64,000 bases of DNA. It comes from an uncultured bacterium (GTDB taxonomy: Bacteria; Bacteroidota; Bacteroidia; Bacteroidales; Bacteroidaceae). Location of the stretch: positions 1 through 64,000 of the forward strand of contig CAJMSQ010000010.1 in assembly GCA_905216095.1 (NCBI GenBank), given 5' to 3'. Numbering within the stretch: position 1 is the stretch's first letter; the number at the start of each line of letters is the position of its first letter. The translations under genes were made by a program, and so were the position numbers. Shown here in pieces: positions 1-64,000 of the stretch. The notes beneath the pieces are model-generated. The model ran no database searches. It was not told where the DNA came from and saw only the letters and a list, made by a program, of their open reading frames with translations.

Positions 1-171
1 ATGAGTCGATTTACATGCACATGTAGAAAATTTTAGAAGCATTCTGCGCAAAAATACATGCCTTTCATTTTGAAATGGAAGCAGCCCGCGCGCGAAAAGA
101 TGCTTTTTACGCGCTCGTATCCCTATTCTTTTACATTCATTAAGGTAACGGAAGTTAAAAATGTTAATGTC
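1..171 (+). repeat. Dispersed MITE-like element, copy E (5' end cut by window edge)
   Basis: This is the 3' part of the element seen complete at 8014-8290, 30897-31173 and 51313-51587. It holds the TACATG-CA-CATGTA palindrome near position 12, the internal hairpin CTTTCATTT/AAATGGAAG at about 61-80 and the terminal TGTTAATGTC at 162-171. The promoter and short hairpin RNA of the other copies would lie left of the window. The small reading frame through it is not conserved in the other copies. Between 172 and 308 I see only the rlmD promoter. Confidence 0.85.
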
Positions 172-261
172 CGGCGGGCGGAAGCGGTGTCCTTTCTGCT
201 GCGGATAGGGGAGGGGCTTTCGTTTTTGCCTTGCGGATTCGTCTGTTTGCCAATTAAGTGA

Positions 262-269
262 TAATTTTG
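262..269 (+). promoter_or_regulatory. Probable rlmD promoter, -7 box TAATTTTG
   Basis: TAATTTTG fits the Bacteroidota -7 consensus TAnnTTTG and lies 39 bases before the ATG at 309. No TTG sits at the ideal 19-20 base distance, so the -33 part is weak. An upstream GTG start at 258 would overlap this box and is therefore unlikely. Confidence 0.45.
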
Positions 270-308
270 CAGCACAAAGGTCCGGACGGGCCTATTTCAC
301 TTAGACTT

Positions 309-1733
309 ATGAGCAGAAAAAGAAAAACACTTCCCCTCTGGGAAAACATAACCATCACGGACGTGGCCGCCGAAGGCAAGGCCATTGCCAAGGTGGACGG
401 ACTTACGGTTTTCGTGCCCTATGTGGTGCCCGGCGATGTGGTCGATTTACAGGTGCGGCGCAAGAAACACAGTTACGCCGAAGCCGAGGCGGTGCGCTTC
501 CATGCGTATTCGCCCTTGCGCAGCCGCCCGTTCTGTCCGCATTTCGGCGTGTGCGGCGGTTGCAAGTGGCAATGCCTGCCCTACGAGGAGCAGTTGCGCT
601 ACAAGCAGAAGCAGGTGTGCGACGCACTGACCCGTATCGGGAAAATTGCCTTGCCCGACGTGCGCCCCATCATCGGCAGCCGGCATACGCGGGAGTACCG
701 CAACAAGCTGGAGTTCGGCTTTTCCAACAAAAAATGGCTCACGGCCGAGCAAGTCGCCTCGGGCGAAAAGTTCGACAACATGAACGCTGTCGGATTTCAC
801 ATACCCGGCGCGTTCGACAAGATACTCGACATAGACGAGTGTCACCTGATGCCGGAAATCAACAACCGCCTGCGCAACGGCATCCGCTCCTATGCACTGG
901 CGCACGGGCTCTCGTTCTTCGACCTCAGAAGCCAGGAAGGCCTGTTGAGGAACATCATGATTCGCACTTCGGACACGGGCGAGCTGATGTTGCTGGTGCA
1001 GTTCTGCATCCGGCAGGCGGAGGAGGAACGGCAGGCGCTGGACCTGCTGGAGCATCTGCACAAGGCGTTCCCCGAAATTACCTCGCTGCTCTACGTGAAC
1101 AACACGAAATGCAACGACACCATAGGCGACCTCGACATCATGACCTATGCCGGTACGGACCACATCTTTGCCACGATGGAGAACCTGAAGTTCAAAATCG
1201 GCCCGAAGAGTTTCTATCAGACCAACACGGAGCAGGCGTACGAATTGTATAAGGTGGCGCGCGACTTTGCGGGGCTTACGGGCGACGAACTGGTCTACGA
1301 CCTTTACACGGGTACGGGAACCATCGCCAACTTCGTGGCCCGCGGCGCGCGGCAGGTCATCGGCATCGAATATGTGCCCGAGGCCATCGAGGACGCCAAG
1401 GTGAACGCCGCGCTCAACGGGCTGGACAACACGCTGTTCTATGCCGGCGACATGAAAGATATTCTGACGCGCGACTTCATCGGGCGTCACGGCCGTCCGG
1501 ATGTCATCATCACCGACCCGCCCCGTGCAGGTATGCACACCGATGTGGTCGATGCCATCCTCTTTGCCGCTCCCCGCCGCATCGTGTACGTCAGCTGCAA
1601 TCCCGCAACGCAGGCGCGTGACCTCGCGCTTCTCGACGAAAACTACACGGTCACGGCAGTGCAGCCGGTGGACATGTTCCCCCAGACGCACCATGTGGAG
1701 AATGTCGTTTTGCTGACCCGCCGCGATGACTGA
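309..1733 (+). CDS. rlmD: 23S rRNA (uracil-C5)-methyltransferase, RlmD/RumA type
   Basis: This 474-residue protein is a TrmA/RumA-family enzyme that uses S-adenosylmethionine to methylate C5 of a uracil in 23S rRNA. An N-terminal TRAM-like domain is followed by cysteines C76, C82, C85 and C178, arranged like the [4Fe-4S] ligands of RlmD. The SAM-binding loop DLYTGTGTIANF, the motif DPPRAGMH and the nucleophile in YVSCNPAT (C430) are all present. ATG 309 is chosen because a GTG at 258 lies in the promoter and adds residues without family likeness. The stop overlaps the next start by 8 bases, so the two are probably coupled. The exact target base (U1939 in E. coli) is inferred from family. Confidence 0.93.
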   Translation: MSRKRKTLPLWENITITDVAAEGKAIAKVDGLTVFVPYVVPGDVVDLQVRRKKHSYAEAEAVRFHAYSPLRSRPFCPHFGVCGGCKWQCLPYEEQLRYKQKQVCDALTRIGKIALPDVRPIIGSRHTREYRNKLEFGFSNKKWLTAEQVASGEKFDNMNAVGFHIPGAFDKILDIDECHLMPEINNRLRNGIRSYALAHGLSFFDLRSQEGLLRNIMIRTSDTGELMLLVQFCIRQAEEERQALDLLEHLHKAFPEITSLLYVNNTKCNDTIGDLDIMTYAGTDHIFATMENLKFKIGPKSFYQTNTEQAYELYKVARDFAGLTGDELVYDLYTGTGTIANFVARGARQVIGIEYVPEAIEDAKVNAALNGLDNTLFYAGDMKDILTRDFIGRHGRPDVIITDPPRAGMHTDVVDAILFAAPRRIVYVSCNPATQARDLALLDENYTVTAVQPVDMFPQTHHVENVVLLTRRDD

Positions 1734-2427
1734 CGTCCGGCGGCATAATCCGGTTTTGCGGGCGCGTCTGTCCGCGTGTCTCGGGCAGAATAGTCCGGAA
1801 GAACTGCTTGCGCTGCTCGCGGGGCTGTCCAATACGGACTTCCGCACTTCCGGCTACCTGTTGGCCGAGGAACTGCTGCCCGCCGTGCCCGGTTCTGCCG
1901 TGTTCTGGACGTTCTTCTGCGGGGTAGTGCCTGCCGATTCGCGCGCATACCTCGGCACGTTCCTCAAGGCCGCCGTCCGCATGTACGCGGCCGGCCGTCT
2001 GGATTTGTCGGAAGCCTGTCTGGCGGACTTTGCCCGCCGGGCCACGCCGATAGACCGGCGCAAAGTGCTGGAGGCCCTGCTGCCCGTGGTCCGTACCGAC
2101 GGGGAAGTCGTTACCTTGCTGGCACTCTTTTGCGAGGACAAGCCCGAGGCGAAAGCCGCCTTCCTGCTGAAAGCCGGCACACTGGCCTGCTATTATCGCC
2201 TGTTCCAGGTGCTCAAGATGCTGGACGCCGGGTCCGATACGCTGCGCCGGTATGTGCTGTTGCTGATGCGGCGGGGCGACCGCCTTTCGTTCAACATGGC
2301 CGGTGCGGTCTGCCGCTATTTCGACATCCATGACCTGCCCGGTACGTTCTCCCTGCGGCTTCCGCCCTACCAGCTGAGCCGTCTGGACGACTCGTTCGAC
2401 AGTTTCTCTAAAATTCTGACGCAATAA
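1726..2427 (+). CDS. Conserved-looking hypothetical protein downstream of rlmD
   Basis: This 233-residue protein is not recognised. It has no signal peptide, no clear membrane segment and no motif I can name. The sequence is leucine- and alanine-rich with repeated helical stretches of about 30-40 residues (for example around residues 25-50, 75-95 and 125-150), which suggests an all-alpha, possibly repeat-like fold. Its start lies inside the end of rlmD (ATGACTGA overlap), so it is probably translated with it. A role connected to RNA or ribosomes would rest only on that linkage. Confidence 0.8.
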   Translation: MTDVRRHNPVLRARLSACLGQNSPEELLALLAGLSNTDFRTSGYLLAEELLPAVPGSAVFWTFFCGVVPADSRAYLGTFLKAAVRMYAAGRLDLSEACLADFARRATPIDRRKVLEALLPVVRTDGEVVTLLALFCEDKPEAKAAFLLKAGTLACYYRLFQVLKMLDAGSDTLRRYVLLLMRRGDRLSFNMAGAVCRYFDIHDLPGTFSLRLPPYQLSRLDDSFDSFSKILTQ

Positions 2428-2448
2428 TAATAAATAAGTATAGGCAAC

Positions 2449-4812
2449 ATGAAGAAAACATTGTCGGCAGCGGTTCTTTTCCTGCTGTTATCATTTATTC
2501 CCTGTGCGGCGCGCGAAAAGAAAAATGCCGCCGGCACGCCCTCGCCCAAGGCCGCGGAGAAGAGCGTGACGTACAAAGGGCTGTTTACGGTCATCAAGAC
2601 CGGCAGTGAATGGTTCTTTGAAATCCCCGACTCGTTGGTAGGAAGACGCTTCCTCACGACGGTGCGCTACACCTCGACACCTGCGGCGACCGACACCTAT
2701 GGCGGTGAACTGGCCAACGAACAGACGGTTTACTGGCAGGTGGCTCCGGACGACCGCCTGCTGCTCCGTTCCGAATTGCTGGTCAATGTGGCTGACAGTG
2801 TGGATGCCATTAACCGCGCCATCATCATTAGTAACGAGAATCCCATCATCGGCGCGTTCAAAGTCGAGAGCCACCGGAACGGTATGTACCGCATAAAGGT
2901 GACTTCGTTCTTCAACGAGGACAATCCCGCCATCGGCGTGTCGCGCGGCCTGAAGACTGACATGGGACTGCAGGGCTACGTGCCCGCCGCATCCTACATA
3001 GAGGGCATCAAGACCTTCCCGATGAACACGGAAGTGCGTACCGTCAAGACCTGGGCCTCGTCTACGCGCAATACTTACGCCGGAGCGTATACGGGAAAAG
3101 TGACGTTGGGACTGAATGTGTCCTTTATACTTCTGCCCGAAAAGCCGATGCTGCCCCGTTTGTTCGACCCGCGCGTGGGTTACTTCACGGACAGCTACAA
3201 CTATTACTCCGACAACCAGCAACGGGTTGAGCAGAAACGCTTCATCACCCGTTGGCGTCTGGAGCCGAAAGACAGTGCCGACGCCGAGAAGATGCGGCGT
3301 GGCGAACTCGTGGAGCCGAAAAAGCCCATCGTCTACTATATTGACCCCGCCACTCCCAAGCAATGGCGTCCTTATCTCATACAAGGTGTGAACGACTGGC
3401 AGGTTGCGTTCGAGCAGGCCGGTTTCAAGAATGCCATCATCGGCAAGGAGTGGCCCGAGAACGACAGCACCATGTCCATGGAAGACGCCCGCTACTCCGT
3501 CATACGATACCTGGCGTCGCCTATCCCTAATGCGTACGGCCCGCAAGTGCATGACCCACGCACGGGCGAGATTCTGGAAAGCCATATCTGCTGGTATCAT
3601 AACGTCATGACGCTGGTACACGACTGGTACATGGTGCAAGCCGGAAGTATCGACGAGGCCGCGCGCTGCATGAAGTACGACGAGGAACTTATGGGGCAGC
3701 TCATCCGTTTTGTCTCCTCGCATGAGGTCGGCCACACGCTGGGCTTGCGCCACAACTTCGGTTCTTCGAGCACCGTGCCCGTGGACAGTCTGCGCAGCAA
3801 GGCATGGGTGGAGAAGTACGGCCATACGCCGAGCATCATGGACTATGCCCGCTTCAACTATGTGGCGCAGCCGGAAGACAGTATATCGCAGAAAGGCATT
3901 TTCCCCCGCATCGGCGATTACGATTGCTGGGCAATCCAGTGGGGCTACACGCCTATGCCGGGCGCCTATGATTCGGAAAGTGACCACTGGGAGCTTGAAA
4001 AACTGACTTCTTCCCAGCTTAAAGGAAACCGCCGCCTTTGGTTCGGCGACGGAGAGACCAATACGACGAACGATTCCCGTTGTCAGACGGAGGACCTCGG
4101 CGATGATGCCGTCAAGGCCGGGGAATATGGCATCCTGAACCTGCGTCGTGAGTTGAAGGCCCTGCCTGAATGGACGTATGAGAGCAATGACATCTACAAC
4201 CGCAATCTTTCCGGGATGTTCTCCCAAATCAGTACGCAGTTCTTCCGTTATGTGATGCACGTGGCCGCGAATATCGGTGGCGTATACAATGATTACAAGA
4301 CCGTGGACGAGCCCGGTGTGCGCTATACCAATGTTTCGCGCGACAAGCAGAAGGATGCGCTCGCGTTCCTCAACCGTCATGTGTTCAATGAGCCTTCCTG
4401 GCTGATCGGCGAGCCTTATATCAAGAGGATATTCCCGGACCCGCAGGCCTGGCTGGCCAATTTCGGGCACAACATGCTTTCCCGGATTGTCTCTTACCCT
4501 AAATTGGAGAAGTTGAACGCCGAATATCCCGTCGAAGACTATCTTGCCGATGTGGAACGCATGATTTTCAGCGAATTGTCGTCGGGTACGAGCGTTTCGC
4601 AGTATCGTCGTCGGTTGCAGAATGCTTTTGTCGCAACTTTGACGGGATATATGAAAAGCTCTTCGTTGCTCTCGCCGGCCCGTCCCGCCGTTTTGGCCAC
4701 GTTGCAGGATTTGCGGCAGAAGTTGTCAAGGGCTGCGGCTGCCGACAAGGTCACAAAGGCGCATTATGCCTCGTTGTATGACGCCGTAAACCGTGCTTTG
4801 GAGGTGAAATAA
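2449..4812 (+). CDS. Secreted zinc-dependent metalloprotease, metzincin-like (DUF5117/DUF4953 type)
   Basis: This 787-residue protein has a signal peptide (a lysine pair, then a hydrophobic run ending near residue 22, SFIPCAA). The zinc site HEVGHTLGLRH at residues 425-435 is a full HExxHxxGxxH metzincin motif with E426 as the catalytic base. The layout, a long N-terminal beta-rich region, the protease core and a helical C-terminal domain, matches a large Bacteroidota family of periplasmic or surface proteins of unknown substrate. It starts 21 bases after the previous gene and may share its transcript. A long open frame on the opposite strand (2491-4470) is a composition artefact. Confidence 0.9.
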   Translation: MKKTLSAAVLFLLLSFIPCAAREKKNAAGTPSPKAAEKSVTYKGLFTVIKTGSEWFFEIPDSLVGRRFLTTVRYTSTPAATDTYGGELANEQTVYWQVAPDDRLLLRSELLVNVADSVDAINRAIIISNENPIIGAFKVESHRNGMYRIKVTSFFNEDNPAIGVSRGLKTDMGLQGYVPAASYIEGIKTFPMNTEVRTVKTWASSTRNTYAGAYTGKVTLGLNVSFILLPEKPMLPRLFDPRVGYFTDSYNYYSDNQQRVEQKRFITRWRLEPKDSADAEKMRRGELVEPKKPIVYYIDPATPKQWRPYLIQGVNDWQVAFEQAGFKNAIIGKEWPENDSTMSMEDARYSVIRYLASPIPNAYGPQVHDPRTGEILESHICWYHNVMTLVHDWYMVQAGSIDEAARCMKYDEELMGQLIRFVSSHEVGHTLGLRHNFGSSSTVPVDSLRSKAWVEKYGHTPSIMDYARFNYVAQPEDSISQKGIFPRIGDYDCWAIQWGYTPMPGAYDSESDHWELEKLTSSQLKGNRRLWFGDGETNTTNDSRCQTEDLGDDAVKAGEYGILNLRRELKALPEWTYESNDIYNRNLSGMFSQISTQFFRYVMHVAANIGGVYNDYKTVDEPGVRYTNVSRDKQKDALAFLNRHVFNEPSWLIGEPYIKRIFPDPQAWLANFGHNMLSRIVSYPKLEKLNAEYPVEDYLADVERMIFSELSSGTSVSQYRRRLQNAFVATLTGYMKSSSLLSPARPAVLATLQDLRQKLSRAAAADKVTKAHYASLYDAVNRALEVK

Positions 4813-4853
4813 GTCCTTTAGGGAAAAGTTTCCGCCTTTTGCGGCTCAAAAGT

Positions 4854-4894
4854 TTCCGGCCGGCAACCACAATATAAAGGGTTGCCGGCCGGAA
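4854..4894. terminator. Bidirectional terminator between convergent genes
   Basis: A perfect 15-bp inverted repeat (TTCCGGCCGGCAACC at 4854-4868 and its complement at 4880-4894) with an 11-base loop lies between the protease gene and the convergent phosphopantetheinyl transferase gene. There is no strong T-run, so termination is inferred from position and stem strength. Confidence 0.7.
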
Positions 4895-4912
4895 GTCTGT
4901 TTCAGGGAAATG

Positions 4913-5557
4913 TCAGTCCGTGCAGACGGTCATGACAAAGTCGGGAAGATAGCGCAGCCCTATGCGGATTTCCTGCGGGTCCGGGCTGTTGCCGGCTATC
5001 ACGGCGCTGATGCTGTCGGCCGCCATGGCCGTGATGTGGATGTCCGTACACAAGTCCAGGCGGGATATGTCTGCGAGTTTGTAGGCGGCTTCTTTCGCGC
5101 TCCACATGGCTACTGCGCGCCGCTCTGCGTCATCTTCGCCGAGCAAAGCCTGTTCCGCCGGTGAAAGGAACTTGTCCCGGAGGCCGTATGCCCTGCTTCC
5201 GTATTGTTCGATGTCGATGCCGACCGGTTTGTCGGCTATGGCCAGACAGGCGTAAGCCGCACTGTGGGAAATACTGATGAACTTGTCCGGCGCATCCGGC
5301 AGAAAGGGTTTGTTACGTCCGTTGTACGCGATTCCGACCCGTTCCCCCAACTCCGTATGCAGGAGTATGCGGGTTGCCAGCCACTCTCTGCGTCGTCCGG
5401 AAGCGTGGAAACGTTGTACGGCTTCGGCGTAGTAGCGCTTTTCGGGCGGTAGCAGTCCGGCCAACTGCTTTTCGCTCTCGGTGATGTGCCATGTGGTGAT
5501 GCGCACGCCTGTCTCGCGTGCCTGTTGTCCGATGTCCGGATGTAGGTAGAAAGGCAT
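4913..5557 (-). CDS. 4'-phosphopantetheinyl transferase superfamily protein
   Basis: This 214-residue protein should move the phosphopantetheine arm from CoA to a serine on a carrier protein. The two Sfp-family signatures are present: GIDIEQYG (magnesium-binding acidic residues) and WSAKEAAYKL (the WxxKEA motif). Length and two-domain layout fit the Sfp/Gsp type rather than the short AcpS type. ATG 5557 (MPFYLHPD) is chosen; an upstream TTG at 5590 adds residues with no family likeness. It follows ssb by 57 bases at the end of the bamD cluster. The carrier it modifies is not shown by the context. Confidence 0.88.
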   Translation of the reverse strand: MPFYLHPDIGQQARETGVRITTWHITESEKQLAGLLPPEKRYYAEAVQRFHASGRRREWLATRILLHTELGERVGIAYNGRNKPFLPDAPDKFISISHSAAYACLAIADKPVGIDIEQYGSRAYGLRDKFLSPAEQALLGEDDAERRAVAMWSAKEAAYKLADISRLDLCTDIHITAMAADSISAVIAGNSPDPQEIRIGLRYLPDFVMTVCTD

Positions 5558-5614
5558 ACTGTTTGATATGCTAAGGTTGCAGACGGGCAACGGGCTTTCG
5601 GTTTCCCCTAAGTC

Positions 5615-6070
5615 TCAGAAAGGAGTATCTTGCGGGGCGGTAGAAGGGTTGATGGCCGCCGACAGGTTGTCCGATGCGGCATTTGCCGCGGCTGTTCCCG
5701 CGTTTTGTGCGGGTGCGGCCGGTCTTTGCGACTGTGACCGCGGGGTCAGCATTTCCATGTTGTCGGCCCAAATTTCGGTGATGTATCTTGTTCTCCCCTG
5801 TTTGTCGGTGTAGCTGCGCGTACGCAGTTGTCCTTCGATGTAAAGCTTGTCCCCCTTATGTACATAACGCTCGACAATTTCCGCCATCCGCCGCCACAGC
5901 AGCACGTTGTGCCATTCCGTCCGTTCGGGCACCTGTGTCCCGTTGGGCAAGGTGTAGCCCGGTGTGTTGGTGGCCAGCACCAGCGAGGCCGTAGCCACGC
6001 CGTTGTCGATGTATCTCACGTCGGGTTCTTTGCCGACATTGCCGATGAGCATTACTTTGTTCAGTGACAT
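5615..6070 (-). CDS. ssb: Single-stranded DNA-binding protein
   Basis: This 151-residue protein has an N-terminal OB-fold (MSLNKVMLIGNVGKEPDVR onward, about residues 1-105) matching bacterial SSB. A glutamine/alanine-rich disordered linker follows, and the C-terminus ends in DTPF, a reduced form of the acidic DDxPF tip that binds partner proteins. SSB coats single-stranded DNA during replication and repair. ATG 6070 is used rather than a TTG two codons earlier. It lies 21 bases after the DUF4293 gene and is probably read from the bamD promoter. Confidence 0.95.
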   Translation of the reverse strand: MSLNKVMLIGNVGKEPDVRYIDNGVATASLVLATNTPGYTLPNGTQVPERTEWHNVLLWRRMAEIVERYVHKGDKLYIEGQLRTRSYTDKQGRTRYITEIWADNMEMLTPRSQSQRPAAPAQNAGTAAANAASDNLSAAINPSTAPQDTPF

Positions 6071-6091
6071 AAGCAAAAGGTTTAGGAAAGT

Positions 6092-6544
6092 TTAGCGTAT
6101 CCTGTCGGCTGCCCTCACCAAGGCCTCGTCGTGGCAGACGGCGCGGCGGCCCAGCCACGTGAACAGCAGGGAAAGCGCCGGGAACACCAGTCCCCAGTCG
6201 GCGTACATGGACATGTTCCCGTGCCGGGCAAAGGCGTAGGCATAGACACCGGTCGTGATGTAGAGCAGCAGCAGGGATACAATCTGTCCGTTGGCCATCT
6301 TGATTTGGGCCAGCCGCTCCTTGAACCTGAATATCGTGATGACAGGCAGGACGATGCACAGTACGGTGAACGCCATGACGCCCCAAGGGTGGGACACCGT
6401 CTCGCCAAGGCTGTTGCTGATGCCGGCCGCGTCCATGGCGTAGCCGTATCCGTTTTTGAAGAAGCCTGCCGACGGTACACAGAAGGTAAAGGCCGGCAAG
6501 ATACCGGCCAGTAAAAAGTAAATGCTCTGTATTCGCTGTATCAT
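6092..6544 (-). CDS. DUF4293 family membrane protein
   Basis: This 150-residue protein has four predicted membrane helices, beginning IYFLLAGILPAF near the N-terminus and ending ALSLLFTWLG, with a short arginine-rich cytoplasmic tail. I assign it to DUF4293, a family of unknown function found in Bacteroidota, commonly next to rpoZ. The start codon overlaps the rpoZ stop by four bases (ATGA), indicating translational coupling. Nothing visible shows a catalytic site. Confidence 0.85.
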   Translation of the reverse strand: MIQRIQSIYFLLAGILPAFTFCVPSAGFFKNGYGYAMDAAGISNSLGETVSHPWGVMAFTVLCIVLPVITIFRFKERLAQIKMANGQIVSLLLLYITTGVYAYAFARHGNMSMYADWGLVFPALSLLFTWLGRRAVCHDEALVRAADRIR

Positions 6545-6885
6545 AGTTCGTTGCTGAGCTTGTCTTTCTCTTTTGCAGGGTTGCGGAAGTATATTTTTCC
6601 GTTCAGGAACTCGTCGGCTGCAATCAACGTGGCTTTGGGCAGTTTTTCGTAATAGCGGGAAATTTCAATCTGCTCGCGGTTTTCGAAAATCTCTTCCAGG
6701 TTGTCGTTGTTCGAAGCAAACTCCTTGAGTTTTTTCGACAAGTCTTCTTTCATCTTGACCGAAATCTGGTTGGCCCGCTTGGACATGATGGCGATGCTTT
6801 CATAGATGTTGTCGGTGCCTTCGCAGAAGTCCATTAAATTGTGAGTGACCGTGTTCGTCGGTGCTTTGCTTCTTTTGTAGTCCAT
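6541..6885 (-). CDS. rpoZ: RNA polymerase subunit omega (Bacteroidota RpoZ/Rpb6-like)
   Basis: This 114-residue protein matches the omega/Rpb6-like subunit of Bacteroidota, which helps assemble and stabilise the beta' subunit. The omega-like core is visible in NIYESIAIMSKRANQIS (about residues 27-43) followed by a helical region. The ATG at 6885 is chosen; the frame is open further upstream, but that part overlaps bamD and has no likeness to the family. It follows bamD by 23 bases and overlaps the next gene by 4. Confidence 0.88.
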   Translation of the reverse strand: MDYKRSKAPTNTVTHNLMDFCEGTDNIYESIAIMSKRANQISVKMKEDLSKKLKEFASNNDNLEEIFENREQIEISRYYEKLPKATLIAADEFLNGKIYFRNPAKEKDKLSNEL

Positions 6886-6908
6886 TGTTATGATAATGTT
6901 TTTTTGAG

Positions 6909-7772
6909 TTATTCTGCATTTTTTGGTTCGGCGTTTCCGTCCCCGTTCCCGTCTTCTGTGTATTTTTTTGCTTTCTTGAAGAGTGCGTTGGCCTCTTTCA
7001 TGTATACCGATTCGGGATATTCGTTGGTGAAACCGTAGTATTCGTCGATGGCGCTGTGGTAACGCTCTTCCTTTTTCGCCTCCACACTTTGCGCGGCCAG
7101 CTCGAACTTTGCCCGGAGTATGAGGATGGCGAAGTCTTCGCGGCGTGTGGTGTAGGGGTAGTCCTGAATAGCGTTCTCGGCCGTGATGATACATGCCTGG
7201 TAGTTGGAGCCTCCGTAGGTGCAATTGCTGAAGTAGGAGCCTAGGTCATAGTAGAGCTTGGCCGAGAGATACTCTTTCTCCACCAGTTTGTCCTGCAAGG
7301 AGAAAATCAGCTCGCGCACTTCTTCGCCCAACTCGCTTTGCGGATACGCTTCGAGGAAGTTCTGGAATTCCGTCACGGCTTCGTAGGTGGCCGTCTGGTC
7401 GAGTTTCACTTCCGGTGTGCTCTTGTAGAGCGACATGCCGCAGTAGTAGCGGGCCTTTTCCGTATAAATGCCTTTCGGATAAGTCTGGTAATATTTTCTG
7501 AAATAGGATGTGGCGGCATCATAGTTCTTTGCCTTGAAACTGCTCATGCCCAATAAGAACAAAGATTCCTCGCCCTTGTCCGTACCTTTGAGCATGGCAA
7601 TGACATCCTGCATGAAGAGTGCTGCGCGGTTGTATTGTCCTTCGGCGTAATATTGCTTGGCCGCCTCGTACTTGTATCCGAAGTCGTTGGTCTTTTGCAA
7701 CTTGTTGTAATGGTTGCACGAGGAGACCGTCACAGCCAAGATACACAGAATGATGAGGGAAGCATGTTTCAT
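6909..7772 (-). CDS. bamD: Outer membrane assembly lipoprotein BamD
   Basis: This 287-residue lipoprotein has a signal peptide and lipobox ending in VTVSSC, then tetratricopeptide-like helical repeats (for example YEAAKQYYAEGQYNRAALF and YDAATSYFRKYYQTYPKGI). BamD is an essential periplasmic partner of BamA in inserting beta-barrels into the outer membrane. ATG 7772 directly precedes the signal peptide; the upstream open frame overlaps the promoter. It heads a run with rpoZ, DUF4293, ssb and probably the phosphopantetheinyl transferase gene. The tail after about residue 270 is charged and disordered. Confidence 0.92.
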   Translation of the reverse strand: MKHASLIILCILAVTVSSCNHYNKLQKTNDFGYKYEAAKQYYAEGQYNRAALFMQDVIAMLKGTDKGEESLFLLGMSSFKAKNYDAATSYFRKYYQTYPKGIYTEKARYYCGMSLYKSTPEVKLDQTATYEAVTEFQNFLEAYPQSELGEEVRELIFSLQDKLVEKEYLSAKLYYDLGSYFSNCTYGGSNYQACIITAENAIQDYPYTTRREDFAILILRAKFELAAQSVEAKKEERYHSAIDEYYGFTNEYPESVYMKEANALFKKAKKYTEDGNGDGNAEPKNAE

Positions 7773-7789
7773 GTTTGCGAATTTGGATG

Positions 7790-7820
7790 CAAAATTACTA
7801 AAACCTGCCGATATGGGCAA
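7790..7820 (-). promoter_or_regulatory. bamD operon promoter, TTG-N20-TAATTTTG
   Basis: On the minus strand a TTG at 7820-7818 is followed after exactly 20 bases by TAATTTTG at 7797-7790, matching the Bacteroidota primary sigma-factor consensus. It lies 18 bases before the bamD ATG and excludes the longer upstream start. Confidence 0.8.
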
Positions 7821-8013
7821 TATGCGTATTGCAAAAAATAGCTAAGCGGGCACGAAGAAACGTGTTGTTGTGCTTCGGAATGGTTTCCAGCCCGGCAATA
7901 TGTGGATTTCAAGGCGTTCCGGGACAGGAAATATGGGGATGGAAAAGACAGGAACGGGCCGGGTCGCGCGATGTGCGGGACATGGAACGGGAATGCGGCA
8001 TCCGCGGCCATCC

Positions 8014-8290
8014 GACTTTAACATATTTAACTTCCGTTACCTTAATAAATGTAAATGGAATAGGGCTGCGAGTGTGTAGAAGGCATCTTTTTGCGTGCGG
8101 ACTGCTTCCATTTCAACATAGAAGGCATGTATTTTTGCGCAGGCTGCTTCTAAATTTTTCTACATGTGCATGTAAACCGACCCGTAACGGGCTTATTTAT
8201 ACGAAAAAAGGCGGTCTGACACCGCCTCTCCCTTTATTGCTGATGCAAAGATACAACATTTTTCGGCCAAAAGCAAATAGTGTTAAAATT
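8014..8290 (-). repeat. Dispersed MITE-like element, copy C
   Basis: A 277-bp copy in minus orientation between bamD and the MaoC gene. Minus-strand order: end AATTTTAACA (8290-8281), promoter TTG (8276-8274), 20 bases, TATCTTTG (8253-8246), hairpin AGGCGGT/ACCGCCT with T-run (8227-8204), TACATG-CA-CATGTA palindrome, CTTC/GAAG-type hairpin, and end TGTTAAAGTC (8023-8014). The rest of the 7773-8478 gap holds the bamD promoter and a possible MaoC promoter. Open frames across it are not conserved between copies. Confidence 0.9.
8204..8241 (-). ncRNA. Predicted ~38-nt hairpin RNA of element copy C
   Basis: Transcription from TATCTTTG at 8253-8246 should start near 8241 and stop at the stem AGGCGGT-ctgac-ACCGCCT followed by six T. 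The product would be about 38 nt, mostly terminator hairpin. The start is estimated from usual spacing; no expression data are available. Confidence 0.4.
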
Positions 8291-8391
8291 GTCGGGGCTG
8301 ACGCGCGCCGCCGTCCGTCCCGGATTTTCACAAAAGTATGTCGGTTGTGCAAATAATCGGGTCTGATGCTGCGGAATTGCGCAGATTGTAG

Positions 8392-8399
8392 TATCTTTG
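8392..8399 (+). promoter_or_regulatory. Possible -7 box TATCTTTG for the MaoC gene
   Basis: TATCTTTG matches the -7 consensus and lies 79 bases before the ATG at 8479. No TTG is found 19-20 bases upstream, so this is a moderate candidate only. Confidence 0.4.
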
Positions 8400-8478
8400 T
8401 GCGGTTTTAGCGACTGGGCATGTCGGTCATGCCCGCTGCTGCAATACGGAATATTCATTAAATATATCAGATAAGATT

Positions 8479-8940
8479 ATGAGTAAGTTGGTTATCAATT
8501 CCTATGAGGAGTTCGCCGCACATGTGGGCGAGGTGTTGGGTACGTCCGATTGGCTGGAAGTGCCGCAGGAGCGTATCAATCTGTTTGCGGACGCTACGCT
8601 CGACCACCAGTGGATTCACGTCGATGAAGAGAAGGCCAAGGCCGGTCCTTTCGGCCAGACCATCGTGCACGGTTACCTCACCTTGTCGCTGCTGCCCTAC
8701 CTGTGGGAGCAGATTATAGAAGTGAAGAACCTGAAAATGATGGTGAACTACGGTATGGACAAGATGAAGTTTGGACAGGCCGTCCTCAGCGGTCAGAGCG
8801 TCCGTCTCGTCGCCACGTTGCAGTCCATCGCCAATCTGCGCGGCATTTGCAAGGCGGAAATCAAGTTTACCATCGAGATAAAGGACGAGCGCAAGCCGGC
8901 CTTGACGGGCGTGGCCACTTTCCTTTATCATTTCGACTGA
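8479..8940 (+). CDS. MaoC family dehydratase (R-specific enoyl-CoA hydratase-like)
   Basis: This 153-residue single hot-dog-fold protein matches the MaoC/NodN family, which hydrates enoyl-CoA or enoyl-ACP thioesters. The active-site stretch FADATLDHQWIHVD carries the Asp/His pair of R-hydratases, and GPFGQTIVHGYLTLSLLP is the second conserved block. No signal peptide is present, so it is cytoplasmic. A nucleosidase gene follows after only 3 bases, so the two are co-transcribed, though no shared pathway is evident. The true substrate is not determined by sequence. Confidence 0.88.
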   Translation: MSKLVINSYEEFAAHVGEVLGTSDWLEVPQERINLFADATLDHQWIHVDEEKAKAGPFGQTIVHGYLTLSLLPYLWEQIIEVKNLKMMVNYGMDKMKFGQAVLSGQSVRLVATLQSIANLRGICKAEIKFTIEIKDERKPALTGVATFLYHFD

Positions 8941-8943
8941 GGC

Positions 8944-9567
8944 ATGGGTGCCGTTCCGCCTGTTATGCCTGCGGTCGGCGGTTGTTCCGCTCCGCTGCTG
9001 CTCGTCTGCTTTGCCATACCCGAGGAAGTCGTGGAACTGAGTGTCCCGGGATTCCGTGTACGTACGTTGCTGACCGGTGTAGGCAAGGTGAACGCCGCTT
9101 TCCGGCTGACCGACGCCATTCTGCGTGAGCGTCCCGCTTTCGTCCTCAACGTGGGAACGGCAGGGACGTTGCGGCTTGCCGTCGGCGACATCGTGGTGAG
9201 CAACCATTTCGTAGACCGCGATTACGAGCAGCTCAGGCTTCATGGCCTGGACTACGAGGCCACGACCGACGGGGGAGTGCTCTTCCCGAAGTTGTCGGCC
9301 GCCATGCCAGAGCAACTCAGGGGCAAGGACCATGCAGTCAATACCGGTGATAATTTTGTCACGGAAACGGCACAGCTCACGGGGGACGTGGTAGACATGG
9401 AGGCATACGCCGAGGCGGTGGTCTGCAATACCTACGGCCTGCCCTTTGTCGCCGTGAAGTGTGTCACCGATGTCATCGGGAAAAACTCCGTCGCGTTGTG
9501 GAATGAACGCCTGTCAGAGGCCCGACGTGCCTTGTCCGGGTTCTTTTCCGGTGTGAATTTTGCATAA
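8944..9567 (+). CDS. Nucleosidase of the PNP/MTAN superfamily
   Basis: This 207-residue protein has the phosphorylase/nucleosidase fold: LLTGVGKVNAAF near residue 40, NVGTAGTLRLAVGDIVVS near 65-80, a VDMEAYAEA block (the conserved Met-Glu binding the ribose) and VKCVTDVIG near the C-terminus. It is closest in pattern to MTA/SAH nucleosidase or futalosine hydrolase; I cannot choose between them. The first 15-18 residues are poor for the family, so the true start may be one of the internal methionines or later. It probably shares a transcript with the MaoC gene. Confidence 0.8.
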   Translation: MGAVPPVMPAVGGCSAPLLLVCFAIPEEVVELSVPGFRVRTLLTGVGKVNAAFRLTDAILRERPAFVLNVGTAGTLRLAVGDIVVSNHFVDRDYEQLRLHGLDYEATTDGGVLFPKLSAAMPEQLRGKDHAVNTGDNFVTETAQLTGDVVDMEAYAEAVVCNTYGLPFVAVKCVTDVIGKNSVALWNERLSEARRALSGFFSGVNFA

Positions 9568-9582
9568 AAGGCGTCCTCGCAG

Positions 9583-9612
9583 TTGTCGTTTTGATTGAAA
9601 ATAGTACCTTTG
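9583..9612 (+). promoter_or_regulatory. dapA promoter, TTG-N19-TACCTTTG
   Basis: TTG at 9583-9585 and TACCTTTG at 9605-9612 are separated by exactly 19 bases, a near-perfect Bacteroidota promoter. The ATG at 9631 is 18 bases downstream, giving a leader of only about 12-14 nt, and the box excludes the upstream start at 9595. Confidence 0.85.
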
Positions 9613-9630
9613 CGCGTAAATTTGTTTGAA

Positions 9631-10515
9631 ATGAAAAGAAATAATCCGTTCAAAGGAATGGGCGTTGCGCTGGTCACGCCTTTCAGTGCTGATGGGAGCG
9701 TGGATTATCCCGCTTTGATGGGACTGGTAGACATGCACCTGTCGTCCGGTACAGATTTTCTTTGTGTTCTGGGCACGACTGCCGAGACCCCCTGTCTGGA
9801 CGATGCCGAAAAGAAATCCGTGATGAAGGCTGTTGCCGACCGGGTGCAGGGCCGCATACCCCTGTTGCTCGGTTGCGGCGGAAACTGCACGCAGGCCGTG
9901 ACCCGTTTCCTCAGGGAAGCCGACCTGGACGGATATGACGGTGTGCTCATCGTCACTCCTTATTATAACAAACCGACGCAGGAGGGCCTCTACCGGCATT
10001 ATCGCGCCGTGGCCGATGCCGCCGGTTTGCCTGTCGTGCTCTACAACGTGCCGGGAAGAACGGGGGTGAACATGTCGGCCGCGACGACGTTGCGCATTGC
10101 CCGCGAATGCCCGAATGTGGTTGCCGTGAAGGAGGCTTCCGGCCAGCTGGCGCAAATCGAGGAAATCCTGTCCGGTGCGCCCGAAGGCTTTGAAGTGCTG
10201 AGCGGCGACGACGGCATTACGCTCGAACTGCTCGCATTGGGTGCGACAGGCGTCATCTCGGTCGTGGGAAACGCCTATCCGGCGGAATTCCGTGCCATGG
10301 TGCAGGCCGTACTCGACGGCGACATGGCCGCGGCCCTGGAGAAGCACCGCAGTTTCGCCCCGCTGTACAAGCTTATGACGGTGGACGGCAATCCTTCGGG
10401 CGTCAAGTCGCTGCTTTACGTGCAGGGTAAAATCGGCAATCATCTGCGTCTGCCGCTCGTGCCCGCCTGCGAGGCTACCGAAAACAGCCTGCGTGAGATT
10501 GCGGCGAACTTCTGA
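9631..10515 (+). CDS. dapA: 4-hydroxy-tetrahydrodipicolinate synthase
   Basis: This 294-residue class I aldolase-like enzyme condenses pyruvate with aspartate semialdehyde, the first committed step to meso-diaminopimelate and lysine. The Schiff-base lysine is K167 in VVAVKEASGQ, the catalytic tyrosine is Y138 in LYNVPGRTG, and GTTAETPCL is the usual pyruvate-carboxylate loop. Length matches the family. The start at 9631 is fixed by the promoter that overlaps the alternative upstream codon. The gene stands alone, with its own promoter and terminator. Confidence 0.95.
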   Translation: MKRNNPFKGMGVALVTPFSADGSVDYPALMGLVDMHLSSGTDFLCVLGTTAETPCLDDAEKKSVMKAVADRVQGRIPLLLGCGGNCTQAVTRFLREADLDGYDGVLIVTPYYNKPTQEGLYRHYRAVADAAGLPVVLYNVPGRTGVNMSAATTLRIARECPNVVAVKEASGQLAQIEEILSGAPEGFEVLSGDDGITLELLALGATGVISVVGNAYPAEFRAMVQAVLDGDMAAALEKHRSFAPLYKLMTVDGNPSGVKSLLYVQGKIGNHLRLPLVPACEATENSLREIAANF

Positions 10516-10541
10516 TTGCAAGTACGGAACATATACATGGA

Positions 10542-10577
10542 AAGCCCCCGACAAGTCGTTAAGACTTTCGGGGGCTT
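10542..10577. terminator. Terminator after dapA
   Basis: AAGCCCCCGA at 10542-10551 pairs with TCGGGGGCTT at 10568-10577 around a 16-base loop. It lies between dapA and the convergent gene at 10624 and could serve both strands. Confidence 0.75.
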
Positions 10578-10623
10578 GCTGTTTGTCTGTATGCCGCAAA
10601 CCTTTGCGGTCATGCCATCCGGT

Positions 10624-11202
10624 TTATTTTTCGTCCGTGAGCCAAGTGATGGGCACGTTGCGAAGCGTGATGTTGCCTTGGTGATCGCAGTCAAACCAAA
10701 TGCCGACTTTCACCAGTTGCATCATCGTCACGTCTTTCTTGATGTCTTGGAACATATAGTTCTTGTCATCCATCTTTACCTCGACCATAATGCCTTCCGG
10801 CGTGTCGTAACGCTTGTTCCCGCTGGAGTAAATGCCGTAAGTCTTGCCATTATTGTCCACGGCAATCATCTTTTGGTTTTGTACGCTACTGCCGAAGGCC
10901 GCCGATTCTTTAGGAATTTTCGACTTCACTTTGAGGACGAGATAAGCATCGCCGAAGTTCTGCGTCTTGGATACGCCGAAAAGTCCCACAGGCTCGACGT
11001 CCACAAAGTCGGACATGGGGTTTTGCATCGTGATGCCGTTTTCGAACTTGACGTCCCCTTGCAGCGTTCCGCTTGCCTCCGATACCTTGTTCAGCAACTT
11101 CTGTCCTTTCTTCAACAGACCGCCCAGTCCTTGTGCGTCGGCGGCGGGGGCGAAACCGAATGTCATGGCCATGACGGCCATCATGCAGATTAATTTCTTC
11201 AT
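10624..11202 (-). CDS. Secreted hypothetical protein
   Basis: This 192-residue protein is not recognised with certainty. It has a clear signal peptide (MKKLICMMAVMAMTFGFA, cleavage near ADAQ), then a short amphipathic GLGGLLKKGQKLL stretch and a beta-rich region of about 150 residues with many charged side chains and no cysteines outside the signal. This is consistent with a periplasmic or surface protein. A TATATTTG box at 11314-11307 on the minus strand is its likely promoter. I see no catalytic motif. Confidence 0.8.
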   Translation of the reverse strand: MKKLICMMAVMAMTFGFAPAADAQGLGGLLKKGQKLLNKVSEASGTLQGDVKFENGITMQNPMSDFVDVEPVGLFGVSKTQNFGDAYLVLKVKSKIPKESAAFGSSVQNQKMIAVDNNGKTYGIYSSGNKRYDTPEGIMVEVKMDDKNYMFQDIKKDVTMMQLVKVGIWFDCDHQGNITLRNVPITWLTDEK

Positions 11203-11306
11203 TGGGTGAATGTTTTTCTGGTTAATACTCTGTTATATGCTATTATCACTTTTTTATTAGTCTGGAACGGCGTGCGATGTGTCCATCGTCAGCCGCCCGT
11301 CTTTTG

Positions 11307-11314
11307 CAAATATA
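11307..11314 (-). promoter_or_regulatory. Probable promoter -7 box TATATTTG
   Basis: TATATTTG on the minus strand lies about 105 bases upstream of the secreted protein at 10624-11202. No TTG is found at the standard spacing. The rest of 11203-11445 is AT-rich and I see nothing else in it. Confidence 0.4.
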
Positions 11315-11445
11315 CACAAAGAAAACAAACAAGACGTTATCTGACTGTAAAAGTGATAGATAAATAACGGTTTTCCGTGAGTAAAAACAAGTGAAAACGG
11401 GGTCGAATCATTTGAAAAAAATCAAAAAAGCCTCTTCCTGCGCGT

Positions 11446-12105
11446 CTATTGTTTCGGAACGATGATGTCGAGCAGTCCGGAAGGCCGGTCGATGCAGATT
11501 TCCGCTCCCGAGCGCATCAGGAAATCGCGGTCGCGGAATCCCCAAAGCACGGTAACGCAGGGTATCCCGGCATTGCGTGCCGTTTCGATGTCTACCTCGG
11601 AATCGCCAACGTACAGTGCCCGCTCGCGCAGGCTTCCCATTTCCTGCAAAGCCCGCAGTAGGGCGTCGGGATTGGGCTTCCGCCTTACGGTGGCGCTTTC
11701 GCCGACGGCTGTTGTCATATATCGGTCGAAGAAACGGCGGTTCAGTTCCTGTACGGCGGTGTGTACCTTGTTCGACACGATGGCCATCTTCACGCCTCGT
11801 GCCTTCAGTGCTTCGAGCAAGGGCATTATGCCGGGATAGGGACGTGTGCTGTCCATGCAGTGCGCCACGTAATAGGTGCGGAATGTGCGGAAGACGTTTT
11901 CAAAATCTTCTTCATTCATGTTTTCCGGTACGGAGAGCTGCATGAGCCGGCGGATGCCGTTGCCGAGGAAACTTCTGATTTCTTGCGTTGCGCGTTCGGG
12001 CAGTCCGTGTGTGCGCAAGGCATGATTTACAGCGGCACACAGGTCGTCGAGGGTGTCGAGCAGTGTGCCGTCAAGGTCGAATATGACAGTGTCGATGGCA
12101 TTCAT
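11446..12105 (-). CDS. HAD-superfamily phosphatase, phosphoglycolate phosphatase-like
   Basis: This 219-residue protein has the HAD motifs in order: DLDGTLLDT near residue 8 (nucleophile Asp and acid/base Asp), VSNK near the middle (motif II), RRKPNPD (motif III lysine) and YVGDSEVDIETARNAG (motif IV acidic pair). An alpha-helical cap lies between motifs I and II. This is the subfamily IA pattern of Gph/PpaX-like phosphatases; the substrate cannot be read from sequence. ATG 12105 (MNAIDTVIFDLDG) is chosen over a longer frame whose first 37 residues show no likeness. A palindrome lies 25 bases upstream. Confidence 0.88.
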   Translation of the reverse strand: MNAIDTVIFDLDGTLLDTLDDLCAAVNHALRTHGLPERATQEIRSFLGNGIRRLMQLSVPENMNEEDFENVFRTFRTYYVAHCMDSTRPYPGIMPLLEALKARGVKMAIVSNKVHTAVQELNRRFFDRYMTTAVGESATVRRKPNPDALLRALQEMGSLRERALYVGDSEVDIETARNAGIPCVTVLWGFRDRDFLMRSGAEICIDRPSGLLDIIVPKQ

Positions 12106-12129
12106 GGATGTATGGTTTTGGGGTACGAA

Positions 12130-12150
12130 TTTACGGAAATATTCCGTAAA
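12130..12150. promoter_or_regulatory. Perfect palindrome upstream of the HAD phosphatase gene
   Basis: TTTACGGAA-ATA-TTCCGTAAA is a perfect 9-bp inverted repeat with a 3-base centre, 25 bases upstream of the ATG at 12105. Its size and symmetry fit a dimeric repressor site, but no matching regulator is visible in the window. Confidence 0.4.
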
Positions 12151-12183
12151 ACCGGGAAAGGCGGATGACAAATGAAAAAGAAC

Positions 12184-12217
12184 TTTGCCCTGCCGGCTAT
12201 GGTGCTGACAGGGCAAA
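12184..12217 (-). terminator. Terminator after the MFS transporter gene
   Basis: On the minus strand TTTGCCCTG and CAGGGCAAA pair around a 16-base loop and are followed by a T-rich run (GTTCTTTTTCATTT). It lies about 50 bases after the MFS gene stop. Confidence 0.75.
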
Positions 12218-12265
12218 GCGCATGGTGTATGGGAAACGCGAAACGATGGAAAAATCGTACGACGT

Positions 12266-13636
12266 TTATTTCTTGATGTTCGATTCCTCCAGTCCGTAGT
12301 GCTTGACGCCGTCCTCGCGCTTGAGCAACAAGGCGATGGCGATGGCTATGAGCCCGAATACGGAGAATATGCACATGGGGAGCGTATAGTCGTAGCCGAT
12401 GATGTTGTCCGCCCCGTCGCGCAGGGTGGAGTAGTGCTCGATGACGTAACCGATGAAGAGGGGTACCATGGAGAGGCCTATGTTCTGGATGTAGAAGATG
12501 ATGGCATAGGCGCTGCCAAGTTGTTTCATCGGAATGATTTTAGGCACGGAGGGCCACATGGCACTGGGGACGAGCGAGAAAGCTATGCCGAGCAACACCA
12601 TGACGCAGACGGCAAACCACCAGACATTGAGGAACGGAAGCGCAAAAAGCACATGGACGACGGTCAGCATGACCGAACCGATGACCATGAGCGTGGCTCC
12701 CTTGCCGATGCGGTCGTAGAGCGAGCCGAAAACGGGGGTGAGCAGAATGGTGCCGAAGGGCAGCATGGCAGGAATGTAGCCGGCCAGTCCGGGGTCTACG
12801 TTATATTTGGCTATCATCAGCTTGGTGGCGAATTTCAGGAAGGGGAATACGCCGGAATAGAACATGAGGCAGAGCAACGTGATGAGCCAGAAACCTTTGC
12901 TCGTGAAGATGACTTTCAGGTCGGCAAAGCGGAAACCTTCTTCCTTTTCTTCTGACTCCGATACGGTACTGCGGTCCAGCTTCCTGTCCATGACGCAATA
13001 CACGAGATAGGCCAGCAAACCGGAAAGCAAGCAGGCCGCACCGGCGAGAACCGGGGCGCCGACAGACTGGAAGTGCTTGGCCATCGGCAACGAGAAGGCA
13101 AGGGCTGCGGCCGTACCGATACGTGCCATTGCCACCTGCAGGCCCATGGCGAGGGCCAGCTCATGTCCTGTGAACCACTTGACGATTACCTTCGAGACCG
13201 TGATGCCGGTGATTTCGGCACCCATGCCGAAGATGGAAAAACCGAGACAGGCCACCATGACCTGCATGGGATAGCCGAAGAGCGTACCATCGAAAGAATG
13301 GGTGACGGCATAGTATTTGATACATGTGCCGACCAGCATGAAAGCGGTGCTCATGATGCCGGTGAAGCGGATGCCGAATTTGTCGAGGATGAGTCCGCCG
13401 AAAAACAGCATCAGCAGGAACACGTTGATGTAGCCGTATGCGCCCGAGAAGAAGCCGTATTGTGAACTCGTCCAGCCCAATCCGCCTTCGGCGGGTGAGG
13501 CGGTAAGCAATACTTCGAGCGGGGCCATCACGTCGGTGATGAAGTAACCGCACATCATGGTAAATGAAACGATGGCCATGGCCGTCCAGCGGGCGGCGGG
13601 TGAGTCGTTAAGACGTTGTCGGATGATTTCTTTCAT
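12266..13636 (-). CDS. MFS transporter
   Basis: This 456-residue protein has about twelve membrane helices in two halves, separated by a charged central loop (SESEEKEEGFRF near residue 225). The loop after helix 2 has FGGLILDKFGIR, and after helix 8 there is GSLYDRIGKG, both fitting the MFS motif A positions. It resembles the oxalate/formate- and sugar-phosphate-type MFS groups, but the substrate is unknown. It follows the S9 peptidase gene on the same strand with a 127-base gap, so uptake of peptidase products is possible but not shown. Confidence 0.85.
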   Translation of the reverse strand: MKEIIRQRLNDSPAARWTAMAIVSFTMMCGYFITDVMAPLEVLLTASPAEGGLGWTSSQYGFFSGAYGYINVFLLMLFFGGLILDKFGIRFTGIMSTAFMLVGTCIKYYAVTHSFDGTLFGYPMQVMVACLGFSIFGMGAEITGITVSKVIVKWFTGHELALAMGLQVAMARIGTAAALAFSLPMAKHFQSVGAPVLAGAACLLSGLLAYLVYCVMDRKLDRSTVSESEEKEEGFRFADLKVIFTSKGFWLITLLCLMFYSGVFPFLKFATKLMIAKYNVDPGLAGYIPAMLPFGTILLTPVFGSLYDRIGKGATLMVIGSVMLTVVHVLFALPFLNVWWFAVCVMVLLGIAFSLVPSAMWPSVPKIIPMKQLGSAYAIIFYIQNIGLSMVPLFIGYVIEHYSTLRDGADNIIGYDYTLPMCIFSVFGLIAIAIALLLKREDGVKHYGLEESNIKK

Positions 13637-13763
13637 TTCAATATCTTGTTTTTGTTTTTTTCTGATTTCGGGTGTGAGCAGGCGGGATGCCGTAATCGGG
13701 AGAACGGCCGGTCGTCAAAGGCCCGGTTGCGCCAGTTCCTGTATATCCCGCCGCCTTCGGATT

Positions 13764-15950
13764 TTATTGATGCGGCTTCAGGTATTTGTCGAGCCAACGG
13801 AAGAAGGTACGTTGCCACAGGATGCCGTTCTGCGGCTTGAGTACCCAGTGGTTTTCATCGGGGAACAGCAGCAACTGGGCGTCGAGTCCGCGCATACGTG
13901 CCGCGGTGAAGGCGCTTTCGGCCTGGGTATATTCGATGCGGAAGTCCTTTTGGCCGTGAATGCACAGTATGGGCGTGTCCCATTTATCGACATACAGATG
14001 AGGCGAGGTCTCATAAGCTTTCTGCATCTTGCCGTCTGCCGTTTTCTCCCACGGTGCGGACTTCAAGTCCCAGTTGGGGAACCACAACTCTTCGGTTTCT
14101 ACGTATTGCTGTTGCGTGTTGTAGATGCCATCGTGTGCGATGAAGCACTTGAAACGTTTGTCGTGGTTGCCGGCCAGCCAGTAGACACTGTATCCTCCGA
14201 AGCTGGCACCGACTGCGCCGAGGCGGTCTTTGTCCACGTAAGGTTCTTTTGCGATGTCGTCGATGGCGCTCAGGTAATCCTGCATACACTGTCCGGAATA
14301 GTCACCGCTGATTTCCTCCAGCCATTCCATGCCGAATCCCGGCAGTCCGCGGCGGTTGGGAGCGATGATGATGTAGTCGTTGGCGGCCATAATCTGGAAA
14401 TTCCAGCGGAAACTCCAGAACTGGCTGACGGGGGACTGAGGACCGCCTTCGCAGAAGAGCAGGGTGGGGTACTTCTTCGCGGGGTCGAAATGCGGAGGAT
14501 AGATGACCCAGCACAGTTCTTCCTTTCCGTCGGTGGTCTTTACCCAACGTTCTTTCACTTCGCCCATGCTCAGTGCGTCATAGAATTCCTTGTTCTCTTC
14601 GGTCAGCTGTCTGGTTGAGGCTTTGTCGCCTTTCAGCGTTATCAGATAGGCCTCGTCGGCTTGTTTCATGCTTTGACGCTTCACGACAAGGCTTTTGCCG
14701 TCGGGGGTGATGCCGGCAAGCGAGTAGTCGCATACGTCATCGGTGAGTTGCTTGACCGTTCCTTTCAGGTTCGTGCGGTATATTTGCGTGCGGCCGTGCC
14801 ATACACCGGTGAAATACAATGTCTTGCTGTCTTTTCCCCAAAGGAATTCATTGACACCGCTTTCGAATGTCTCCGTGACATAAGTTTTCTTTCCGGTTTT
14901 TAGCTCAAGCACGCAAAGGCGTGTACGGTCGCTTTCGTATCCGTCGCGTTCCATGCTTGACCATGCGACATAGCGGCCGTCGGGAGAGAACTGCGGGTTC
15001 TGATCATATCCCATGTTGCAGTCTGTGGGCTGGCGGTTGATGTCCTGATCCTGAAGCGAACGGGTGGCATCAACGGCCTGGCGGCAATAGTCTGCGGGCT
15101 TGCAAAGGTTGCGGGTTGTTTTCGTTGCGGTATCATAGAGATAGATGTCGCTGTCCGTGCTTATGGCGTAAGCCTTGCCCGTTTTCTTGCGACAGGTGTA
15201 GGCTATGCTTTTTGAATCCGGACTCCATGCCAGCTGTTCCATACCGCCGAAGGGCAGCATCGGGCATTCGTAGGGTTCGCCCTCAAGAATATCCGTGGCT
15301 CCGCTGATGCGGTTTCCGTCGAAATGCGCGACAAAAGGATGCGGCGCGGTGGTCGTGTAATGGTCCCAGTGCTTATACATAAGGTCATTGATGACCATTC
15401 CGCTGGCCTGCGGCAAGTCTTCGTCGTTGGCCTGTATGGATGTGCGGTTGTCCGTATCTTTTATTAATATGACTTGTTGTCCGTCGGGCGAGAACAGGAA
15501 GTCGGCCACGTCGCCCTCTTCGAAGGAAAGCTGTTTGCGCGCTGTTCCGTCGGGATTCATCTCCCAAACCTGGCTGCTGCCCGACTCGGAAGACAGAAAG
15601 GCTATTTTCCGGCCGCCTTTAATGTAAACAGCACCGTATTCGCTCTTCTTGCTTGTCGTCAGCATACGGGCGGCCGCTTCGCCGACGCTTTTCGTGTAAA
15701 TTACACTGTGGCTTCGGTTTTGCTCTACGCTGTAATAGGTGACGTTATAGGTCATTTCATTGCCGTCGGGCGACAGGGAAATGCTTCCTATACGCCCCAT
15801 GGCCCAAAGGGTCTCGGGCGTCATCCGGTCGCCCGACTTGTCGAATTTCTGCTTGCCGATGAACGGCTGGTTGTCCTTGTCACCTGCATTGGCCGTGAAG
15901 GCGGACGAAACCATTAATGCAGTAGCTGTCAGCATGGTTCTTAAGGTCAT
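13764..15950 (-). CDS. Secreted S9-family serine peptidase (DPP-like)
   Basis: This 728-residue protein has a signal peptide (MTLRTMLTATALMVSSAFTA), a beta-propeller made of TolB/WD-like blades (about residues 50-440, with repeated SPDG motifs) and a C-terminal alpha/beta-hydrolase domain. The triad is visible: S583 in GASFGGYS, D669 in HGQKDFRIEY and H701 in DENHWVL. The order and spacing match prolyl oligopeptidase-family dipeptidyl or acylaminoacyl peptidases, which release short peptides in the periplasm. It is followed by an MFS transporter gene. Confidence 0.92.
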   Translation of the reverse strand: MTLRTMLTATALMVSSAFTANAGDKDNQPFIGKQKFDKSGDRMTPETLWAMGRIGSISLSPDGNEMTYNVTYYSVEQNRSHSVIYTKSVGEAAARMLTTSKKSEYGAVYIKGGRKIAFLSSESGSSQVWEMNPDGTARKQLSFEEGDVADFLFSPDGQQVILIKDTDNRTSIQANDEDLPQASGMVINDLMYKHWDHYTTTAPHPFVAHFDGNRISGATDILEGEPYECPMLPFGGMEQLAWSPDSKSIAYTCRKKTGKAYAISTDSDIYLYDTATKTTRNLCKPADYCRQAVDATRSLQDQDINRQPTDCNMGYDQNPQFSPDGRYVAWSSMERDGYESDRTRLCVLELKTGKKTYVTETFESGVNEFLWGKDSKTLYFTGVWHGRTQIYRTNLKGTVKQLTDDVCDYSLAGITPDGKSLVVKRQSMKQADEAYLITLKGDKASTRQLTEENKEFYDALSMGEVKERWVKTTDGKEELCWVIYPPHFDPAKKYPTLLFCEGGPQSPVSQFWSFRWNFQIMAANDYIIIAPNRRGLPGFGMEWLEEISGDYSGQCMQDYLSAIDDIAKEPYVDKDRLGAVGASFGGYSVYWLAGNHDKRFKCFIAHDGIYNTQQQYVETEELWFPNWDLKSAPWEKTADGKMQKAYETSPHLYVDKWDTPILCIHGQKDFRIEYTQAESAFTAARMRGLDAQLLLFPDENHWVLKPQNGILWQRTFFRWLDKYLKPHQ

Positions 15951-15969
15951 AAAATTGAGTATTTATGAA

Positions 15970-16021
15970 AAGCGCGAATCTGCTCATTTCCTTTGCGGAT
16001 ATAATGGGCAGATTCGCGCTT
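15970..16021 (-). terminator. Terminator after yidC
   Basis: AAGCGCGAATCTGC at 15970-15983 and its perfect complement at 16008-16021 form a 14-bp stem. It lies 13 bases beyond the yidC stop and just upstream of the S9 peptidase gene. Confidence 0.8.
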
Positions 16022-16034
16022 GTTAGGGTTGGTT

Positions 16035-17936
16035 TTATTTCTGTCTTCTTTTTTGTGCTTCCATCAAGGCTTCCTGTTGCTTTTGCAATGCTTCCAGGCG
16101 TGCGGCCAATCCTCCGGTTTTCTTGTTCGGATTGTTTTTGTTGGCCTGATAGTTGGCCTCGAGCTTGGCCAAAAGTTTCTTGTCGTCTGTGGTCCTGCGC
16201 AGGTACCACATGGTCAGGGCACTGGCCAGTAAGGATATGAAGTAATAGTAATTGAGTCCGGACGAATAGTTGTTGAACATGAAGAAGAACATCAACGGCA
16301 TGAGGTACATCATCCATTGCATCATCTTCATCTGCTGGGCCTGCTCTCCCGACATGCTTTCACGCTGTTGGCGGACAGACATATAACTATAGATGAGGTT
16401 GGTGCCGCAGAAAAGCAGGCAGAACAGACTCAAGTGGTCTCCGATGCCCCAGATGCTTGTGCCGAAGTCCCAGATGCTGTCATAGGTCGATAGATCGTCG
16501 GCCCACAGGAAGCCCTGCTGACGCAATTCGATGGCATTGGGGATGAAGTTGAACATGGCAATCCAGATGGGCATCTGGATAAGCATGGGCAGACAGCCGC
16601 TCATGGGACTGACGCCGTATTGTGAATAAAGCGTCATCATCTCCTGCTGCTTGCGCATGGCGTCTTCCTTGTTGGGATATTTCTTTGAAAGTTCGTCTAT
16701 TTTGGGCTTGAGCACACGCATCTTGGCCGAACTCATGAAACTCTTGCGGGTCGGTGCATATACGATGACGCGAAGTAACAGTGTAATCAGCAGCAGTACG
16801 ATTCCCATGGGGAGACCCAGACGGGTGAGGAAGTCGAAAACGTATATCGTGAAGAAACGGTTTATCCACTTGAAGAGCGGCCATCCCAAGTATACGAGTT
16901 CTTCGAGGTCCAAGTCCTTCTCGCCGGCTTTTACCTTATCCATTGACTTCAACAAGTTGAAGCTGTTCGGACCAAAGTAGAACTGCAATTGCGTAGCTTT
17001 TTCACCGGTCCTGTCGAAGGGGATGTTCATCTCGGCTGCATAGTCTTTCAGGTAGCCACGGTCTTCGCCGGCTGTGCCTTCCGGTATCTGATGGCTTTTA
17101 AGATTGACATCGCTGAACTCGGCCGTAGGAGCAATCATTACAGTGCTGAAGTATTGGTTCTTGAACGCAATCCAGTCTACAGGACCTTCGGCCTTTTCCG
17201 TCTCATCGCCCTGCTCGTTCAGCTTTTCCGTACCTTCACCGTTCAGTTTGTAAGTCAGCGTGGAATATTGGTTTTCAAAATAATATCCTTTTTCCTGCTT
17301 CTGTATTTTTTGCTGCCAGTTGATGGACAAAGACTTGGTGGAAGAGGCTATGGCATGGTGTAATCCTTTGGCAGATATGTCAAGTCCCATCATGTAGTTG
17401 TCCCCCGGCATCAATTTGTAGGCCAGGTCGAGTGTGCCGCCGTTGCGTGCCGTCAGGCGCATGGTGACTTCAGTCGAGTCCTTCTGTTCAACGGCTTCGA
17501 ATGTGTAATCCTGTGTCCGGATGGTTTCGTCTTTCGTGTCGAATGTCAGGCCCCATTGTGCTTTACTGTTGTTGTAAAGTTGCAGAGGCGTGTTTCTTCC
17601 GTTGCTGAAATCATCGTAGCTTTTGTAATTGCAGAGCCAGACATTGGCAATAGCGCCTCCCTTTTTGCTGATTTCGACAATGACATTGTCGTTTTTCAGC
17701 GTAACGGTTTCGCTTGTGTCCGTTGCCGTGCTCCTGTGGGTGCCAAAGAGCGATGTGCTGTCTGTTGCCGCAATCGGGGCTGCCGGTTTCCGCACTTCAG
17801 GTGCTGTTTCTTTTGCAGCAGTCTGTTGCTGGACAGAAGCGGCCGGCTGTTGCGGTTGCGTCTCACTTGTATAATAACTAAAACCTATAAGTACTAAAAC
17901 AATGAGTACTAATCCTATAATAGTGTTCTTGTCCAT
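16035..17936 (-). CDS. yidC: Membrane protein insertase YidC
   Basis: This 633-residue protein begins with the YidC N-terminal helix (MDKNTIIGLVLIVLVLIGFS), followed by the large periplasmic beta-supersandwich domain (about residues 60-330) and the conserved C-terminal five-helix insertase domain, with GCLPMLIQMPIWIAMF as a hallmark stretch. The basic tail (GGLAARLEALQKQQ to the end) is typical of Bacteroidota YidC. It inserts inner-membrane proteins alone or with SecYEG. ATG 17936 is chosen; the 18 residues upstream lack likeness to the family. It lies 136 bases after pyrG on the same strand. Confidence 0.95.
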   Translation of the reverse strand: MDKNTIIGLVLIVLVLIGFSYYTSETQPQQPAASVQQQTAAKETAPEVRKPAAPIAATDSTSLFGTHRSTATDTSETVTLKNDNVIVEISKKGGAIANVWLCNYKSYDDFSNGRNTPLQLYNNSKAQWGLTFDTKDETIRTQDYTFEAVEQKDSTEVTMRLTARNGGTLDLAYKLMPGDNYMMGLDISAKGLHHAIASSTKSLSINWQQKIQKQEKGYYFENQYSTLTYKLNGEGTEKLNEQGDETEKAEGPVDWIAFKNQYFSTVMIAPTAEFSDVNLKSHQIPEGTAGEDRGYLKDYAAEMNIPFDRTGEKATQLQFYFGPNSFNLLKSMDKVKAGEKDLDLEELVYLGWPLFKWINRFFTIYVFDFLTRLGLPMGIVLLLITLLLRVIVYAPTRKSFMSSAKMRVLKPKIDELSKKYPNKEDAMRKQQEMMTLYSQYGVSPMSGCLPMLIQMPIWIAMFNFIPNAIELRQQGFLWADDLSTYDSIWDFGTSIWGIGDHLSLFCLLFCGTNLIYSYMSVRQQRESMSGEQAQQMKMMQWMMYLMPLMFFFMFNNYSSGLNYYYFISLLASALTMWYLRRTTDDKKLLAKLEANYQANKNNPNKKTGGLAARLEALQKQQEALMEAQKRRQK

Positions 17937-18072
17937 AAATTTCGCGGGAGAGGTTATATGCCGCAGGAGTGACGGCTGATGCGTAGTCACTCCTTTGGCT
18001 TAGATAGGTTTGCCGGCTGTTCCCGGCTGCTTTTTATTCTTGTTGGATAAATTAAGTGCGTGAAAATCCCGT

Positions 18073-19797
<1,725 letters not shown>

Positions 19798-19874
19798 TCA
19801 GTAAAAATGTGCAAACTTCGTCTGTTGAATGTCCGAAGGAGAGGTGTTAGGGCTTTTATGATGGCCGATTATAT

Positions 19875-21155
19875 TTATGGAGTGTTGCGTTCCAGTTCTG
19901 GAAGCAGGATGACGGTTCCTGCCGCTACGTTGTCAGGATTTTTCAGGTGGTTGTATTGGATGATGTAAGGGGCATACCCTTTGCTTCCATAGACATACTC
20001 GGCTATTGTCCGGATGGTTTCGCCTCGGGATATGGTGTAGGACTGACGAGTGCCGACTATACGGTATTTCCCTTTGTAGGTTTGAACTGTTGCCTCACGT
20101 TTCGGCTTCTTTTGGGGGGATGTGATGGTCTTGTCTGTGTTTTCTGCTGTTTTTTCTGTATTGGTTTCGGTTGTTGCCGTTGCGCTTTGCGTTGCCTGTT
20201 TGGTCGCTAAGGTGTCCGCTGTGCTATTTTTCGTTGAGTCGTTATGCGAAAGGATGGTTTTGTTCTGTGAAACTTTTATTTGCGGCCTTGCAGGAGATGG
20301 CTGCAGTGCTGTTTCCTTGAACATATCGGGCATTAATTCGCAGGGACAAAGTATGCGGAAGTAACCGGCAAAATAGCTAAGGCACATTAATATAAGGGTG
20401 AGGAGCGTCAATGCGGCGATTTTCCACCAATTAGGGGCGTGTCTCTTATCCTCGGCAGGGACGAGGGTAGGGGATGCAGGGGGAATGGTTTCTTCGGAAG
20501 GTTCAGGATGTCTCTCCTGTTCCTGTAATTCGGACTCGGATGTCTGTCCGGATTGGCCAATCTCCTTTTCTGTTTCCTCGGAAAGGATTTCGGGGCATTC
20601 TTCCGTATTTGCAGACAGAGGTGTTTCTTCTTTTATCGGTTGGGGTATGCTTTCCGCTTCGATGGGGGTGTCTGTTCCTTCGTCTTTTGTGTCTTCGTTG
20701 CACTCGTTGTCGGTATCAGCCTTTTCTGTTTCATCCTCTTCGGTTGCCGGAACAGGCTCTTCTTCGTAAGTAACGGGTATATCGGTATCCTTTTCCGCCT
20801 GGTCGATGCGCTCCATTTCCTCCAAATCGGTTTCATCATTAAGTATGACCGTCTGGAAATGAGAGAACGGGCGGTTTACCAAGTCTTTCAGCATTGTGTC
20901 CGGCGTGAAGGATACTTTGCTGTGTCCGTTGATTTGTATGCGCTCGCCGGTATTTACGTCAATACTTTCCCTTTCGCCGACGGCAACCAGTTTGAATGTC
21001 CCGAATCCTTTTATCTTTACGAATTTGTCCTCGGTCAGTCCTTGCTCAATGACTTCAAAGAAAGCGCGAGAGAATGCTTCTGCGTCTTTCTTCGAAGTAT
21101 TTTCCCGTAAGGCCAGTCTTTCGGATATGTCTTGTAAGGTAAGTTTCTTTTCCAT
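19875..21155 (-). CDS. Membrane-anchored HU-like DNA-binding protein with LysM-like periplasmic domain
   Basis: This 426-residue protein joins three parts. Residues 1-95 are an HU/IHF-type domain (VKIKGFGTFKLV, then a RESIDVNTGERIQI arm). Residues about 105-235 are a highly acidic, Glu/Asp/Thr-rich linker. A single membrane helix begins at W243 (WWKIAALTLLTLILMCLSYF). A Thr/Lys-rich spacer follows, ending in a LysM-like domain (YTISRGETIRTIAEYVYG) at about 370-426. By the positive-inside rule, the DNA-binding part should be cytoplasmic and the LysM-like part periplasmic. It follows an HU gene by 11 bases. Function is unknown; tethering the nucleoid to the envelope is an inference. Confidence 0.85.
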   Translation of the reverse strand: MEKKLTLQDISERLALRENTSKKDAEAFSRAFFEVIEQGLTEDKFVKIKGFGTFKLVAVGERESIDVNTGERIQINGHSKVSFTPDTMLKDLVNRPFSHFQTVILNDETDLEEMERIDQAEKDTDIPVTYEEEPVPATEEDETEKADTDNECNEDTKDEGTDTPIEAESIPQPIKEETPLSANTEECPEILSEETEKEIGQSGQTSESELQEQERHPEPSEETIPPASPTLVPAEDKRHAPNWWKIAALTLLTLILMCLSYFAGYFRILCPCELMPDMFKETALQPSPARPQIKVSQNKTILSHNDSTKNSTADTLATKQATQSATATTETNTEKTAENTDKTITSPQKKPKREATVQTYKGKYRIVGTRQSYTISRGETIRTIAEYVYGSKGYAPYIIQYNHLKNPDNVAAGTVILLPELERNTP

Positions 21156-21166
21156 GTGTGACGGCC

Positions 21167-21439
21167 TTATTTAAGTTTATCTTTCAGTATCGCGCTGGGC
21201 TTGAAAGAAAGCACAAGCTTGGGAGGAACCAGCATTTTTTGCTTGGATACAGGATTTACGACTACTCGTTCCAGCTTTTTTTTCACGTCAAAGTTTCCGA
21301 AGCCCTTTATGGAAAGAGAATTTCCTTCGTCCAGGCTGTCGGCCAACTCTGCTATGAGAGCATTGGTCAGTTTTTGTGCCTCTTTTCCGTTGATGCCTAA
21401 CCGAGAGGCTATTTTTCCGATGTAGTCTTTATTGTTCAA
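21167..21439 (-). CDS. HU family DNA-binding protein
   Basis: This 90-residue protein is a standard HU/IHF-fold dimeric nucleoid protein: N-terminal helices (DYIGKIASRLGINGKEAQ), the SIKGFGNFDVKKK turn, and the arm VVVNPVSKQKMLVPPKLVLSFKP. No ATG is available. TTG 21439 (giving MNNKDYIG) fits the usual HU N-terminus and length; a TTG at 21466 is the alternative. It lies between rimO (19 bases) and the membrane-anchored HU-like protein (11 bases). Confidence 0.9.
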   Translation of the reverse strand: MNNKDYIGKIASRLGINGKEAQKLTNALIAELADSLDEGNSLSIKGFGNFDVKKKLERVVVNPVSKQKMLVPPKLVLSFKPSAILKDKLK

Positions 21440-21458
21440 GACAAAAGTATTTATGGGT

Positions 21459-22757
21459 TTAGACAATGGTTCCGTATAAGTCGTATTCTTCGGCCGCTGT
21501 AATCTGTGCGTTATAGAATTGGCCGATAGATAATTTGCGCTCGGAAGTCGGAATAAGCACTTCGCAGTCTACTTCAGGAGAGTCGAACTCCGTGCGACCT
21601 ATATAATAATCACCTTCCGTACGGTCAATGATAATCTTCAATGTCTGGCCTACTTTCTCGGCGCAGAGTTCTACGGATATTTTTTCCTGGAGTTCCATCA
21701 GCTCGTCAAGGCGTTGCTGCTTGATTTCCTCGGGAATGTCGTCTTCGTAATGGTTTGCGGCAAATGTTCCCTCTTCTTCGCTATAAGCGAATGCGCCCAT
21801 TCTGTCAAAACGTATCTGTCGTACAAAATCTTTCAGCTCATTGAAATGCTCTTCCGTCTCTCCCGGGAAGCCTACCATAAGCGTTGTGCGTATGCAAATG
21901 CCGGGAACTTCCTTTCTCATGGTTTCAAGCAGTTGCATCGTTTCTTCTTTTGTGGTGTGGCGGCGCATCCGTTGCAGTATCAGGTCGCTGATGTGCTGCA
22001 AGGCTATGTCAAGATAGTTGCAGACATTGTCGTGCTCGCGTATGACACGGAGCAGGTCCATCGGGAAGTGGTTGGGGTAGGCATAGTGCAGGCGAATCCA
22101 CTCCACACCGGGTATCCCGGCCATCCGTTCGATGAGTTCGGGGAGCATTTGTTTCTGATACAGGTCAAGACCATAATAGGTCAGTTCTTGCGCAATGACC
22201 TGAAATTCTTTTACGCCCTTGGCTACAAGAGCCTTGACTTCGTCCAAAATTTCTTCCATCGGCCTGCTGACGTGTTTTCCGGTGATGATGGGAATAGCGC
22301 AATAGGCACATTTGCGGTCACAGCCTTCCGATATTTTCAGATAGGCGTAGTGTGCCGGAGTGGGCAGTATTCTTTCGTTTTTGGTCCTGATATCGTATGA
22401 CCGGCTGAGGTCTTCCAGAATGTCTCCCCAGTTGAATTTGCCGTAATACTTATCTACTTGCGGGATTTCATCGTGCAATTCCTGCAAATATCGCTCCGAA
22501 AGACATCCCATGACAAAGATTTTGTTCAGTTTACCCTCGTCTTTGAGGTCGCAGAGCGAGAGAATCATATTTATGCTCTCCTCTTTGGCGTCTCCGATAA
22601 AGCCGCAAGTGTTTACGATGGCGATGTCGCCGTGGATGACTTCGGGATTGTGGTGTATGTCGAAGCCGGCCTGTTCGAACTGGTGCAAGAGTTGTTCGGA
22701 GTCCACCAAGTTTTTGGAGCACCCCATCGTGATAATATCGACGGTATGTCTTTTCAT
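21459..22757 (-). CDS. rimO: Ribosomal protein uS12 methylthiotransferase
   Basis: This 432-residue radical-SAM enzyme adds a methylthio group to an aspartate of ribosomal protein S12. It shows the UPF0004 domain (DIITMGCSKNLVDSE, with further cluster cysteines in NTCGFI and GCLSERY), the radical-SAM motif CDRKCAYCAIP and a C-terminal TRAM domain. ATG 22757 is used instead of a TTG two codons earlier. It follows ftsY by 10 bases, a pairing common in Bacteroidota. Confidence 0.94.
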   Translation of the reverse strand: MKRHTVDIITMGCSKNLVDSEQLLHQFEQAGFDIHHNPEVIHGDIAIVNTCGFIGDAKEESINMILSLCDLKDEGKLNKIFVMGCLSERYLQELHDEIPQVDKYYGKFNWGDILEDLSRSYDIRTKNERILPTPAHYAYLKISEGCDRKCAYCAIPIITGKHVSRPMEEILDEVKALVAKGVKEFQVIAQELTYYGLDLYQKQMLPELIERMAGIPGVEWIRLHYAYPNHFPMDLLRVIREHDNVCNYLDIALQHISDLILQRMRRHTTKEETMQLLETMRKEVPGICIRTTLMVGFPGETEEHFNELKDFVRQIRFDRMGAFAYSEEEGTFAANHYEDDIPEEIKQQRLDELMELQEKISVELCAEKVGQTLKIIIDRTEGDYYIGRTEFDSPEVDCEVLIPTSERKLSIGQFYNAQITAAEEYDLYGTIV

Positions 22758-22767
22758 GGGCAAAAGG

Positions 22768-23730
22768 TCAAATGTCGGCTGAACTGAATAAGGAATCTAC
22801 AAACTCGCGACTGTTGAACGGCTGAAGGTCAGTCATTTTCTCTCCGAGACCAATGTATTTGACCGGTACTTTCAACTGGTGAGAAATGCCTATGACCACT
22901 CCTCCCTTGGCTGTGCCGTCCAGTTTAGTGATGGCGAGGGAGGTCACTTCCGTTGCCTTTACGAATTGTTTGGCTTGTTCGTAGGCATTCTGTCCCGTCG
23001 AGCCGTCAAGGACGAGCAGGATTTCGTTAGGTACGTCAGGCGTTATTTTCTGAAGTACTTTCTTTATCTTGGTCAGTTCGTTCATCAGGCTGACTTTGTT
23101 GTGTAGCCGGCCTGCGGTGTCGATGATTACGACATCGGCATCGTTGGCTATCGCGGAGTTCAGCGTGTCATAGGCTACGCTGGCGGGGTCACTGCCCATT
23201 TGCTGCTTGACAACGGGAACACCGACGCGCTCGCCCCAGATGCAGAGTTGCTCGACGGCAGCGGCACGGAAAGTGTCGGCGGCTCCCAAATAGACTTTCT
23301 TGCCAGCCTGTTTGAACTGATAGGCCAGTTTCCCGATGGTGGTGGTTTTGCCCACTCCGTTTACACCTACGACCAGAATAACGTAAGGTTTGCATCCCGA
23401 AGGTATGACAAATCCTTCGTCGCCCGTACCGTCATTTGTCAGCAAGGCGGCTATCTCTTCTTTTAATATGGTGTGCAGTTCGGAAGTGCCTACATATTTG
23501 TCACGGGCCACTCTTTCCTCGATTCGATGAATGATTTCGATGGTGGTATCTACGCCCACGTCTGATGTGATGAGCACATCTTCAAGGTTATCCAATACTT
23601 CGTCGTCTACTTTCGACTTTCCTGCGATAACTTTGGTCAGTTTACTGAAAACGCTGGTCTTGGTCTTTTCCAACCCGGCATCCAGTATTTCCTTTTTTTC
23701 TCGTTTCGAGAAGATATTGAATAAGCCCAT
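22768..23730 (-). CDS. ftsY: Signal recognition particle receptor FtsY
   Basis: This 320-residue GTPase has the NG domain of the SRP receptor: helical N domain (about 1-110), P-loop VGVNGVGKTTTIGKL, AADTFRAAAVEQL, the DTAGRL motif and the TKLDGTAKGG motif. It has almost no acidic A domain. FtsY docks ribosome-SRP complexes at the membrane for co-translational insertion, fitting yidC nearby. ATG 23730 (MGLFNIFSKREKK) is the likely start; seven upstream residues overlap the promoter. Confidence 0.95.
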   Translation of the reverse strand: MGLFNIFSKREKKEILDAGLEKTKTSVFSKLTKVIAGKSKVDDEVLDNLEDVLITSDVGVDTTIEIIHRIEERVARDKYVGTSELHTILKEEIAALLTNDGTGDEGFVIPSGCKPYVILVVGVNGVGKTTTIGKLAYQFKQAGKKVYLGAADTFRAAAVEQLCIWGERVGVPVVKQQMGSDPASVAYDTLNSAIANDADVVIIDTAGRLHNKVSLMNELTKIKKVLQKITPDVPNEILLVLDGSTGQNAYEQAKQFVKATEVTSLAITKLDGTAKGGVVIGISHQLKVPVKYIGLGEKMTDLQPFNSREFVDSLFSSADI

Positions 23731-23748
23731 GTCAAGTGTAATTTGTTG

Positions 23749-23756
23749 CAAATTTA
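23749..23756 (-). promoter_or_regulatory. Probable ftsY operon promoter -7 box TAAATTTG
   Basis: TAAATTTG on the minus strand lies 18 bases before the ftsY ATG and would drive ftsY-rimO-HU-(HU/LysM). The -33 position has TTC rather than TTG. Confidence 0.6.
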
Positions 23757-23863
23757 CGCAAATTCGCGGAATATGCGGAAGTTTGGTGTGAAGAATTCTA
23801 TTGCCTGATGAAAAAGGAATAAGAGAAAAGGATTTCGACCGGAAAAGTGCGAAATCCTTTGTG

Positions 23864-23938
23864 TGGGCGCTGAGGGATTCGAACCCCCGACCCTCTGCTT
23901 GTAAGGCAGACGCTCTGAACCAGCTGAGCTAAGCGCCC
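23864..23938 (-). tRNA. tRNA-Val (anticodon TAC)
   Basis: The minus strand folds into a full cloverleaf: acceptor stem GGGCGCT/AGCGCCC, D arm GCTCAGCTGGTTCAGAGC, anticodon stem-loop TCTGC-CTTACAA-GCAGA with anticodon TAC, and T arm with GGTTCGAATCC. The discriminator base is A at 23864 and CCA is not encoded. It reads valine codons GTA and, by wobble, others. It has its own promoter just upstream. Confidence 0.96.
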
Positions 23939-23959
23939 TTGTTTCTCTCAAAAGCGATG

Positions 23960-23989
23960 CAAAAGTACGTATTATTTTCATACGAACAA
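23960..23989 (-). promoter_or_regulatory. tRNA-Val promoter, TTG-N19-TACTTTTG
   Basis: On the minus strand TTG at 23989-23987 is followed after 19 bases by TACTTTTG at 23967-23960, an exact match to consensus spacing. It lies 22 bases before the mature tRNA 5' end. Between this site and 24128 I see only AT-rich sequence. Confidence 0.8.
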
Positions 23990-24128
23990 AACATTTCTTC
24001 CTTTTTTTGATTGCTTTCATCATTTTTATTGCTTCGTTTTTGGTTTTATGTTTTAATGGAAAGGTGGATGTCGGTTGTGTTTTGCCATGTCGGTGGTATT
24101 GTTCCGTGGTGAAAAGCGGCGAAAAGCT

Positions 24129-24158
24129 TTGTACTTCATCCGCCTTGTACTATCTTTG
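24129..24158 (+). promoter_or_regulatory. pyrK-pyrD distal promoter, TTG-N19-TATCTTTG
   Basis: TTG at 24129-24131 and TATCTTTG at 24151-24158 are separated by 19 bases, a consensus match about 100 bases upstream of the pyrK ATG. Confidence 0.75.
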
Positions 24159-24214
24159 CAGAAGATAGGCTGCATCTCGACAATCTGAGCAAGCTCATTG
24201 CGCTCGATTTGCAC

Positions 24215-24222
24215 TATCTTTG
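24215..24222 (+). promoter_or_regulatory. Possible proximal -7 box TATCTTTG for pyrK-pyrD
   Basis: A second TATCTTTG, 64 bases after the first and 37 bases before the pyrK ATG. No TTG sits at 19-20 bases, so it is the weaker of the two. The sequence before it contains the small inverted repeat GAGCAAGCTC. Confidence 0.45.
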
Positions 24223-24259
24223 CATTTGTCAAATAGAAAATGGTATATTATACTGTGAT

Positions 24260-25042
24260 ATGAAGAAATATGTTTCGGATTTGAAGGCGGTAGCGGTTGA
24301 AGTTCCCCGCAAGGACTATGTGTTGTTGCGTCTGACGGATACCAATGCGCCTTTGCCTCCCATATTGCCCGGTCAGTTTGTGGAGGTTTTGGTTCGCCAG
24401 TCTGCGGAAACGTTTCTCCGCCGGCCCATCTCTGTCAATTATGTGGATTATGAGCGCAACGAGCTATGGTTGCTGATTCATGTGGTGGGAGAGGGAACCC
24501 GTGCGTTGGCGGCCACAAAGGCGGGTGACAGCGTGAATTGCCTGTTTCCGCTTGGAAATGGTTTTACCGTGCCCGAGGAAAAAGGAAAACGGCTGTTGCT
24601 GGTCGGCGGTGGTGTCGGGACAGCGCCGCTTTTGTATTATGGCAAGTTGTTGAAAGAGGCCGATTGTGTGCCCACGTTCCTGTTGGGCGGCCGCACGGCC
24701 GGCGACGTGTTGCAGATAGATGCCTTCAAGGAATACGGAAGGGTCTTTGTGACGACAGAGGACGGCACGCAGGGAGAAAAAGGCTTTGTGACACAGCATT
24801 CGTTGTTGCACAAAGAGGTCTTCGATGGCGTGGCCACCTGCGGCCCTAAGCCGATGATGGTTGCCGTTGCGCGCTATGCGGTTTCAGCCGGGATGCCATG
24901 TGAGGTCTCGCTGGAGAATATGATGGCCTGCGGACTGGGGGCCTGTCTTTGTTGTGTGGAGAAGAAACGTGACGGACACAATGTCTGTGTCTGCAAGGAT
25001 GGTCCGGTGTTTAATGTAAATGAATTGTCATGGCTCGTTTGA
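24260..25042 (+). CDS. pyrK: Dihydroorotate dehydrogenase electron-transfer subunit
   Basis: This 260-residue protein carries FAD and a [2Fe-2S] cluster and passes electrons from PyrD to NAD. The FAD-binding [10 protein letters not shown] block (about residue 55), the NAD-binding [13 protein letters not shown] block (about 115) and the cluster cysteines in CGLGACLCC plus VCVCKDGP near the C-terminus are all present. ATG 24260 is chosen; the 17 residues upstream overlap promoter sequence. Its 3' end overlaps pyrD by 13 bases. Confidence 0.94.
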
Positions 25043-25941
25043 ATGTGAATGTGGGTGGTCTTGCACTGAAGAACCCTGTTATGACCGCTTCCGGTACTTT
25101 CGGCTACGGTCTGGAGTTTGCCGACTTTATTGATTTGAACCGTCTGGGCGGCTTTATCGTGAAAGGCACGACCTTGGCGCCGCGCGAGGGCAATGACTAT
25201 CCGCGCATGGCCGAGACCCCGTCGGGTATGCTCAACTGCGTGGGGCTTCAGAACAAAGGTGTCGATTATTTTTGTGAGCAGATTTATCCGCAGCTCAAAG
25301 GTTTCGATACCAATGTGCTGGTGAATGTTTCGGGAGCCACGCCCGATGATTATGCGGAGTGTGCCGCCCGTATCGCGGCCCTGCCCGGCATTCCCGCGAT
25401 AGAGTTGAATATTTCCTGTCCCAACGTGAAAAACGGCGGCATGGCTTTTGGCGTGACCTGCGAGGGCGCGGCTTCGGTTGTCCGTGCGGTGCGCAAGGCC
25501 TACGACAAGACGCTTATCGTCAAGTTGTCCCCGAATGTGACGAGCATAGCCGATATCGCGCGCGCCGTCGAGGCCGAGGGAGCGGATGCCGTCTCGCTTA
25601 TCAATACGCTGATGGGCATGAGCATCGACATAGAGCGCCGTCGTTCGCGTCTGAGCATCGGTACGGGAGGACTTAGCGGCCCGGCCGTGAAGCCTGTGGC
25701 CCTGCGTATGGTGTGGCAGGTCGCCTGGGCTGTCAAGATACCGGTTGTCGGTTTGGGCGGCATCATGAATGCGACGGATGCAATCGAGTTCATGATGGCA
25801 GGAGCCACTGCGATAGAAATCGGTACGGCCAACTTTATAGACCCTGCCGTGACGGTCAAGGTCATCGAAGGTATCGATGCCTGGCTCGATGCGCATGGCA
25901 TTGCCGATGTCAATGAGATTATCGGTGCCCTGGAAGTATAG
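25030..25941 (+). CDS. pyrD: Dihydroorotate dehydrogenase, class 1B catalytic subunit
   Basis: This 303-residue TIM-barrel FMN enzyme oxidises dihydroorotate to orotate in pyrimidine synthesis. The catalytic cysteine lies in [10 protein letters not shown], typical of class 1 enzymes, and the FMN-phosphate site is in [13 protein letters not shown] followed by GTANF. The partner PyrK upstream makes it the NAD-linked 1B type. Overlap with pyrK suggests coupled translation of a stoichiometric complex. Confidence 0.95.
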
Positions 25942-25978
25942 GAACGGTAGTCAGGACAGTCGTCCTTTTATAGAAAAC

Positions 25979-26023
25979 AACATGTCCGGCGATTGGAGAT
26001 AGGCCCAATCTGCCGGACATGTT
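25979..26023. terminator. Terminator between pyrD and convergent glycosyltransferase
   Basis: AACATGTCCGGC at 25979-25990 pairs with GCCGGACATGTT at 26012-26023, with an additional inner ATTGG/CCAAT pair. It is followed by TTTA on the plus strand and preceded by AAA, so it can act on both strands. Confidence 0.8.
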
Positions 26024-26056
26024 TTATGGATTTTCCTGTCGGGGAGCAGGTGGAGA

Positions 26057-27049
26057 CTATGCTCCGAAGTCCCCCTTGAGTGTGCGTTTGATGCGCCGGA
26101 TGGCCTTGGCCCAAAAGTTGTTCGTGCGGTGGTAGTAGTGTGCGAAACACATCCTGGCTTCCCGGTTCTCTTCGACGGGTGAGATTTTCTCTACGGGGAG
26201 CGGCTTCATCCACAGGCAGGAGTCGTAAAGACCGCCGCTGCCGCAGTTCGTTCCCGTACCGTCGAAGCCGTTGTTGCGCACCAGGGAACGACCGACGTTC
26301 AGGGAGAGGATGTCGGAAAGGAACAAACTGGCGTTCCAGCGTATGGCCCACGAATTGTTCTGTCCGGCAATCTGCCTCCTGAGCATTCTCGTGAAACCGT
26401 AGTTGCCGTTGAAGTCGAACTCACGTGTCAGGTGCCGCCTTTCCAGTTCGTGAAGCAGTTTCTTTCCGTCGGGTTCAAAGTATTTCCATGCCCGTTTCCA
26501 TGTGGCCCAGCCCCAGCTGCCGGTCCATTTGATGAGGAAAGTGTCCGGCAGATGCTCATCCTGTGTGAAATCACAGGCCTGGATGTGTCCTACTTTCGGC
26601 TCGTCGGCATAAGTATCGAGGGCATCGTTCATGAATTTCAAGAAGAAAGGCGAAACCGTCAGGTCATCTTCCAGGACAATGACTCGGCCGAAACGGTTCA
26701 CCTGCGTGGTAACGCCGTCGATGATGTTGCGCGCCAGTCCCCAGTTCCTTTCCCGTTCGATGATTTCCACGGAAGCGAATCCCGACATTCCATGCAGGAT
26801 TTCCCGCACCTGTGCGACACCGTCTTGTGCCGCTTCGTCGCGTGCGCCGTCCGAGTAGACGAACACCCGGCTGCCGGCCGCCTCGCGGTTTTCCTGCAAG
26901 GAGTGGAGCAGGCGGCGCACATGGTCCGGTCGGTTATAGACAAAAATCAGGATAGGCGCGAGTTCCGTGGCAGCACCGGACTGTATTCCGGCTTTGTCCG
27001 CATCCGGCGCTTTCCGGTGTGTTGTTGTGGTGGTGTTATGATTATTCAT
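26057..27049 (-). CDS. Glycosyltransferase, GT-A fold (GT2-like)
   Basis: This 330-residue protein has a GT-A nucleotide-sugar fold: APILIFVYNRPDHVRRLL as the first strand and loop (about residue 32), the acidic metal-binding motif VIVLEDDLTVSP (about 135-146) and WTGSWGWATWKRAWKYF (about 185), a block shared by many bacterial sugar transferases. The first 28 residues are Thr/His-rich and disordered. The ATG at 27049 is chosen; the open frame upstream lies over the GT8 gene. It follows the GT8 gene by 14 bases. Donor and acceptor are unknown. Confidence 0.85.
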   Translation of the reverse strand: MNNHNTTTTTHRKAPDADKAGIQSGAATELAPILIFVYNRPDHVRRLLHSLQENREAAGSRVFVYSDGARDEAAQDGVAQVREILHGMSGFASVEIIERERNWGLARNIIDGVTTQVNRFGRVIVLEDDLTVSPFFLKFMNDALDTYADEPKVGHIQACDFTQDEHLPDTFLIKWTGSWGWATWKRAWKYFEPDGKKLLHELERRHLTREFDFNGNYGFTRMLRRQIAGQNNSWAIRWNASLFLSDILSLNVGRSLVRNNGFDGTGTNCGSGGLYDSCLWMKPLPVEKISPVEENREARMCFAHYYHRTNNFWAKAIRRIKRTLKGDFGA

Positions 27050-27063
27050 GGGGAGGCAGAGGC

Positions 27064-28041
27064 TTATTTTCCTAAACATTTCTTTACCCATCGGGTCAGC
27101 GTGCCGGGCAGCATTCTGCCCAGCTTCCTCTTTCCCGATAGGGTGAACCGGTTCTCGATGGCCTTGAGCGGTATCCGTATGCAGGTGGATAACCGGTTGG
27201 CCGCGGTGTCGTCTGCGGCCCGGTAGCCGGCATAGGGCGTACGTCCCAGACAGTCCCACCAGTCCTTCCGGCGCGGATGGATGCAGCGCACGGACCACGG
27301 TTTCACCGGCCCTATGTAGTGGATGACGGCCGGATTCCTTTTGGCCGCTTTCACTTCGTCCGCCCCCCATGTCTCGGCCGCGACGTCTTTTTCCACGGCA
27401 TAGTTCATGTTGTAGCGCGGATGCAGGTAGACCGTCCGTTTCGCGCAGATAAAGTTGAGGGCATCCTGGTCCGGCGACTCTATGATGTCGTAATGCGCTG
27501 CGGCATATCTGCTGACGATGGCGGGCAGGTCTATCCCGCGGAATGCTTTCAGGTTCATCAGCACCACGCCCGAGTTGAAATACCAATGTTCCCTGTCGAT
27601 GCCCAGAAGCGGCATACGTTCGGGATGGTAAACGGGGCAGGTATCCCTTCCCGCCGCGATGTAATGGTCGCCGAGGTCTGTGGCATACAATTCCGCAAGC
27701 GAGTCTTTCACCACGATGTCTCCGTCCAGATACAGGATTTTGTCCACTTCGGGCAGCATGGCCGGCAGGCACAGTCTCAGCAGTGCGGCCTTGCCATGCC
27801 GTGTTTCCGGGAAGTCGGCCAATTGTTCCGGTCTGATGCACAATGGCCGGAATCTGCCGCCGCGCTTTTCGGTGAATCGTGCGATGCCGGCCGCTTCCGC
27901 TTCCGAGAGGCTACCTTCCAGATAGAGCAGATAAATACAGATGTCATTCTCCTTGTTGTGCTCGAAGATGGATTGCAGCAGTACGGTGCTCGGCACTATA
28001 TAGTTGCTGTTGGCTGCAATAGCGATGTGAATGTGTTCCAT
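27064..28041 (-). CDS. Glycosyltransferase family 8 protein
   Basis: This 325-residue protein is a GT8-type retaining transferase: IHIAIAANSNYIVPSTVLL at the N-terminus, the DxD metal motif in ILYLDGDIVV, YFNSGVVLMNL and HYIGPVKPW, the last providing the usual His-containing metal ligand. The family includes LPS galactosyl- and glucosyltransferases. ATG 28041 is preferred; a GTG at 28062 that overlaps the malQ stop (GTGA) is an alternative coupled start adding seven residues. It lies between malQ and another glycosyltransferase gene. Confidence 0.88.
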   Translation of the reverse strand: MEHIHIAIAANSNYIVPSTVLLQSIFEHNKENDICIYLLYLEGSLSEAEAAGIARFTEKRGGRFRPLCIRPEQLADFPETRHGKAALLRLCLPAMLPEVDKILYLDGDIVVKDSLAELYATDLGDHYIAAGRDTCPVYHPERMPLLGIDREHWYFNSGVVLMNLKAFRGIDLPAIVSRYAAAHYDIIESPDQDALNFICAKRTVYLHPRYNMNYAVEKDVAAETWGADEVKAAKRNPAVIHYIGPVKPWSVRCIHPRRKDWWDCLGRTPYAGYRAADDTAANRLSTCIRIPLKAIENRFTLSGKRKLGRMLPGTLTRWVKKCLGK

Positions 28042-28058
28042 AAAGGCCGTGTGTGGTT

Positions 28059-30647
28059 TCACCTGCCGCAGCGTTCCAGCAGGCTGCGCAGTTTTTCGTT
28101 GAATCCGGTCGCCGCCTCCAGGTCTTCGACAGCGAGGTGCATTCTGTACTGCCAGTACTGGTCGGGATTGGCCGGGTCGTTGATTTGCTCCTCTTCGGGA
28201 TGCGGATGTCTCAGAGACGGCTCTATGGCCAGCAGGTCCTGCAACGCGATGATGCAGAGCATGGAAGACGAGTTCAGGTGCAGGGTCAGTACCTTCTCGC
28301 AGATTTCGGGCGAGGCCTCTTCGGATGCTTGTCCGTCAAGGTGCAGCACCTCTTTCCAGAAGGCCTGCGTGCGTTCCTTGTCTTCCCGCCACCACAGGCG
28401 CAGCGGTGCCATGTCGTGGGTGGCGATGGTCGTGACAGACAGGTAGGGATAGCCGGCGGGATTGCCGAACCTGACGCCGTACTCCTTGGGCATCCGCTGT
28501 ATTTCGAGCGAAAGGATGTTCAGTTGCCCGAGCACTCCCTTGACCGAGGCCGGCACCATGCCGAGGTCTTCGGCACAGGGCAGCATGGGCGATGCGTCTT
28601 CCGTCTCGTCTATGATGGCCGATAATTTCCGGAAGGCCTTTTCGGCCCAATATTCATTGTGCCGGAAATAGAAGAAATGGTCATAGAGCCTGTTGAATGC
28701 CGCTTTGTCCGTGTCGGACAGCAGGTTGAACACGTCCGTGTGCTGGGCCGTCACGCGGGGATGGTACAGGTCCGGCCGCTCACTGTCGTTCAGGAAGAGC
28801 ACTTCCGTCACGGTCTTCATCAGCAGGTCCCTTGTTTTCCCTTCGCCGACGGCTGACAGAATCTGCTGTTGGGTGGAAAATTCCGGTTTCAGGGTGAAAG
28901 TGCCGTCCGGCTGCTCGTCGAAGAAACGGCGCAGGCCATGTCCGCCCATGTCTTCCTCCATCTCGTTGAAACGCCGTGGCGTGACAAAGGCGCGGGTGTA
29001 GCGGTCGATGTCGGCCGAAAAGCCGAAACCGTGTATTTCTTCCGCGCTGAGGGGGAGTGCGGGCCTGAAGTGTCCCATTACGCCGTAGGCCTGTGTAGAG
29101 GGTATCTCCCAAATGCGGAAGAAGCCCAGCACATGGTCGATGCGATAGGCGTCGAAATAACGTTTCATGTGGGCAAAGCGACGTTTCCACCATGCGTAGC
29201 CGTCTTTCGACATTTCTTCCCAGTTGTAGGTGGGGAATCCCCAGTTCTGCCCGTTCACGGCAAAGTCATCGGGTGGCGCGCCCGCCTGCCCGTCGAAGTG
29301 GAACAGCCGCGTATCGACCTCGGCCGGCACGCTGTCACGGCAGATGCCGATGGGAATGTCGCCTTTGAGGATGACGCCCAGCGAACGGGCTTTCTCGTGG
29401 GCGGCGGACATCTGTCTGTGGAGCAGATATTGCACGAACGGGTAGAAGGCCTGTGGCGCTTCGGCGCGGCCCTGGGTCTGCGCCTTGCGGCGTAAGTAGC
29501 CGGTATAGTGGGGCAGCCACTCCTGATTGTCCCTGACGAATTCCTTATAATCCTTGCGGGAGGTCACACGCTTACCGATTTCTCCGTACAACTCATGCAG
29601 GAAAGCCATTTTCTCGGCAAATACCGCCTCGTAGTCCAGACACGGGAGTGCGTTCAATTCCCGTCCGCGTTTCTCATGCCTCTTGTAGGCGTCCGTCTGC
29701 GCCCATTCCCGCAGGTCCAGATAGATGGGATGGAGCGCAAAAACGGAGATGGCGCTGTACGGATAGGAATCGTGCCATGTTCCCGATGATGTGGTGTCGT
29801 TTATGGGCAGCAACTGCACGACGTTCATGCCGGTGCGGGCCGCCCAGACTATGAAGCGCTGCAGGTCGCCGAAGTCTCCGACTCCGAAACTGCCGCGGCT
29901 GCGGAGCGAGAATACGGGAATCACGACACCGGCCCCGCGCCACGGCGCGGTTTCGATGCGCGGAGCGTCGTCCGTCCTGACGGCAGTCTCGCCGGGGGCG
30001 AGTTCCTGCGGGGGCAGACACCTGTTTTCGCCCGTTTCCCAGCGGATGTGGCCGGGTTTTTCCGTATCGACCAGCACGTATTTGTATTCCATGCCTTCCT
30101 TGAAGTCGGCTGCCGACAGTTCCGTGCCCCATTCGTACACGCCGGTCCGTTTCAGGAACCGTATTTTCTCTTCTTTCCATTCGCCGAGGGCCGGCGAACT
30201 GCCCGAGATGCCCCAACGACAACCCGCGGGAGGCGGAGGCGTGCGCACCAGCAGCAGGTAGGGCGACTCTATCAGCTCCATACGGGCCGGAGCGCCGCCC
30301 TGACGGCGGAATACGCATTCGGTAAAGGCTGAGCGCGACAGGTGGACGGGGATTTCCCGCTCGGTCCACGTGTCGCAGACCAGCATCTGCGAGCGTCTGC
30401 CCGGTTGCAGGAAGCGCGTGCCGCGGGCTTCCGTCCGGACCGTTCCGCCGTGTTCGTCGGTCACGCAGTATTCGTAGTGCACTCCCTCGGCGGAGTAGGG
30501 CAGTGAGTGCACGGCGGTCCACGTATGGCCGTCCTCGGACTGCATTTCCACGTGTTCGGTCTTGCCCGTCGCGCAGTGCGTCAGGTTCAGCCGTAGTTTC
30601 TCGCCCCATCGGGTGGTGTACGGTATTCGGAATCTAATGTCAGACAT
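28059..30647 (-). CDS. malQ: 4-alpha-glucanotransferase (GH77) with two CBM20-like domains
   Basis: This 862-residue amylomaltase moves alpha-1,4-glucan segments during maltodextrin and glycogen turnover. Two N-terminal starch-binding domains (about 1-110 and 120-215; the second has GSSPALGEW) precede the GH77 barrel. Catalytic residues fit D504 (RIDHVLGF), E693 (CAEDLGMVP) and D745 (THDMAPL). The two-CBM plus GH77 layout is the long Bacteroidota/plant DPE2-like form. It appears cytoplasmic, with no signal peptide. It is followed directly by two glycosyltransferase genes. The glycogen synthase and phosphorylase genes lie 11-15 kb away. Confidence 0.93.
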   Translation of the reverse strand: MSDIRFRIPYTTRWGEKLRLNLTHCATGKTEHVEMQSEDGHTWTAVHSLPYSAEGVHYEYCVTDEHGGTVRTEARGTRFLQPGRRSQMLVCDTWTEREIPVHLSRSAFTECVFRRQGGAPARMELIESPYLLLVRTPPPPAGCRWGISGSSPALGEWKEEKIRFLKRTGVYEWGTELSAADFKEGMEYKYVLVDTEKPGHIRWETGENRCLPPQELAPGETAVRTDDAPRIETAPWRGAGVVIPVFSLRSRGSFGVGDFGDLQRFIVWAARTGMNVVQLLPINDTTSSGTWHDSYPYSAISVFALHPIYLDLREWAQTDAYKRHEKRGRELNALPCLDYEAVFAEKMAFLHELYGEIGKRVTSRKDYKEFVRDNQEWLPHYTGYLRRKAQTQGRAEAPQAFYPFVQYLLHRQMSAAHEKARSLGVILKGDIPIGICRDSVPAEVDTRLFHFDGQAGAPPDDFAVNGQNWGFPTYNWEEMSKDGYAWWKRRFAHMKRYFDAYRIDHVLGFFRIWEIPSTQAYGVMGHFRPALPLSAEEIHGFGFSADIDRYTRAFVTPRRFNEMEEDMGGHGLRRFFDEQPDGTFTLKPEFSTQQQILSAVGEGKTRDLLMKTVTEVLFLNDSERPDLYHPRVTAQHTDVFNLLSDTDKAAFNRLYDHFFYFRHNEYWAEKAFRKLSAIIDETEDASPMLPCAEDLGMVPASVKGVLGQLNILSLEIQRMPKEYGVRFGNPAGYPYLSVTTIATHDMAPLRLWWREDKERTQAFWKEVLHLDGQASEEASPEICEKVLTLHLNSSSMLCIIALQDLLAIEPSLRHPHPEEEQINDPANPDQYWQYRMHLAVEDLEAATGFNEKLRSLLERCGR

Positions 30648-30748
30648 CTTGTATGGTGAAATAGTAGGATGAAGAATCAGTTTGAGGAGTTGCGGGGCGG
30701 TCGTGCCGCCCGTCTGTCCCCGCGTAAGTGTATGTTTTTCGCCATCTG

Positions 30749-30756
30749 CAAAAATA
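30749..30756 (-). promoter_or_regulatory. Possible malQ promoter -7 box TATTTTTG
   Basis: TATTTTTG on the minus strand lies about 100 bases upstream of the malQ ATG. No TTG at standard spacing. I see nothing else in 30648-30896. Confidence 0.4.
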
Positions 30757-30896
30757 ATAAAAAAACATTGCTTTGGGGATACGGGGGAGACGAAACATTA
30801 CATGCCGGTGTTTTTTCCCTGTCCCGGCACCATCCCGGTGCGACAAGAGGGGCAGTTCCGGTCGTGTGTCCGAAGCCCCGTTTGGCAGTGCTTTGG

Positions 30897-31173
30897 GATT
30901 TTAACACAATTTGCTTTTCGGCGGAAAATGTTGTATCTTTGTGGTACGGAAAGTAGGGAAGGCGGTCGCGGACCGCCTTTTTTCGTGTAAATAAGTCCGT
31001 TATGGGTCGATTTACATGCACATGTAGAAAAATTTAGAAGCAGCCTGCGCAAAAATACATGCCTTCCGGTTTGAACCGGAAGCCTTCCGCGCGCAAAAAG
31101 ATGCCTTCCCAGAGTTCGTAAACCTATTTCATTTACATTTATTAGGATAACAGAGGTTAAATATGTTAAAGTC
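30897..31173 (+). repeat. Dispersed MITE-like element, copy A
   Basis: A 277-bp copy. Order: end GATTTTAACA (30897), promoter TTG (30911-30913), 20 bases, TATCTTTG (30934-30941), hairpin AAGGCGGTC/GACCGCCTT with six T (30959-30983), TACATG-CA-CATGTA palindrome (31013-31026), hairpin CTTCCGGTT/AACCGGAAG (about 31063-31082) and end TGTTAAAGTC (31164-31173). The two ends are near-inverted repeats (9 of 10). It lies between malQ (reading away) and the 3' end of the hexosaminidase gene. Its internal small frame is cut by an early stop, unlike copies B and E. Confidence 0.92.
30947..30983 (+). ncRNA. Predicted ~37-nt hairpin RNA of element copy A
   Basis: A consensus promoter at 30911-30941 should start transcription near 30947. 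A 9-bp stem (30959-30967 with 30971-30979) followed by six T would end it near 30983. The start position is estimated. Confidence 0.4.
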
Positions 31174-31227
31174 GGACGGCGGCATCCCGGACATTGCGGG
31201 TCGTTCCGGTCTTGCCGTAAAATAAAA

Positions 31228-31266
31228 CATCCGGGCGGAAGCGCGTATGGTGCTTCCGTCCGGATG
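31228..31266 (-). terminator. Terminator after the GH20 gene
   Basis: CATCCGGGCGGAAGC at 31228-31242 pairs with GCTTCCGTCCGGATG at 31252-31266 (one G-T pair). On the minus strand it is followed by a T-rich run (TTTTATTTTA). It lies about 43 bases after the hexosaminidase stop. Confidence 0.8.
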
Positions 31267-31308
31267 GAGAAACAGGTTTCCGGAGATTAGCCCGGATATG
31301 GGGAACGG

Positions 31309-33360
31309 TTATTTGATTTCGTTCTTGATTTCCACGTTGGTAATCTTGCTCTTGAAGTTTCCGGCCTTGCGGAGCGGGAAGACGAGCGTGCGCTGGTAGT
31401 ACATCTGGTTGGAGGGGATGTACATGTCGGTTTCCCAGGTCGTGCCTTCTTCAAACTGGAACTTGGTGCGGTCGCCCGGTTTCACCACATAGATGGTCTT
31501 GGGGCCCAGCTCTTCTTTCACTTTCCCATTGACCAGCAGACGTGTCATCTTGTTGTTGCCCTGTATGCTGATGCTGACTTTTTCTCCCTTGGGGATGCGG
31601 TAGTTGAACGTGTTGAGATAGCCGTCGCGGGCGAAGCCCAGTTTGCCCTCGCGCGGGTCGGCGAGATAGAACACGGCGTTCTTGGAGCGCAACAGTTCCG
31701 TTCCTTTCTCTTCGGCGGCGCCTTCGATGTCGAAGCTGACGGTATAGCCGTAGCCGACTTCCTCCTGATGGTTCTCCATTCCGGGCTTGAGCTCGGGGAT
31801 GTTGATGGTAACGGGGCTTCCGTCCTTAGAAAGTTTTCCGGCTTCGTTTACTCCGGGAGCTTCGCTAAGGTTCTTCACTTGCTTGGCGTAGTCTGCGTAA
31901 GGCAACTTCGTTTCTTTTCCCGTCCAGCACTTCACGGCGAGGGTCTGGAGTGCAGGGAAGACGCGGTCGTGTACGTCCTTGGTGGAAATTCCGTTGCCGC
32001 AATGGTCGTTCCACACGGCAAACATTCCGCCGAGGATGGCAGGGTCGTTCTCCTCGAACTTCTGGTTGCCGATGCTGGCCGGCGTCCAGTGTTCGTATAG
32101 ATACTGGCAGTTCAGATAGTCATAATAATAGCCGGCGGCAGGTACGATGTAGACGGCGCCGTCGGGGATGCTGACGAGCTTGTATCCCTGTTCCTTCATT
32201 TCTTTGGGGTTGGCGTAGCCGTTGTACCAGCAGTACATGGTTACGTCCTTGGACTTGACGGGCGTCTTGCCGTAAGCATGGCTCAACGCACCCCAGACAA
32301 CGGCTTCCTTGCCGAAACTTTCGACGTATTTGATATAGTAGTCGGTGAACTCACGGAACTTTTCGCGCACTTCTTCCTTGGCATTGGAATATTCGTCCGT
32401 GCCGATGTGTACGCGCTTGCCGCGGAACACGGGATTCGGTCCGGAGAGATATTCCTTGAACAAGCCGTCGAGGAATTTGTAGGTTTCGGGGTTGAACAAG
32501 TCGAGGTGGTCCATGCCGTACTCTTTCGAGCCTATTTCGGGCTTATAGTGCGTGAAGGCCAGGGAGTGGGCGGGTACGTCTATCTCGGGGATGATTTCCA
32601 CGCCGTTCTCTTCGGCCAGTTTCTGCAGTTCGATGAATTCCTTCTTCGTATAAGAGCCGTCCTTGGCCGTAAGTCCGGGATAGGTCTCGCATTCCAGGCG
32701 GAACGCGGCCTGCGTCTTGTTCCAGTCGTCGCCGAAGTACTGGCGGAAGCCATTGTCATTGAGGTGGACGCTCAGAACATTCATCTTATAATATCCCATC
32801 ATCTTGACAAGGCTGCGCAGGTAGTCCATGGGAATGAATTTCCGGGCGCAGTCGATGGAGAAGCCTCGGAAACCGTATTCCGGCGTGTCGATGGTCGAAC
32901 CTTTCGGCAGGGCGCGTCTGGCGGAAGCCGTTGCGGCTTTTTCAGCCTGCTCATACATTTGCAGCACCGTGCGGGTTCCCCAGTACAGGCCGCGCATGTT
33001 GGCCGCGGAGATGACGGCCTTGTCGCCGATTTCGAGCGCATAGCCTTCCGTGCCGAGTTTTTTGTTCTTCACAAGCCGCAACTCGATGTCGCCGGCTTGC
33101 GCCTTGCCCTGCACGGCGGTATAGGTCTCCTGCGTCAGCAGCCGGAAATCTTCGGCCAGGGCGGCGGCCAGTTTCTTGAGTTCCTTGTTGCCCGAGGTCA
33201 CGATACGGCCCGACGGCGTGAATGTGCCGGCGGCTTCCGTCCATGCTTTCAGTTCGGGCACGACAAAGGGCTTGGGGCCGACATCGGCCAGGGCTGTTGT
33301 GGCTCCGGCCAATGTGAAAATCATCAACAATGATTTTACTTTCAACAATAATCTTTTCAT
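31309..33360 (-). CDS. Beta-N-acetylhexosaminidase (GH20)
   Basis: This 683-residue exported protein has a signal peptide (LLLKVKSLLMIFTLAGATTALA), an N-terminal GH20b domain (about 30-155), the GH20 barrel and a C-terminal beta-sandwich (about 540-683) that looks like a LamG/carbohydrate-binding domain. The catalytic Asp-Glu pair is D322-E323 in HIGTDEYSN, the signature of substrate-assisted hexosaminidases acting on GlcNAc or GalNAc ends. It probably removes amino sugars from host or bacterial glycans in the periplasm. It follows the membrane-protein gene by 30 bases. Confidence 0.92.
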   Translation of the reverse strand: MKRLLLKVKSLLMIFTLAGATTALADVGPKPFVVPELKAWTEAAGTFTPSGRIVTSGNKELKKLAAALAEDFRLLTQETYTAVQGKAQAGDIELRLVKNKKLGTEGYALEIGDKAVISAANMRGLYWGTRTVLQMYEQAEKAATASARRALPKGSTIDTPEYGFRGFSIDCARKFIPMDYLRSLVKMMGYYKMNVLSVHLNDNGFRQYFGDDWNKTQAAFRLECETYPGLTAKDGSYTKKEFIELQKLAEENGVEIIPEIDVPAHSLAFTHYKPEIGSKEYGMDHLDLFNPETYKFLDGLFKEYLSGPNPVFRGKRVHIGTDEYSNAKEEVREKFREFTDYYIKYVESFGKEAVVWGALSHAYGKTPVKSKDVTMYCWYNGYANPKEMKEQGYKLVSIPDGAVYIVPAAGYYYDYLNCQYLYEHWTPASIGNQKFEENDPAILGGMFAVWNDHCGNGISTKDVHDRVFPALQTLAVKCWTGKETKLPYADYAKQVKNLSEAPGVNEAGKLSKDGSPVTINIPELKPGMENHQEEVGYGYTVSFDIEGAAEEKGTELLRSKNAVFYLADPREGKLGFARDGYLNTFNYRIPKGEKVSISIQGNNKMTRLLVNGKVKEELGPKTIYVVKPGDRTKFQFEEGTTWETDMYIPSNQMYYQRTLVFPLRKAGNFKSKITNVEIKNEIK

Positions 33361-33390
33361 GGTAAATAAATTATGGTTTTTGCTTGTGTG

Positions 33391-34353
33391 TTACTCTTTT
33401 TCCCGTCCGGACATCCTTTCCTGGTGCGTCCTGTCGGCGGCGGCCTTCAGGGATAATGCCCACCTGCGGACGGACATCAGCAGGATGCAGGCGGTGAATG
33501 CCAGGGTGGAAACGCCTATGAAGAGCGCGGAGTGATATTCCGGCAGCCCGGAGTCATTGTTGGTCAGCACAGACTGTCCGTCTGCCATGACCGACAGGGG
33601 AAACAGTGTGGCAGGTAGCAGGAATACGGCGGAGACAAGCAGGACAGGTACGGCCGTGAGCATCAGAATCAGCAGATAACCTCCGAAAGAGCGCACTCCG
33701 TTGCGGGTGGCTGCGCGCAGGGCGGCTTTCAGTCCCGTTTGCCCGAAAATATAATATTGTCTCCCGATGGCGGAGACGACCCATACATATATATATATAG
33801 GAATAAGCAACAGCAGGGACCATGCCCATGCCGGTGTCGTGGCTTTCCATGCGACAAGGGCCACGCCTGCGGCGGGCAATGTGTAGGCCAATGCGGTCAG
33901 GGCGTCGAACAGCAGGTTGCGGCCTGCGGCCGCGCGTGTCTCCCTCCACAGCCCGAAAGGATGGCAGGCCGGCAGGGCGTTTGTCGCCGCATAGAACCGG
34001 ATTTGTGTCCAGCCTGCCCCCTTTGCCAAATAGGCGGCAATGACGGCGAACAGCAGACCGAGTGCCGGCGGCAGGAAGTCGGTCGCGGCGGGCTTGCAGA
34101 GTTGCCGGACCATCTCATGGTCCATGCCGGCCTCGGCGTATAGTCGTGCGGGCAGGAAGTGGCCCACATAGAAACGCGTCAGCAGAAAGAGTGACAGCGC
34201 AAAGCCCAGTCCCGCCAGGAGGGCATGTGGCCACAGGTATTTCAGATAGGTCTTCGCATTGAGCGCAAATATTTTCCAACCGTCCGAGATGCAACCGCGA
34301 AAACTTCTCGTTTGCCTGAACCGTAAGGGCGTGTAGTCTTCTTCTGTCGTCAT
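33391..34353 (-). CDS. Integral membrane protein of unknown function
   Basis: This 320-residue protein has about six membrane segments: near residues 37-60, 95-115, 150-170, 175-198 (with an IPIYIYVWVV stretch), 228-255 and 278-300. It has a soluble, arginine-rich N-terminal 35 residues. No known motif or transport signature is visible. The start at 34353 is fixed by the promoter just upstream. The (AT)n tract at 33787-33799 encodes the IYIY stretch. It sits directly upstream of the hexosaminidase gene and is probably co-transcribed. Confidence 0.8.
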   Translation of the reverse strand: MTTEEDYTPLRFRQTRSFRGCISDGWKIFALNAKTYLKYLWPHALLAGLGFALSLFLLTRFYVGHFLPARLYAEAGMDHEMVRQLCKPAATDFLPPALGLLFAVIAAYLAKGAGWTQIRFYAATNALPACHPFGLWRETRAAAGRNLLFDALTALAYTLPAAGVALVAWKATTPAWAWSLLLLIPIYIYVWVVSAIGRQYYIFGQTGLKAALRAATRNGVRSFGGYLLILMLTAVPVLLVSAVFLLPATLFPLSVMADGQSVLTNNDSGLPEYHSALFIGVSTLAFTACILLMSVRRWALSLKAAADRTHQERMSGREKE

Positions 34354-34381
34354 GCTGTCAAGGTTTTCTTTTATGATAGGA

Positions 34382-34410
34382 CAAAGATAAGGAAAAAAAA
34401 CGTATCTTTG
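34382..34410. promoter_or_regulatory. Divergent promoters forming an inverted repeat of -7 boxes
   Basis: CAAAGATA (34382-34389; TATCTTTG on the minus strand) and TATCTTTG (34403-34410, plus strand) are exact inverted copies 13 bases apart. They should serve the membrane protein gene to the left and the oxidoreductase gene to the right. Neither has a TTG at standard spacing. The plus box ends only 4 bases before ATG 34415. Confidence 0.6.
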
Positions 34411-34414
34411 CCTT

Positions 34415-35404
34415 ATGTCGGAAAACATAATCATTAAATGGGGGTTTATCGGTTGCGGGGAAGTGACCGAGAAGAAGAGCGGTCCGGCGTTCGCACTCGT
34501 TCCTGACTCAAAGGTCGTGGCGGTAATGAGCCGCAACAAGGAAAAAGCCTGCTCCTATGCCACACGTCACGGAATCCCCCGCTATTATACGGATGCCCAG
34601 CGCCTTGTGGACGACCCTGACGTCAATGCCGTGTACATCGCCACGCCGCCTTCGACCCATGCCACCTATGCCATCATGGCCATGAAGAGCGGAAAGGCGG
34701 TGTACGTGGAGAAGCCGATGGCGTCGAACTATGAGGATTGCTGCCGCATCAATCGTATTGCATCCAAAACGCATGTACCGTGCTTCGTGGCTTATTACCG
34801 CCGTTATCTTCCTTACTTCCGGAAGGTGGCGGATTTGGTGGCGGCCGGCGAAATCGGGAATGTAATCAATGTACAGATACGTTTTGCCGCTTCGCCGCGC
34901 GACCTGGATTATAACAGAACCAATCTGCCGTGGCGCGTGCAGCCGGACATCGCGGGCGGCGGCTATTTTTATGACCTCGCGCCGCATCAGATTGACCTTT
35001 TGCAGATGATGTTCGGTCCTATCATCGAGGCCGAGGGATATAAGGCCAACCGCGGGGGACTTTATGATACGGAAGACTCCGTGAGCGCCTGTTTCCGCTT
35101 TTCGAACGGGCTTCCCGGTTCCGGCTCATGGTGCTTTGTCGCCCATAAGAGTGCCAAGGAAGACCGCGTGGAACTTATCGGCGACCGTGGTTCGTTGAGT
35201 TTCTCCGTCTTTACCTACGACCCCATCGTGCTGCACACGGAGCGGGGACGGGAAGAGATAGTTGTGGAAAATCCCAGGTTCGTGCAACTGCCGCTCATCA
35301 AACTTGTCGTCGAGCATTTGCAGAATAAAGCGGTGTGCACCTGCGACTGTGTGAGTGCCACTTCCGTGAACTGGGTGGTGGACAGAATCCTCGGTAAACT
35401 TTGA
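34415..35404 (+). CDS. Gfo/Idh/MocA family oxidoreductase
   Basis: This 329-residue NAD(P)-dependent protein has an N-terminal Rossmann domain (KWGFIGCGEVTEKKSGP), the cofactor/active-site motif VYVEKPMASNYEDC (about residue 97) and a C-terminal alpha/beta domain with YFYDLAPHQIDLL providing the likely catalytic histidine. The family acts on sugars, inositols and related compounds; the substrate is not readable. The -7 box ends 4 bases before the ATG, so the mRNA may be leaderless. No in-frame start with better spacing exists nearby. Confidence 0.88.
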   Translation: MSENIIIKWGFIGCGEVTEKKSGPAFALVPDSKVVAVMSRNKEKACSYATRHGIPRYYTDAQRLVDDPDVNAVYIATPPSTHATYAIMAMKSGKAVYVEKPMASNYEDCCRINRIASKTHVPCFVAYYRRYLPYFRKVADLVAAGEIGNVINVQIRFAASPRDLDYNRTNLPWRVQPDIAGGGYFYDLAPHQIDLLQMMFGPIIEAEGYKANRGGLYDTEDSVSACFRFSNGLPGSGSWCFVAHKSAKEDRVELIGDRGSLSFSVFTYDPIVLHTERGREEIVVENPRFVQLPLIKLVVEHLQNKAVCTCDCVSATSVNWVVDRILGKL

Positions 35405-35428
35405 AAAGAGTAATGTTCGGTTAGAGAT

Positions 35429-36601
35429 ATGCGGGTCGGGTTTGGAATAAGGTTGCTTGTTGCCGCTCTTGTCCTATTGTGTATGGGGACGGGAAGCGGC
35501 TTTGCCATGTTGCCGCCTGACAGCTGTTCTGCCGATACGACGGCCGGAAAGCGGGAGAGGAATTTCAGAAAGAAGGTAAAACGTACGGGCAGCCTGCTTT
35601 ATCGGTTCATCAAAGCGTTTGACGAATACGATACCGACTATATCACGCCGAACTACTACAATTTTACGGCGATGTTGCAGAATACGAATTTCTATCAGGT
35701 CTATATCCTGAAAGGCACAGACACCGATGGTAATACGCAATCCCTGCATATGAGTCCCGCCCCTACGTTTAAGGTCGGTCCGTACTTCGGCTGGCGTTGG
35801 CTGTTCCTTGGTTATACGTTCGATATCAGCCATCCACGCTCCGCTGGCAAGACTACGGAGTTCAACCTCAGCCTTTACAGCGCGATGCTCGGCGGGGACG
35901 TGGTGTATATCCGCAACACCGGAGAGTTTACCTTGAACAAGGTCGTGGGTTTCGATGAAGACGTGACGCGTAAGGTCCGGAAAAGCAAATTTTCCGGCAT
36001 GGATACGTATACGGCAAGCATTAACGTCTATTATGTCCTCAACCACCGCCATTTTTCCTATCCGGCCGCTTTCGCGCAAAGCACGGTTCAGCGCCGCAGT
36101 TGCGGCTCCTGGATTTTCGGTTTCCGTTTTGACAAGCAGAAAGTGAAGTTCGACTATATGCGGCTGCCTTCCGAACTGACGGGGATGACGGAGGGGAAAA
36201 CGGATAACGGCACAGACGGACCGATGATTAACGAGCTAAAGATAAGTGAAATAGAGTATAAGAATTATAGCCTTAGCGCAGGTTACGCTTACAACTGGGT
36301 ATTTATGCCCAACTGCCTCTTGTCGGCTTCCATGACGCCGTCCATCGGCTACAAGCAGGCGGAGGGGGAACGCTTGAGCGGGGAAACGTTGTGGATGAAT
36401 GTGAAAAGCATGAACTTTGACGTGGTTACTCGCTTGGGAGTGGTGTGGAACAACACACGATGGTTCGTCGGAGCATCGCTCATCAGCCATCTCTACGATT
36501 ACAAGAAGGACAGAATGTCATTGATGAATGCAGTTAATTATTTGAATGTCTATGCCGGATTTTGTTTCAACAGAAAAAGCCAGTACCGAAACCGCAGATA
36601 G
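35429..36601 (+). CDS. DUF4421 family protein, probable outer-membrane barrel
   Basis: This 390-residue protein has a signal peptide (IRLLVAALVLLCMGTGSGFA), a basic region (RNFRKKVKRTG), then alternating beta strands. FGWRWLFLGYTFDI (about residue 118-131) and the repeated amphipathic strands suggest a beta-barrel, and the pattern is that of DUF4421, a Bacteroidota family of unknown function. It follows the oxidoreductase gene by 24 bases, and its last 56 bases overlap the next gene. Confidence 0.82.
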   Translation: MRVGFGIRLLVAALVLLCMGTGSGFAMLPPDSCSADTTAGKRERNFRKKVKRTGSLLYRFIKAFDEYDTDYITPNYYNFTAMLQNTNFYQVYILKGTDTDGNTQSLHMSPAPTFKVGPYFGWRWLFLGYTFDISHPRSAGKTTEFNLSLYSAMLGGDVVYIRNTGEFTLNKVVGFDEDVTRKVRKSKFSGMDTYTASINVYYVLNHRHFSYPAAFAQSTVQRRSCGSWIFGFRFDKQKVKFDYMRLPSELTGMTEGKTDNGTDGPMINELKISEIEYKNYSLSAGYAYNWVFMPNCLLSASMTPSIGYKQAEGERLSGETLWMNVKSMNFDVVTRLGVVWNNTRWFVGASLISHLYDYKKDRMSLMNAVNYLNVYAGFCFNRKSQYRNRR

Positions 36602-37187
36602 TGCGGCTTTGCCTGCGGTGGAGCGACACCCGTTGCGCCCTTTCTTGCCCGCCGGTGCCCGTGTGCTGATGCTGGGGAGTTTTCCGCCGCCGCGTAAGCG
36701 CTGGTCGATGGATTTTTTCTATCCTAATTACTTGAACGATATGTGGCGTATTTTCGGTTTTGTCTTTCGGGGTGACAAGGATGCCTTTGTCGATGCGGAC
36801 AACAAGCGTTTCAGGCAGGCGGAGCTGGTGACTTTTCTTGAGGAAAAAGGAGTGGCGCTATACGATACGGCCGTATCCGTGCGGCGTCTGCAGGGAAATG
36901 CTTCCGATAAATTCCTGGAAGTGGTGGAACCGACCGACATCGCAGCGCTTCTGCGGCAGATACCCCGGTGCAGGGTCGTGGTAACAACGGGACAAAAGGC
37001 TACAGATACGCTTTGTGACTATTTTCAAATCAGCGAACCTAAACTTGGTGATTCTACAGACTTTGAATTTGAAGGCAGGCCGATGCGATTCTTCAGAATG
37101 CCGAGCAGTAGCCGGGCCTATCCGTTGAAGTTGGAACGTAAAGCCGGGATTTACGGGAAGATGTTTGCCGAGGCAGGGCTGAAATGA
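36546..37187 (+). CDS. Uracil-DNA glycosylase superfamily protein
   Basis: This 213-residue protein carries LMLGSFPPPRKRWSMDFFYP, matching the motif A loop of UDG-like glycosylases, then NDMWRIFGF and a C-terminal MPSSSRAYPLKL loop in the place of motif B. This is the small MUG/HDG-like pattern, so removal of deaminated or mismatched bases is likely but the target is not certain. The first 30 residues overlap the preceding gene by 56 bases and are not typical of the family. A start at the second methionine (36552) or later is possible. Confidence 0.8.
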   Translation: MSMPDFVSTEKASTETADSAALPAVERHPLRPFLPAGARVLMLGSFPPPRKRWSMDFFYPNYLNDMWRIFGFVFRGDKDAFVDADNKRFRQAELVTFLEEKGVALYDTAVSVRRLQGNASDKFLEVVEPTDIAALLRQIPRCRVVVTTGQKATDTLCDYFQISEPKLGDSTDFEFEGRPMRFFRMPSSSRAYPLKLERKAGIYGKMFAEAGLK

Positions 37188-37250
37188 CCCCTGTTGTTTA
37201 TTATTGCGCAGTTTGTCGCCTTCCGGAACGCCTGTATCGGTTGTTCTATG

Positions 37251-38060
37251 TCAGATATCCGCGAGAGTTGGCTTCATGCGATATTGTCCTTTGCGCTTTG
37301 TGAAAGGACCGAACGTTATGGCATGTACGGGGCAGACGTGGTAACAGCCGAGGCAGTCGGCGCAACGGCCGTTCCATTTCGGGGTGTCGTTTTCACCAAA
37401 ACTGATATTTCCTACGGGACAGGCCTGTAAGCACTTCCGGCAATGGGTGCAGGATGGCGAAACCCGGAAATGCCGGTCGCCGGTCAGGAACTTATTGAAG
37501 AGAGGACGCAGTATATACGTTTTGCATGAAGGCATTTTGCCGGGTATAACGTCTGTAATGCCGCGTTCACGGTTGTTGATGGATGTGGCGATGTGCGGTA
37601 TCCGCTTTTGTGCCGCGGTTATTTTTTCTCGGACCGTTTCCGGACTGTCCGTGTCGAATCCCGGCAGCGCTGTGTAGGTGTTCGGCATTTGTACGGACCA
37701 CATGGCGTCGGTTTGCAGTCCGGTCTGTTTCTTGAGATGGCCGGCAAACAGGCGGTCGGTACGGCCTATGTCGTCCCCGCACGTACATACCATATATATA
37801 TAGGCGGGATGTTTGTTCCCTATTTGCAGGTTATTGATGAATTGTTCCACGATGCGTGGCATCCCCCAGGCATATACGGGAAAGACAAAGCCGAAAATAT
37901 CGGTCTTGGCGGCTGTAGGAGTGGTCTTTCCGGTTTCCTCCTTTTCCTTTCGGACGGCCGAGAAGAGCGACGCAATGGATTGTATTTTGTCCCCGGTCAG
38001 TTCGGCCAGTTGTTCGGCGACAAACCGGCTGTTTCCTGTTCCTGAGAAGTAGTAAATCAT
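37251..38060 (-). CDS. Flavodoxin-ferredoxin fusion (EFR1-like)
   Basis: This 269-residue protein begins with a flavodoxin-type FMN site (YYFSGTGNSRFVAEQLAE) and ends with two [4Fe-4S] motifs, CTHCRKCLQACPVGNI and CADCLGCYHVCPVHAI (each CxxCxxCxxxCP). This is the EFR1 family of soluble electron carriers. The start codon overlaps the ispE stop by 4 bases (ATGA), so translation is coupled to ispE. ATG 38060 is preferred over a longer frame inside ispE. Its redox partner is not known. Confidence 0.9.
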   Translation of the reverse strand: MIYYFSGTGNSRFVAEQLAELTGDKIQSIASLFSAVRKEKEETGKTTPTAAKTDIFGFVFPVYAWGMPRIVEQFINNLQIGNKHPAYIYMVCTCGDDIGRTDRLFAGHLKKQTGLQTDAMWSVQMPNTYTALPGFDTDSPETVREKITAAQKRIPHIATSINNRERGITDVIPGKMPSCKTYILRPLFNKFLTGDRHFRVSPSCTHCRKCLQACPVGNISFGENDTPKWNGRCADCLGCYHVCPVHAITFGPFTKRKGQYRMKPTLADI

Positions 38061-38884
38061 CGGATAAGCGTTTGTTGGAATACAAAACAATCTCCGAACA
38101 CCCGCTCAGCCTCTTCAATCGGATGGTTGAACAGTCCGAATACGGCACTTCCGCTTCCGCTCATCGAGGCATAGCGCGCCCCCATGTCGTATAGTGTTTG
38201 CTTGATGGCGGCTATTTCGGGGTGGGCCGTGAAGACGGAAGCCTCGAAGTCGTTCCGCACACAGTCACGCCACGTTTCTATGGGGCGGGACAGGGCCTGT
38301 CGCAGGTCGTATGCGGGCCGTTTGGGCGTGATGCCGGCGTAGGCCTCTTTTGTAGAAACAAATACGGAAGGTTTGACCAGCAATAAGGTTATTCCTTTCA
38401 GAGATAACTCTATAGGAGTAAGGATGTTGCCTATACCTGTAGCAAAAGAAGGGCGGTTGCGCACGAAAAATGCGCAGTCCGCGCCGAATGAGGCCATGCG
38501 CTCCTCCATTTCCTCGTCGCTAAGCCCCAGTTCAAAATCCGAATTAAGGGCTTTCATCATGTAAGCCGCATCGCTGCTTCCGCCTCCCAGGCCGGCACCT
38601 GTCGGTATGTGCTTGTAAAGATAGATGTCCAAAGGCGGGAGGTCGAATTCCTCTTTCATTCGCTCATATACACGGACAACCAGATTATCTTCGGGGCGGC
38701 CGGCAATGGCGTTTCCCGCAGTCTGAAGAGAGTAGGGGGCATTGCTTCCGCGCAACAGGCTTGTCTCTAAAACGTCTTTCAGAGGAATGGGGTAGAAAAC
38801 GGTTTCTAAGTTGTGGTAGCCGTCGGGGCGGCGTTCGGTGACATAGAGACCGATGTTTATTTTGGCTATGGGATGAGATAGCAT
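38057..38884 (-). CDS. ispE: 4-diphosphocytidyl-2-C-methyl-D-erythritol kinase
   Basis: This 275-residue GHMP kinase phosphorylates CDP-methylerythritol in the non-mevalonate (MEP) isoprenoid pathway. The ATP loop PTGAGLGGGSSDAAYM (about residue 89-104), the AKINIGLYVTERRPDGYH N-terminus and the C-terminal MSGSGSAVFGLF motif are all present. It lies 96 bases after rlmI on the same strand and is coupled to the flavodoxin-ferredoxin gene. Confidence 0.94.
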   Translation of the reverse strand: MLSHPIAKINIGLYVTERRPDGYHNLETVFYPIPLKDVLETSLLRGSNAPYSLQTAGNAIAGRPEDNLVVRVYERMKEEFDLPPLDIYLYKHIPTGAGLGGGSSDAAYMMKALNSDFELGLSDEEMEERMASFGADCAFFVRNRPSFATGIGNILTPIELSLKGITLLLVKPSVFVSTKEAYAGITPKRPAYDLRQALSRPIETWRDCVRNDFEASVFTAHPEIAAIKQTLYDMGARYASMSGSGSAVFGLFNHPIEEAERVFGDCFVFQQTLIR

Positions 38885-38980
38885 GAGGGAAGTATATGAA
38901 TGAGACTATATTCTATTGGTGCGGGGATAAGACCTTCGGTGCGGGGTGAGGCATGTATGACGTTCCGGATTGCTTTTGTC

Positions 38981-40159
38981 TTATTCTACATGCAGCACGA
39001 GTCCTTTCAGGTATTCGCCTTCGGGATGGTAGATGTTGATAGGATGGTCAGCGGGTTGGTGCAACTGGTGAAGAATCCGTACATGCCGTCCGCTTTGTGC
39101 CGCTGCGGTGAAGACGGCAAGCCGGAACTGGTCTTTGCTGACGGCTTGTGAGCAGCTGAAGGTGAAGAGTATTCCTCCCGGTCTTATCTTTTCGAAAGCC
39201 TTTGCATTGAGTCGGGTGTAACCTTTCAGCGCATTGCGTAACGCATCCTTATGTTTGGCAAATGCAGGCGGGTCAAGAACAATGAGGTCATACCGGTTTT
39301 CTGCATGTTCCAGGAATCGGAAAGCATCTTCCGCGTAGGCTGTGTGTCGTCCGTCTGCGGGAAAGTTCAATTCCACGTTCTCCCGGGTCAGGTCAATGGC
39401 TTTTGCGCTGCTGTCTACGGAGTGGACCGACAGCGCACCGCCGCGCAAGGCATACACACTGAAGCCGCCGGTGTAGCAGAACATATTGAGAACGTTGCGT
39501 CCGTGGGCATACCGTTCCAGCAAGCAGCGGTTTTCGCGTTGGTCCACGAAGAATCCGGTTTTCTGTCCCCGCAGCCAGTCGATGTGGAAGTGCAGCCCGC
39601 ATTCGGTTGCAACGCTTGTGGCATCGCTTCCTCGCAGGAAGCCGTTTTCCTGTCCTAATTCCGCTTTGAACGGCAAGGTGGTTTCCGACTTGTAATATAC
39701 ATTCTGAATATTCCCTTCACTCACTTCGAGCAGGGCATCAGCTATTTCTTCGCGACAAACGTGCATCCCGACCGAATGAGCCTGCATGACCGCCGTTTTT
39801 CCATAGACGTCTATCACAAGACCCGGCAGACGGTCGCCCTCGCCATGCACCAAGCGATAAATGTCGTTATCTTTGTTGCCGGCAAGCCCTAACGCAAGTC
39901 TTAGCCGGTAGGCTTCCTGTAAGCGGCTCTGCCAGAATCCGTGGTCTATGTCCCGCTCTTCGAAGCTCAATACACGCACGGAAATGGAGCCTATCTGGTA
40001 ATGTCCGATGGCAAGGAAGCGTCCTTCTTCGTCGAGAATGCGGACAAGGTCGCCTTCCTGCAGGCCCTTGTCCTTTTGTGCTATGGCTCCCGAGAAGACC
40101 CACGGGTGGTATCGGCGCAGGCTCTCGTCTTTTCGGCTTTTCAGTCGGATGGTTTTCAT
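38981..40159 (-). CDS. rlmI: 23S rRNA (cytosine-C5)-methyltransferase, RlmI type
   Basis: This 392-residue class I SAM-dependent methyltransferase has an N-terminal PUA domain (about 1-75, GDLVRILDEEGRFLAIG), a linker and a Rossmann-fold domain with the SAM site NVLNMFCYTGGFSVYA, YDLIVLDPPAF and the catalytic cysteine in FTFSCSQAVS. By family it modifies C1962 of 23S rRNA. It starts 2 bases after the exonuclease stop, so it is part of the run from DUF5063. Confidence 0.9.
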   Translation of the reverse strand: MKTIRLKSRKDESLRRYHPWVFSGAIAQKDKGLQEGDLVRILDEEGRFLAIGHYQIGSISVRVLSFEERDIDHGFWQSRLQEAYRLRLALGLAGNKDNDIYRLVHGEGDRLPGLVIDVYGKTAVMQAHSVGMHVCREEIADALLEVSEGNIQNVYYKSETTLPFKAELGQENGFLRGSDATSVATECGLHFHIDWLRGQKTGFFVDQRENRCLLERYAHGRNVLNMFCYTGGFSVYALRGGALSVHSVDSSAKAIDLTRENVELNFPADGRHTAYAEDAFRFLEHAENRYDLIVLDPPAFAKHKDALRNALKGYTRLNAKAFEKIRPGGILFTFSCSQAVSKDQFRLAVFTAAAQSGRHVRILHQLHQPADHPINIYHPEGEYLKGLVLHVE

Positions 40160-40161
40160 AT

Positions 40162-40788
40162 TTATTGTAAGGTTGTGTTTGTTTCTATCAGTCGGAAGTC
40201 TCCCGTTTCGAGCAGATGTCGCAATTCCTTGTAGAGGTGGATGCAGGCAACAGCGTCTGTCGCGGCATAATGCACCTGCCCGTCGCTCAGAACATCGGCT
40301 TCCCAGTTACTGATTTGCGCACGTTTTGAAATTCTTTGGTGGAACAGGTTGGCGTATAACTTCTGCAAGCTCATGTCCTCTATGCCCGCTTCGCGCGCCA
40401 TCTGTTGTATTTCAATGTATCCCGCAGGTGTGAACTCGGCCCGCTGGCGTAACATCATGAAGTCGTCGTTCAACGAAAGTCCGGCCTTGGGCACGGCAGG
40501 GTCGGAGAGCAGGTCGATAAGGCATTGCGGCAGTCCCATCTGGCACAGACGGAACAGAAAACAGCATTCGTCCGAGGCTATTTGGAGCAGGGCCACCTTG
40601 TGTACGACTCCCTTGCGGAATACGGGCCGCGTTTCCGTGTCTATGCCCAATATTTCCGCATTGCGCAAGGCACGGACCGCCCGTTCGGCCTCATGTTCTC
40701 CCTGCACGATGATGATTCTTCCCTCGTACAGGAAACGGGGAAGTCCTGTAATATATGCTTTGTCCGTTTTGACAAATACTTCCTTCAT
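40162..40788 (-). CDS. 3'-5' exonuclease domain protein (DEDDy)
   Basis: This 208-residue protein has the DEDDy nuclease motifs: GIDTETRP (ExoI, D and E), LSLNDDFMML (ExoII) and YAATDAVACIHLYKEL (ExoIII with the YxxxD signature). This is the RNase D/WRN-like family; it could act on RNA or DNA. It is exonuclease-only with no HRDC domain, unlike RNase D. ATG 40788 is chosen; the upstream frame overlaps DUF5063. Its close link with rlmI hints at an RNA-related role. Confidence 0.88.
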   Translation of the reverse strand: MKEVFVKTDKAYITGLPRFLYEGRIIIVQGEHEAERAVRALRNAEILGIDTETRPVFRKGVVHKVALLQIASDECCFLFRLCQMGLPQCLIDLLSDPAVPKAGLSLNDDFMMLRQRAEFTPAGYIEIQQMAREAGIEDMSLQKLYANLFHQRISKRAQISNWEADVLSDGQVHYAATDAVACIHLYKELRHLLETGDFRLIETNTTLQ

Positions 40789-40799
40789 ATCCTTTTCGT

Positions 40800-41321
40800 T
40801 TACTCGTAGAGGTGTCCAAACCGGGCGTCGTGGAGCGCACGCAAAGCATTGAGTGCGCGTTGTCCCCAATAGTTCTCAAACTGTTCGACTGCCTCGTGCA
40901 GGGCCACAAGCATGGACTCTTCAAAACCGGTGCGGTAGGCTTCCACCAATTCTCTTACGGACTGGTAGATATCCGCCATGTCTTCGCTGACCGTGCACAG
41001 CACAGGGCGGTCGGAATATTTGAAGTCCTCGACAAATACGTCCAGATAGTCATCGCGGTCTCCCATGATGCGCGCAATCTTCGCACGGATGCAATTATAA
41101 TCCGCTTCGGTCACGTGCGGGTCATTGTATCCGGCCTCCTCGGGAACCTGGCCGATGAGCGATACCTTGAGATAAAGCATGGGTAGCAGCCCGCGCATGA
41201 TGTCTATGAACTTTTCACGAGGGTCGTCCTCCTGTTGTTCCAGATATTTGCAGTATTCCGTACCGATGGTCACAAAGTCCAGTACAGGTCTCGAATAGAT
41301 GAATTTTTCTTCCGTTGTCAT
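40800..41321 (-). CDS. DUF5063 family protein
   Basis: This 173-residue, largely helical acidic protein starts MTTEEKFIYSRPVLDFVTI and includes EYCKYLEQQE and LPMLYLKVSLIG, which I recognise as the DUF5063 pattern of Bacteroidota. No catalytic motif, signal peptide or membrane helix is evident. It heads the run exonuclease-rlmI-ispE-EFR1, with 11 bases to the exonuclease gene. Function unknown. Confidence 0.82.
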   Translation of the reverse strand: MTTEEKFIYSRPVLDFVTIGTEYCKYLEQQEDDPREKFIDIMRGLLPMLYLKVSLIGQVPEEAGYNDPHVTEADYNCIRAKIARIMGDRDDYLDVFVEDFKYSDRPVLCTVSEDMADIYQSVRELVEAYRTGFEESMLVALHEAVEQFENYWGQRALNALRALHDARFGHLYE

Positions 41322-41329
41322 AATTGTTA

Positions 41330-41337
41330 CAAAAGTA
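41330..41337 (-). promoter_or_regulatory. Probable promoter -7 box TACTTTTG
   Basis: TACTTTTG on the minus strand lies 8 bases before the ATG of DUF5063 (41321) and would drive the run to EFR1. The leader would be very short. No TTG at standard spacing. Confidence 0.5.
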
Positions 41338-41480
41338 CGATTTTTTCAGCGATTATCCCTTATTATGCCGTCAATCTGTACAAGAAGCCTGTAACAGGTC
41401 GGACAAATAGGGCGCTTCCGGACGGTTGCCGACGGATATTGCCTTTGTTTTTATGCTCATCAAGGTTTATGATAAAAAGA

Positions 41481-41508
41481 AAGGCCTTTCGGAAAACCGA
41501 AAAGCCCT
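41481..41508 (-). terminator. Terminator after alpha-glucan phosphorylase
   Basis: On the minus strand GGGCTTTTCGG pairs with CCGAAAGGCC around a 4-base T loop and is followed by TTTCTTTTTATC. It lies about 35 bases after the phosphorylase stop at 41543. Confidence 0.8.
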
Positions 41509-41542
41509 TCTTCCTGTTGTTTGATGCAGGGTGCCTGCTTTC

Positions 41543-44179
41543 TTATACGAACCAACGGACGTAGCAGAAGTCCTGACGGTGCAGCAAGTCCTTGCTTTTG
41601 GGATACATGCGGTATGCAACCTTGAACGAACCGGCCAGGTCGATGCTGGCTTTCAGTTCAAAAGTATAGAGATTGCCTTCCTGTTTCGTCACATTCATGG
41701 GGAAGACCTGATAGATGCGGTCGCGGCCGTCGCTGTCCGTAGTCATCACCACCAGGTCGATACCGATAGCGTCGTCTAAGCCCTGTTCGTCTACGACGTG
41801 GGTGACGGTAAATTCCTTGTCGCTGATGAGCAAAGAGTTGGTAATGTTGTCGCTCATCGAGGTAGATACGACATGGATGTTGTCCCATCTCTCGGCAACG
41901 AGTTCCTTCCATGCTGCAATTTCCTTCGCCTTCTTGTTGTTGTCGGCGCTGAGCACCTTGAAGCGTTCGGCTTCTTTGCTGTAGAAACGATCGTAATAGT
42001 CGTCAAGCTGACGTTTCATGGTGTAGTGCGGAGCAATTTTGGCGATGGAGTTCTTGACCGTGCGCACCCATCCTTCGCTATATCCCTTGCGTCCGCTCTG
42101 AGAGTAGTACAGGGGGATGATTTCCTGTTCAAGCAAAGAGTAGATGGTGGATGCGTCAAGTTTGTCCTGATGTTCCTGATTCTGATAGGTTCTCTTGTCG
42201 GTCAAGGCCCAGCCTGCACCTTCGCGATAACCCTCGTACCACCATCCGTCAAGTACGGAAAGGTTTACCACACCGTTCATCAGAGCCTTTTCGCCCGATG
42301 TACCCGATGCTTCGAGAGGACGGGTCGGCGTGTTCATCCAGATATCCACACCTGAAACAAGGCGACGTGCCAGCTGCATGTCGTAATTTTCGAGGAAGAG
42401 AATCTTTCCGATGAATTCGGGACGCTGGGATATTTCGAAGATACGCTTGATAAGGCCTTGTCCTGCACCGTCGGCGGGGTGAGCCTTACCTGCGAAGATG
42501 AACTGTACCGGATAGTCGGGGTTGTTTACAATCTTGGCAAGACGGTCCAAGTCGGAGAAGAGCAGGTGAGCTCGCTTGTAGGTGGCGAAACGACGTGCGA
42601 AACCGATAAGCAGAGCATTGGGGTTAATCTTGTCGAGCAAGGAAACCACACGCGAGGGATCACCCTGATTTCTCAGCCAGGTGTCGCGGAAACGTTCGCG
42701 GATGTATTCGATAAGTTTGGTCTTCAGACGTACACGTGTGCTCCAGATGACATCGTCAGGTACTTCGTAGATCTTTTCCCAGATTTTCTCATTGCTCTGG
42801 TCGTGCATGAAGTTCGGGTCGAAGTACTTGTTGTAAACGGCCTTCCACTCTTTAGCGCTCCAGGTGGGGAAGTGCACACCGTTGGTTACGTAACCGATGT
42901 GGCTTTCTTCGGGATGTTCGTTGTAGACGGCTTCCCATCCGGCATGGTCGCGGATTTCGTGCTTCCGGTTGTGCTCGTCGGGCAGGTAGCCGGGCCAGAT
43001 GCCCTTGAACATCTGCTGGCTGACTTTACCGTGAAGCCAGCTTACGCCGTTTACTTCCTGACAAGTCTTGCAGAGGAAGGTGGACATACAGAACTTTTCT
43101 CCGTGGTCGTCGGGATTGGTACGTCCCAAGCCCATGAAGTCGTCCCAGGAAATGCCGAGTTTGCCGGGGATGGAACCCATGTACTTGCCGAAGAGGCCTT
43201 CTTCGAAGTAGTCGTGGCCCGCGGGAACGGGAGTATGTACGGTATAGAGCGAGCTTGCGCGTACCAGTTCCAGCGCTTCGTTGAAGGAAAGTCCGCTCTG
43301 TACGTAATCAACCAGACGCTGAACGTTGCAGAGAGCGGCGTGGCCTTCGTTGCAGTGGTAGATGTCTTTTGTGATGCCCAGTTTCTGAAGAGCCAGCATA
43401 CCGCCGATACCGAGCAGATACTCCTGCTTCAGACGGTTCTCCCAGTCACCGCCGTAGAGTGCGTGGGTGATGGTGCGGTCGTACTCCGAATTCATGGGGT
43501 TGTCCGTGTCAAGCAGGTACAATGCGATGCGGCCCACGTTTACGCGCCAGATGGCAGCGTGTACCAGATAGTTGGGGAAAGGTACATCCACGATAACCTG
43601 GTTTCCGGTCTCGTCAAGAACGCGTTCGATAGGGAGACGGTCGAAATCCTGCGCCTCATAGTTGGCCAGCTGCTGTCCGTCCATCGACAGGCTCTGCGTA
43701 AAGTAGCCGTAACGATAAAGGAAGCCGACGGCACACATATCCACGTTGCTGTCCGAGGCTTCTTTCAGGTAGTCGCCGGCAAGGATGCCGAGGCCGCCCG
43801 AATAGATTTTGAGAATATGGTTGAGACCGTATTCCATACAAAAGTAAGCCACAGACGGACGCTTGGCATCGGGCTTCACGTCCATGTACTTGCGGAAACT
43901 TTCGTACACCTTGTCCATACGGGAAATCAGTTCCTCATCTGCGGACAGCTCTTTCAGCCGCTTATAGCTGATTCTGCTGAGCAGTTCGATGGGGTTTTTG
44001 TCCACTTTGCGCCAAAGTTCTTTGTCTAAACTGCGGAAAAGGTCCATACCTTCGTGGTTCCAGGTCCACCAAAGGTTGTGGGCGATTTCGTCAAGTTTCT
44101 TCAACGCCGCGGGAATGTGGCTTTTGACGGTCACGGTCTTCCAGTTAGGCGTATTGGCATTGCTAACTTTTACGTTCAT
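41543..44179 (-). CDS. Alpha-glucan (glycogen/maltodextrin) phosphorylase, GT35
   Basis: This 878-residue PLP enzyme releases glucose-1-phosphate from alpha-1,4-glucans. The N-terminal [14 protein letters not shown] block, [20 protein letters not shown] and HCNEGHAAL are typical of the short-type bacterial glucan phosphorylases. The PLP lysine is K631 in [16 protein letters not shown]-terminal domain of about 120 residues carries no known catalytic role. It follows glycogen synthase by 33 bases, so synthesis and breakdown enzymes are on one transcript. Confidence 0.94.
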
Positions 44180-44212
44180 GATGATTTATAATTGGTTTTT
44201 AATTGTTTTCTG

Positions 44213-45901
44213 TTATTTCCGGTGGGCCACTTTGCCGAGCGCGATGTCGTAGGCCTCGTAATAGTGCTTGATGAAGTGTTTCCACTGTGCCTTTTCGGCC
44301 AGTTTGGCTGCATTCTTGCGGAATTTGTCGCGTTCCTTGTCCGTCGCGGCCAGCATCTGTTCCACGGTCCGGCGGATGTTGTCTGCGGCTTCAAAGTAAT
44401 TCTTGTCGTTACGATAGATGACGCTGACACCGTCGGCCAGCGTGCCGTCGTGACCGAGGACGTCGTTCACCCATTGTCCGAAGCCCGAAAGGTTTGTCGT
44501 GATACAGGGCGTCTTGAAGGCGCAACTCTCGAGCGGCGTATAGCCCCAAGGCTCGTAATATGAGGGATAGATACTCAGGTCATTGGCTGTCAGCAGGTCA
44601 TAATAAGGCATGTTGAAAATACCGTCGTTGCCTTCGAGGTAACAAGGCACAAGGACCACCTTGACAGGGTCGTTCTTCGTGTTCCAAAGCCCCAGGTCCT
44701 TTATCAGGCACAGGATACGGTCCTCGTTCAGGTTATACAGGTCATGCGTTATCATGGGAACGGGCAGGGGCGTGTCAAACCGGTTTTCCTTTCCGCCCAA
44801 CCGTTCCTGCAGGTCGGTTCTCGGGCCCAACAGCCAGCAAGGCACTTCTATGAGTGCCAGCACCCGGGTGGAACTGCCCTTGCCGTCTGACGTGCCGGCT
44901 TCGGCTTTGAGTGAATTGTTCAGCCTTACCAGTGACTCAAGAAAGACGTCAAATCCTTTGCAACGGAAGTCGTTGCGGCCGCTTGTCGAGACAATCAGCG
45001 TGTCGTCGTTCAGCGTGTCGCCGACCAGTGCGGATACGGTTTGCAGAATCTTCTTGCGGGCCGCACGACGCTTGGCCGTGAAGGCCGCTCCCTTGGGCAC
45101 GAAGTCGTTTTCAAAGCCGTTGGGGAGCACCGTGTCCGTCTTTTTGTCCAGCAGCTGGACGCATTCTTTGTCCGTGAAGCTGCTTACCGTCGTGAAACAG
45201 TCAGCATGGTGGGCCGATTGCTTTTCAATGCTGTGCTTGGCCTCCATACTCAGCTCTCCGGCCATTTGGTCGCCGTTATATCCTGTGAAGTATTCGTAAA
45301 GCAGTTTGTTGTTGCCGGCGATGGAACGGCCTATGCTGGTGGCATGTGTCGTGAAAATGGTCGCTACGTGGGGCACATTCTTTTTCAGATTGAGCATACC
45401 CAGTCCCGACATCCATTCGTGGGCCTGGTAGATGATGTTGTCGGTAGGTTTCAGGCACTGCCGGCAGACGGCGGCCGCGGCCCGTCCGGCTGCTTCGGAG
45501 AACATCGAGGCCTCGTCATAGTCGCCGTAAGCCTTGATGGAGTCTACGCCGAAGTCTTCCCACGCCTGCTTGTATATTTCGTCCTTTTCGGCAAAGAGCG
45601 GTGCAAAGTCCACGAGTACGGCAACAGGGTTGCCCGGCACGTTCCAGCGGCCGATGCGGACGGACAAGCCGGCTTTCTTGATGGCCGTGCGCCATTCTTT
45701 CAGCAACTTCTTGTCTTCCGAAAATAGAGGGTTCGGTTGTTCGGGGTGTATGTCCGGTCCGATGAAAATAACCTTGTCCGGGAATTGTTCCTGAAGGGTC
45801 TTGGCACGCGAAGAAAGTACGGTATAGATGCCGCCCACCTTGTTGCACACTTCCCAACTCGTTTCAAAAATCCAATCGGGAGATAATGTCTGTTCTACCA
45901 T
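44213..45901 (-). CDS. Glycogen synthase, GT3-like
   Basis: This 562-residue protein resembles eukaryotic-type GT3 glycogen synthase rather than bacterial GlgA: EVCNKVGGIYTVLSSRA at the N-terminus (donor-binding), HEWMSGLGM, TIFTTHATSIGRS, and YPSYYEPWGYTPLESCAF near the C-terminus with the catalytic glutamates. It elongates alpha-1,4-glucan from a sugar nucleotide. ATG 45901 is chosen; the upstream frame overlaps the promoter. It is first in a two-gene unit with the phosphorylase. Confidence 0.93.
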   Translation of the reverse strand: MVEQTLSPDWIFETSWEVCNKVGGIYTVLSSRAKTLQEQFPDKVIFIGPDIHPEQPNPLFSEDKKLLKEWRTAIKKAGLSVRIGRWNVPGNPVAVLVDFAPLFAEKDEIYKQAWEDFGVDSIKAYGDYDEASMFSEAAGRAAAAVCRQCLKPTDNIIYQAHEWMSGLGMLNLKKNVPHVATIFTTHATSIGRSIAGNNKLLYEYFTGYNGDQMAGELSMEAKHSIEKQSAHHADCFTTVSSFTDKECVQLLDKKTDTVLPNGFENDFVPKGAAFTAKRRAARKKILQTVSALVGDTLNDDTLIVSTSGRNDFRCKGFDVFLESLVRLNNSLKAEAGTSDGKGSSTRVLALIEVPCWLLGPRTDLQERLGGKENRFDTPLPVPMITHDLYNLNEDRILCLIKDLGLWNTKNDPVKVVLVPCYLEGNDGIFNMPYYDLLTANDLSIYPSYYEPWGYTPLESCAFKTPCITTNLSGFGQWVNDVLGHDGTLADGVSVIYRNDKNYFEAADNIRRTVEQMLAATDKERDKFRKNAAKLAEKAQWKHFIKHYYEAYDIALGKVAHRK

Positions 45902-45920
45902 GTCTATATTTTTTCGGGTG

Positions 45921-45928
45921 CAAAGATA
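45921..45928 (-). promoter_or_regulatory. Glycogen synthase promoter, -7 box TATCTTTG
   Basis: TATCTTTG on the minus strand lies 19 bases before the ATG. The base triplet 19 bases further upstream is TTC, one base off TTG. I see nothing else between here and the element at 46100. Confidence 0.6.
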
Positions 45929-46099
45929 CACATTTTTTATAATATGGGAAAATAACCGGCGGAAGTATTGGACGTCGTCACGGCTTTAAGTGTTTGAACC
46001 TCAAAACGGCGCTGTCGTTACAGCGGCGGCCTGTCCGGATGTGTTATAAGGAGTGATGTGTATCAAAAGGCCGGAAAGCCGGTTTCGTGTTCCGCTTGT

Positions 46100-46354
46100 G
46101 ATTTTAACACTATTTGCTTTTGGCCGAAAAATGTATTATATTTGTATAGCAAAAATGAGAGGGACGGCCGAAACCGTCCCTTTTTCGTGTCCGTAAGCCC
46201 GTTTTTGGGAGAAACTGTCCCTATGACAGGAAAAACTACATGCCTTCCCGTTTCTCTTACATGCCATGTAGCGTTTCCCGGCCCGGCATGTAGGCGAAAT
46301 TACATGCCATGTACGTCGCGCCGAATGTGCACGAAAGTTAAAAATGTTAATGTC
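46100..46354 (+). repeat. Dispersed MITE-like element, divergent copy D
   Basis: A 255-bp copy. Ends GATTTTAACA (46100) and TGTTAATGTC (46345-46354). The promoter (TTG 46114-46116, 20 bases, TATATTTG 46137-46144) and the hairpin GGGACGG/CCGTCCC with five T (46161-46185) match the family. The central part differs: it has a CTGTC/GACAG hairpin and two perfect TACATG-C-CATGTA palindromes (46258-46270, 46301-46313). It ends 9 bases before the stop of the Dabb gene. Confidence 0.85.
46150..46185 (+). ncRNA. Predicted ~36-nt hairpin RNA of element copy D
   Basis: Start near 46150 from the promoter at 46114-46144; end at the stem 46161-46167/46174-46180 followed by five T. The stem carries A-T where copies A and C carry G-C, so pairing is kept. 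Confidence 0.4.
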
Positions 46355-46363
46355 GTACTGCCG

Positions 46364-46663
46364 CTAAACCTCGTAGTCCACGCAGCCGCGTGCGGCCACG
46401 TAGGGCTTTAGTGCCGTGGCCGCGGCCACGTGGTCGGGATGTACGGCGTAGATGCGCACGTCTTCGAGGCTGTCGAAGGTGCTGTCGAGGCAGATGTCCC
46501 ATTCTTCCGCCGGATTGATGTTCAGTCCGACGTGAATGGCCCGTATCTGCGGAATCACGGCCGGCAGCTGCTCTATGTCTTGCTTGAACTGCTGCATGGC
46601 TTGTCTGCGTCCGGCTGCGGGGAGTTCCCTTCTGAGGCGGAACATGACGGTGTGTCTGATCAT
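46364..46663 (-). CDS. Dabb-family (stress-responsive A/B barrel) protein
   Basis: This 99-residue protein begins IRHTVMFRLRREL and contains AIHVGLNINPAEEWDICLDSTF-type strands split by helices, followed by IYAVHPDHV; this is the Dabb dimeric alpha+beta barrel pattern. Proteins of this family are small cytoplasmic dimers of mostly unknown role. ATG 46663 is chosen. A possible -7 box TACTTTTG lies at 46713-46706 on the minus strand, and the MltF gene is divergent. Confidence 0.85.
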   Translation of the reverse strand: MIRHTVMFRLRRELPAAGRRQAMQQFKQDIEQLPAVIPQIRAIHVGLNINPAEEWDICLDSTFDSLEDVRIYAVHPDHVAAATALKPYVAARGCVDYEV

Positions 46664-46705
46664 AGGCTTTGAAGTTTTTCGGACGGCGTGGCGTCCTCTT
46701 TTGTG

Positions 46706-46713
46706 CAAAAGTA
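46706..46713 (-). promoter_or_regulatory. Possible Dabb gene promoter -7 box TACTTTTG
   Basis: TACTTTTG on the minus strand, 42 bases upstream of the ATG at 46663. No TTG at standard spacing. Confidence 0.4.
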
Positions 46714-46745
46714 GCAATAATGCGGGAGAAGTAGAAATAAATGCC

Positions 46746-46753
46746 TAACTTTG
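46746..46753 (+). promoter_or_regulatory. Probable promoter -7 box TAACTTTG for the MltF-like gene
   Basis: TAACTTTG ends 4 bases before a GTG (46758) and 16 bases before an ATG (46770). The start of transcription would fall on or next to the GTG, so either a leaderless GTG or the ATG with a minimal leader is used. Confidence 0.5.
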
Positions 46754-46757
46754 TCAT

Positions 46758-48002
46758 GTGAAAAAATCCATGTCGCAGGCCCTATATATATTGTCGGTCT
46801 TTTTTCTGTGTTGTGCCTGTTCCGCCGAGCGGAAACGGGCGGACAACGGCGCTTTCTCGGCATCCCGTGAGCAGACGGAGAGTGCCCGTGTCTACGATTT
46901 GCCTGACATTCAGCAGTCCGGCGAACTGATTGTCGCCACCTTCAGCGGTCCGGATACCTATTACGAGTACCAGGGGCAGCCGTTGGGCCTGCAATATGCG
47001 CTTTCGGCCGACTTCGCGCGCCGTGAAGGCTTGCGGGTGCGGGTGGAAACCGTGCGCGATACGGCAGACCTGTTTCGCCTGCTCGATGCGGGCGAGGCCG
47101 ACATCATAGCCTGCCTTTTGCCTGCGGACAGAATTGCGCGGGAAGGCTGCCGCCCGACAGGCGTGAACGACAAGAAGGCACACACCGCCTGGGCTGTGCG
47201 GGGCGATGCTGCCGAGTTGGCCGATGCGCTCGACCGCTGGTATGCCGGCGGCGTGGATGTCACGGTGCGCCGTGCCGAGCAGACACGTGTGCGCGAGCGG
47301 CGGCAGGTGAGGCGCAAGGTGCGGGCATCTTATATTTCTAAAGAGAAAGGTATCATCTCGACCTACGACAACCACTTCCGTGCGGCTGCCGTGCGGACGG
47401 GATGGGACTGGCGGCTGATTGCCGCGCAATGCTACCAGGAGTCCGGTTTCGACCCGAACGCCGTTTCGTGGGCGGGGGCGCGGGGACTGATGCAGATTAT
47501 GCCGGGCACCGCGCAGCATCTGGGCCTTTCGCCCGACCGCATGTACTCGCCGGCCGACAACATTGCGGCGGCCGCAAGGTATATCCGCGAACTGAACGGC
47601 AGTTTTGCCGACATCCGGAACGGGGAAGAGCGCATCAGGTTCGTACTGGCGGCTTACAATGGCGGACCGGGACATGTCCGTGACGCCATGGCCCTGGCGC
47701 GCAAGTACGGGAAGAATCCGACGGTCTGGGCAGAGGTATCGCCCTATATCCGTGCACTGAGCAACCCGCGCTATTACAGAGACCCCGTAGTGAAGTACGG
47801 TTATATGATTGGGGACGAAACGGCCGGCTACGTCGCGGCCGTGATGGACCGGTGGCGGGCCTATGGCGGCCGGCCCGGCGGTATGGGAACGGGAAACGAT
47901 GCAGGTTCTGCGCCGGCGCGTTCCGCCAGGCCCAATCGCTTCACACGTGATACGAAAATCTACCGTCCCGACGAGTTGGAACGCAACAATCATCCTTTGT
48001 AA
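46758..48002 (+). CDS. MltF-like lytic transglycosylase lipoprotein
   Basis: From the GTG this is 414 residues. A hydrophobic signal ending in FFLCCACS suggests a lipoprotein. Residues about 52-160 resemble a periplasmic solute-binding (SBP3) domain (SGELIVATFSGPDTYYEYQG), and residues about 205-350 are an SLT goose-lysozyme-like domain with catalytic E228 in CYQESGFDPNAVS, then GARGLMQIMPGTA and AAYNGGPGHV. This is the MltF order of domains; it cuts peptidoglycan glycan strands. The start may be ATG 46770. The nuclease-helicase gene follows after 3 bases. Confidence 0.9.
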   Translation: MKKSMSQALYILSVFFLCCACSAERKRADNGAFSASREQTESARVYDLPDIQQSGELIVATFSGPDTYYEYQGQPLGLQYALSADFARREGLRVRVETVRDTADLFRLLDAGEADIIACLLPADRIAREGCRPTGVNDKKAHTAWAVRGDAAELADALDRWYAGGVDVTVRRAEQTRVRERRQVRRKVRASYISKEKGIISTYDNHFRAAAVRTGWDWRLIAAQCYQESGFDPNAVSWAGARGLMQIMPGTAQHLGLSPDRMYSPADNIAAAARYIRELNGSFADIRNGEERIRFVLAAYNGGPGHVRDAMALARKYGKNPTVWAEVSPYIRALSNPRYYRDPVVKYGYMIGDETAGYVAAVMDRWRAYGGRPGGMGTGNDAGSAPARSARPNRFTRDTKIYRPDELERNNHPL

Positions 48003-48005
48003 CCG

Positions 48006-51000
48006 ATGACGACAGCACTGGAAGCCTTTTCGGAAATCAGGGACTGCCTGAATTCGGACGCTCCCCTGCAGGTCCGCTATGCGGGACTGTACGCCCTGTT
48101 GCGTCGTCTCTGTTCTGAGCGGGCGGAATCCTATCATTCGGAATTTTCCGGGCCGTTTTCTTTGCTCTATGCCGTATGCCGGAAAGAGAAGATAGAACTC
48201 CGCGACGCCGACCGCTTCCGTCGCAACGCCCGTCTGGTGCTTTGGGGGCGGCAGGCGGCGACAGTGTCCGGCTTCCACGAGGATGCGGCCTGCCTTTGCG
48301 CCTTTGTCTGCGCCCTTTTCCGTTGCCCGCTGCCCGGGGGACTGCCGCAAATGAATTCCGGCCGGCCGGAAGCGCGCCCTTTGCCCGTGGAACGTTCGGC
48401 TGCATTGCGGGGCATCGTGACGGAGGTCCTTCCCGACGGACTGAAGTGCCGTGTGGCGGAGCGTGAGCTTGTGGTCCGGCTGCCCGGGCTTGTGCGGACG
48501 CTCGCTGTCGCCGAGAGCGGCATGACGGTCAATCTGCTGGACGTTTCCGAGACGCAGGAAGGCGCTACGGCGCGTATGGCCGTTCTCGACCCCGACTATC
48601 TTCTGGACGTCAGTGCGCTGACTGCTTGCGTCAAGCCCTATGGCGCGTCTCCGTTGAACTATCTGCTGGACATGTTGGCTCCGCGGGAGGTGACGGTACC
48701 CATACTGTTGGGAAACGCCGCCAACGGCTTTATGGACGATTGCATGAACGGAACGCCCACTTTCGCGGAGGCACTGCGGCGCAACTTCGGGAATGACATA
48801 CTTGGCTATGCCTGTTGCACCGAGGACATCTCTTCCGGTTACGTGGAGCGGGCGCGCCGGCAGTTCGACAACATACGTACGGCCGTCAGTGAGCGTTTTC
48901 CTTCGCCCGAGGTCGGCATCTGGCCCGGCGAGGTGCTGCTTGAACCGTCTTTTGTCTGTGAGAAACTGGGATTGCGCGGACGTTTCGACGTGCTGACCAC
49001 GGATCATCGCCGCCTGGTGGAACTGAAGAGCGGAAAGGCCGAAGGTTTCGGCGGCCGCCCCTTGCGTCCGAAGCCGGAACACGTGCTTCAGATGTCTTTG
49101 TACAAGGAAATCCTGCACTATAACCTCGGCATCCCGCGTGATGCCATATTCTCTTACCTTTTCTATTCTGCCTATCCCGTTTTCTTCAACGAAAGGACTT
49201 CGGCGCAGGCGATATCCGATGTGCTGGAACTGCGCAACGAGATTGTGGCCCTCGAGGCGGACTTGCGCCGCGGCGGCTTTGAAGCAATCCTGCCGCGGCT
49301 GACGCCGGACGCACTTAATCTGAAAAAGTTGGACAACCGGCTTTACAGAGATTATCTGCGGCCTGCGCTCGACAGGCTGCTGGCCCCGTTGCACCGGATG
49401 TCCGACACGGAACGTGCCTACTTCGGGGTTTTTCTCCGTTTTGTCGAGCGCGAGAAATATTTGAGCAAGACCGGTGACAACCGTCCCGATTCCCGGCGCG
49501 GTTTTGCCTCGACATGGCTCACCGACCCGCTTACGAAGCGGATGTCGGGCGACATCCTGTGTGACCTGCGCCTGCGTTCATGCGAGGGAGAAGACGGTAT
49601 CGATACGCTTGTCTTCGATGTGCCCGACCATGGCGACAGGTTCGTACCCAATTTCAACGTGGGAGAAATGGTCCAGCTCTATGAACGTCCGACGGAGCGT
49701 GACACGGTTACCGGTCACCGGCTGGTGCGCGGCTACATCGAGGAACTTGCCACGGGGCGGCTTCGTCTCCGTCTGGCCTACAAGCAGCGCAACCGTTCCT
49801 TGTTCCCGGACGGGACGCGCTATGCCGTGGAGCATGACGCTTCGGACGCGCCTTTTGCGCAGTCATTGCGCGGGCTGTATGCCTTGATGGCCGCTCCCGA
49901 AGACCGCCGGGCCTTGTTGCTCGGAATGCGTCCGCCCGCGACTGACCGTTCCGTGTCTTTGCTGGGGACATATCCCGCCTCGACGGCAAAAGTCGTGTTG
50001 CAGGCCAAACAGGCCCGCGACTATTTCCTGCTGGTCGGTCCGCCGGGAACGGGGAAGACCAGTGTCGCGCTGCGGGCAATGGTGGAAGAGTTTCTGCTGA
50101 TGCGGCAGGCCGGAACTGCCGGCGGGAGTCTGTTGCTTACGGCCTATACCCATCGCGCCGTAGACGAAATCTGTGGCATGTTGGAGCGGCTCGGTGCGGA
50201 CTATCTGCGCATCGGGATGGCGCAGAACTGCGGTGAGGCCTACCGGCCGCGGCTGTTGTCGGAGCGGACGGCCGACTGCCCTACGCGGACGGCGGCAAGG
50301 AAGCTGTTGTCCTCGGTCCCGGTCGTCGTCGGTACGGTAACGACGCTTTCGGCCCATCAGGAAATGTTCAATCTCTGCACTTTCGACGCGGTCATCGTCG
50401 ATGAGGCCTCGCAGGTGCTCGAACCGCAAATCGTCGGGCTGCTTTCGGCGGCGCGCGACGGGAGTTGCAGCATACGGAAGTTCATCATGATAGGTGACCA
50501 CAAGCAATTGCCCGCCGTGGTGCTGCAACGTCCCGAACGGACCCGTGTCGAGGACCCGTTGTTGCGGGCCATCGGGCTGCTGGACCTGAGGGATTCGCTC
50601 TTTGAACGGTTGCACCGCCTGCAGGCCGGTGGTGAAGCGGAAGGCATCGTGGCCATGCTCGACCGCCAGGGCCGTATGCACACCGACATCTGCGGCTTTG
50701 TGAGCCGTACCTTTTATGACGGCCGGCTGGACGTGGTGGGTTTGCCCCATCAGACCGGTTCGCTGCCATTCGGGCATCCGGTTACGCCCATCGAACGCTT
50801 TGTGGCCTCCACGCGGATGGGGGTGGTGAATGTCGTGCCCGAGGGTCCGGCCGACAACAACAAGGCCAATGCCGCCGAGGCCGACATGACGGCGGCGTTG
50901 GTCGAGGCCATTGTCCGCCTGAATGACGGGGAAGGGGATGCGTTCCGCCCGGAAGAGCGGATAGGCGTTATCGTACCCTTCCGCAACCAGATTGGAATGA

Positions 51001-51314
51001 TTCGCGGCGCACTGGAACGGCGTGGTGTCAGGGGTTGCGACGCCATCGGCATAGACACGGTGGAATGTTACCAGGGCAGCCAGCGCGATTACATTATTTT
51101 CAGCACCACCGTCAGCCGCCATTACCAGTTGGACATCCTTTCCAATACGCACGACATCGGAGGTGTGCCCATCGACCGCAAACTCAATGTCGCGATAACG
51201 CGGGCCCGCCTTCAGTTCCTGCTTGTCGGCCATGTCGGCCTGCTCTCCTGCAATCCCGTATATGCCGCATTCCTGTCGGCATGTGACGTCTTCGACCCGG
51301 CGTCTTCGCGGTGA
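48006..51314 (+). CDS. Dna2-like PD-(D/E)XK nuclease fused to SF1 helicase
   Basis: This 1102-residue protein joins an N-terminal region with a RecB-type nuclease (D328 in GRFDVLT, E339 and K341 in VELKSGK) to an SF1B helicase: Walker A GPPGTGKT at 678-685, AYTHRAVDEI (Ia), IVDEASQVLEP (II), GDHKQLPAVVL (III), QGSQRDYIIFSTTVSR (V) and LNVAITRAR (VI). The order matches eukaryotic Dna2 and bacterial Dna2-like proteins acting on DNA ends or flaps. I do not see a clear Cys-rich iron-sulphur signature. Its stop codon TGA is partly made by element copy B. It is adjacent to the MltF gene, with no obvious link. Confidence 0.88.
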   Translation: MTTALEAFSEIRDCLNSDAPLQVRYAGLYALLRRLCSERAESYHSEFSGPFSLLYAVCRKEKIELRDADRFRRNARLVLWGRQAATVSGFHEDAACLCAFVCALFRCPLPGGLPQMNSGRPEARPLPVERSAALRGIVTEVLPDGLKCRVAERELVVRLPGLVRTLAVAESGMTVNLLDVSETQEGATARMAVLDPDYLLDVSALTACVKPYGASPLNYLLDMLAPREVTVPILLGNAANGFMDDCMNGTPTFAEALRRNFGNDILGYACCTEDISSGYVERARRQFDNIRTAVSERFPSPEVGIWPGEVLLEPSFVCEKLGLRGRFDVLTTDHRRLVELKSGKAEGFGGRPLRPKPEHVLQMSLYKEILHYNLGIPRDAIFSYLFYSAYPVFFNERTSAQAISDVLELRNEIVALEADLRRGGFEAILPRLTPDALNLKKLDNRLYRDYLRPALDRLLAPLHRMSDTERAYFGVFLRFVEREKYLSKTGDNRPDSRRGFASTWLTDPLTKRMSGDILCDLRLRSCEGEDGIDTLVFDVPDHGDRFVPNFNVGEMVQLYERPTERDTVTGHRLVRGYIEELATGRLRLRLAYKQRNRSLFPDGTRYAVEHDASDAPFAQSLRGLYALMAAPEDRRALLLGMRPPATDRSVSLLGTYPASTAKVVLQAKQARDYFLLVGPPGTGKTSVALRAMVEEFLLMRQAGTAGGSLLLTAYTHRAVDEICGMLERLGADYLRIGMAQNCGEAYRPRLLSERTADCPTRTAARKLLSSVPVVVGTVTTLSAHQEMFNLCTFDAVIVDEASQVLEPQIVGLLSAARDGSCSIRKFIMIGDHKQLPAVVLQRPERTRVEDPLLRAIGLLDLRDSLFERLHRLQAGGEAEGIVAMLDRQGRMHTDICGFVSRTFYDGRLDVVGLPHQTGSLPFGHPVTPIERFVASTRMGVVNVVPEGPADNNKANAAEADMTAALVEAIVRLNDGEGDAFRPEERIGVIVPFRNQIGMIRGALERRGVRGCDAIGIDTVECYQGSQRDYIIFSTTVSRHYQLDILSNTHDIGGVPIDRKLNVAITRARLQFLLVGHVGLLSCNPVYAAFLSACDVFDPASSR

Positions 51315-51587
51315 TTTTAACACTTCTTGCTTTTCGTCTAAAAATGTTGTATCTTTGCAATACGGAAGTATGGAGGACGGTTGAAACCGTCCTTTTTTCG
51401 TGTAAATAAGCCTGTTATGGGACGATTTACATGTGCATGTGGAAAAAATTAGAAGTAGCCCGCGCAAAAATACATGCCTTCCGGTTTGAAATGGAAGCAG
51501 TCCGCGTGCAAAAAGATGCTCTTTACGCATTTGCAGCCCTATTCTTTTACATTTATTAAAGTAACGAAGGTTAAAAATGTTAAAGTC
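51313..51587 (+). repeat. Dispersed MITE-like element, copy B
   Basis: A 275-bp copy. Ends GATTTTAACA (51313) and TGTTAAAGTC (51578-51587). Promoter TTG 51327-51329, 20 bases, TATCTTTG 51350-51357. Hairpin AGGACGGT/ACCGTCCT with six T (51374-51398). Palindrome ACATGTGCATGT, then the CTTCC/GGAAG hairpin region. Its first two bases complete the TGA stop of the helicase gene. Between 51588 and 51708 I see nothing else. Confidence 0.92.
51363..51398 (+). ncRNA. Predicted ~36-nt hairpin RNA of element copy B
   Basis: Start near 51363 from the promoter at 51327-51357; the stem GGACGGT/ACCGTCC with a TGAA loop and six T gives the end near 51398. The stem has compensatory A-T for the G-C of copies A and C. 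Confidence 0.4.
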
Positions 51588-51708
51588 AGGTGGTGCGGAC
51601 CGTCGTCGCAGGCAGGCGTTCCCCACGGCATGGCGATGTCTTTCTCAGCGAAAGAAAATCCCGCCCGTCCGCGGCACGTCCGTGGCCCGGGTATGGGGGC
51701 GAAAAAAT

Positions 51709-51755
51709 ACAGGGTGTCGTAACGCGAACGGGAATGTGGCGTTACGACACCCTGT
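51709..51755 (-). terminator. Strong terminator of the addA-to-51782 gene run
   Basis: A perfect 17-bp stem (ACAGGGTGTCGTAACGC at 51709-51725 with its complement at 51739-51755) and a 13-base loop; on the minus strand it is followed closely by TTTTTT. It lies 26 bases after the stop of the gene at 51782-54724. Confidence 0.9.
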
Positions 51756-51781
51756 GTGATTGCCTGCAGGTGCGGCCTGCA

Positions 51782-54724
51782 CTATTTCATGACGACGCCG
51801 CGCGAGTGCCGGCCGTCCATCTTGATGACGAACGGGGCATCCCGGCGGATGTGGCGGATGAATTGTGTCTCGTGTTCGGCCGGCTGCGCGTCCAGCCATT
51901 CCTTGTCCAGCCAGCCGTCCTGCCGGAACGGGTTGATGGTGAAGTAGCCTACGCCGAACGAGGTCAGGTTCTGGAAGAAGTGGGTGCCCTGGCTCGGGTC
52001 GATGCGATAGTTCTCCAGTCCGCATTCCACGATGACCCGCGCGCCGCTGATGTGGGGCCATTTCACGGGTATGCCCAGCCACTCGTCGCTGCTTCCCCAT
52101 CTGCCCGGACCGATGAGTATGTAGCTCCGTTCTTCGCCGGTGAGTTGCCGGTTCAGCCGTTCTATTTCTTCGGCGATGAGGCGGTTGTTCGCGGCGTTGA
52201 AGTTTTCGGTCTTGACGTAGACGATGTCGGTGACGTCTGTCACGATTCCGTTGCCCAGCGCGCTCTCGGCGGTGAGCACGGTGTCCCCTTGCGGAATGAC
52301 TGTCAGGTCCTCGTCCACCGTTTCCTTGTTGTCTACGATGGGCCGGATCTGCAACAGGTAGAAGTGGGCCATGTCGCCTTCGATGTTCATGGCGAACTCG
52401 ATTTCCACCGGGCGGCCCATTTCCGATTTCCCGATGTCCAGCAGGCGGTCGATGGTTTCTGCCAGCGGGAAACAGTCGTGTTGCAGGATATTGGCGTAGG
52501 ATATGATTTTCCGGCCGCCCGGATAGAATCCTTCATGAATGACCTGGTCGTAAGGGTCGTAGGTGGACGAAATCAGACGTATGGACCCGTGTGCCTCCGC
52601 ATCCTTGACGGTCAGGCTTTTCAGGTTGAAGGCATCGTCCGTCTCGAAGGTGTGTGCCATGTTTTCCAGGTCAAGGGCATAGAATTTGCGTTGTGTCTCG
52701 CGCAAGGCGAAGTCCGTGGTGCTGAGTTGCAGGATGTGGTGCGGATGCCGTGGCGAGAAACGCAGGGTTTGTCCGCCGTCCACGATGTATTTGCCCAGAC
52801 CGAGCGCCACGTTGGCTATGCCGTCTTCCGCCTGTTCGTCGCCAATGGGGTAGAAGTTGAGCGACCGGGCCACGCCGGACAGTGTCGGGTAGAAATAGTT
52901 GTCGTATGCGGAGCCGACCACCTCTTGCAGGACGATGGCCATCTTTTCCTGGTCGATGAGGTTCTGCGTCGCTGTCAGGTAAGCCTTGCTGTCGCGGTAG
53001 AAGACCGAGGCGTAGACCGCCTTGATGGCCGACCGCAGCAGCCGGAGCATACATTCTTTCTCCTCGACCCGTGGAATCATGTACGTCTTGTATATCCCGG
53101 CGAACGGTTGATAGTGGGAGTCCTCCAGCAGGCTGGAGGAGCGCACCGCAATCGGGTTGTGTACCACCTCGAAGAGCGTCATGAGGTCGTCCAGCAGGCG
53201 TTCGGGCAGTGCCGCCGCCTCGAAAGCCTGCAGTATCTCTTCGTCGGTGGCTTCGCTCAGGGCGATGGGATAGAGGTTGTTCTTTTCCATGAACTCGTCG
53301 AACATGTCCGTGCAGATGACGACCGTGCGGGGAATGTCCACCGTGAAGTTTTCACGTTCGAGCTTGGGGTAGCGTTTCACCATCGTCCCCATGAAGGCCA
53401 GGCCACGGCCTTTTCCGCCGAGCGAACCGTTGCCTATGCGGGCGAAGTTGCTGTATTCGTCGAAGCGTTCCTTCAGATAGATGGCCACGACGCCGGCATT
53501 CTTCATCCTGCGATACCCGACGATGCAGTCGGATATGAGCTGGCGCGCTTCGGCCATGTGCTCGTATTCGCAAACGTCCACTTTCTTCAGAATGACGGCG
53601 GGCGGGAACATGGCGCGCGAGAAGAAGAAGCGCGAGAAATGGTTGCGCGACAGATGGTAACGCAGCGAGTCGTCGGGAATCTTGTACAACTTGCGCTGAA
53701 GGTCCTTCAGGTTGGTGATACGCATGATTTCCTCGTGCGTGGCCGGATTGATGATGACAAAATCTCCGAACCCGAAGTGTTCCATGATGTGCTTGCGCAA
53801 GTCCTGCGGGTAGCTCTTGGAATTTTTGCTGATGAAAGATGCGTCCAGCTCGCGGGCATAGACGGCGTTCGCCTCTTCGCTCGACTCGAGGATAAGCGGA
53901 ACTTTCGGATCGGCCGACTTGATTTGTTTGCCCAGGCGGTAACCGGCCATCGGGTCCTTCTTGCCCCCGGCGGTGAAGCTCATGTCCGAAACCACGCCCA
54001 GGATATTCTCCTGATAGGTGCTGTAAATCTGCATGGCCTCCTCGTAAGTGCGGGCCAGCATAATCTTGGGGCGGCCGCGCATACGCATCGTCTTCAGATG
54101 GTCGTTGAGCGCCTCCTTTGAGAACTCCAGACTTTGTTCCAGCACGAAGCGGTAGAGATGGGGCAGGGCAGAGGAGTAGAAGCGGATGGAGTCCTCGACG
54201 AGCAGGATGATTTGTACGCCCACCGATGCCGAGTCGTTGGGAGCGTTCCACTTGTCCTCTATCAGCTTGATGATGGCTACGAGCAATTCGGGATTGCCTA
54301 ACCACGAGAAGATGTAGTCTATGCTCGACAGGTCCTCGTTGGCCACGCGCTTGCTGACTTCGCGCGAGAACGGGGTGAGCACGACGATGGGAATGTTCGG
54401 GTAATGGAGCTTGATTTCCTTGGCTGCCGCGAAAATATCCCTGTTATCCATGTTCGGCATGACGATAATCAGTTCGAAATTGCGGTCGTCCAGCTCTTTT
54501 AGGGCCTCTTCCTCGGTCGTCACCTGCGTGAATCGTGGCGGGTAGCGCAGGCCCAGTGCCGCGTACTCGTTGAATATCTGTTCGTCCACGCGGCCGTCGT
54601 CCTCCAGCATGAAGGCATCGTATTTCGTAGCGATGAGCAATACATTATATATGCGTTTGTTCATCAGTTCGGCGAAGGGTGTATCGCGCAGGACAATGTC
54701 CTTGAGTTTGGGTATGTTGCTCAT
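51782..54724 (-). CDS. Receiver-like domains fused to a PEP synthase/PPDK N-terminal domain
   Basis: This 980-residue protein begins with two CheY-like segments: about residues 25-150 (YNVLLIATKYDAFMLEDDGR, then ELIIVMPNMDNRD and IPIVVLTPFS) and about 170-310 (QIILLVEDSIRFYSS, then GVVSDMSFTAGG). From about residue 440 it matches the ATP-binding domain of PEP synthase and pyruvate phosphate dikinase (GSLGGKGRGLAFM, HNPIAVRSSSLLEDS, VEIEFAMN, YLLQIRPI). The phosphohistidine swivel domain and the PEP/pyruvate barrel are absent, so it should not be a full PEP synthase. It follows the DUF3298 gene by 17 bases. Function unknown. Confidence 0.85.
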   Translation of the reverse strand: MSNIPKLKDIVLRDTPFAELMNKRIYNVLLIATKYDAFMLEDDGRVDEQIFNEYAALGLRYPPRFTQVTTEEEALKELDDRNFELIIVMPNMDNRDIFAAAKEIKLHYPNIPIVVLTPFSREVSKRVANEDLSSIDYIFSWLGNPELLVAIIKLIEDKWNAPNDSASVGVQIILLVEDSIRFYSSALPHLYRFVLEQSLEFSKEALNDHLKTMRMRGRPKIMLARTYEEAMQIYSTYQENILGVVSDMSFTAGGKKDPMAGYRLGKQIKSADPKVPLILESSEEANAVYARELDASFISKNSKSYPQDLRKHIMEHFGFGDFVIINPATHEEIMRITNLKDLQRKLYKIPDDSLRYHLSRNHFSRFFFSRAMFPPAVILKKVDVCEYEHMAEARQLISDCIVGYRRMKNAGVVAIYLKERFDEYSNFARIGNGSLGGKGRGLAFMGTMVKRYPKLERENFTVDIPRTVVICTDMFDEFMEKNNLYPIALSEATDEEILQAFEAAALPERLLDDLMTLFEVVHNPIAVRSSSLLEDSHYQPFAGIYKTYMIPRVEEKECMLRLLRSAIKAVYASVFYRDSKAYLTATQNLIDQEKMAIVLQEVVGSAYDNYFYPTLSGVARSLNFYPIGDEQAEDGIANVALGLGKYIVDGGQTLRFSPRHPHHILQLSTTDFALRETQRKFYALDLENMAHTFETDDAFNLKSLTVKDAEAHGSIRLISSTYDPYDQVIHEGFYPGGRKIISYANILQHDCFPLAETIDRLLDIGKSEMGRPVEIEFAMNIEGDMAHFYLLQIRPIVDNKETVDEDLTVIPQGDTVLTAESALGNGIVTDVTDIVYVKTENFNAANNRLIAEEIERLNRQLTGEERSYILIGPGRWGSSDEWLGIPVKWPHISGARVIVECGLENYRIDPSQGTHFFQNLTSFGVGYFTINPFRQDGWLDKEWLDAQPAEHETQFIRHIRRDAPFVIKMDGRHSRGVVMK

Positions 54725-54741
54725 GTCGTTTTTTTTACGGA

Positions 54742-55635
54742 CTAAGGGATAAGCGTGCCTGCGGACTCTGTCATCAAAGGCTTGATAACGGAATAGGGTA
54801 TCTCGCATTCGGGCATTCCGGCCGCATAGCAGTCGATTTCATAGAGACTATAGATGAAATGGATGCCTTTCGGCGTGAAGGAGGGTGCGTTTTCCGGCAA
54901 ATCGAACGGCGCAATGACATCCAGCGCGGGGTCGTTGCCGTCATAATATTGCTTCACGATGGCTTTACGCACCAGGGCCTTGAGCTTTGTCCGGACCGAG
55001 GGGGCGAAAATGTCGTTCCATTCCATAACTTTGCCGGTCCTGGCGTCCACGGTCTTGTATGTTTGGAAACTCATGCCGTGGGCTCCTCCCGTGTAAGTGT
55101 AGCCTGACAGCCCGAATGTAACGAATTTGTCCGTCAGATACTTCATCTTGACGGAGCTGCTCTCCGTGTAGACGGCACTGAGACCGTTGTCAGGGTCATT
55201 CAGGTCGTCTTGGGAAATTTCCAGGTTCTTGATAGAGCGGGCCAACGCTTTGTTGGCAATTCCTTGCGGGTTGTTGTCATCTGTTTTCCCCTTGATGCCG
55301 AAATGTTCCAATATCATGCGGCGTGCGCCGGCCAGTAAAACTTTTTCGCCCGATACGGGATAGTCGATTTCTACGTTGCATTCGTATGCTTTAGTCTTTT
55401 TCTCGCTTTTCACCGTCTTGACTTCAAACGGTTTCTTGGCCGTTTCGGTACTGTCGGATGCCTGGGCCGACAGACTGTCCGGACTTTTTTGTGACATTTC
55501 CTCCTTCTCTTCGGCCCCTGTCTTGGACTTTGGGTTGTTGGAACAGGCACTTGTGCCGAGCAGCAGGCATGTCGTGAGTGTGAGGATGACCGGAAATGCG
55601 GTGTGGAAGGCATTAAGTCTTAAGATACTTCTCAT
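54742..55635 (-). CDS. DUF3298-type lipoprotein
   Basis: This 297-residue protein has a lipoprotein signal (LTTCLLLGTSACS), a Ser/Glu/Lys-rich linker to about residue 75 and a DUF4163/DUF3298 region (YPVSGEKVLLAGARRMI, YTYTGGAHGMSFQTY, and DLPENAPSFTPKGIHFIY). The family is related to the extracytoplasmic part of RsiV-type proteins; in other bacteria RsiV binds lysozyme. Here it is a free lipoprotein with no transmembrane anti-sigma domain. It lies in the addA-to-51782 gene run. Confidence 0.88.
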   Translation of the reverse strand: MRSILRLNAFHTAFPVILTLTTCLLLGTSACSNNPKSKTGAEEKEEMSQKSPDSLSAQASDSTETAKKPFEVKTVKSEKKTKAYECNVEIDYPVSGEKVLLAGARRMILEHFGIKGKTDDNNPQGIANKALARSIKNLEISQDDLNDPDNGLSAVYTESSSVKMKYLTDKFVTFGLSGYTYTGGAHGMSFQTYKTVDARTGKVMEWNDIFAPSVRTKLKALVRKAIVKQYYDGNDPALDVIAPFDLPENAPSFTPKGIHFIYSLYEIDCYAAGMPECEIPYSVIKPLMTESAGTLIP

Positions 55636-55708
55636 TGCTTGAATTTTTGATTGATGTATGGATTCGTTGTAAGGATGTGTGGGGGCTGATGACAGGGATG
55701 GCCGTCAT

Positions 55709-56503
55709 TTAGTAACAGGTAATGTCTCCTCCGTCTGATTCCGCATATTTTTTGAGCAGTTCCTGTACATATCGTGCGGTGGTCATGACGCGTTCCCGGT
55801 CACCGTCGTAACCGTTGATGAAGAGTGCGAGACGGCGTGTGCCTTCCGAGAGCATCGTTCGTACATTATCGCTTGTCGGAGTGGCGAATGCGCCTTCGGC
55901 ATCCCTGTAGGCGGGCATGTTTTCTATATTGAGTGCGCCGCGTCCTATGGCTTCGTACGGTTCGTCCTTGCACCCGATGCCGAGTATGACCTCATTGCCA
56001 CGGATTTTATCCCTGTCAATGGCTCCGGTCGAGTATCCGGAGCGAACCGAGGCCAGATTTCCGATATCCACAAGCGTACTTACGGAATACAGGCCCTTGC
56101 CTTGCAGAATGCGGCGTGCCAGCTGCTCACAGGCAGGCCGGTAGCGGCTCGGGTCTTTCCCCGCGGCTTTGTAGGCTGAGCGCGTGGCAGCGATGCCCGG
56201 TTGCAGTTTTAGCGTTTCGGGGGTGTATTTTTGTGAAAACTCTTTCGCGAGGGCATTGATTTCATCCCAAAGTTCCGGCGGCGTGGGAGCGTTCCGGACA
56301 TCCGCTTCCACGACAGCACCGGCGAAACCGGGGCAGATGGCACGGAGCTCGTCCGAGACGCTGACGCGCAACGGGGCGGGAGAAGGTGAAACCGCCGTTC
56401 CGTCGTTTCCGGAATGGGATGTGCCGGAGCTCCGGTCGCATCCGGTTCCTTCGGCGTGCGGGACCGGTGTTTTCATGTCGGTGTCATTGATGGCTGGAAT
56501 CAT
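55709..56503 (-). CDS. B3/B4 tRNA-binding domain protein with added N-terminus
   Basis: This 264-residue protein has a B3/B4-type domain like that of phenylalanyl-tRNA synthetase beta chain: VSVSDELRAICPGFAGAVVEADV (about 43-65), IAATRSAYKAAGKDPSRYRP (about 102-121) and a DIGNLASVRSGYSTGAIDRD block. Stand-alone forms are thought to edit or bind tRNA. The first about 40 residues (Thr/Pro/Ser/His-rich) are not part of the family pattern and may be untranslated if a later start is used. It starts 14 bases after addB. Confidence 0.82.
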   Translation of the reverse strand: MIPAINDTDMKTPVPHAEGTGCDRSSGTSHSGNDGTAVSPSPAPLRVSVSDELRAICPGFAGAVVEADVRNAPTPPELWDEINALAKEFSQKYTPETLKLQPGIAATRSAYKAAGKDPSRYRPACEQLARRILQGKGLYSVSTLVDIGNLASVRSGYSTGAIDRDKIRGNEVILGIGCKDEPYEAIGRGALNIENMPAYRDAEGAFATPTSDNVRTMLSEGTRRLALFINGYDGDRERVMTTARYVQELLKKYAESDGGDITCY

Positions 56504-56517
56504 ATATTGTATCTCTT

Positions 56518-59157
56518 TTATTGATGGCAAAGCGAAAAGTAAGGACATGTCTTGCAGAATCTCTCGCATGTAGTCGGCACGAAGTGCCTGTCGGGAGAAA
56601 GTATGTCGGCGATAAGTGCGGTCAGCCGCTGCTTGAACTCGCCGGCAATCCGCTGAAAGTCGAGTATCTGCTCCTTTCCGAACGTGATGTAGGGCGAATA
56701 GTCATCGCCGGCCGCCTTGTGCACGAAGAAAAGTGCGGGCGCGATGGGATAACGTGCCTTGTCGGCCAGTGTCAGTGCATAGAGAAACGTTTGCAGAATG
56801 TAGTGCGGATGTTTTTCCGCAGGGGTGAAGAGCTGTTCCATATCGTTGGCCGTTTCGGGGTTCCCGCCGGTTTTGTAGTCCACTACACGTAGTCGGGTCA
56901 GTCCGTCGGCATTGACCACATCCAGCCGGTCGATATTTCCTTTCAGCTGTACGGTTACGGATTTCTCACCGTAAGGAATTTCAAGCGGCAACGCCGTTTC
57001 CATTTCCATATCCTTCACTTCGAAAGGAACGAGACGCAGGTCATTGCGCACCAGCTGGCGGAGATAAACTTTTACCACTTCTTCAACGATGACATTTCTC
57101 TTGACATTTTCTTCGGTGAAGGCGCGGCGCACGAATTGGAGCAGCAGGGCGTCGCCGCCTTTCTCTACGTAAGGCCGCAGTGTCGCGCCGGTAATGGCTC
57201 CGTTCCGTTCGGTTAGTTTTTCTTTGTAAAGCAATTCGGCCGCTTTGTGGAATATACTGCCGAATGTGTTCGGCTCGATAAGTCCCGGGTCCGCGTCCGG
57301 CTCTTTCAGTCGCTCGACCCGTTGGAAGTAGAACTGCACCTGGCAGCGCAGATAAGTGTTGATGGCGGACGGGGAAAGCGATTGCAGACGAGCGACAAGG
57401 TCGTCCGGTTTCTTGATTGTCGGTGGCGTGCGATGCAGCACGCCTTGCCGGGCGGTCAAGGACAGATGCCGGACGGGCAGGCCGGCTTCTACGAGCAATT
57501 GTATCATGAAACGCGACATTTCACCCTTGGACAAGCCTTCGGTGGAATTGTTGTAAACCAACCGTATGCGCCGTGCCCTTTGGATGAGACGGTAGAAATT
57601 GTAAGCGTAGACGGCGGTCTTATGCCGCGTGGTCGTCAGATTGAATTCACGGCGCAGGTTGTAGGGGATGAAAGAACTGTTGCCGGCTTTTTCCGGAAGG
57701 CTTCCTTCGTTGAGCGAAAGCATCAACAGGTTCTCGAAGTCGAGGCATCGTGTTTCGAGAACGCCCATAACCTGTAAACCGACGGCGGGTTCGCCGTGAA
57801 AAGGTATGGAGGTCTGACGCATGATCTGCCTTAACAGCCGGCAGAGTGTGCCGGATGAAATCTCCAGCCAGCCCTCTTCGGCCAACCGGTATAGCCGGTT
57901 CAGTATCGTATGTACCCGGAAAGCGGCTTCGGTGGCGGCTTCGGTGAATATGTCGGCAGTCGCGGTCGCGGGAGATGCCTTTTGCGCTTCCGTGCGTACC
58001 GTTTCCATCAATGTTTCCAGCAGTTCCCGGGGCGACCGTCGGCTGTCTGCCGCGTCTTTGGTCTCGAATTGTGCGATGCGTTTCTCCATCAACGCGTAAA
58101 CAGGCATATGGCTCAGCGGAAATCCTTTGGTGATGTTGGCCTCTTTGACCTCATGCGGAAGCGCGTGGATGACGGGTTGCAGCAGTTTCTCGTTGCAGAG
58201 TACGACGGCAGTGTCTCTTTCGTCGGCCGTCAGGTTATCCCGCAACCACGACGTGACGGATTGCGCCTGAATCTTCTCTGTCGGTGCCGAGACAAACTCG
58301 ATTTCTTTTTCCCGGCGCAGGTTGTCGAAACACGATGCGGGGAGTTCGTTGGGGAACATCTCCATGTTTTTGCGCAGGAATACGCCTGCTTCGTTCTTTG
58401 TGCCTTTCCCGGCATAGAAGATGTCATAGTCCCAGTAGAAGCAGGCCTTCCCGTTTTTACGAAGGTGCATGAAGAGTCTCTTTTCCACCTCGGTGAGGAC
58501 GTTGAAACCTACCAATGCGTACCGGTCGGTATGGTTGTCGGTCGTGAGCCTGTCCGATTCCAGCTTTTCCACGACATCGCGACACAAGGCGCCCTCGTAG
58601 GCCAGCCCAGCAGCCGCCAGCTCCGCGTTCAGCCGTGAATAAATGGGCAGGAGACGGTTCCAAAGTTCAAGAAACTTGCGGCGTAGGCGTGAGGTCTCCT
58701 CCAATGAGAAATCGCGGAAGAAGCTTTGCAGCACTTTTTCCTGTCTCTCGTCGATAAAGTCGTTACTTTCCAGCTCCTTGATGTCTTTCAGGTTCCGGAA
58801 GAGCCGTTCCGCGTCCGTCATGTTCTTGTCTACGTCGTCGAAGTCGGCCAGCAGTTTTTCACCCCATCCGTAAAAGAAATCCAAGGTCTCGGTATTTCCC
58901 GTTTCTTCGGTATATATGCGGAACAAACGGCAGACGGTTTCAATCGGGTCGGCCGGTTTGAGCGGCGATATGGAACTGAAGAGTTCGCTGATGCTCATGT
59001 AGCGCGGCGCCCATATAGGCTGTCCGGAACTTTCGGCCAGGTAATCATTGAAGAAAAGCCCCGCGCGTTTGTTGGGAAAGACAACCACGGTCCGACTCAG
59101 GTCGTTCCCGTGTTTTTTCAGGAGGTCCTCCGCAACATATTTGAGAAAAGGTTTCAT
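56518..59157 (-). CDS. addB: AddB-like nuclease subunit of a RecBCD/AddAB-type complex
   Basis: This 879-residue protein has an inactivated helicase-like N-terminal half (TVVVFPNKRAGLFFNDYL; no Walker A lysine) and a C-terminal PD-(D/E)XK nuclease (GNIDRLDVV, RVVDYKTG). Cysteines in YLRCQVQFYF and CERFCKTCPYFSLC flank the nuclease as in the iron-sulphur staple of AddB. It pairs with AddA for double-strand break resection. Its start overlaps the addA stop by four bases (ATGA). Confidence 0.9.
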   Translation of the reverse strand: MKPFLKYVAEDLLKKHGNDLSRTVVVFPNKRAGLFFNDYLAESSGQPIWAPRYMSISELFSSISPLKPADPIETVCRLFRIYTEETGNTETLDFFYGWGEKLLADFDDVDKNMTDAERLFRNLKDIKELESNDFIDERQEKVLQSFFRDFSLEETSRLRRKFLELWNRLLPIYSRLNAELAAAGLAYEGALCRDVVEKLESDRLTTDNHTDRYALVGFNVLTEVEKRLFMHLRKNGKACFYWDYDIFYAGKGTKNEAGVFLRKNMEMFPNELPASCFDNLRREKEIEFVSAPTEKIQAQSVTSWLRDNLTADERDTAVVLCNEKLLQPVIHALPHEVKEANITKGFPLSHMPVYALMEKRIAQFETKDAADSRRSPRELLETLMETVRTEAQKASPATATADIFTEAATEAAFRVHTILNRLYRLAEEGWLEISSGTLCRLLRQIMRQTSIPFHGEPAVGLQVMGVLETRCLDFENLLMLSLNEGSLPEKAGNSSFIPYNLRREFNLTTTRHKTAVYAYNFYRLIQRARRIRLVYNNSTEGLSKGEMSRFMIQLLVEAGLPVRHLSLTARQGVLHRTPPTIKKPDDLVARLQSLSPSAINTYLRCQVQFYFQRVERLKEPDADPGLIEPNTFGSIFHKAAELLYKEKLTERNGAITGATLRPYVEKGGDALLLQFVRRAFTEENVKRNVIVEEVVKVYLRQLVRNDLRLVPFEVKDMEMETALPLEIPYGEKSVTVQLKGNIDRLDVVNADGLTRLRVVDYKTGGNPETANDMEQLFTPAEKHPHYILQTFLYALTLADKARYPIAPALFFVHKAAGDDYSPYITFGKEQILDFQRIAGEFKQRLTALIADILSPDRHFVPTTCERFCKTCPYFSLCHQ

Positions 59158-62100
59158 AAGTCGGTCGGATTAAGATCGGAGTGTGGGGTAACTTCTTGCA
59201 GGTGGTCTGAATAGACATACCACAGGTAGCCGCTCACGTTGTTGTGCCCCATGCGTCGCAGCAGGTCGAGATAAGTGCGCACCTGGCCGTCGTGTTCCGG
59301 TTTCGGATTGCCGAACTTGAAGTCCACGACTACGGTTTGTCCGTTGCGCACCATCACGCGGTCGGGGCGGCGTGCCTGCACGTGTCCCTCTTCGTCGCGT
59401 GTGAGGATGGTACATTCGTTGTAAAGTTTCCATGAACCGCCGAACCAGTCGGCAATGACGGGCCGGGCCAGCCTTTTGCCGATGAAGCGGGCCAGTTGTT
59501 CCGGGTCGGTGTCCGTTCCTATGATGCCGCTTGCCCGCAGGTCGCCGATGGCCCTGTCTATGTCTGCGGATGTCTCGATGTTCGACAGCAGATAATGCAG
59601 TAGTTTGCCTCGTTCGATGTATTCTGCCTGTTGCTGTCCGTCCTCATCGCTTTTTTCCGCCACAAAGTCGGCGGCCTCGTTCGACTGGCGGAATTTTACG
59701 CGCGCCTCGAAGTTTTCCATCGGTACGTACAAGTTCTCCGGCTTTATCTTGAGCGGATTGTACGTCGCGTTATTTTCGACTTTCTCTTTGTTTCTTGCCG
59801 TCTGTTTTCCGCCGGACAGGTCTGCGCCCTGCTCATATATATATATGCCGTTCTCTTCGTGCACGTCTTCCTTCAGGCATTCGCAGATGATGTCGCCCAT
59901 GGTCGGGACCGCCGTTATTTTCTCTCTTGTCTCAGCCCAGACGTAAAGGTTTTCTTTGGCGCGCGTGAAGGCCACGTACATCAGATTCAGGTTTTCGATG
60001 CGCCTTTGCAGGTGTTCTTTTTCATAAGCCCCGGCGTAGATGGAGTGGCGTACGCTTGTGCTCGAGAACAAGGGCACGGGCACGAGCGGCAGTTCGTTGT
60101 AAGGCGTTTGTTCCGGCTCGCACCAGAGCAGGTCGTCCTGCCTGTCTTTTTCCAAGTCCCAGTCGCAGAAAGGCAGGAGTACGGTATGGAATGCCAGTCC
60201 CTTCGACTTGTGGATGGTAAGTATGCGTATGCCGGACACTTCGCCGGCAGGGATGGGCTTCTTGTACAGGCTTTCGTCCCAGTGTTCAAGGAAAAGTCCG
60301 ATGTCCGACGGGTGGTCGTCGAGAAAGGCCAGCACCTGGTCGAAGAATGCGTAGAGATAGGGCGCGTCCTCCTTGCAGTTTTCCAGACCGAACAGGGCAG
60401 ACAGGCGTTCGCACAATTCATACAGCGGGAGTGACAACAGTTCTTCCCGGTTGTCCGCAAAGGTTTCGGGCAACAACCTGTCGGCCTCGCGAATCGTTTC
60501 CGTCCAGTCCAGCCCCTTTCCTGCGATGCGGTTGTTGTAACCGTCGGACACGTAGGTGCGGGCTATGCCGTCCGTCTCGTCTTTCAGGTAGCGCAGCGCG
60601 TGTACCATCAGTTGTACGGCCGGCGATGCCGACAGCAGGAACGCCTCGTCCGATATGAGCGGAATCCCGGGATGGTTTTCCGAAAAATAATCAAGGATTT
60701 CGCCCGCCATATTGTTGTATCGCACGAGAATGGCCATATCGTCGTAACCCGTTCCTGCCGTGTGCAGTCTTACAATCTGTCCGGCCAGGTCGTCGAGTAT
60801 GGTCAAAGGCTCGTCCTCGTCTTCGGCATTGTCGGTCGTGGTCTTTGCATTTTTCGGGAAAAGGCAGACACGCACATGTCCGCCCGGCTTTCCGCAGTTG
60901 TTTTGCCGCACGTCGTCATACAGTTGCGCGATGTTGCTGTTTTCAGCCAGGCTGTCGAGCACTGCTGCCGCGCGGGGAAAAAACAGGTTGTTGAAGTCCA
61001 CGATGTTTTCCGCGCTGCGGAAATTCGTGTCCAGTCCGTGCAGGACCATTTTCCGGTTCTTGAATTCGTTGCCGATGCCGGCCAGGATGTTCCAGTCGCC
61101 GTTGCGGAAGCGGTAGATGCCCTGTTTGACGTCGCCTACAAGCAGACAGCCGTTGCCGTGAGCCATATTTTCGATAAACAGGTTCTTGAAGTTCGCCCAC
61201 TGCAATGTGGAGGTGTCCTGAAACTCGTCTATCATCACGTGCTGTAACTCTATGCCCGCCTTCTCGAAGACAAAGGAAGCGTCGTCTTTCCCTACCAGCC
61301 GCTGGAACAGCAGCGGCGTTTTGGCCAGCATGAAGCGGTTGTTTTCGTGATTGATGTCGGCAATCTCGCGGCTTATCTCGTTCAGGAGCCGCAGGGGATT
61401 GATGTGGCGCAGACTAAGTTCCGAACTGTTGATGACCATCGTGCCCCTGTCGCGCAGGTTCTCCACGCTAATCAGATATTCACGCAGCCTTTCGGCCCTT
61501 TCCATCCGTCCGGGCAGTTTCTTATCCTTTGCGCGCAACCAGTTCTCCGCGTCGTCAAGGTATTTCTGTACGGTCTTGTTGGGCGGCCCGGGGTTGTCCT
61601 CCGCGATGTCCTTCAGATATTTTTCCAGACTCCCGCCGCGGCTGAATGCTTCGTAGCCTTCCGCGTCGTTCACAATCTCCTCGTGCAACCTTTCGGCGGC
61701 CTGCACCATCACTTCCTTGGCTTCCTTGGCCAGCTGCTTCAGTCTTTTACGGTAAGCGCTCAGCTTTTCTCCCGAATCGAGCACATCGGCCAGTTCCTTG
61801 TCGTGCAACAGAAAAGCCTCCTTCATCAATTGTCCGGCCAGTTGCTTTACCTCTTTCGTAACGTCCCACCGCTTGTTGTCGTCAATGCGTTCGCGGATGT
61901 AATCCAGCACCCACGACAGCACATCGGGCCTTGAGCCCAAGTCGAGCATCAGTCTGTCCACCGCTTTGTCTATGACGTCACGGTCGTTGATGTCCACTTT
62001 GAAACCTGCCGACATACCCAGTTCGTGCGCCATGTTCGACAGCAGCGACTGGAAGAAGGAGTCGATGGTCTCCACGCGGAAGTAGTCGTATTCGTGAAGG

Positions 62101-62438
62101 ATGTCGTGAAGCGCGGCGGCGGCCCGCTGGCGCAGGGTGTCCGCATCCGTTGCGGGCAGGTGCGACATGACGGCCCGCATGAAGTCCGAAGGTTCGTCTT
62201 CCCTGCTTCTTTGTCCGTATGCCAGTTCCCAAAGTTCCTGCAGGATGCGCTCTTTCATCTCTGTTGTGGCCTTGTTGGTGAACGTCACGGCAAGTATGTT
62301 CCTGTGTCCCGACGCTTCTTTTTCCAAGAGCCGGGCTATGTATTCGGCCGTCAGCGTAAAGGTCTTTCCGCTTCCGGCCGAAGCCTTGTAGACCGTGAGT
62401 TCGCCTTTGGTGTCGGTAGTTTTCGTAATGTCTGTCAT
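59154..62438 (-). CDS. addA: AddA-like UvrD/Rep helicase-nuclease
   Basis: This 1094-residue SF1A helicase has Walker A ASAGSGKTFTLT at about 19-30, LAVTFTNKATTEMKERI (Ia), MIDEFQDTSTLQW (II), LVGDVKQGIYRFR (III), ILTIHKSKGLAF (V) and YVAFTRAKENLYVW (VI), then a C-terminal nuclease with RPDRVMV and VVVDFKFG. This is the AddA architecture; with AddB it unwinds and cuts broken DNA ends to load RecA. ATG 62438 is chosen since the longer frame reaches into the promoter at 62509-62502. A (AT)n tract at 59835-59846 encodes an IYIY stretch. Confidence 0.92.
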   Translation of the reverse strand: MTDITKTTDTKGELTVYKASAGSGKTFTLTAEYIARLLEKEASGHRNILAVTFTNKATTEMKERILQELWELAYGQRSREDEPSDFMRAVMSHLPATDADTLRQRAAAALHDILHEYDYFRVETIDSFFQSLLSNMAHELGMSAGFKVDINDRDVIDKAVDRLMLDLGSRPDVLSWVLDYIRERIDDNKRWDVTKEVKQLAGQLMKEAFLLHDKELADVLDSGEKLSAYRKRLKQLAKEAKEVMVQAAERLHEEIVNDAEGYEAFSRGGSLEKYLKDIAEDNPGPPNKTVQKYLDDAENWLRAKDKKLPGRMERAERLREYLISVENLRDRGTMVINSSELSLRHINPLRLLNEISREIADINHENNRFMLAKTPLLFQRLVGKDDASFVFEKAGIELQHVMIDEFQDTSTLQWANFKNLFIENMAHGNGCLLVGDVKQGIYRFRNGDWNILAGIGNEFKNRKMVLHGLDTNFRSAENIVDFNNLFFPRAAAVLDSLAENSNIAQLYDDVRQNNCGKPGGHVRVCLFPKNAKTTTDNAEDEDEPLTILDDLAGQIVRLHTAGTGYDDMAILVRYNNMAGEILDYFSENHPGIPLISDEAFLLSASPAVQLMVHALRYLKDETDGIARTYVSDGYNNRIAGKGLDWTETIREADRLLPETFADNREELLSLPLYELCERLSALFGLENCKEDAPYLYAFFDQVLAFLDDHPSDIGLFLEHWDESLYKKPIPAGEVSGIRILTIHKSKGLAFHTVLLPFCDWDLEKDRQDDLLWCEPEQTPYNELPLVPVPLFSSTSVRHSIYAGAYEKEHLQRRIENLNLMYVAFTRAKENLYVWAETREKITAVPTMGDIICECLKEDVHEENGIYIYEQGADLSGGKQTARNKEKVENNATYNPLKIKPENLYVPMENFEARVKFRQSNEAADFVAEKSDEDGQQQAEYIERGKLLHYLLSNIETSADIDRAIGDLRASGIIGTDTDPEQLARFIGKRLARPVIADWFGGSWKLYNECTILTRDEEGHVQARRPDRVMVRNGQTVVVDFKFGNPKPEHDGQVRTYLDLLRRMGHNNVSGYLWYVYSDHLQEVTPHSDLNPTDL

Positions 62439-62501
62439 TCGCTTGCTGTTTGCGGGGAGGCAAGCGGCGATTGCCGCAATGCGTTCCGTCGCCGTTAGAT
62501 G

Positions 62502-62509
62502 CAAAGGTA
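62502..62509 (-). promoter_or_regulatory. addAB promoter -7 box TACCTTTG
   Basis: TACCTTTG on the minus strand, 64 bases upstream of the addA ATG. No TTG at standard spacing. Its position excludes the upstream start at 62504. Confidence 0.55.
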
Positions 62510-62656
62510 ATGTTTTTTTGTCATTGCAGGAGGCCTTTGCCCCATATTCGCCACGCGTTACCTGTGGTATGGTACGGCCTTGGGACGAAATCTCCGTATC
62601 CGTAGGGTCAAGGCCGAAGAAAATAAAGATAGGGATAGAAAAGTCCGGCCGCAGGG

Positions 62657-62704
62657 GGGATATACAAGGAAAGGCGGTTGGAAGCGCCTTTCCTTGTATA
62701 TCCC
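62657..62704. terminator. 20-bp perfect hairpin between convergent or tandem units
   Basis: GGGATATACAAGGAAAGGCG at 62657-62676 is perfectly complementary to 62685-62704, with an 8-base loop. It lies 30 bases after the stop of the glycosyltransferase gene and probably ends its transcript, but no T-run follows on either strand. The rest of 62510-62656 holds only an AGATAGGGATAG motif near 62628. Confidence 0.7.
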
Positions 62705-62733
62705 GGAAAAGCCCCTGTATGAATTGTGGCTCG

Positions 62734-63618
62734 TCAAGGAATTGTGGGCAAGAAGTTATCTATCATCAGATCCTTCTCTTTTGTCTTGGTATAATTGGAA
62801 CCATTTATGATGTGCACCCAGACTTTGTCTATTCTGCAGATGCAATCAACGTGGAAGATAGAATTATAATCTGACAATCCGGGAGTATTTTGCACGCGAT
62901 ATAACTTATCCGTCGTAAAACGGGACTTCGTTAAATCATACTTTGAAAAGAATCTTATATAATTGGTGCCGCCCGTATCAAAATACACCTTGCCGATGTG
63001 CATAGGCATGAAGTCAGGGCTGGACTTCAGAAATGGCTCGGTAAGATAGATGGAATATCCGGGCCATAAGTACCAACCGGCATCGCGCATCCGCAGCGTA
63101 CCATAGAAATCATCCTGCCCCAGTGCTTCCGTCAGGTTTACATCGCGAAAAGGAAACATGTCATGGTCCAAAAGGGTAAAACGCTTGGGCCGGAGAGGTT
63201 CTATCACGTGTTTTATCGTCCAGTTGAGTGCTGCACCATGCGAACTGCTTGTGCCGAAAACGCTGGTGAATATCAATTTGTGCAAATAAGCGGGAACAGC
63301 CACGTAGGCAACCGTTTCTTCTTCGCAAATATCTTTTATCAGCTCACGCTTTTTGTGGTTTGACGAATTATCGACGATGACATGAAGATAATCGGAATCC
63401 TTTACGTAACGCTTGATATTCTGTATCTGTTTCCGAATAAACCTTTCCTCGTTAAAGGCTATGGTAACAATAAGCATTCCACTCCCGTAATGGGACTTGT
63501 CTATATTTGTTTCCGACCTGTCCCGGTTTGCCAGCCATCTGACATAACGGTAATGAACGTTGCATGCCCTGCGGTAAGCCGGCCTTACGCCGGGAATTTT
63601 ATTCAACCAAGAACTCAT
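62734..63618 (-). CDS. Glycosyltransferase-like protein, AT-rich
   Basis: This 294-residue protein has a GT-A-like start (GMLIVTIAFNEERFIRKQI, about 47-65), a VIVDNSSNHKKR strand-loop and an acidic metal-type motif FTLLDHDMFPFRD (about 149-161), then YFDTGGTNYIRFF. The pattern is that of a nucleotide-sugar transferase but I cannot place it in a GT family. The coding DNA is visibly richer in A and T than its neighbours, which suggests later arrival. Donor and acceptor unknown. Confidence 0.75.
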   Translation of the reverse strand: MSSWLNKIPGVRPAYRRACNVHYRYVRWLANRDRSETNIDKSHYGSGMLIVTIAFNEERFIRKQIQNIKRYVKDSDYLHVIVDNSSNHKKRELIKDICEEETVAYVAVPAYLHKLIFTSVFGTSSSHGAALNWTIKHVIEPLRPKRFTLLDHDMFPFRDVNLTEALGQDDFYGTLRMRDAGWYLWPGYSIYLTEPFLKSSPDFMPMHIGKVYFDTGGTNYIRFFSKYDLTKSRFTTDKLYRVQNTPGLSDYNSIFHVDCICRIDKVWVHIINGSNYTKTKEKDLMIDNFLPTIP

Positions 63619-63663
63619 GTTCTGTTACAATAATGTGTCAGTTCTTTTGTAAGTGAACGGCCG

Positions 63664-63671
63664 CAAAGGTA
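63664..63671 (-). promoter_or_regulatory. Probable promoter -7 box TACCTTTG
   Basis: TACCTTTG on the minus strand lies 45 bases upstream of the glycosyltransferase ATG at 63618. No TTG at standard spacing. Confidence 0.5.
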
Positions 63672-63768
63672 GTAATAAAAAAGAAAAAAACATCACGGAG
63701 AACGCTATGTTTTTCCGATTTTTTTTGCGCCGAAAAGCCTTCTCGTTTTCAGTGGGTTAGGGAAGGGG

Positions 63769-63829
63769 AAAACTAAGATAGGGATAGGATTCCCTATCAT
63801 AGGGATAGAAAAAACTAAGATAGGGATAG
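63769..63829. repeat. Direct repeats with AGATAGGGATAG and a small palindrome
   Basis: AAAACTAAGATAGGGATAG occurs at 63769-63787 and 63811-63829. Between them is CCCTAT-C-ATAGGG. A further AGATAGGGATAG lies at about 62628, on the other side of the AT-rich glycosyltransferase gene. The stretch 63619-63983 otherwise holds the minus-strand promoter, a GTGCCATGTA motif near 63840 and the sigma-54-type site. Confidence 0.8.
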
Positions 63830-63909
63830 TTTTTCCTATGTGCCATGTAATTTTCCGCAGATGTCGGCCCGCGTGTCCGAAACGCCTTGCCGGTATTTCC
63901 GTGTGCGGC

Positions 63910-63926
63910 TTGGCATGGTTTTTGCA
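63910..63926 (+). promoter_or_regulatory. Sigma-54-type promoter (-24/-12)
   Basis: TGGCATG at 63911-63917 and TTGC at 63922-63925 fit the RpoN consensus TGGCACG-N4-TTGC with exact GG-to-GC spacing. It lies 58 bases upstream of the ATG at 63984, a fitting distance. No TAnnTTTG box is seen for this gene. Confidence 0.6.
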
Positions 63927-63983
63927 AATGAGAAGTTCGAAATAGAACAAACATCAAATAACATAGCAAACATTTATTTTACA

Positions 63984-64000
63984 ATGGCTACGCAAAAAGG
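63984..64000 (+). CDS. Start of a gene cut by the window edge
   Basis: Only ATG GCT ACG CAA AAA GG is present, giving MATQK and a sixth codon beginning GG. A candidate sigma-54 promoter precedes it. Small Bacteroidota proteins that begin MATQKG are known to me, but five codons are not enough to identify a family. Confidence 0.4.

Follow-up and report, generated by a model that had tools for sequence, protein, structure and literature searches.

Tandem sites of about 21–22 bp arranged on one face of the helix are known from the iterons of plasmid origins and from multi-site transposon ends, and Tn7-type ends carry multiple transposase sites of about 22 bp. Where repeats are dispersed in bacterial genomes, the usual interpretation is that of selfish remnants or of simple palindromes. 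For the REP/BIME repeats, the account in PMC2817692 mentions a proposed chromosome-organising role and the binding of gyrase by BIME-2. The BrickBuilt MITE of Porphyromonas gingivalis is, according to the features described in PMC4596501, intergenic and non-coding, with inverted ends, a layout of leader, tandem units and tail, promoter activity, and terminators predicted nearby in 10 of 19 cases. The family presented here shares with BrickBuilt its occurrence in the Bacteroidales, the intergenic and non-coding nature, inverted ends (imperfect ones here) and the layout. The literature search found no description of a promoter–hairpin–array family, a weak result considering that subscription papers were thinly covered.

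The window, that is the whole 64-kb (64,000 nt) stretch of DNA analysed here, contains five copies of this family, and the coordinates and lengths given in the first-pass annotation were confirmed: copy A (1–171, plus strand, a 171-nt partial), copy B (8014–8290, minus strand, 277 nt), copy C (30897–31173, plus strand, 277 nt), the shorter copy D (46100–46354, plus strand, 255 nt) and copy E (51313–51587, plus strand, 275 nt). Both orientations are thus represented, as had been claimed. The window edge removes the promoter and hairpin of copy A, and the array units (12–116, plus strand, from the rows of units) and tail (154–171) are left; this partial copy is 82–88% identical to B, C and E (blastn E about 1e-43 to 1e-82), which share 82–85% identity amongst themselves over their full length. 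Copy D has only the left ~105 nt (75–80%) and the right 18–24 nt in common with the other copies, and its interior consists of its own TACATGCC/GGCATGTA units, with TACATGCC spaced 21 nt. A left-module covariance model for which only Prevotella sp. MGM2 (genome G001) served as training data gave exactly four matches in the window (E 2e-8 to 8e-7): copy B (8194–8281, minus strand, E 2e-8), copy C (30906–30993, E 7.6e-7), copy D (46109–46195, E 7.2e-7) and copy E (51322–51408, E 1.8e-7). With filters off, the pooled model R3, which was partly trained on window copies, found no further match in the window at E < 0.3.

The description of a dispersed, intergenic, non-coding family with short imperfect inverted ends also holds. 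In copies C and E, the ends GATTTTAACA and TGTTAAAGTC match as inverted repeats at 9 of 10 positions, while copies A and D end in TGTTAATGTC and copy B starts with AATTTTAACA (8 of 10). Copy E overlaps only the stop codon of a gene ending at 51314 and is otherwise intergenic, and copy D sits between a glycogen synthase gene and a Dabb-domain gene ending at 46364. Mechanically called ORFs do overlap the copies; among eight ORFs scanned in or beside them, only the Dabb gene had a Pfam family above cut-off, in agreement with the claim that the copies code for no transposase. The scan of ten window proteins near the copies revealed no replication or transposase gene.

The annotation had regarded the family as MITE-like or REP-like, a reading that left out the parts that matter most, namely a promoter, a hairpin with a T-run and a 21-bp array. 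Each complete copy carries these in this order and is closed by a TTAAA-rich tail. The putative promoter of copy C (30910–30941, plus strand) comprises TTTG at 30910–30913 (–33 type) and TATCTTTG at 30934–30941 (–7 type), and is of the Bacteroides –33/–7 type (TTTG ... TAtcTTTG), as this motif is given in PMC7366714. A G+C-rich hairpin and T-run follow no more than about 15 bases from the expected start; in copy C they correspond to AGGCGGTCGCGGACCGCCT and the T-run at 30960–30983 (plus strand), terminator-like on the basis of the sequence and the covariation in the family. The hairpin of copy B, AGGCGGTGTCAGACCGCCT, was located from the alignment and rows at 8209–8227 (minus strand), that of copy D at 46160–46181 (plus strand; a terminator scan lists only the minus-strand reading), and that of copy E at 51372–51395 (plus strand), followed by a T-run and terminator-like in a simple scan.

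Downstream of the hairpin, written out in rows of units, the arrays comprise five 21-bp units in copies C (31013–31117, plus strand, with a peak at lag 21), B (8070–8174, minus strand) and E (51428–51532, plus strand). In copies A, B, C and E the five rows begin with TACATG, TTAGAAG, ATACATGC, ATGGAAGC and AAAGATGC, the fourth unit of copy C starting with CCGGAAGC. The array of copy D spans 46216–46320 (plus strand), with TACATGCC units from 46237 that keep the same beat of 21, which equals two helical turns. The tail follows the pattern GTTAAA(A/T)ATGTTAA(A/T)GTC; it is GTTAAATATGTTAAAGTC in copy C (31156–31173, plus strand), with a similar tail in other species, and is found at 8014–8031 (minus strand) in copy B, 46337–46354 in copy D and 51570–51587 in copy E. 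At 63758–63839 the window has a further 21-bp-spaced array, which lacks the promoter–hairpin module. It consists of TAGGGATAG units, together with CCCTA in inverted orientation, and lies upstream of a promoter-like TACCTTTG of the minus strand. This may represent either a bare array of the family's type or an ordinary group of regulator sites.

Genome-wide analyses were carried out in relatives of the window genome. Searched as DNA, copy E was matched in 4 of the 16 genomes behind related loci and, at E 1e-6, in 3 of the 58 genomes of G001's genus, nearly always over the left 64 bases or less and once over the last 30. In G001 a distance of about 265 nt separates the left end from the right end downstream of it, and the intervening letters differ. 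Model R2, the left-module model that had matched the four complete window copies and was built from 22 G001 copies with no window sequence in training, gave matches in 15 of the 58 genomes at E ≤ 0.01 (best 76 candidates per genome scored). The profile search of other Bacteroidales that the first-pass annotation had suggested places the layout in 10 of the 58 genomes (G001, G003, G004, G005, G010, G023, G033, G034, G051 and G053), with 3 to at least 76 matches each, and in G213 outside the genus. The least clear carrier is G034, for which two copies were read, one with doubtful units. G029, G039 and G058, with one weak R2 match each, were left outside the carrier count, and the matches in G042 and G045 were inspected and are not the element. 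The wider model R3 matched 11 of 399 genomes drawn from the taxonomic family at E ≤ 1e-5 (best 11 candidates per genome scored), seven of which were accepted (G001, G003, G010, G023, G053, G213 and G177); the single copy in G177 may come from a mis-binned contig, and the matches in G045, G102, G347 and G370 were by eye not the element and are outside the counts. G213 consists of one contig of 3.27 Mb and has 100 matches at E ≤ 0.05, 17 of which were read, and the five carriers searched most fully have 18 to 100 model matches. The promoter and the terminator-like hairpin are found in the four complete window copies as well as in the copies read from carriers. Five G001 contigs (C246, C225, C296, C308 and C147) end inside a copy. 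Since draft contigs end in this manner, copies are probably points at which short-read assemblies break, so that too few of them are counted there.

To judge from the alignments, the hairpin is kept through compensatory changes. In 22 G001 copies, 92.3% of the hairpin cells are paired, with two-sided changes in 12 of 13 pairs (0 of 500 shuffles). For 81 matches from the window and ten genomes, a set in which a few weak or reverse-strand matches were left, the corresponding value is 95.5%, with 310 two-sided cells, in an alignment that was fitted to the structure. At eight pairs of corresponding sites in G033 and G004, the fold is present in all 16 copies (z –3.1 or lower against letter shuffles); amongst the hairpin pairs 80 are the same, 9 changed on one side, 5 on both sides, 13 of 107 broken and 6 gapped. 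The sequences of both stem and loop differ between species.

The array behaves similarly, with a period of 21–22 bp across species and unit sequences which vary from species to species and in some cases inside a single genome: CCAAGTATT in G001, CCGATGTTG in G005, TTTGCCTTCC in G023, GTCGCCCAAG in G053, ATTACTGAG or CTCGGTGC in G051, and several in G010. Units read directly occur in either orientation. In all nine species sets (2–32 copies each), 21 is the strongest or second strongest of 62 lags, and in larger sets it is first in G033 and second in G004; some other multiples of three are also among the top lags (27 in G001, 24 and 18 in G005, and 60 and 69 in the window), each below lag 21. 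The top lags of G213 include 44, 22 and 66, corresponding to a period of 22. In control DNA 450–600 nt upstream, lag 21 ranks 7th (G033) and 2nd (G004), with a fraction of matches of 0.28 or less in the controls compared with 0.36–0.53 in the arrays; coding DNA can also peak at 21, 42 and 63, as these are multiples of three. Unit-like words number 139 within elements and 10 outside in G001, and 66 and 11 in G023, using a matrix trained on the elements. The mean fold z of the array is –0.8 in the window and –1.1 in both G001 and G051, and –2.8 to –4.9 in G005, G010, G023, G033 and G053 (14 copies each were used for G001 and G005). As the arrays fold about equally well on the opposite strand, DNA sites fit better than an RNA, and a structured-RNA array was rejected. 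A search with one window unit pattern found no viral contigs.

The placement of 56 copies (window, G001 and G005) was examined on the basis of crude gene calling. Copies overlapped by short ORFs occur in this set, and 52 copies have a called gene on both sides, with all four classes of neighbour orientation present (17, 14, 12 and 9). Spacing was studied on contigs chosen because matches lay on them. The G001 copies are spaced more evenly than chance: 54 gaps have a mean of 8.7 kb, a minimum of 2.6 kb and a coefficient of variation (CV) of 0.43, whereas random choice among intergenic gaps gives 0.83, 0.78 and 0.71 under three definitions of such gaps (0 of 2000 each). The even spacing was first noticed in contig C243, where seven successive gaps measure 7.6–9.1 kb; without this contig the CV is 0.46 (0/2000), with only matches of at least 150 nt it is 0.50 (0/2000), and with both restrictions 0.55 (9/2000). 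The effect is weaker in G023, with 13 gaps, a mean of 24.9 kb and a CV of 0.55 (19–25 of 2000), and becomes weak when only matches of at least 150 nt are considered (CV 0.61, 208/2000). The mean spacing hence differs by species (8.7 vs 25 kb). In G213, 2 gaps are under 5 kb where 14 are expected (0/5000), the null being uniform rather than intergenic. The whole-genome CV is 1.11, which is not low and includes a 320-kb empty tract, possibly with missed copies; for the first 2.52 Mb it is 0.73 (4/5000). The G+C content of two samples of the tract is 0.51 at its edge and 0.375 inside. Exclusion from the terminus is known for Noc/SlmA. With dnaA of G213 at 34 kb, the tract (2.52–2.84 Mb) is not opposite the origin, and exclusion of this type was rejected.

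The mobility suggested by the first-pass annotation stands for part of the data. Two G001 copies separated by 5 kb share 95.4% identity over 285 nt and have exact ends and unrelated flanks, and the best pairs in G005 are 89–92% identical over about 150–500 nt, also with unrelated flanks, which indicates that the element spreads. The next G001 pair is at 85% and the following ones at 77–81%, and the higher identities in G005 point to a spread that is more recent there, not ancient. The G005 copies (L133–L152) form two groups which share promoter, hairpin and array and differ in their outer ends, one of ~500 nt with ATGCA-rich ends and one of ~360 nt whose left edge, ATAGTTAACG, is sharp in all eight aligned copies of that group, as if the core had been captured twice. 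The inverted ends are imperfect in G001 (TTTTAACA/TGTTAA) and differ in other species such as G005. A test for target-site duplications in 49 G001 copies found none: at no offset and length tried (2–9 nt) did the matches exceed the re-paired null by 4 or more and by a factor of over 2.2.

Site stability in G033 and G004, which are close (flank blocks 72–99% identical, 20 of 24 at ≥86%), counts against a plain MITE. From 22 matches in G033, 20 sites were taken, 12 of which are comparable with G004 DNA while 8 lie outside the G004 DNA covered. A model-detected copy is present at the matching G004 place for 10 of the 12, including L328, L337, L338 and L340, which aligned on one side only or have extra or displaced DNA. 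In the remaining two cases, nothing but the array is left in the G004 partner of L331, and there is a rearrangement at L334. The L331/L361 pair was rejected as an empty site, since a copy is there with promoter and hairpin gone and the array remaining, and there is no clean empty site among the 12. At L328, L334 and L340, a jump in the alignment of the flanks coincides with the element or lies close to it, making the copies look like recombination points. The eight site pairs have an identity of 0.60–0.90 (matched bases over 240), and in seven of them (the exception being L344) the best match of the G033 copy is its own counterpart. A ninth pair (L341 1353/L361 9736) was dropped as it resembles the leader of a rimP-like gene. 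In several genomes this gene, recognised by eye, has a leader with a promoter immediately followed by a hairpin and T-run (L269 and L267 near 1501–1592; L317 near 1501–1588; L341 1353–1437; L361 9736–9823), which is possibly an attenuator and a false match of the model. Between this leader and an element copy, a segment of about 0.86 kb is present in G033 and absent in G004 (L341 1474–2391 vs L361 9857–9910).

At greater distances the sites differ. The window glycogen synthase shares 73% identity with the enzyme of Prevotella sp. MGM2 (L001) and 56–71% with those of the other 79 loci kept from 287 relatives. Model R3 found matches on these 80 loci in L001 (E 7e-12) and L009 (E 2e-4), plus three weaker ones; the gap upstream of the gene is occupied in the window (copy D), in L001 in the opposite orientation and in L009 in the same one. 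At the gene end in G001 that corresponds to the site of copy C, a counterpart is lacking. For copy E there is none directly at the matching G001 place, the nearest being 1.7 kb away, and G001 has a copy on the other side of the PPDK-like gene. G005 has no profile match just upstream of BamD, where the window has copy B. Conservation at the same place, which the annotation had named as evidence against mobility, is therefore seen mostly between close relatives and not between distant ones.

These data raise the question of what maintains the layout. As a tentative preference, we regard the family as a cis-acting chromosomal element which spread as a small mobile repeat and is now kept at most of its sites by selection, with a putative function in punctuation or insulation. 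RNA polymerase would start at the housekeeping-type promoter and stop at the hairpin immediately following it, giving an RNA of ~40 nt, and the array just downstream, with units in either orientation on one helix face, would allow cooperative protein binding. The combination of the two parts could serve as an insulator or as topological punctuation, similar to BIMEs, with gyrase- or IHF-type binding, and the even spacing would reflect selection on the distance between neighbouring marks. The patchy occurrence, the 89–92% pairs of G005, the differing mean spacing, the weaker spacing signal for matches of at least 150 nt, the whole-genome CV of G213 and the broken hairpin pairs at G033/G004 sites count against this reading. 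The search found no protein partner for the array, and the variation of units within G010 and G051 is awkward for a single sequence-specific protein. That the marks form a chromosome-wide ruler, on which promoters firing into a terminator beside a two-turn array set the borders of topological or transcriptional domains while the array letters drift and the 21-bp beat and hairpin are kept, is rather unlikely, although the conserved layout hints at a chromosome-wide job. An alternative that we consider almost as probable is a MITE, a non-autonomous transposon family, in which the array would serve as the site bound by a transposase whose gene lies elsewhere. Target immunity would space the copies, and promoter and hairpin would be carried along or guard against read-through. 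The near-identical G001 pair, the 89–92% pairs of G005, the imperfect inverted ends, the two G005 groups with one core and the few close neighbours all agree with this, and a transposon with target immunity explains the spread, the spacing and the array about as well as a maintained element does. The lack of target duplications by test, the kept copies at comparable G033/G004 sites, and the transposase, of which none was seen (nor was a gene-bearing copy noticed among the profile matches), weigh against it, none decisively. A dead MITE should moreover lose its hairpin and beat, which the diverged copies keep with compensation in the hairpin, and a freshly active one should be near-identical everywhere, which the G001 copies are not and the G005 copies are closer to being. 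AAA_22 proteins were considered as a marker for a target-immunity ATPase and rejected as uninformative, as they occur in all 22 genomes tested.

The promoter, the terminator-like hairpin and its conserved structure would equally suit a multicopy small-RNA gene family, in which ~40-nt hairpin RNAs from many loci titrate or guide a partner and the array is a regulatory region. However, stem and loop differ between species, leaving no kept target-pairing region to be seen, and the strict period is in the array, downstream of the hairpin, so we judge this improbable. We give even less credence to a terminator or insulator cassette copied around for the benefit of neighbouring genes only, with no role at the scale of the chromosome. 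The examined copies are indeed intergenic, sometimes right after a gene reading into the copy, and the hairpin has a T-run, but the orientation to neighbours is mixed, the element brings its own promoter, and the G001 spacing is more even than a random choice among intergenic gaps. A maintained element with a mobile past, most BIME-like in kind, is on this analysis narrowly favoured; the family may have been transposing in one period and maintained in another. What is conserved here is the layout, the pairing of the hairpin and the helical phasing rather than the sequence itself, the opposite of what an ordinary homology search targets, and elements of this type would escape a search based only on sequence. 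Should the spacing be functional, it would provide a countable set of candidate borders between domains in the chromosome of a gut member of the Bacteroidales; should it result from target immunity, the family would be a self-spacing transposon with a two-turn binding array.

The annotation did not recognise the family, and comparison with known families likewise found no described one that it belongs to. In Rfam 15, only a tRNA in the window scores above gathering, the best weak match in copy E reaching 17.7 bits against 40, and a described RNA family was rejected accordingly; so was a phage or plasmid element, copy E having no phage or plasmid match. Retrotransposition was dismissed by inference, as an RNA copy would lose a promoter lying upstream of the transcript. 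The MITE-like designation is in line with the imperfect inverted ends of the window and G001 and with the spread, and fails to account for the missing target duplications, the compensated hairpin, the even G001 spacing and the kept sites. As for BrickBuilt, the features described in PMC4596501 include 23-nt repeats without spacer in 19 copies and ends of GAGACCTT.../...AGGTCTC, unlike those of the window, and do not include a conserved promoter–hairpin leader or even spacing; the window ends and 21-nt units do not correspond to its TIR GAGACCTTYGCA/TGAAAGGTCTC and 23-nt units, and membership was rejected. The tests for a REP/REPIN family spoke against membership. The RAYT transposase (Y1_Tnp, PF01797) was found in 28 of the 58 genomes, including the carriers G003, G004, G005, G023 and G051, and was not found in the five others, G001, G010, G033, G034 and G053, which argues against a RAYT/REPIN system, with the absence uncertain as several genomes are fragmented drafts or MAGs. 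Compared by eye, the units contain no GTAG/CGTC-tagged palindrome of 20–40 bp. Plasmid-origin iterons and multi-site transposon ends differ from the present family in that it is dispersed over chromosomes, with 18 to 100 model matches in the five carriers searched most fully. In the description of PMC2817692, REP, BIME and REPIN sequences resemble it in their many intergenic copies, units in either orientation and species-specific sequence; the present family differs from them in having its own promoter, a 21-bp period and units that are not GTAG-tagged palindromes. Relative to a BIME, the favoured maintained element would add a promoter–terminator unit of its own and the two-turn beat.
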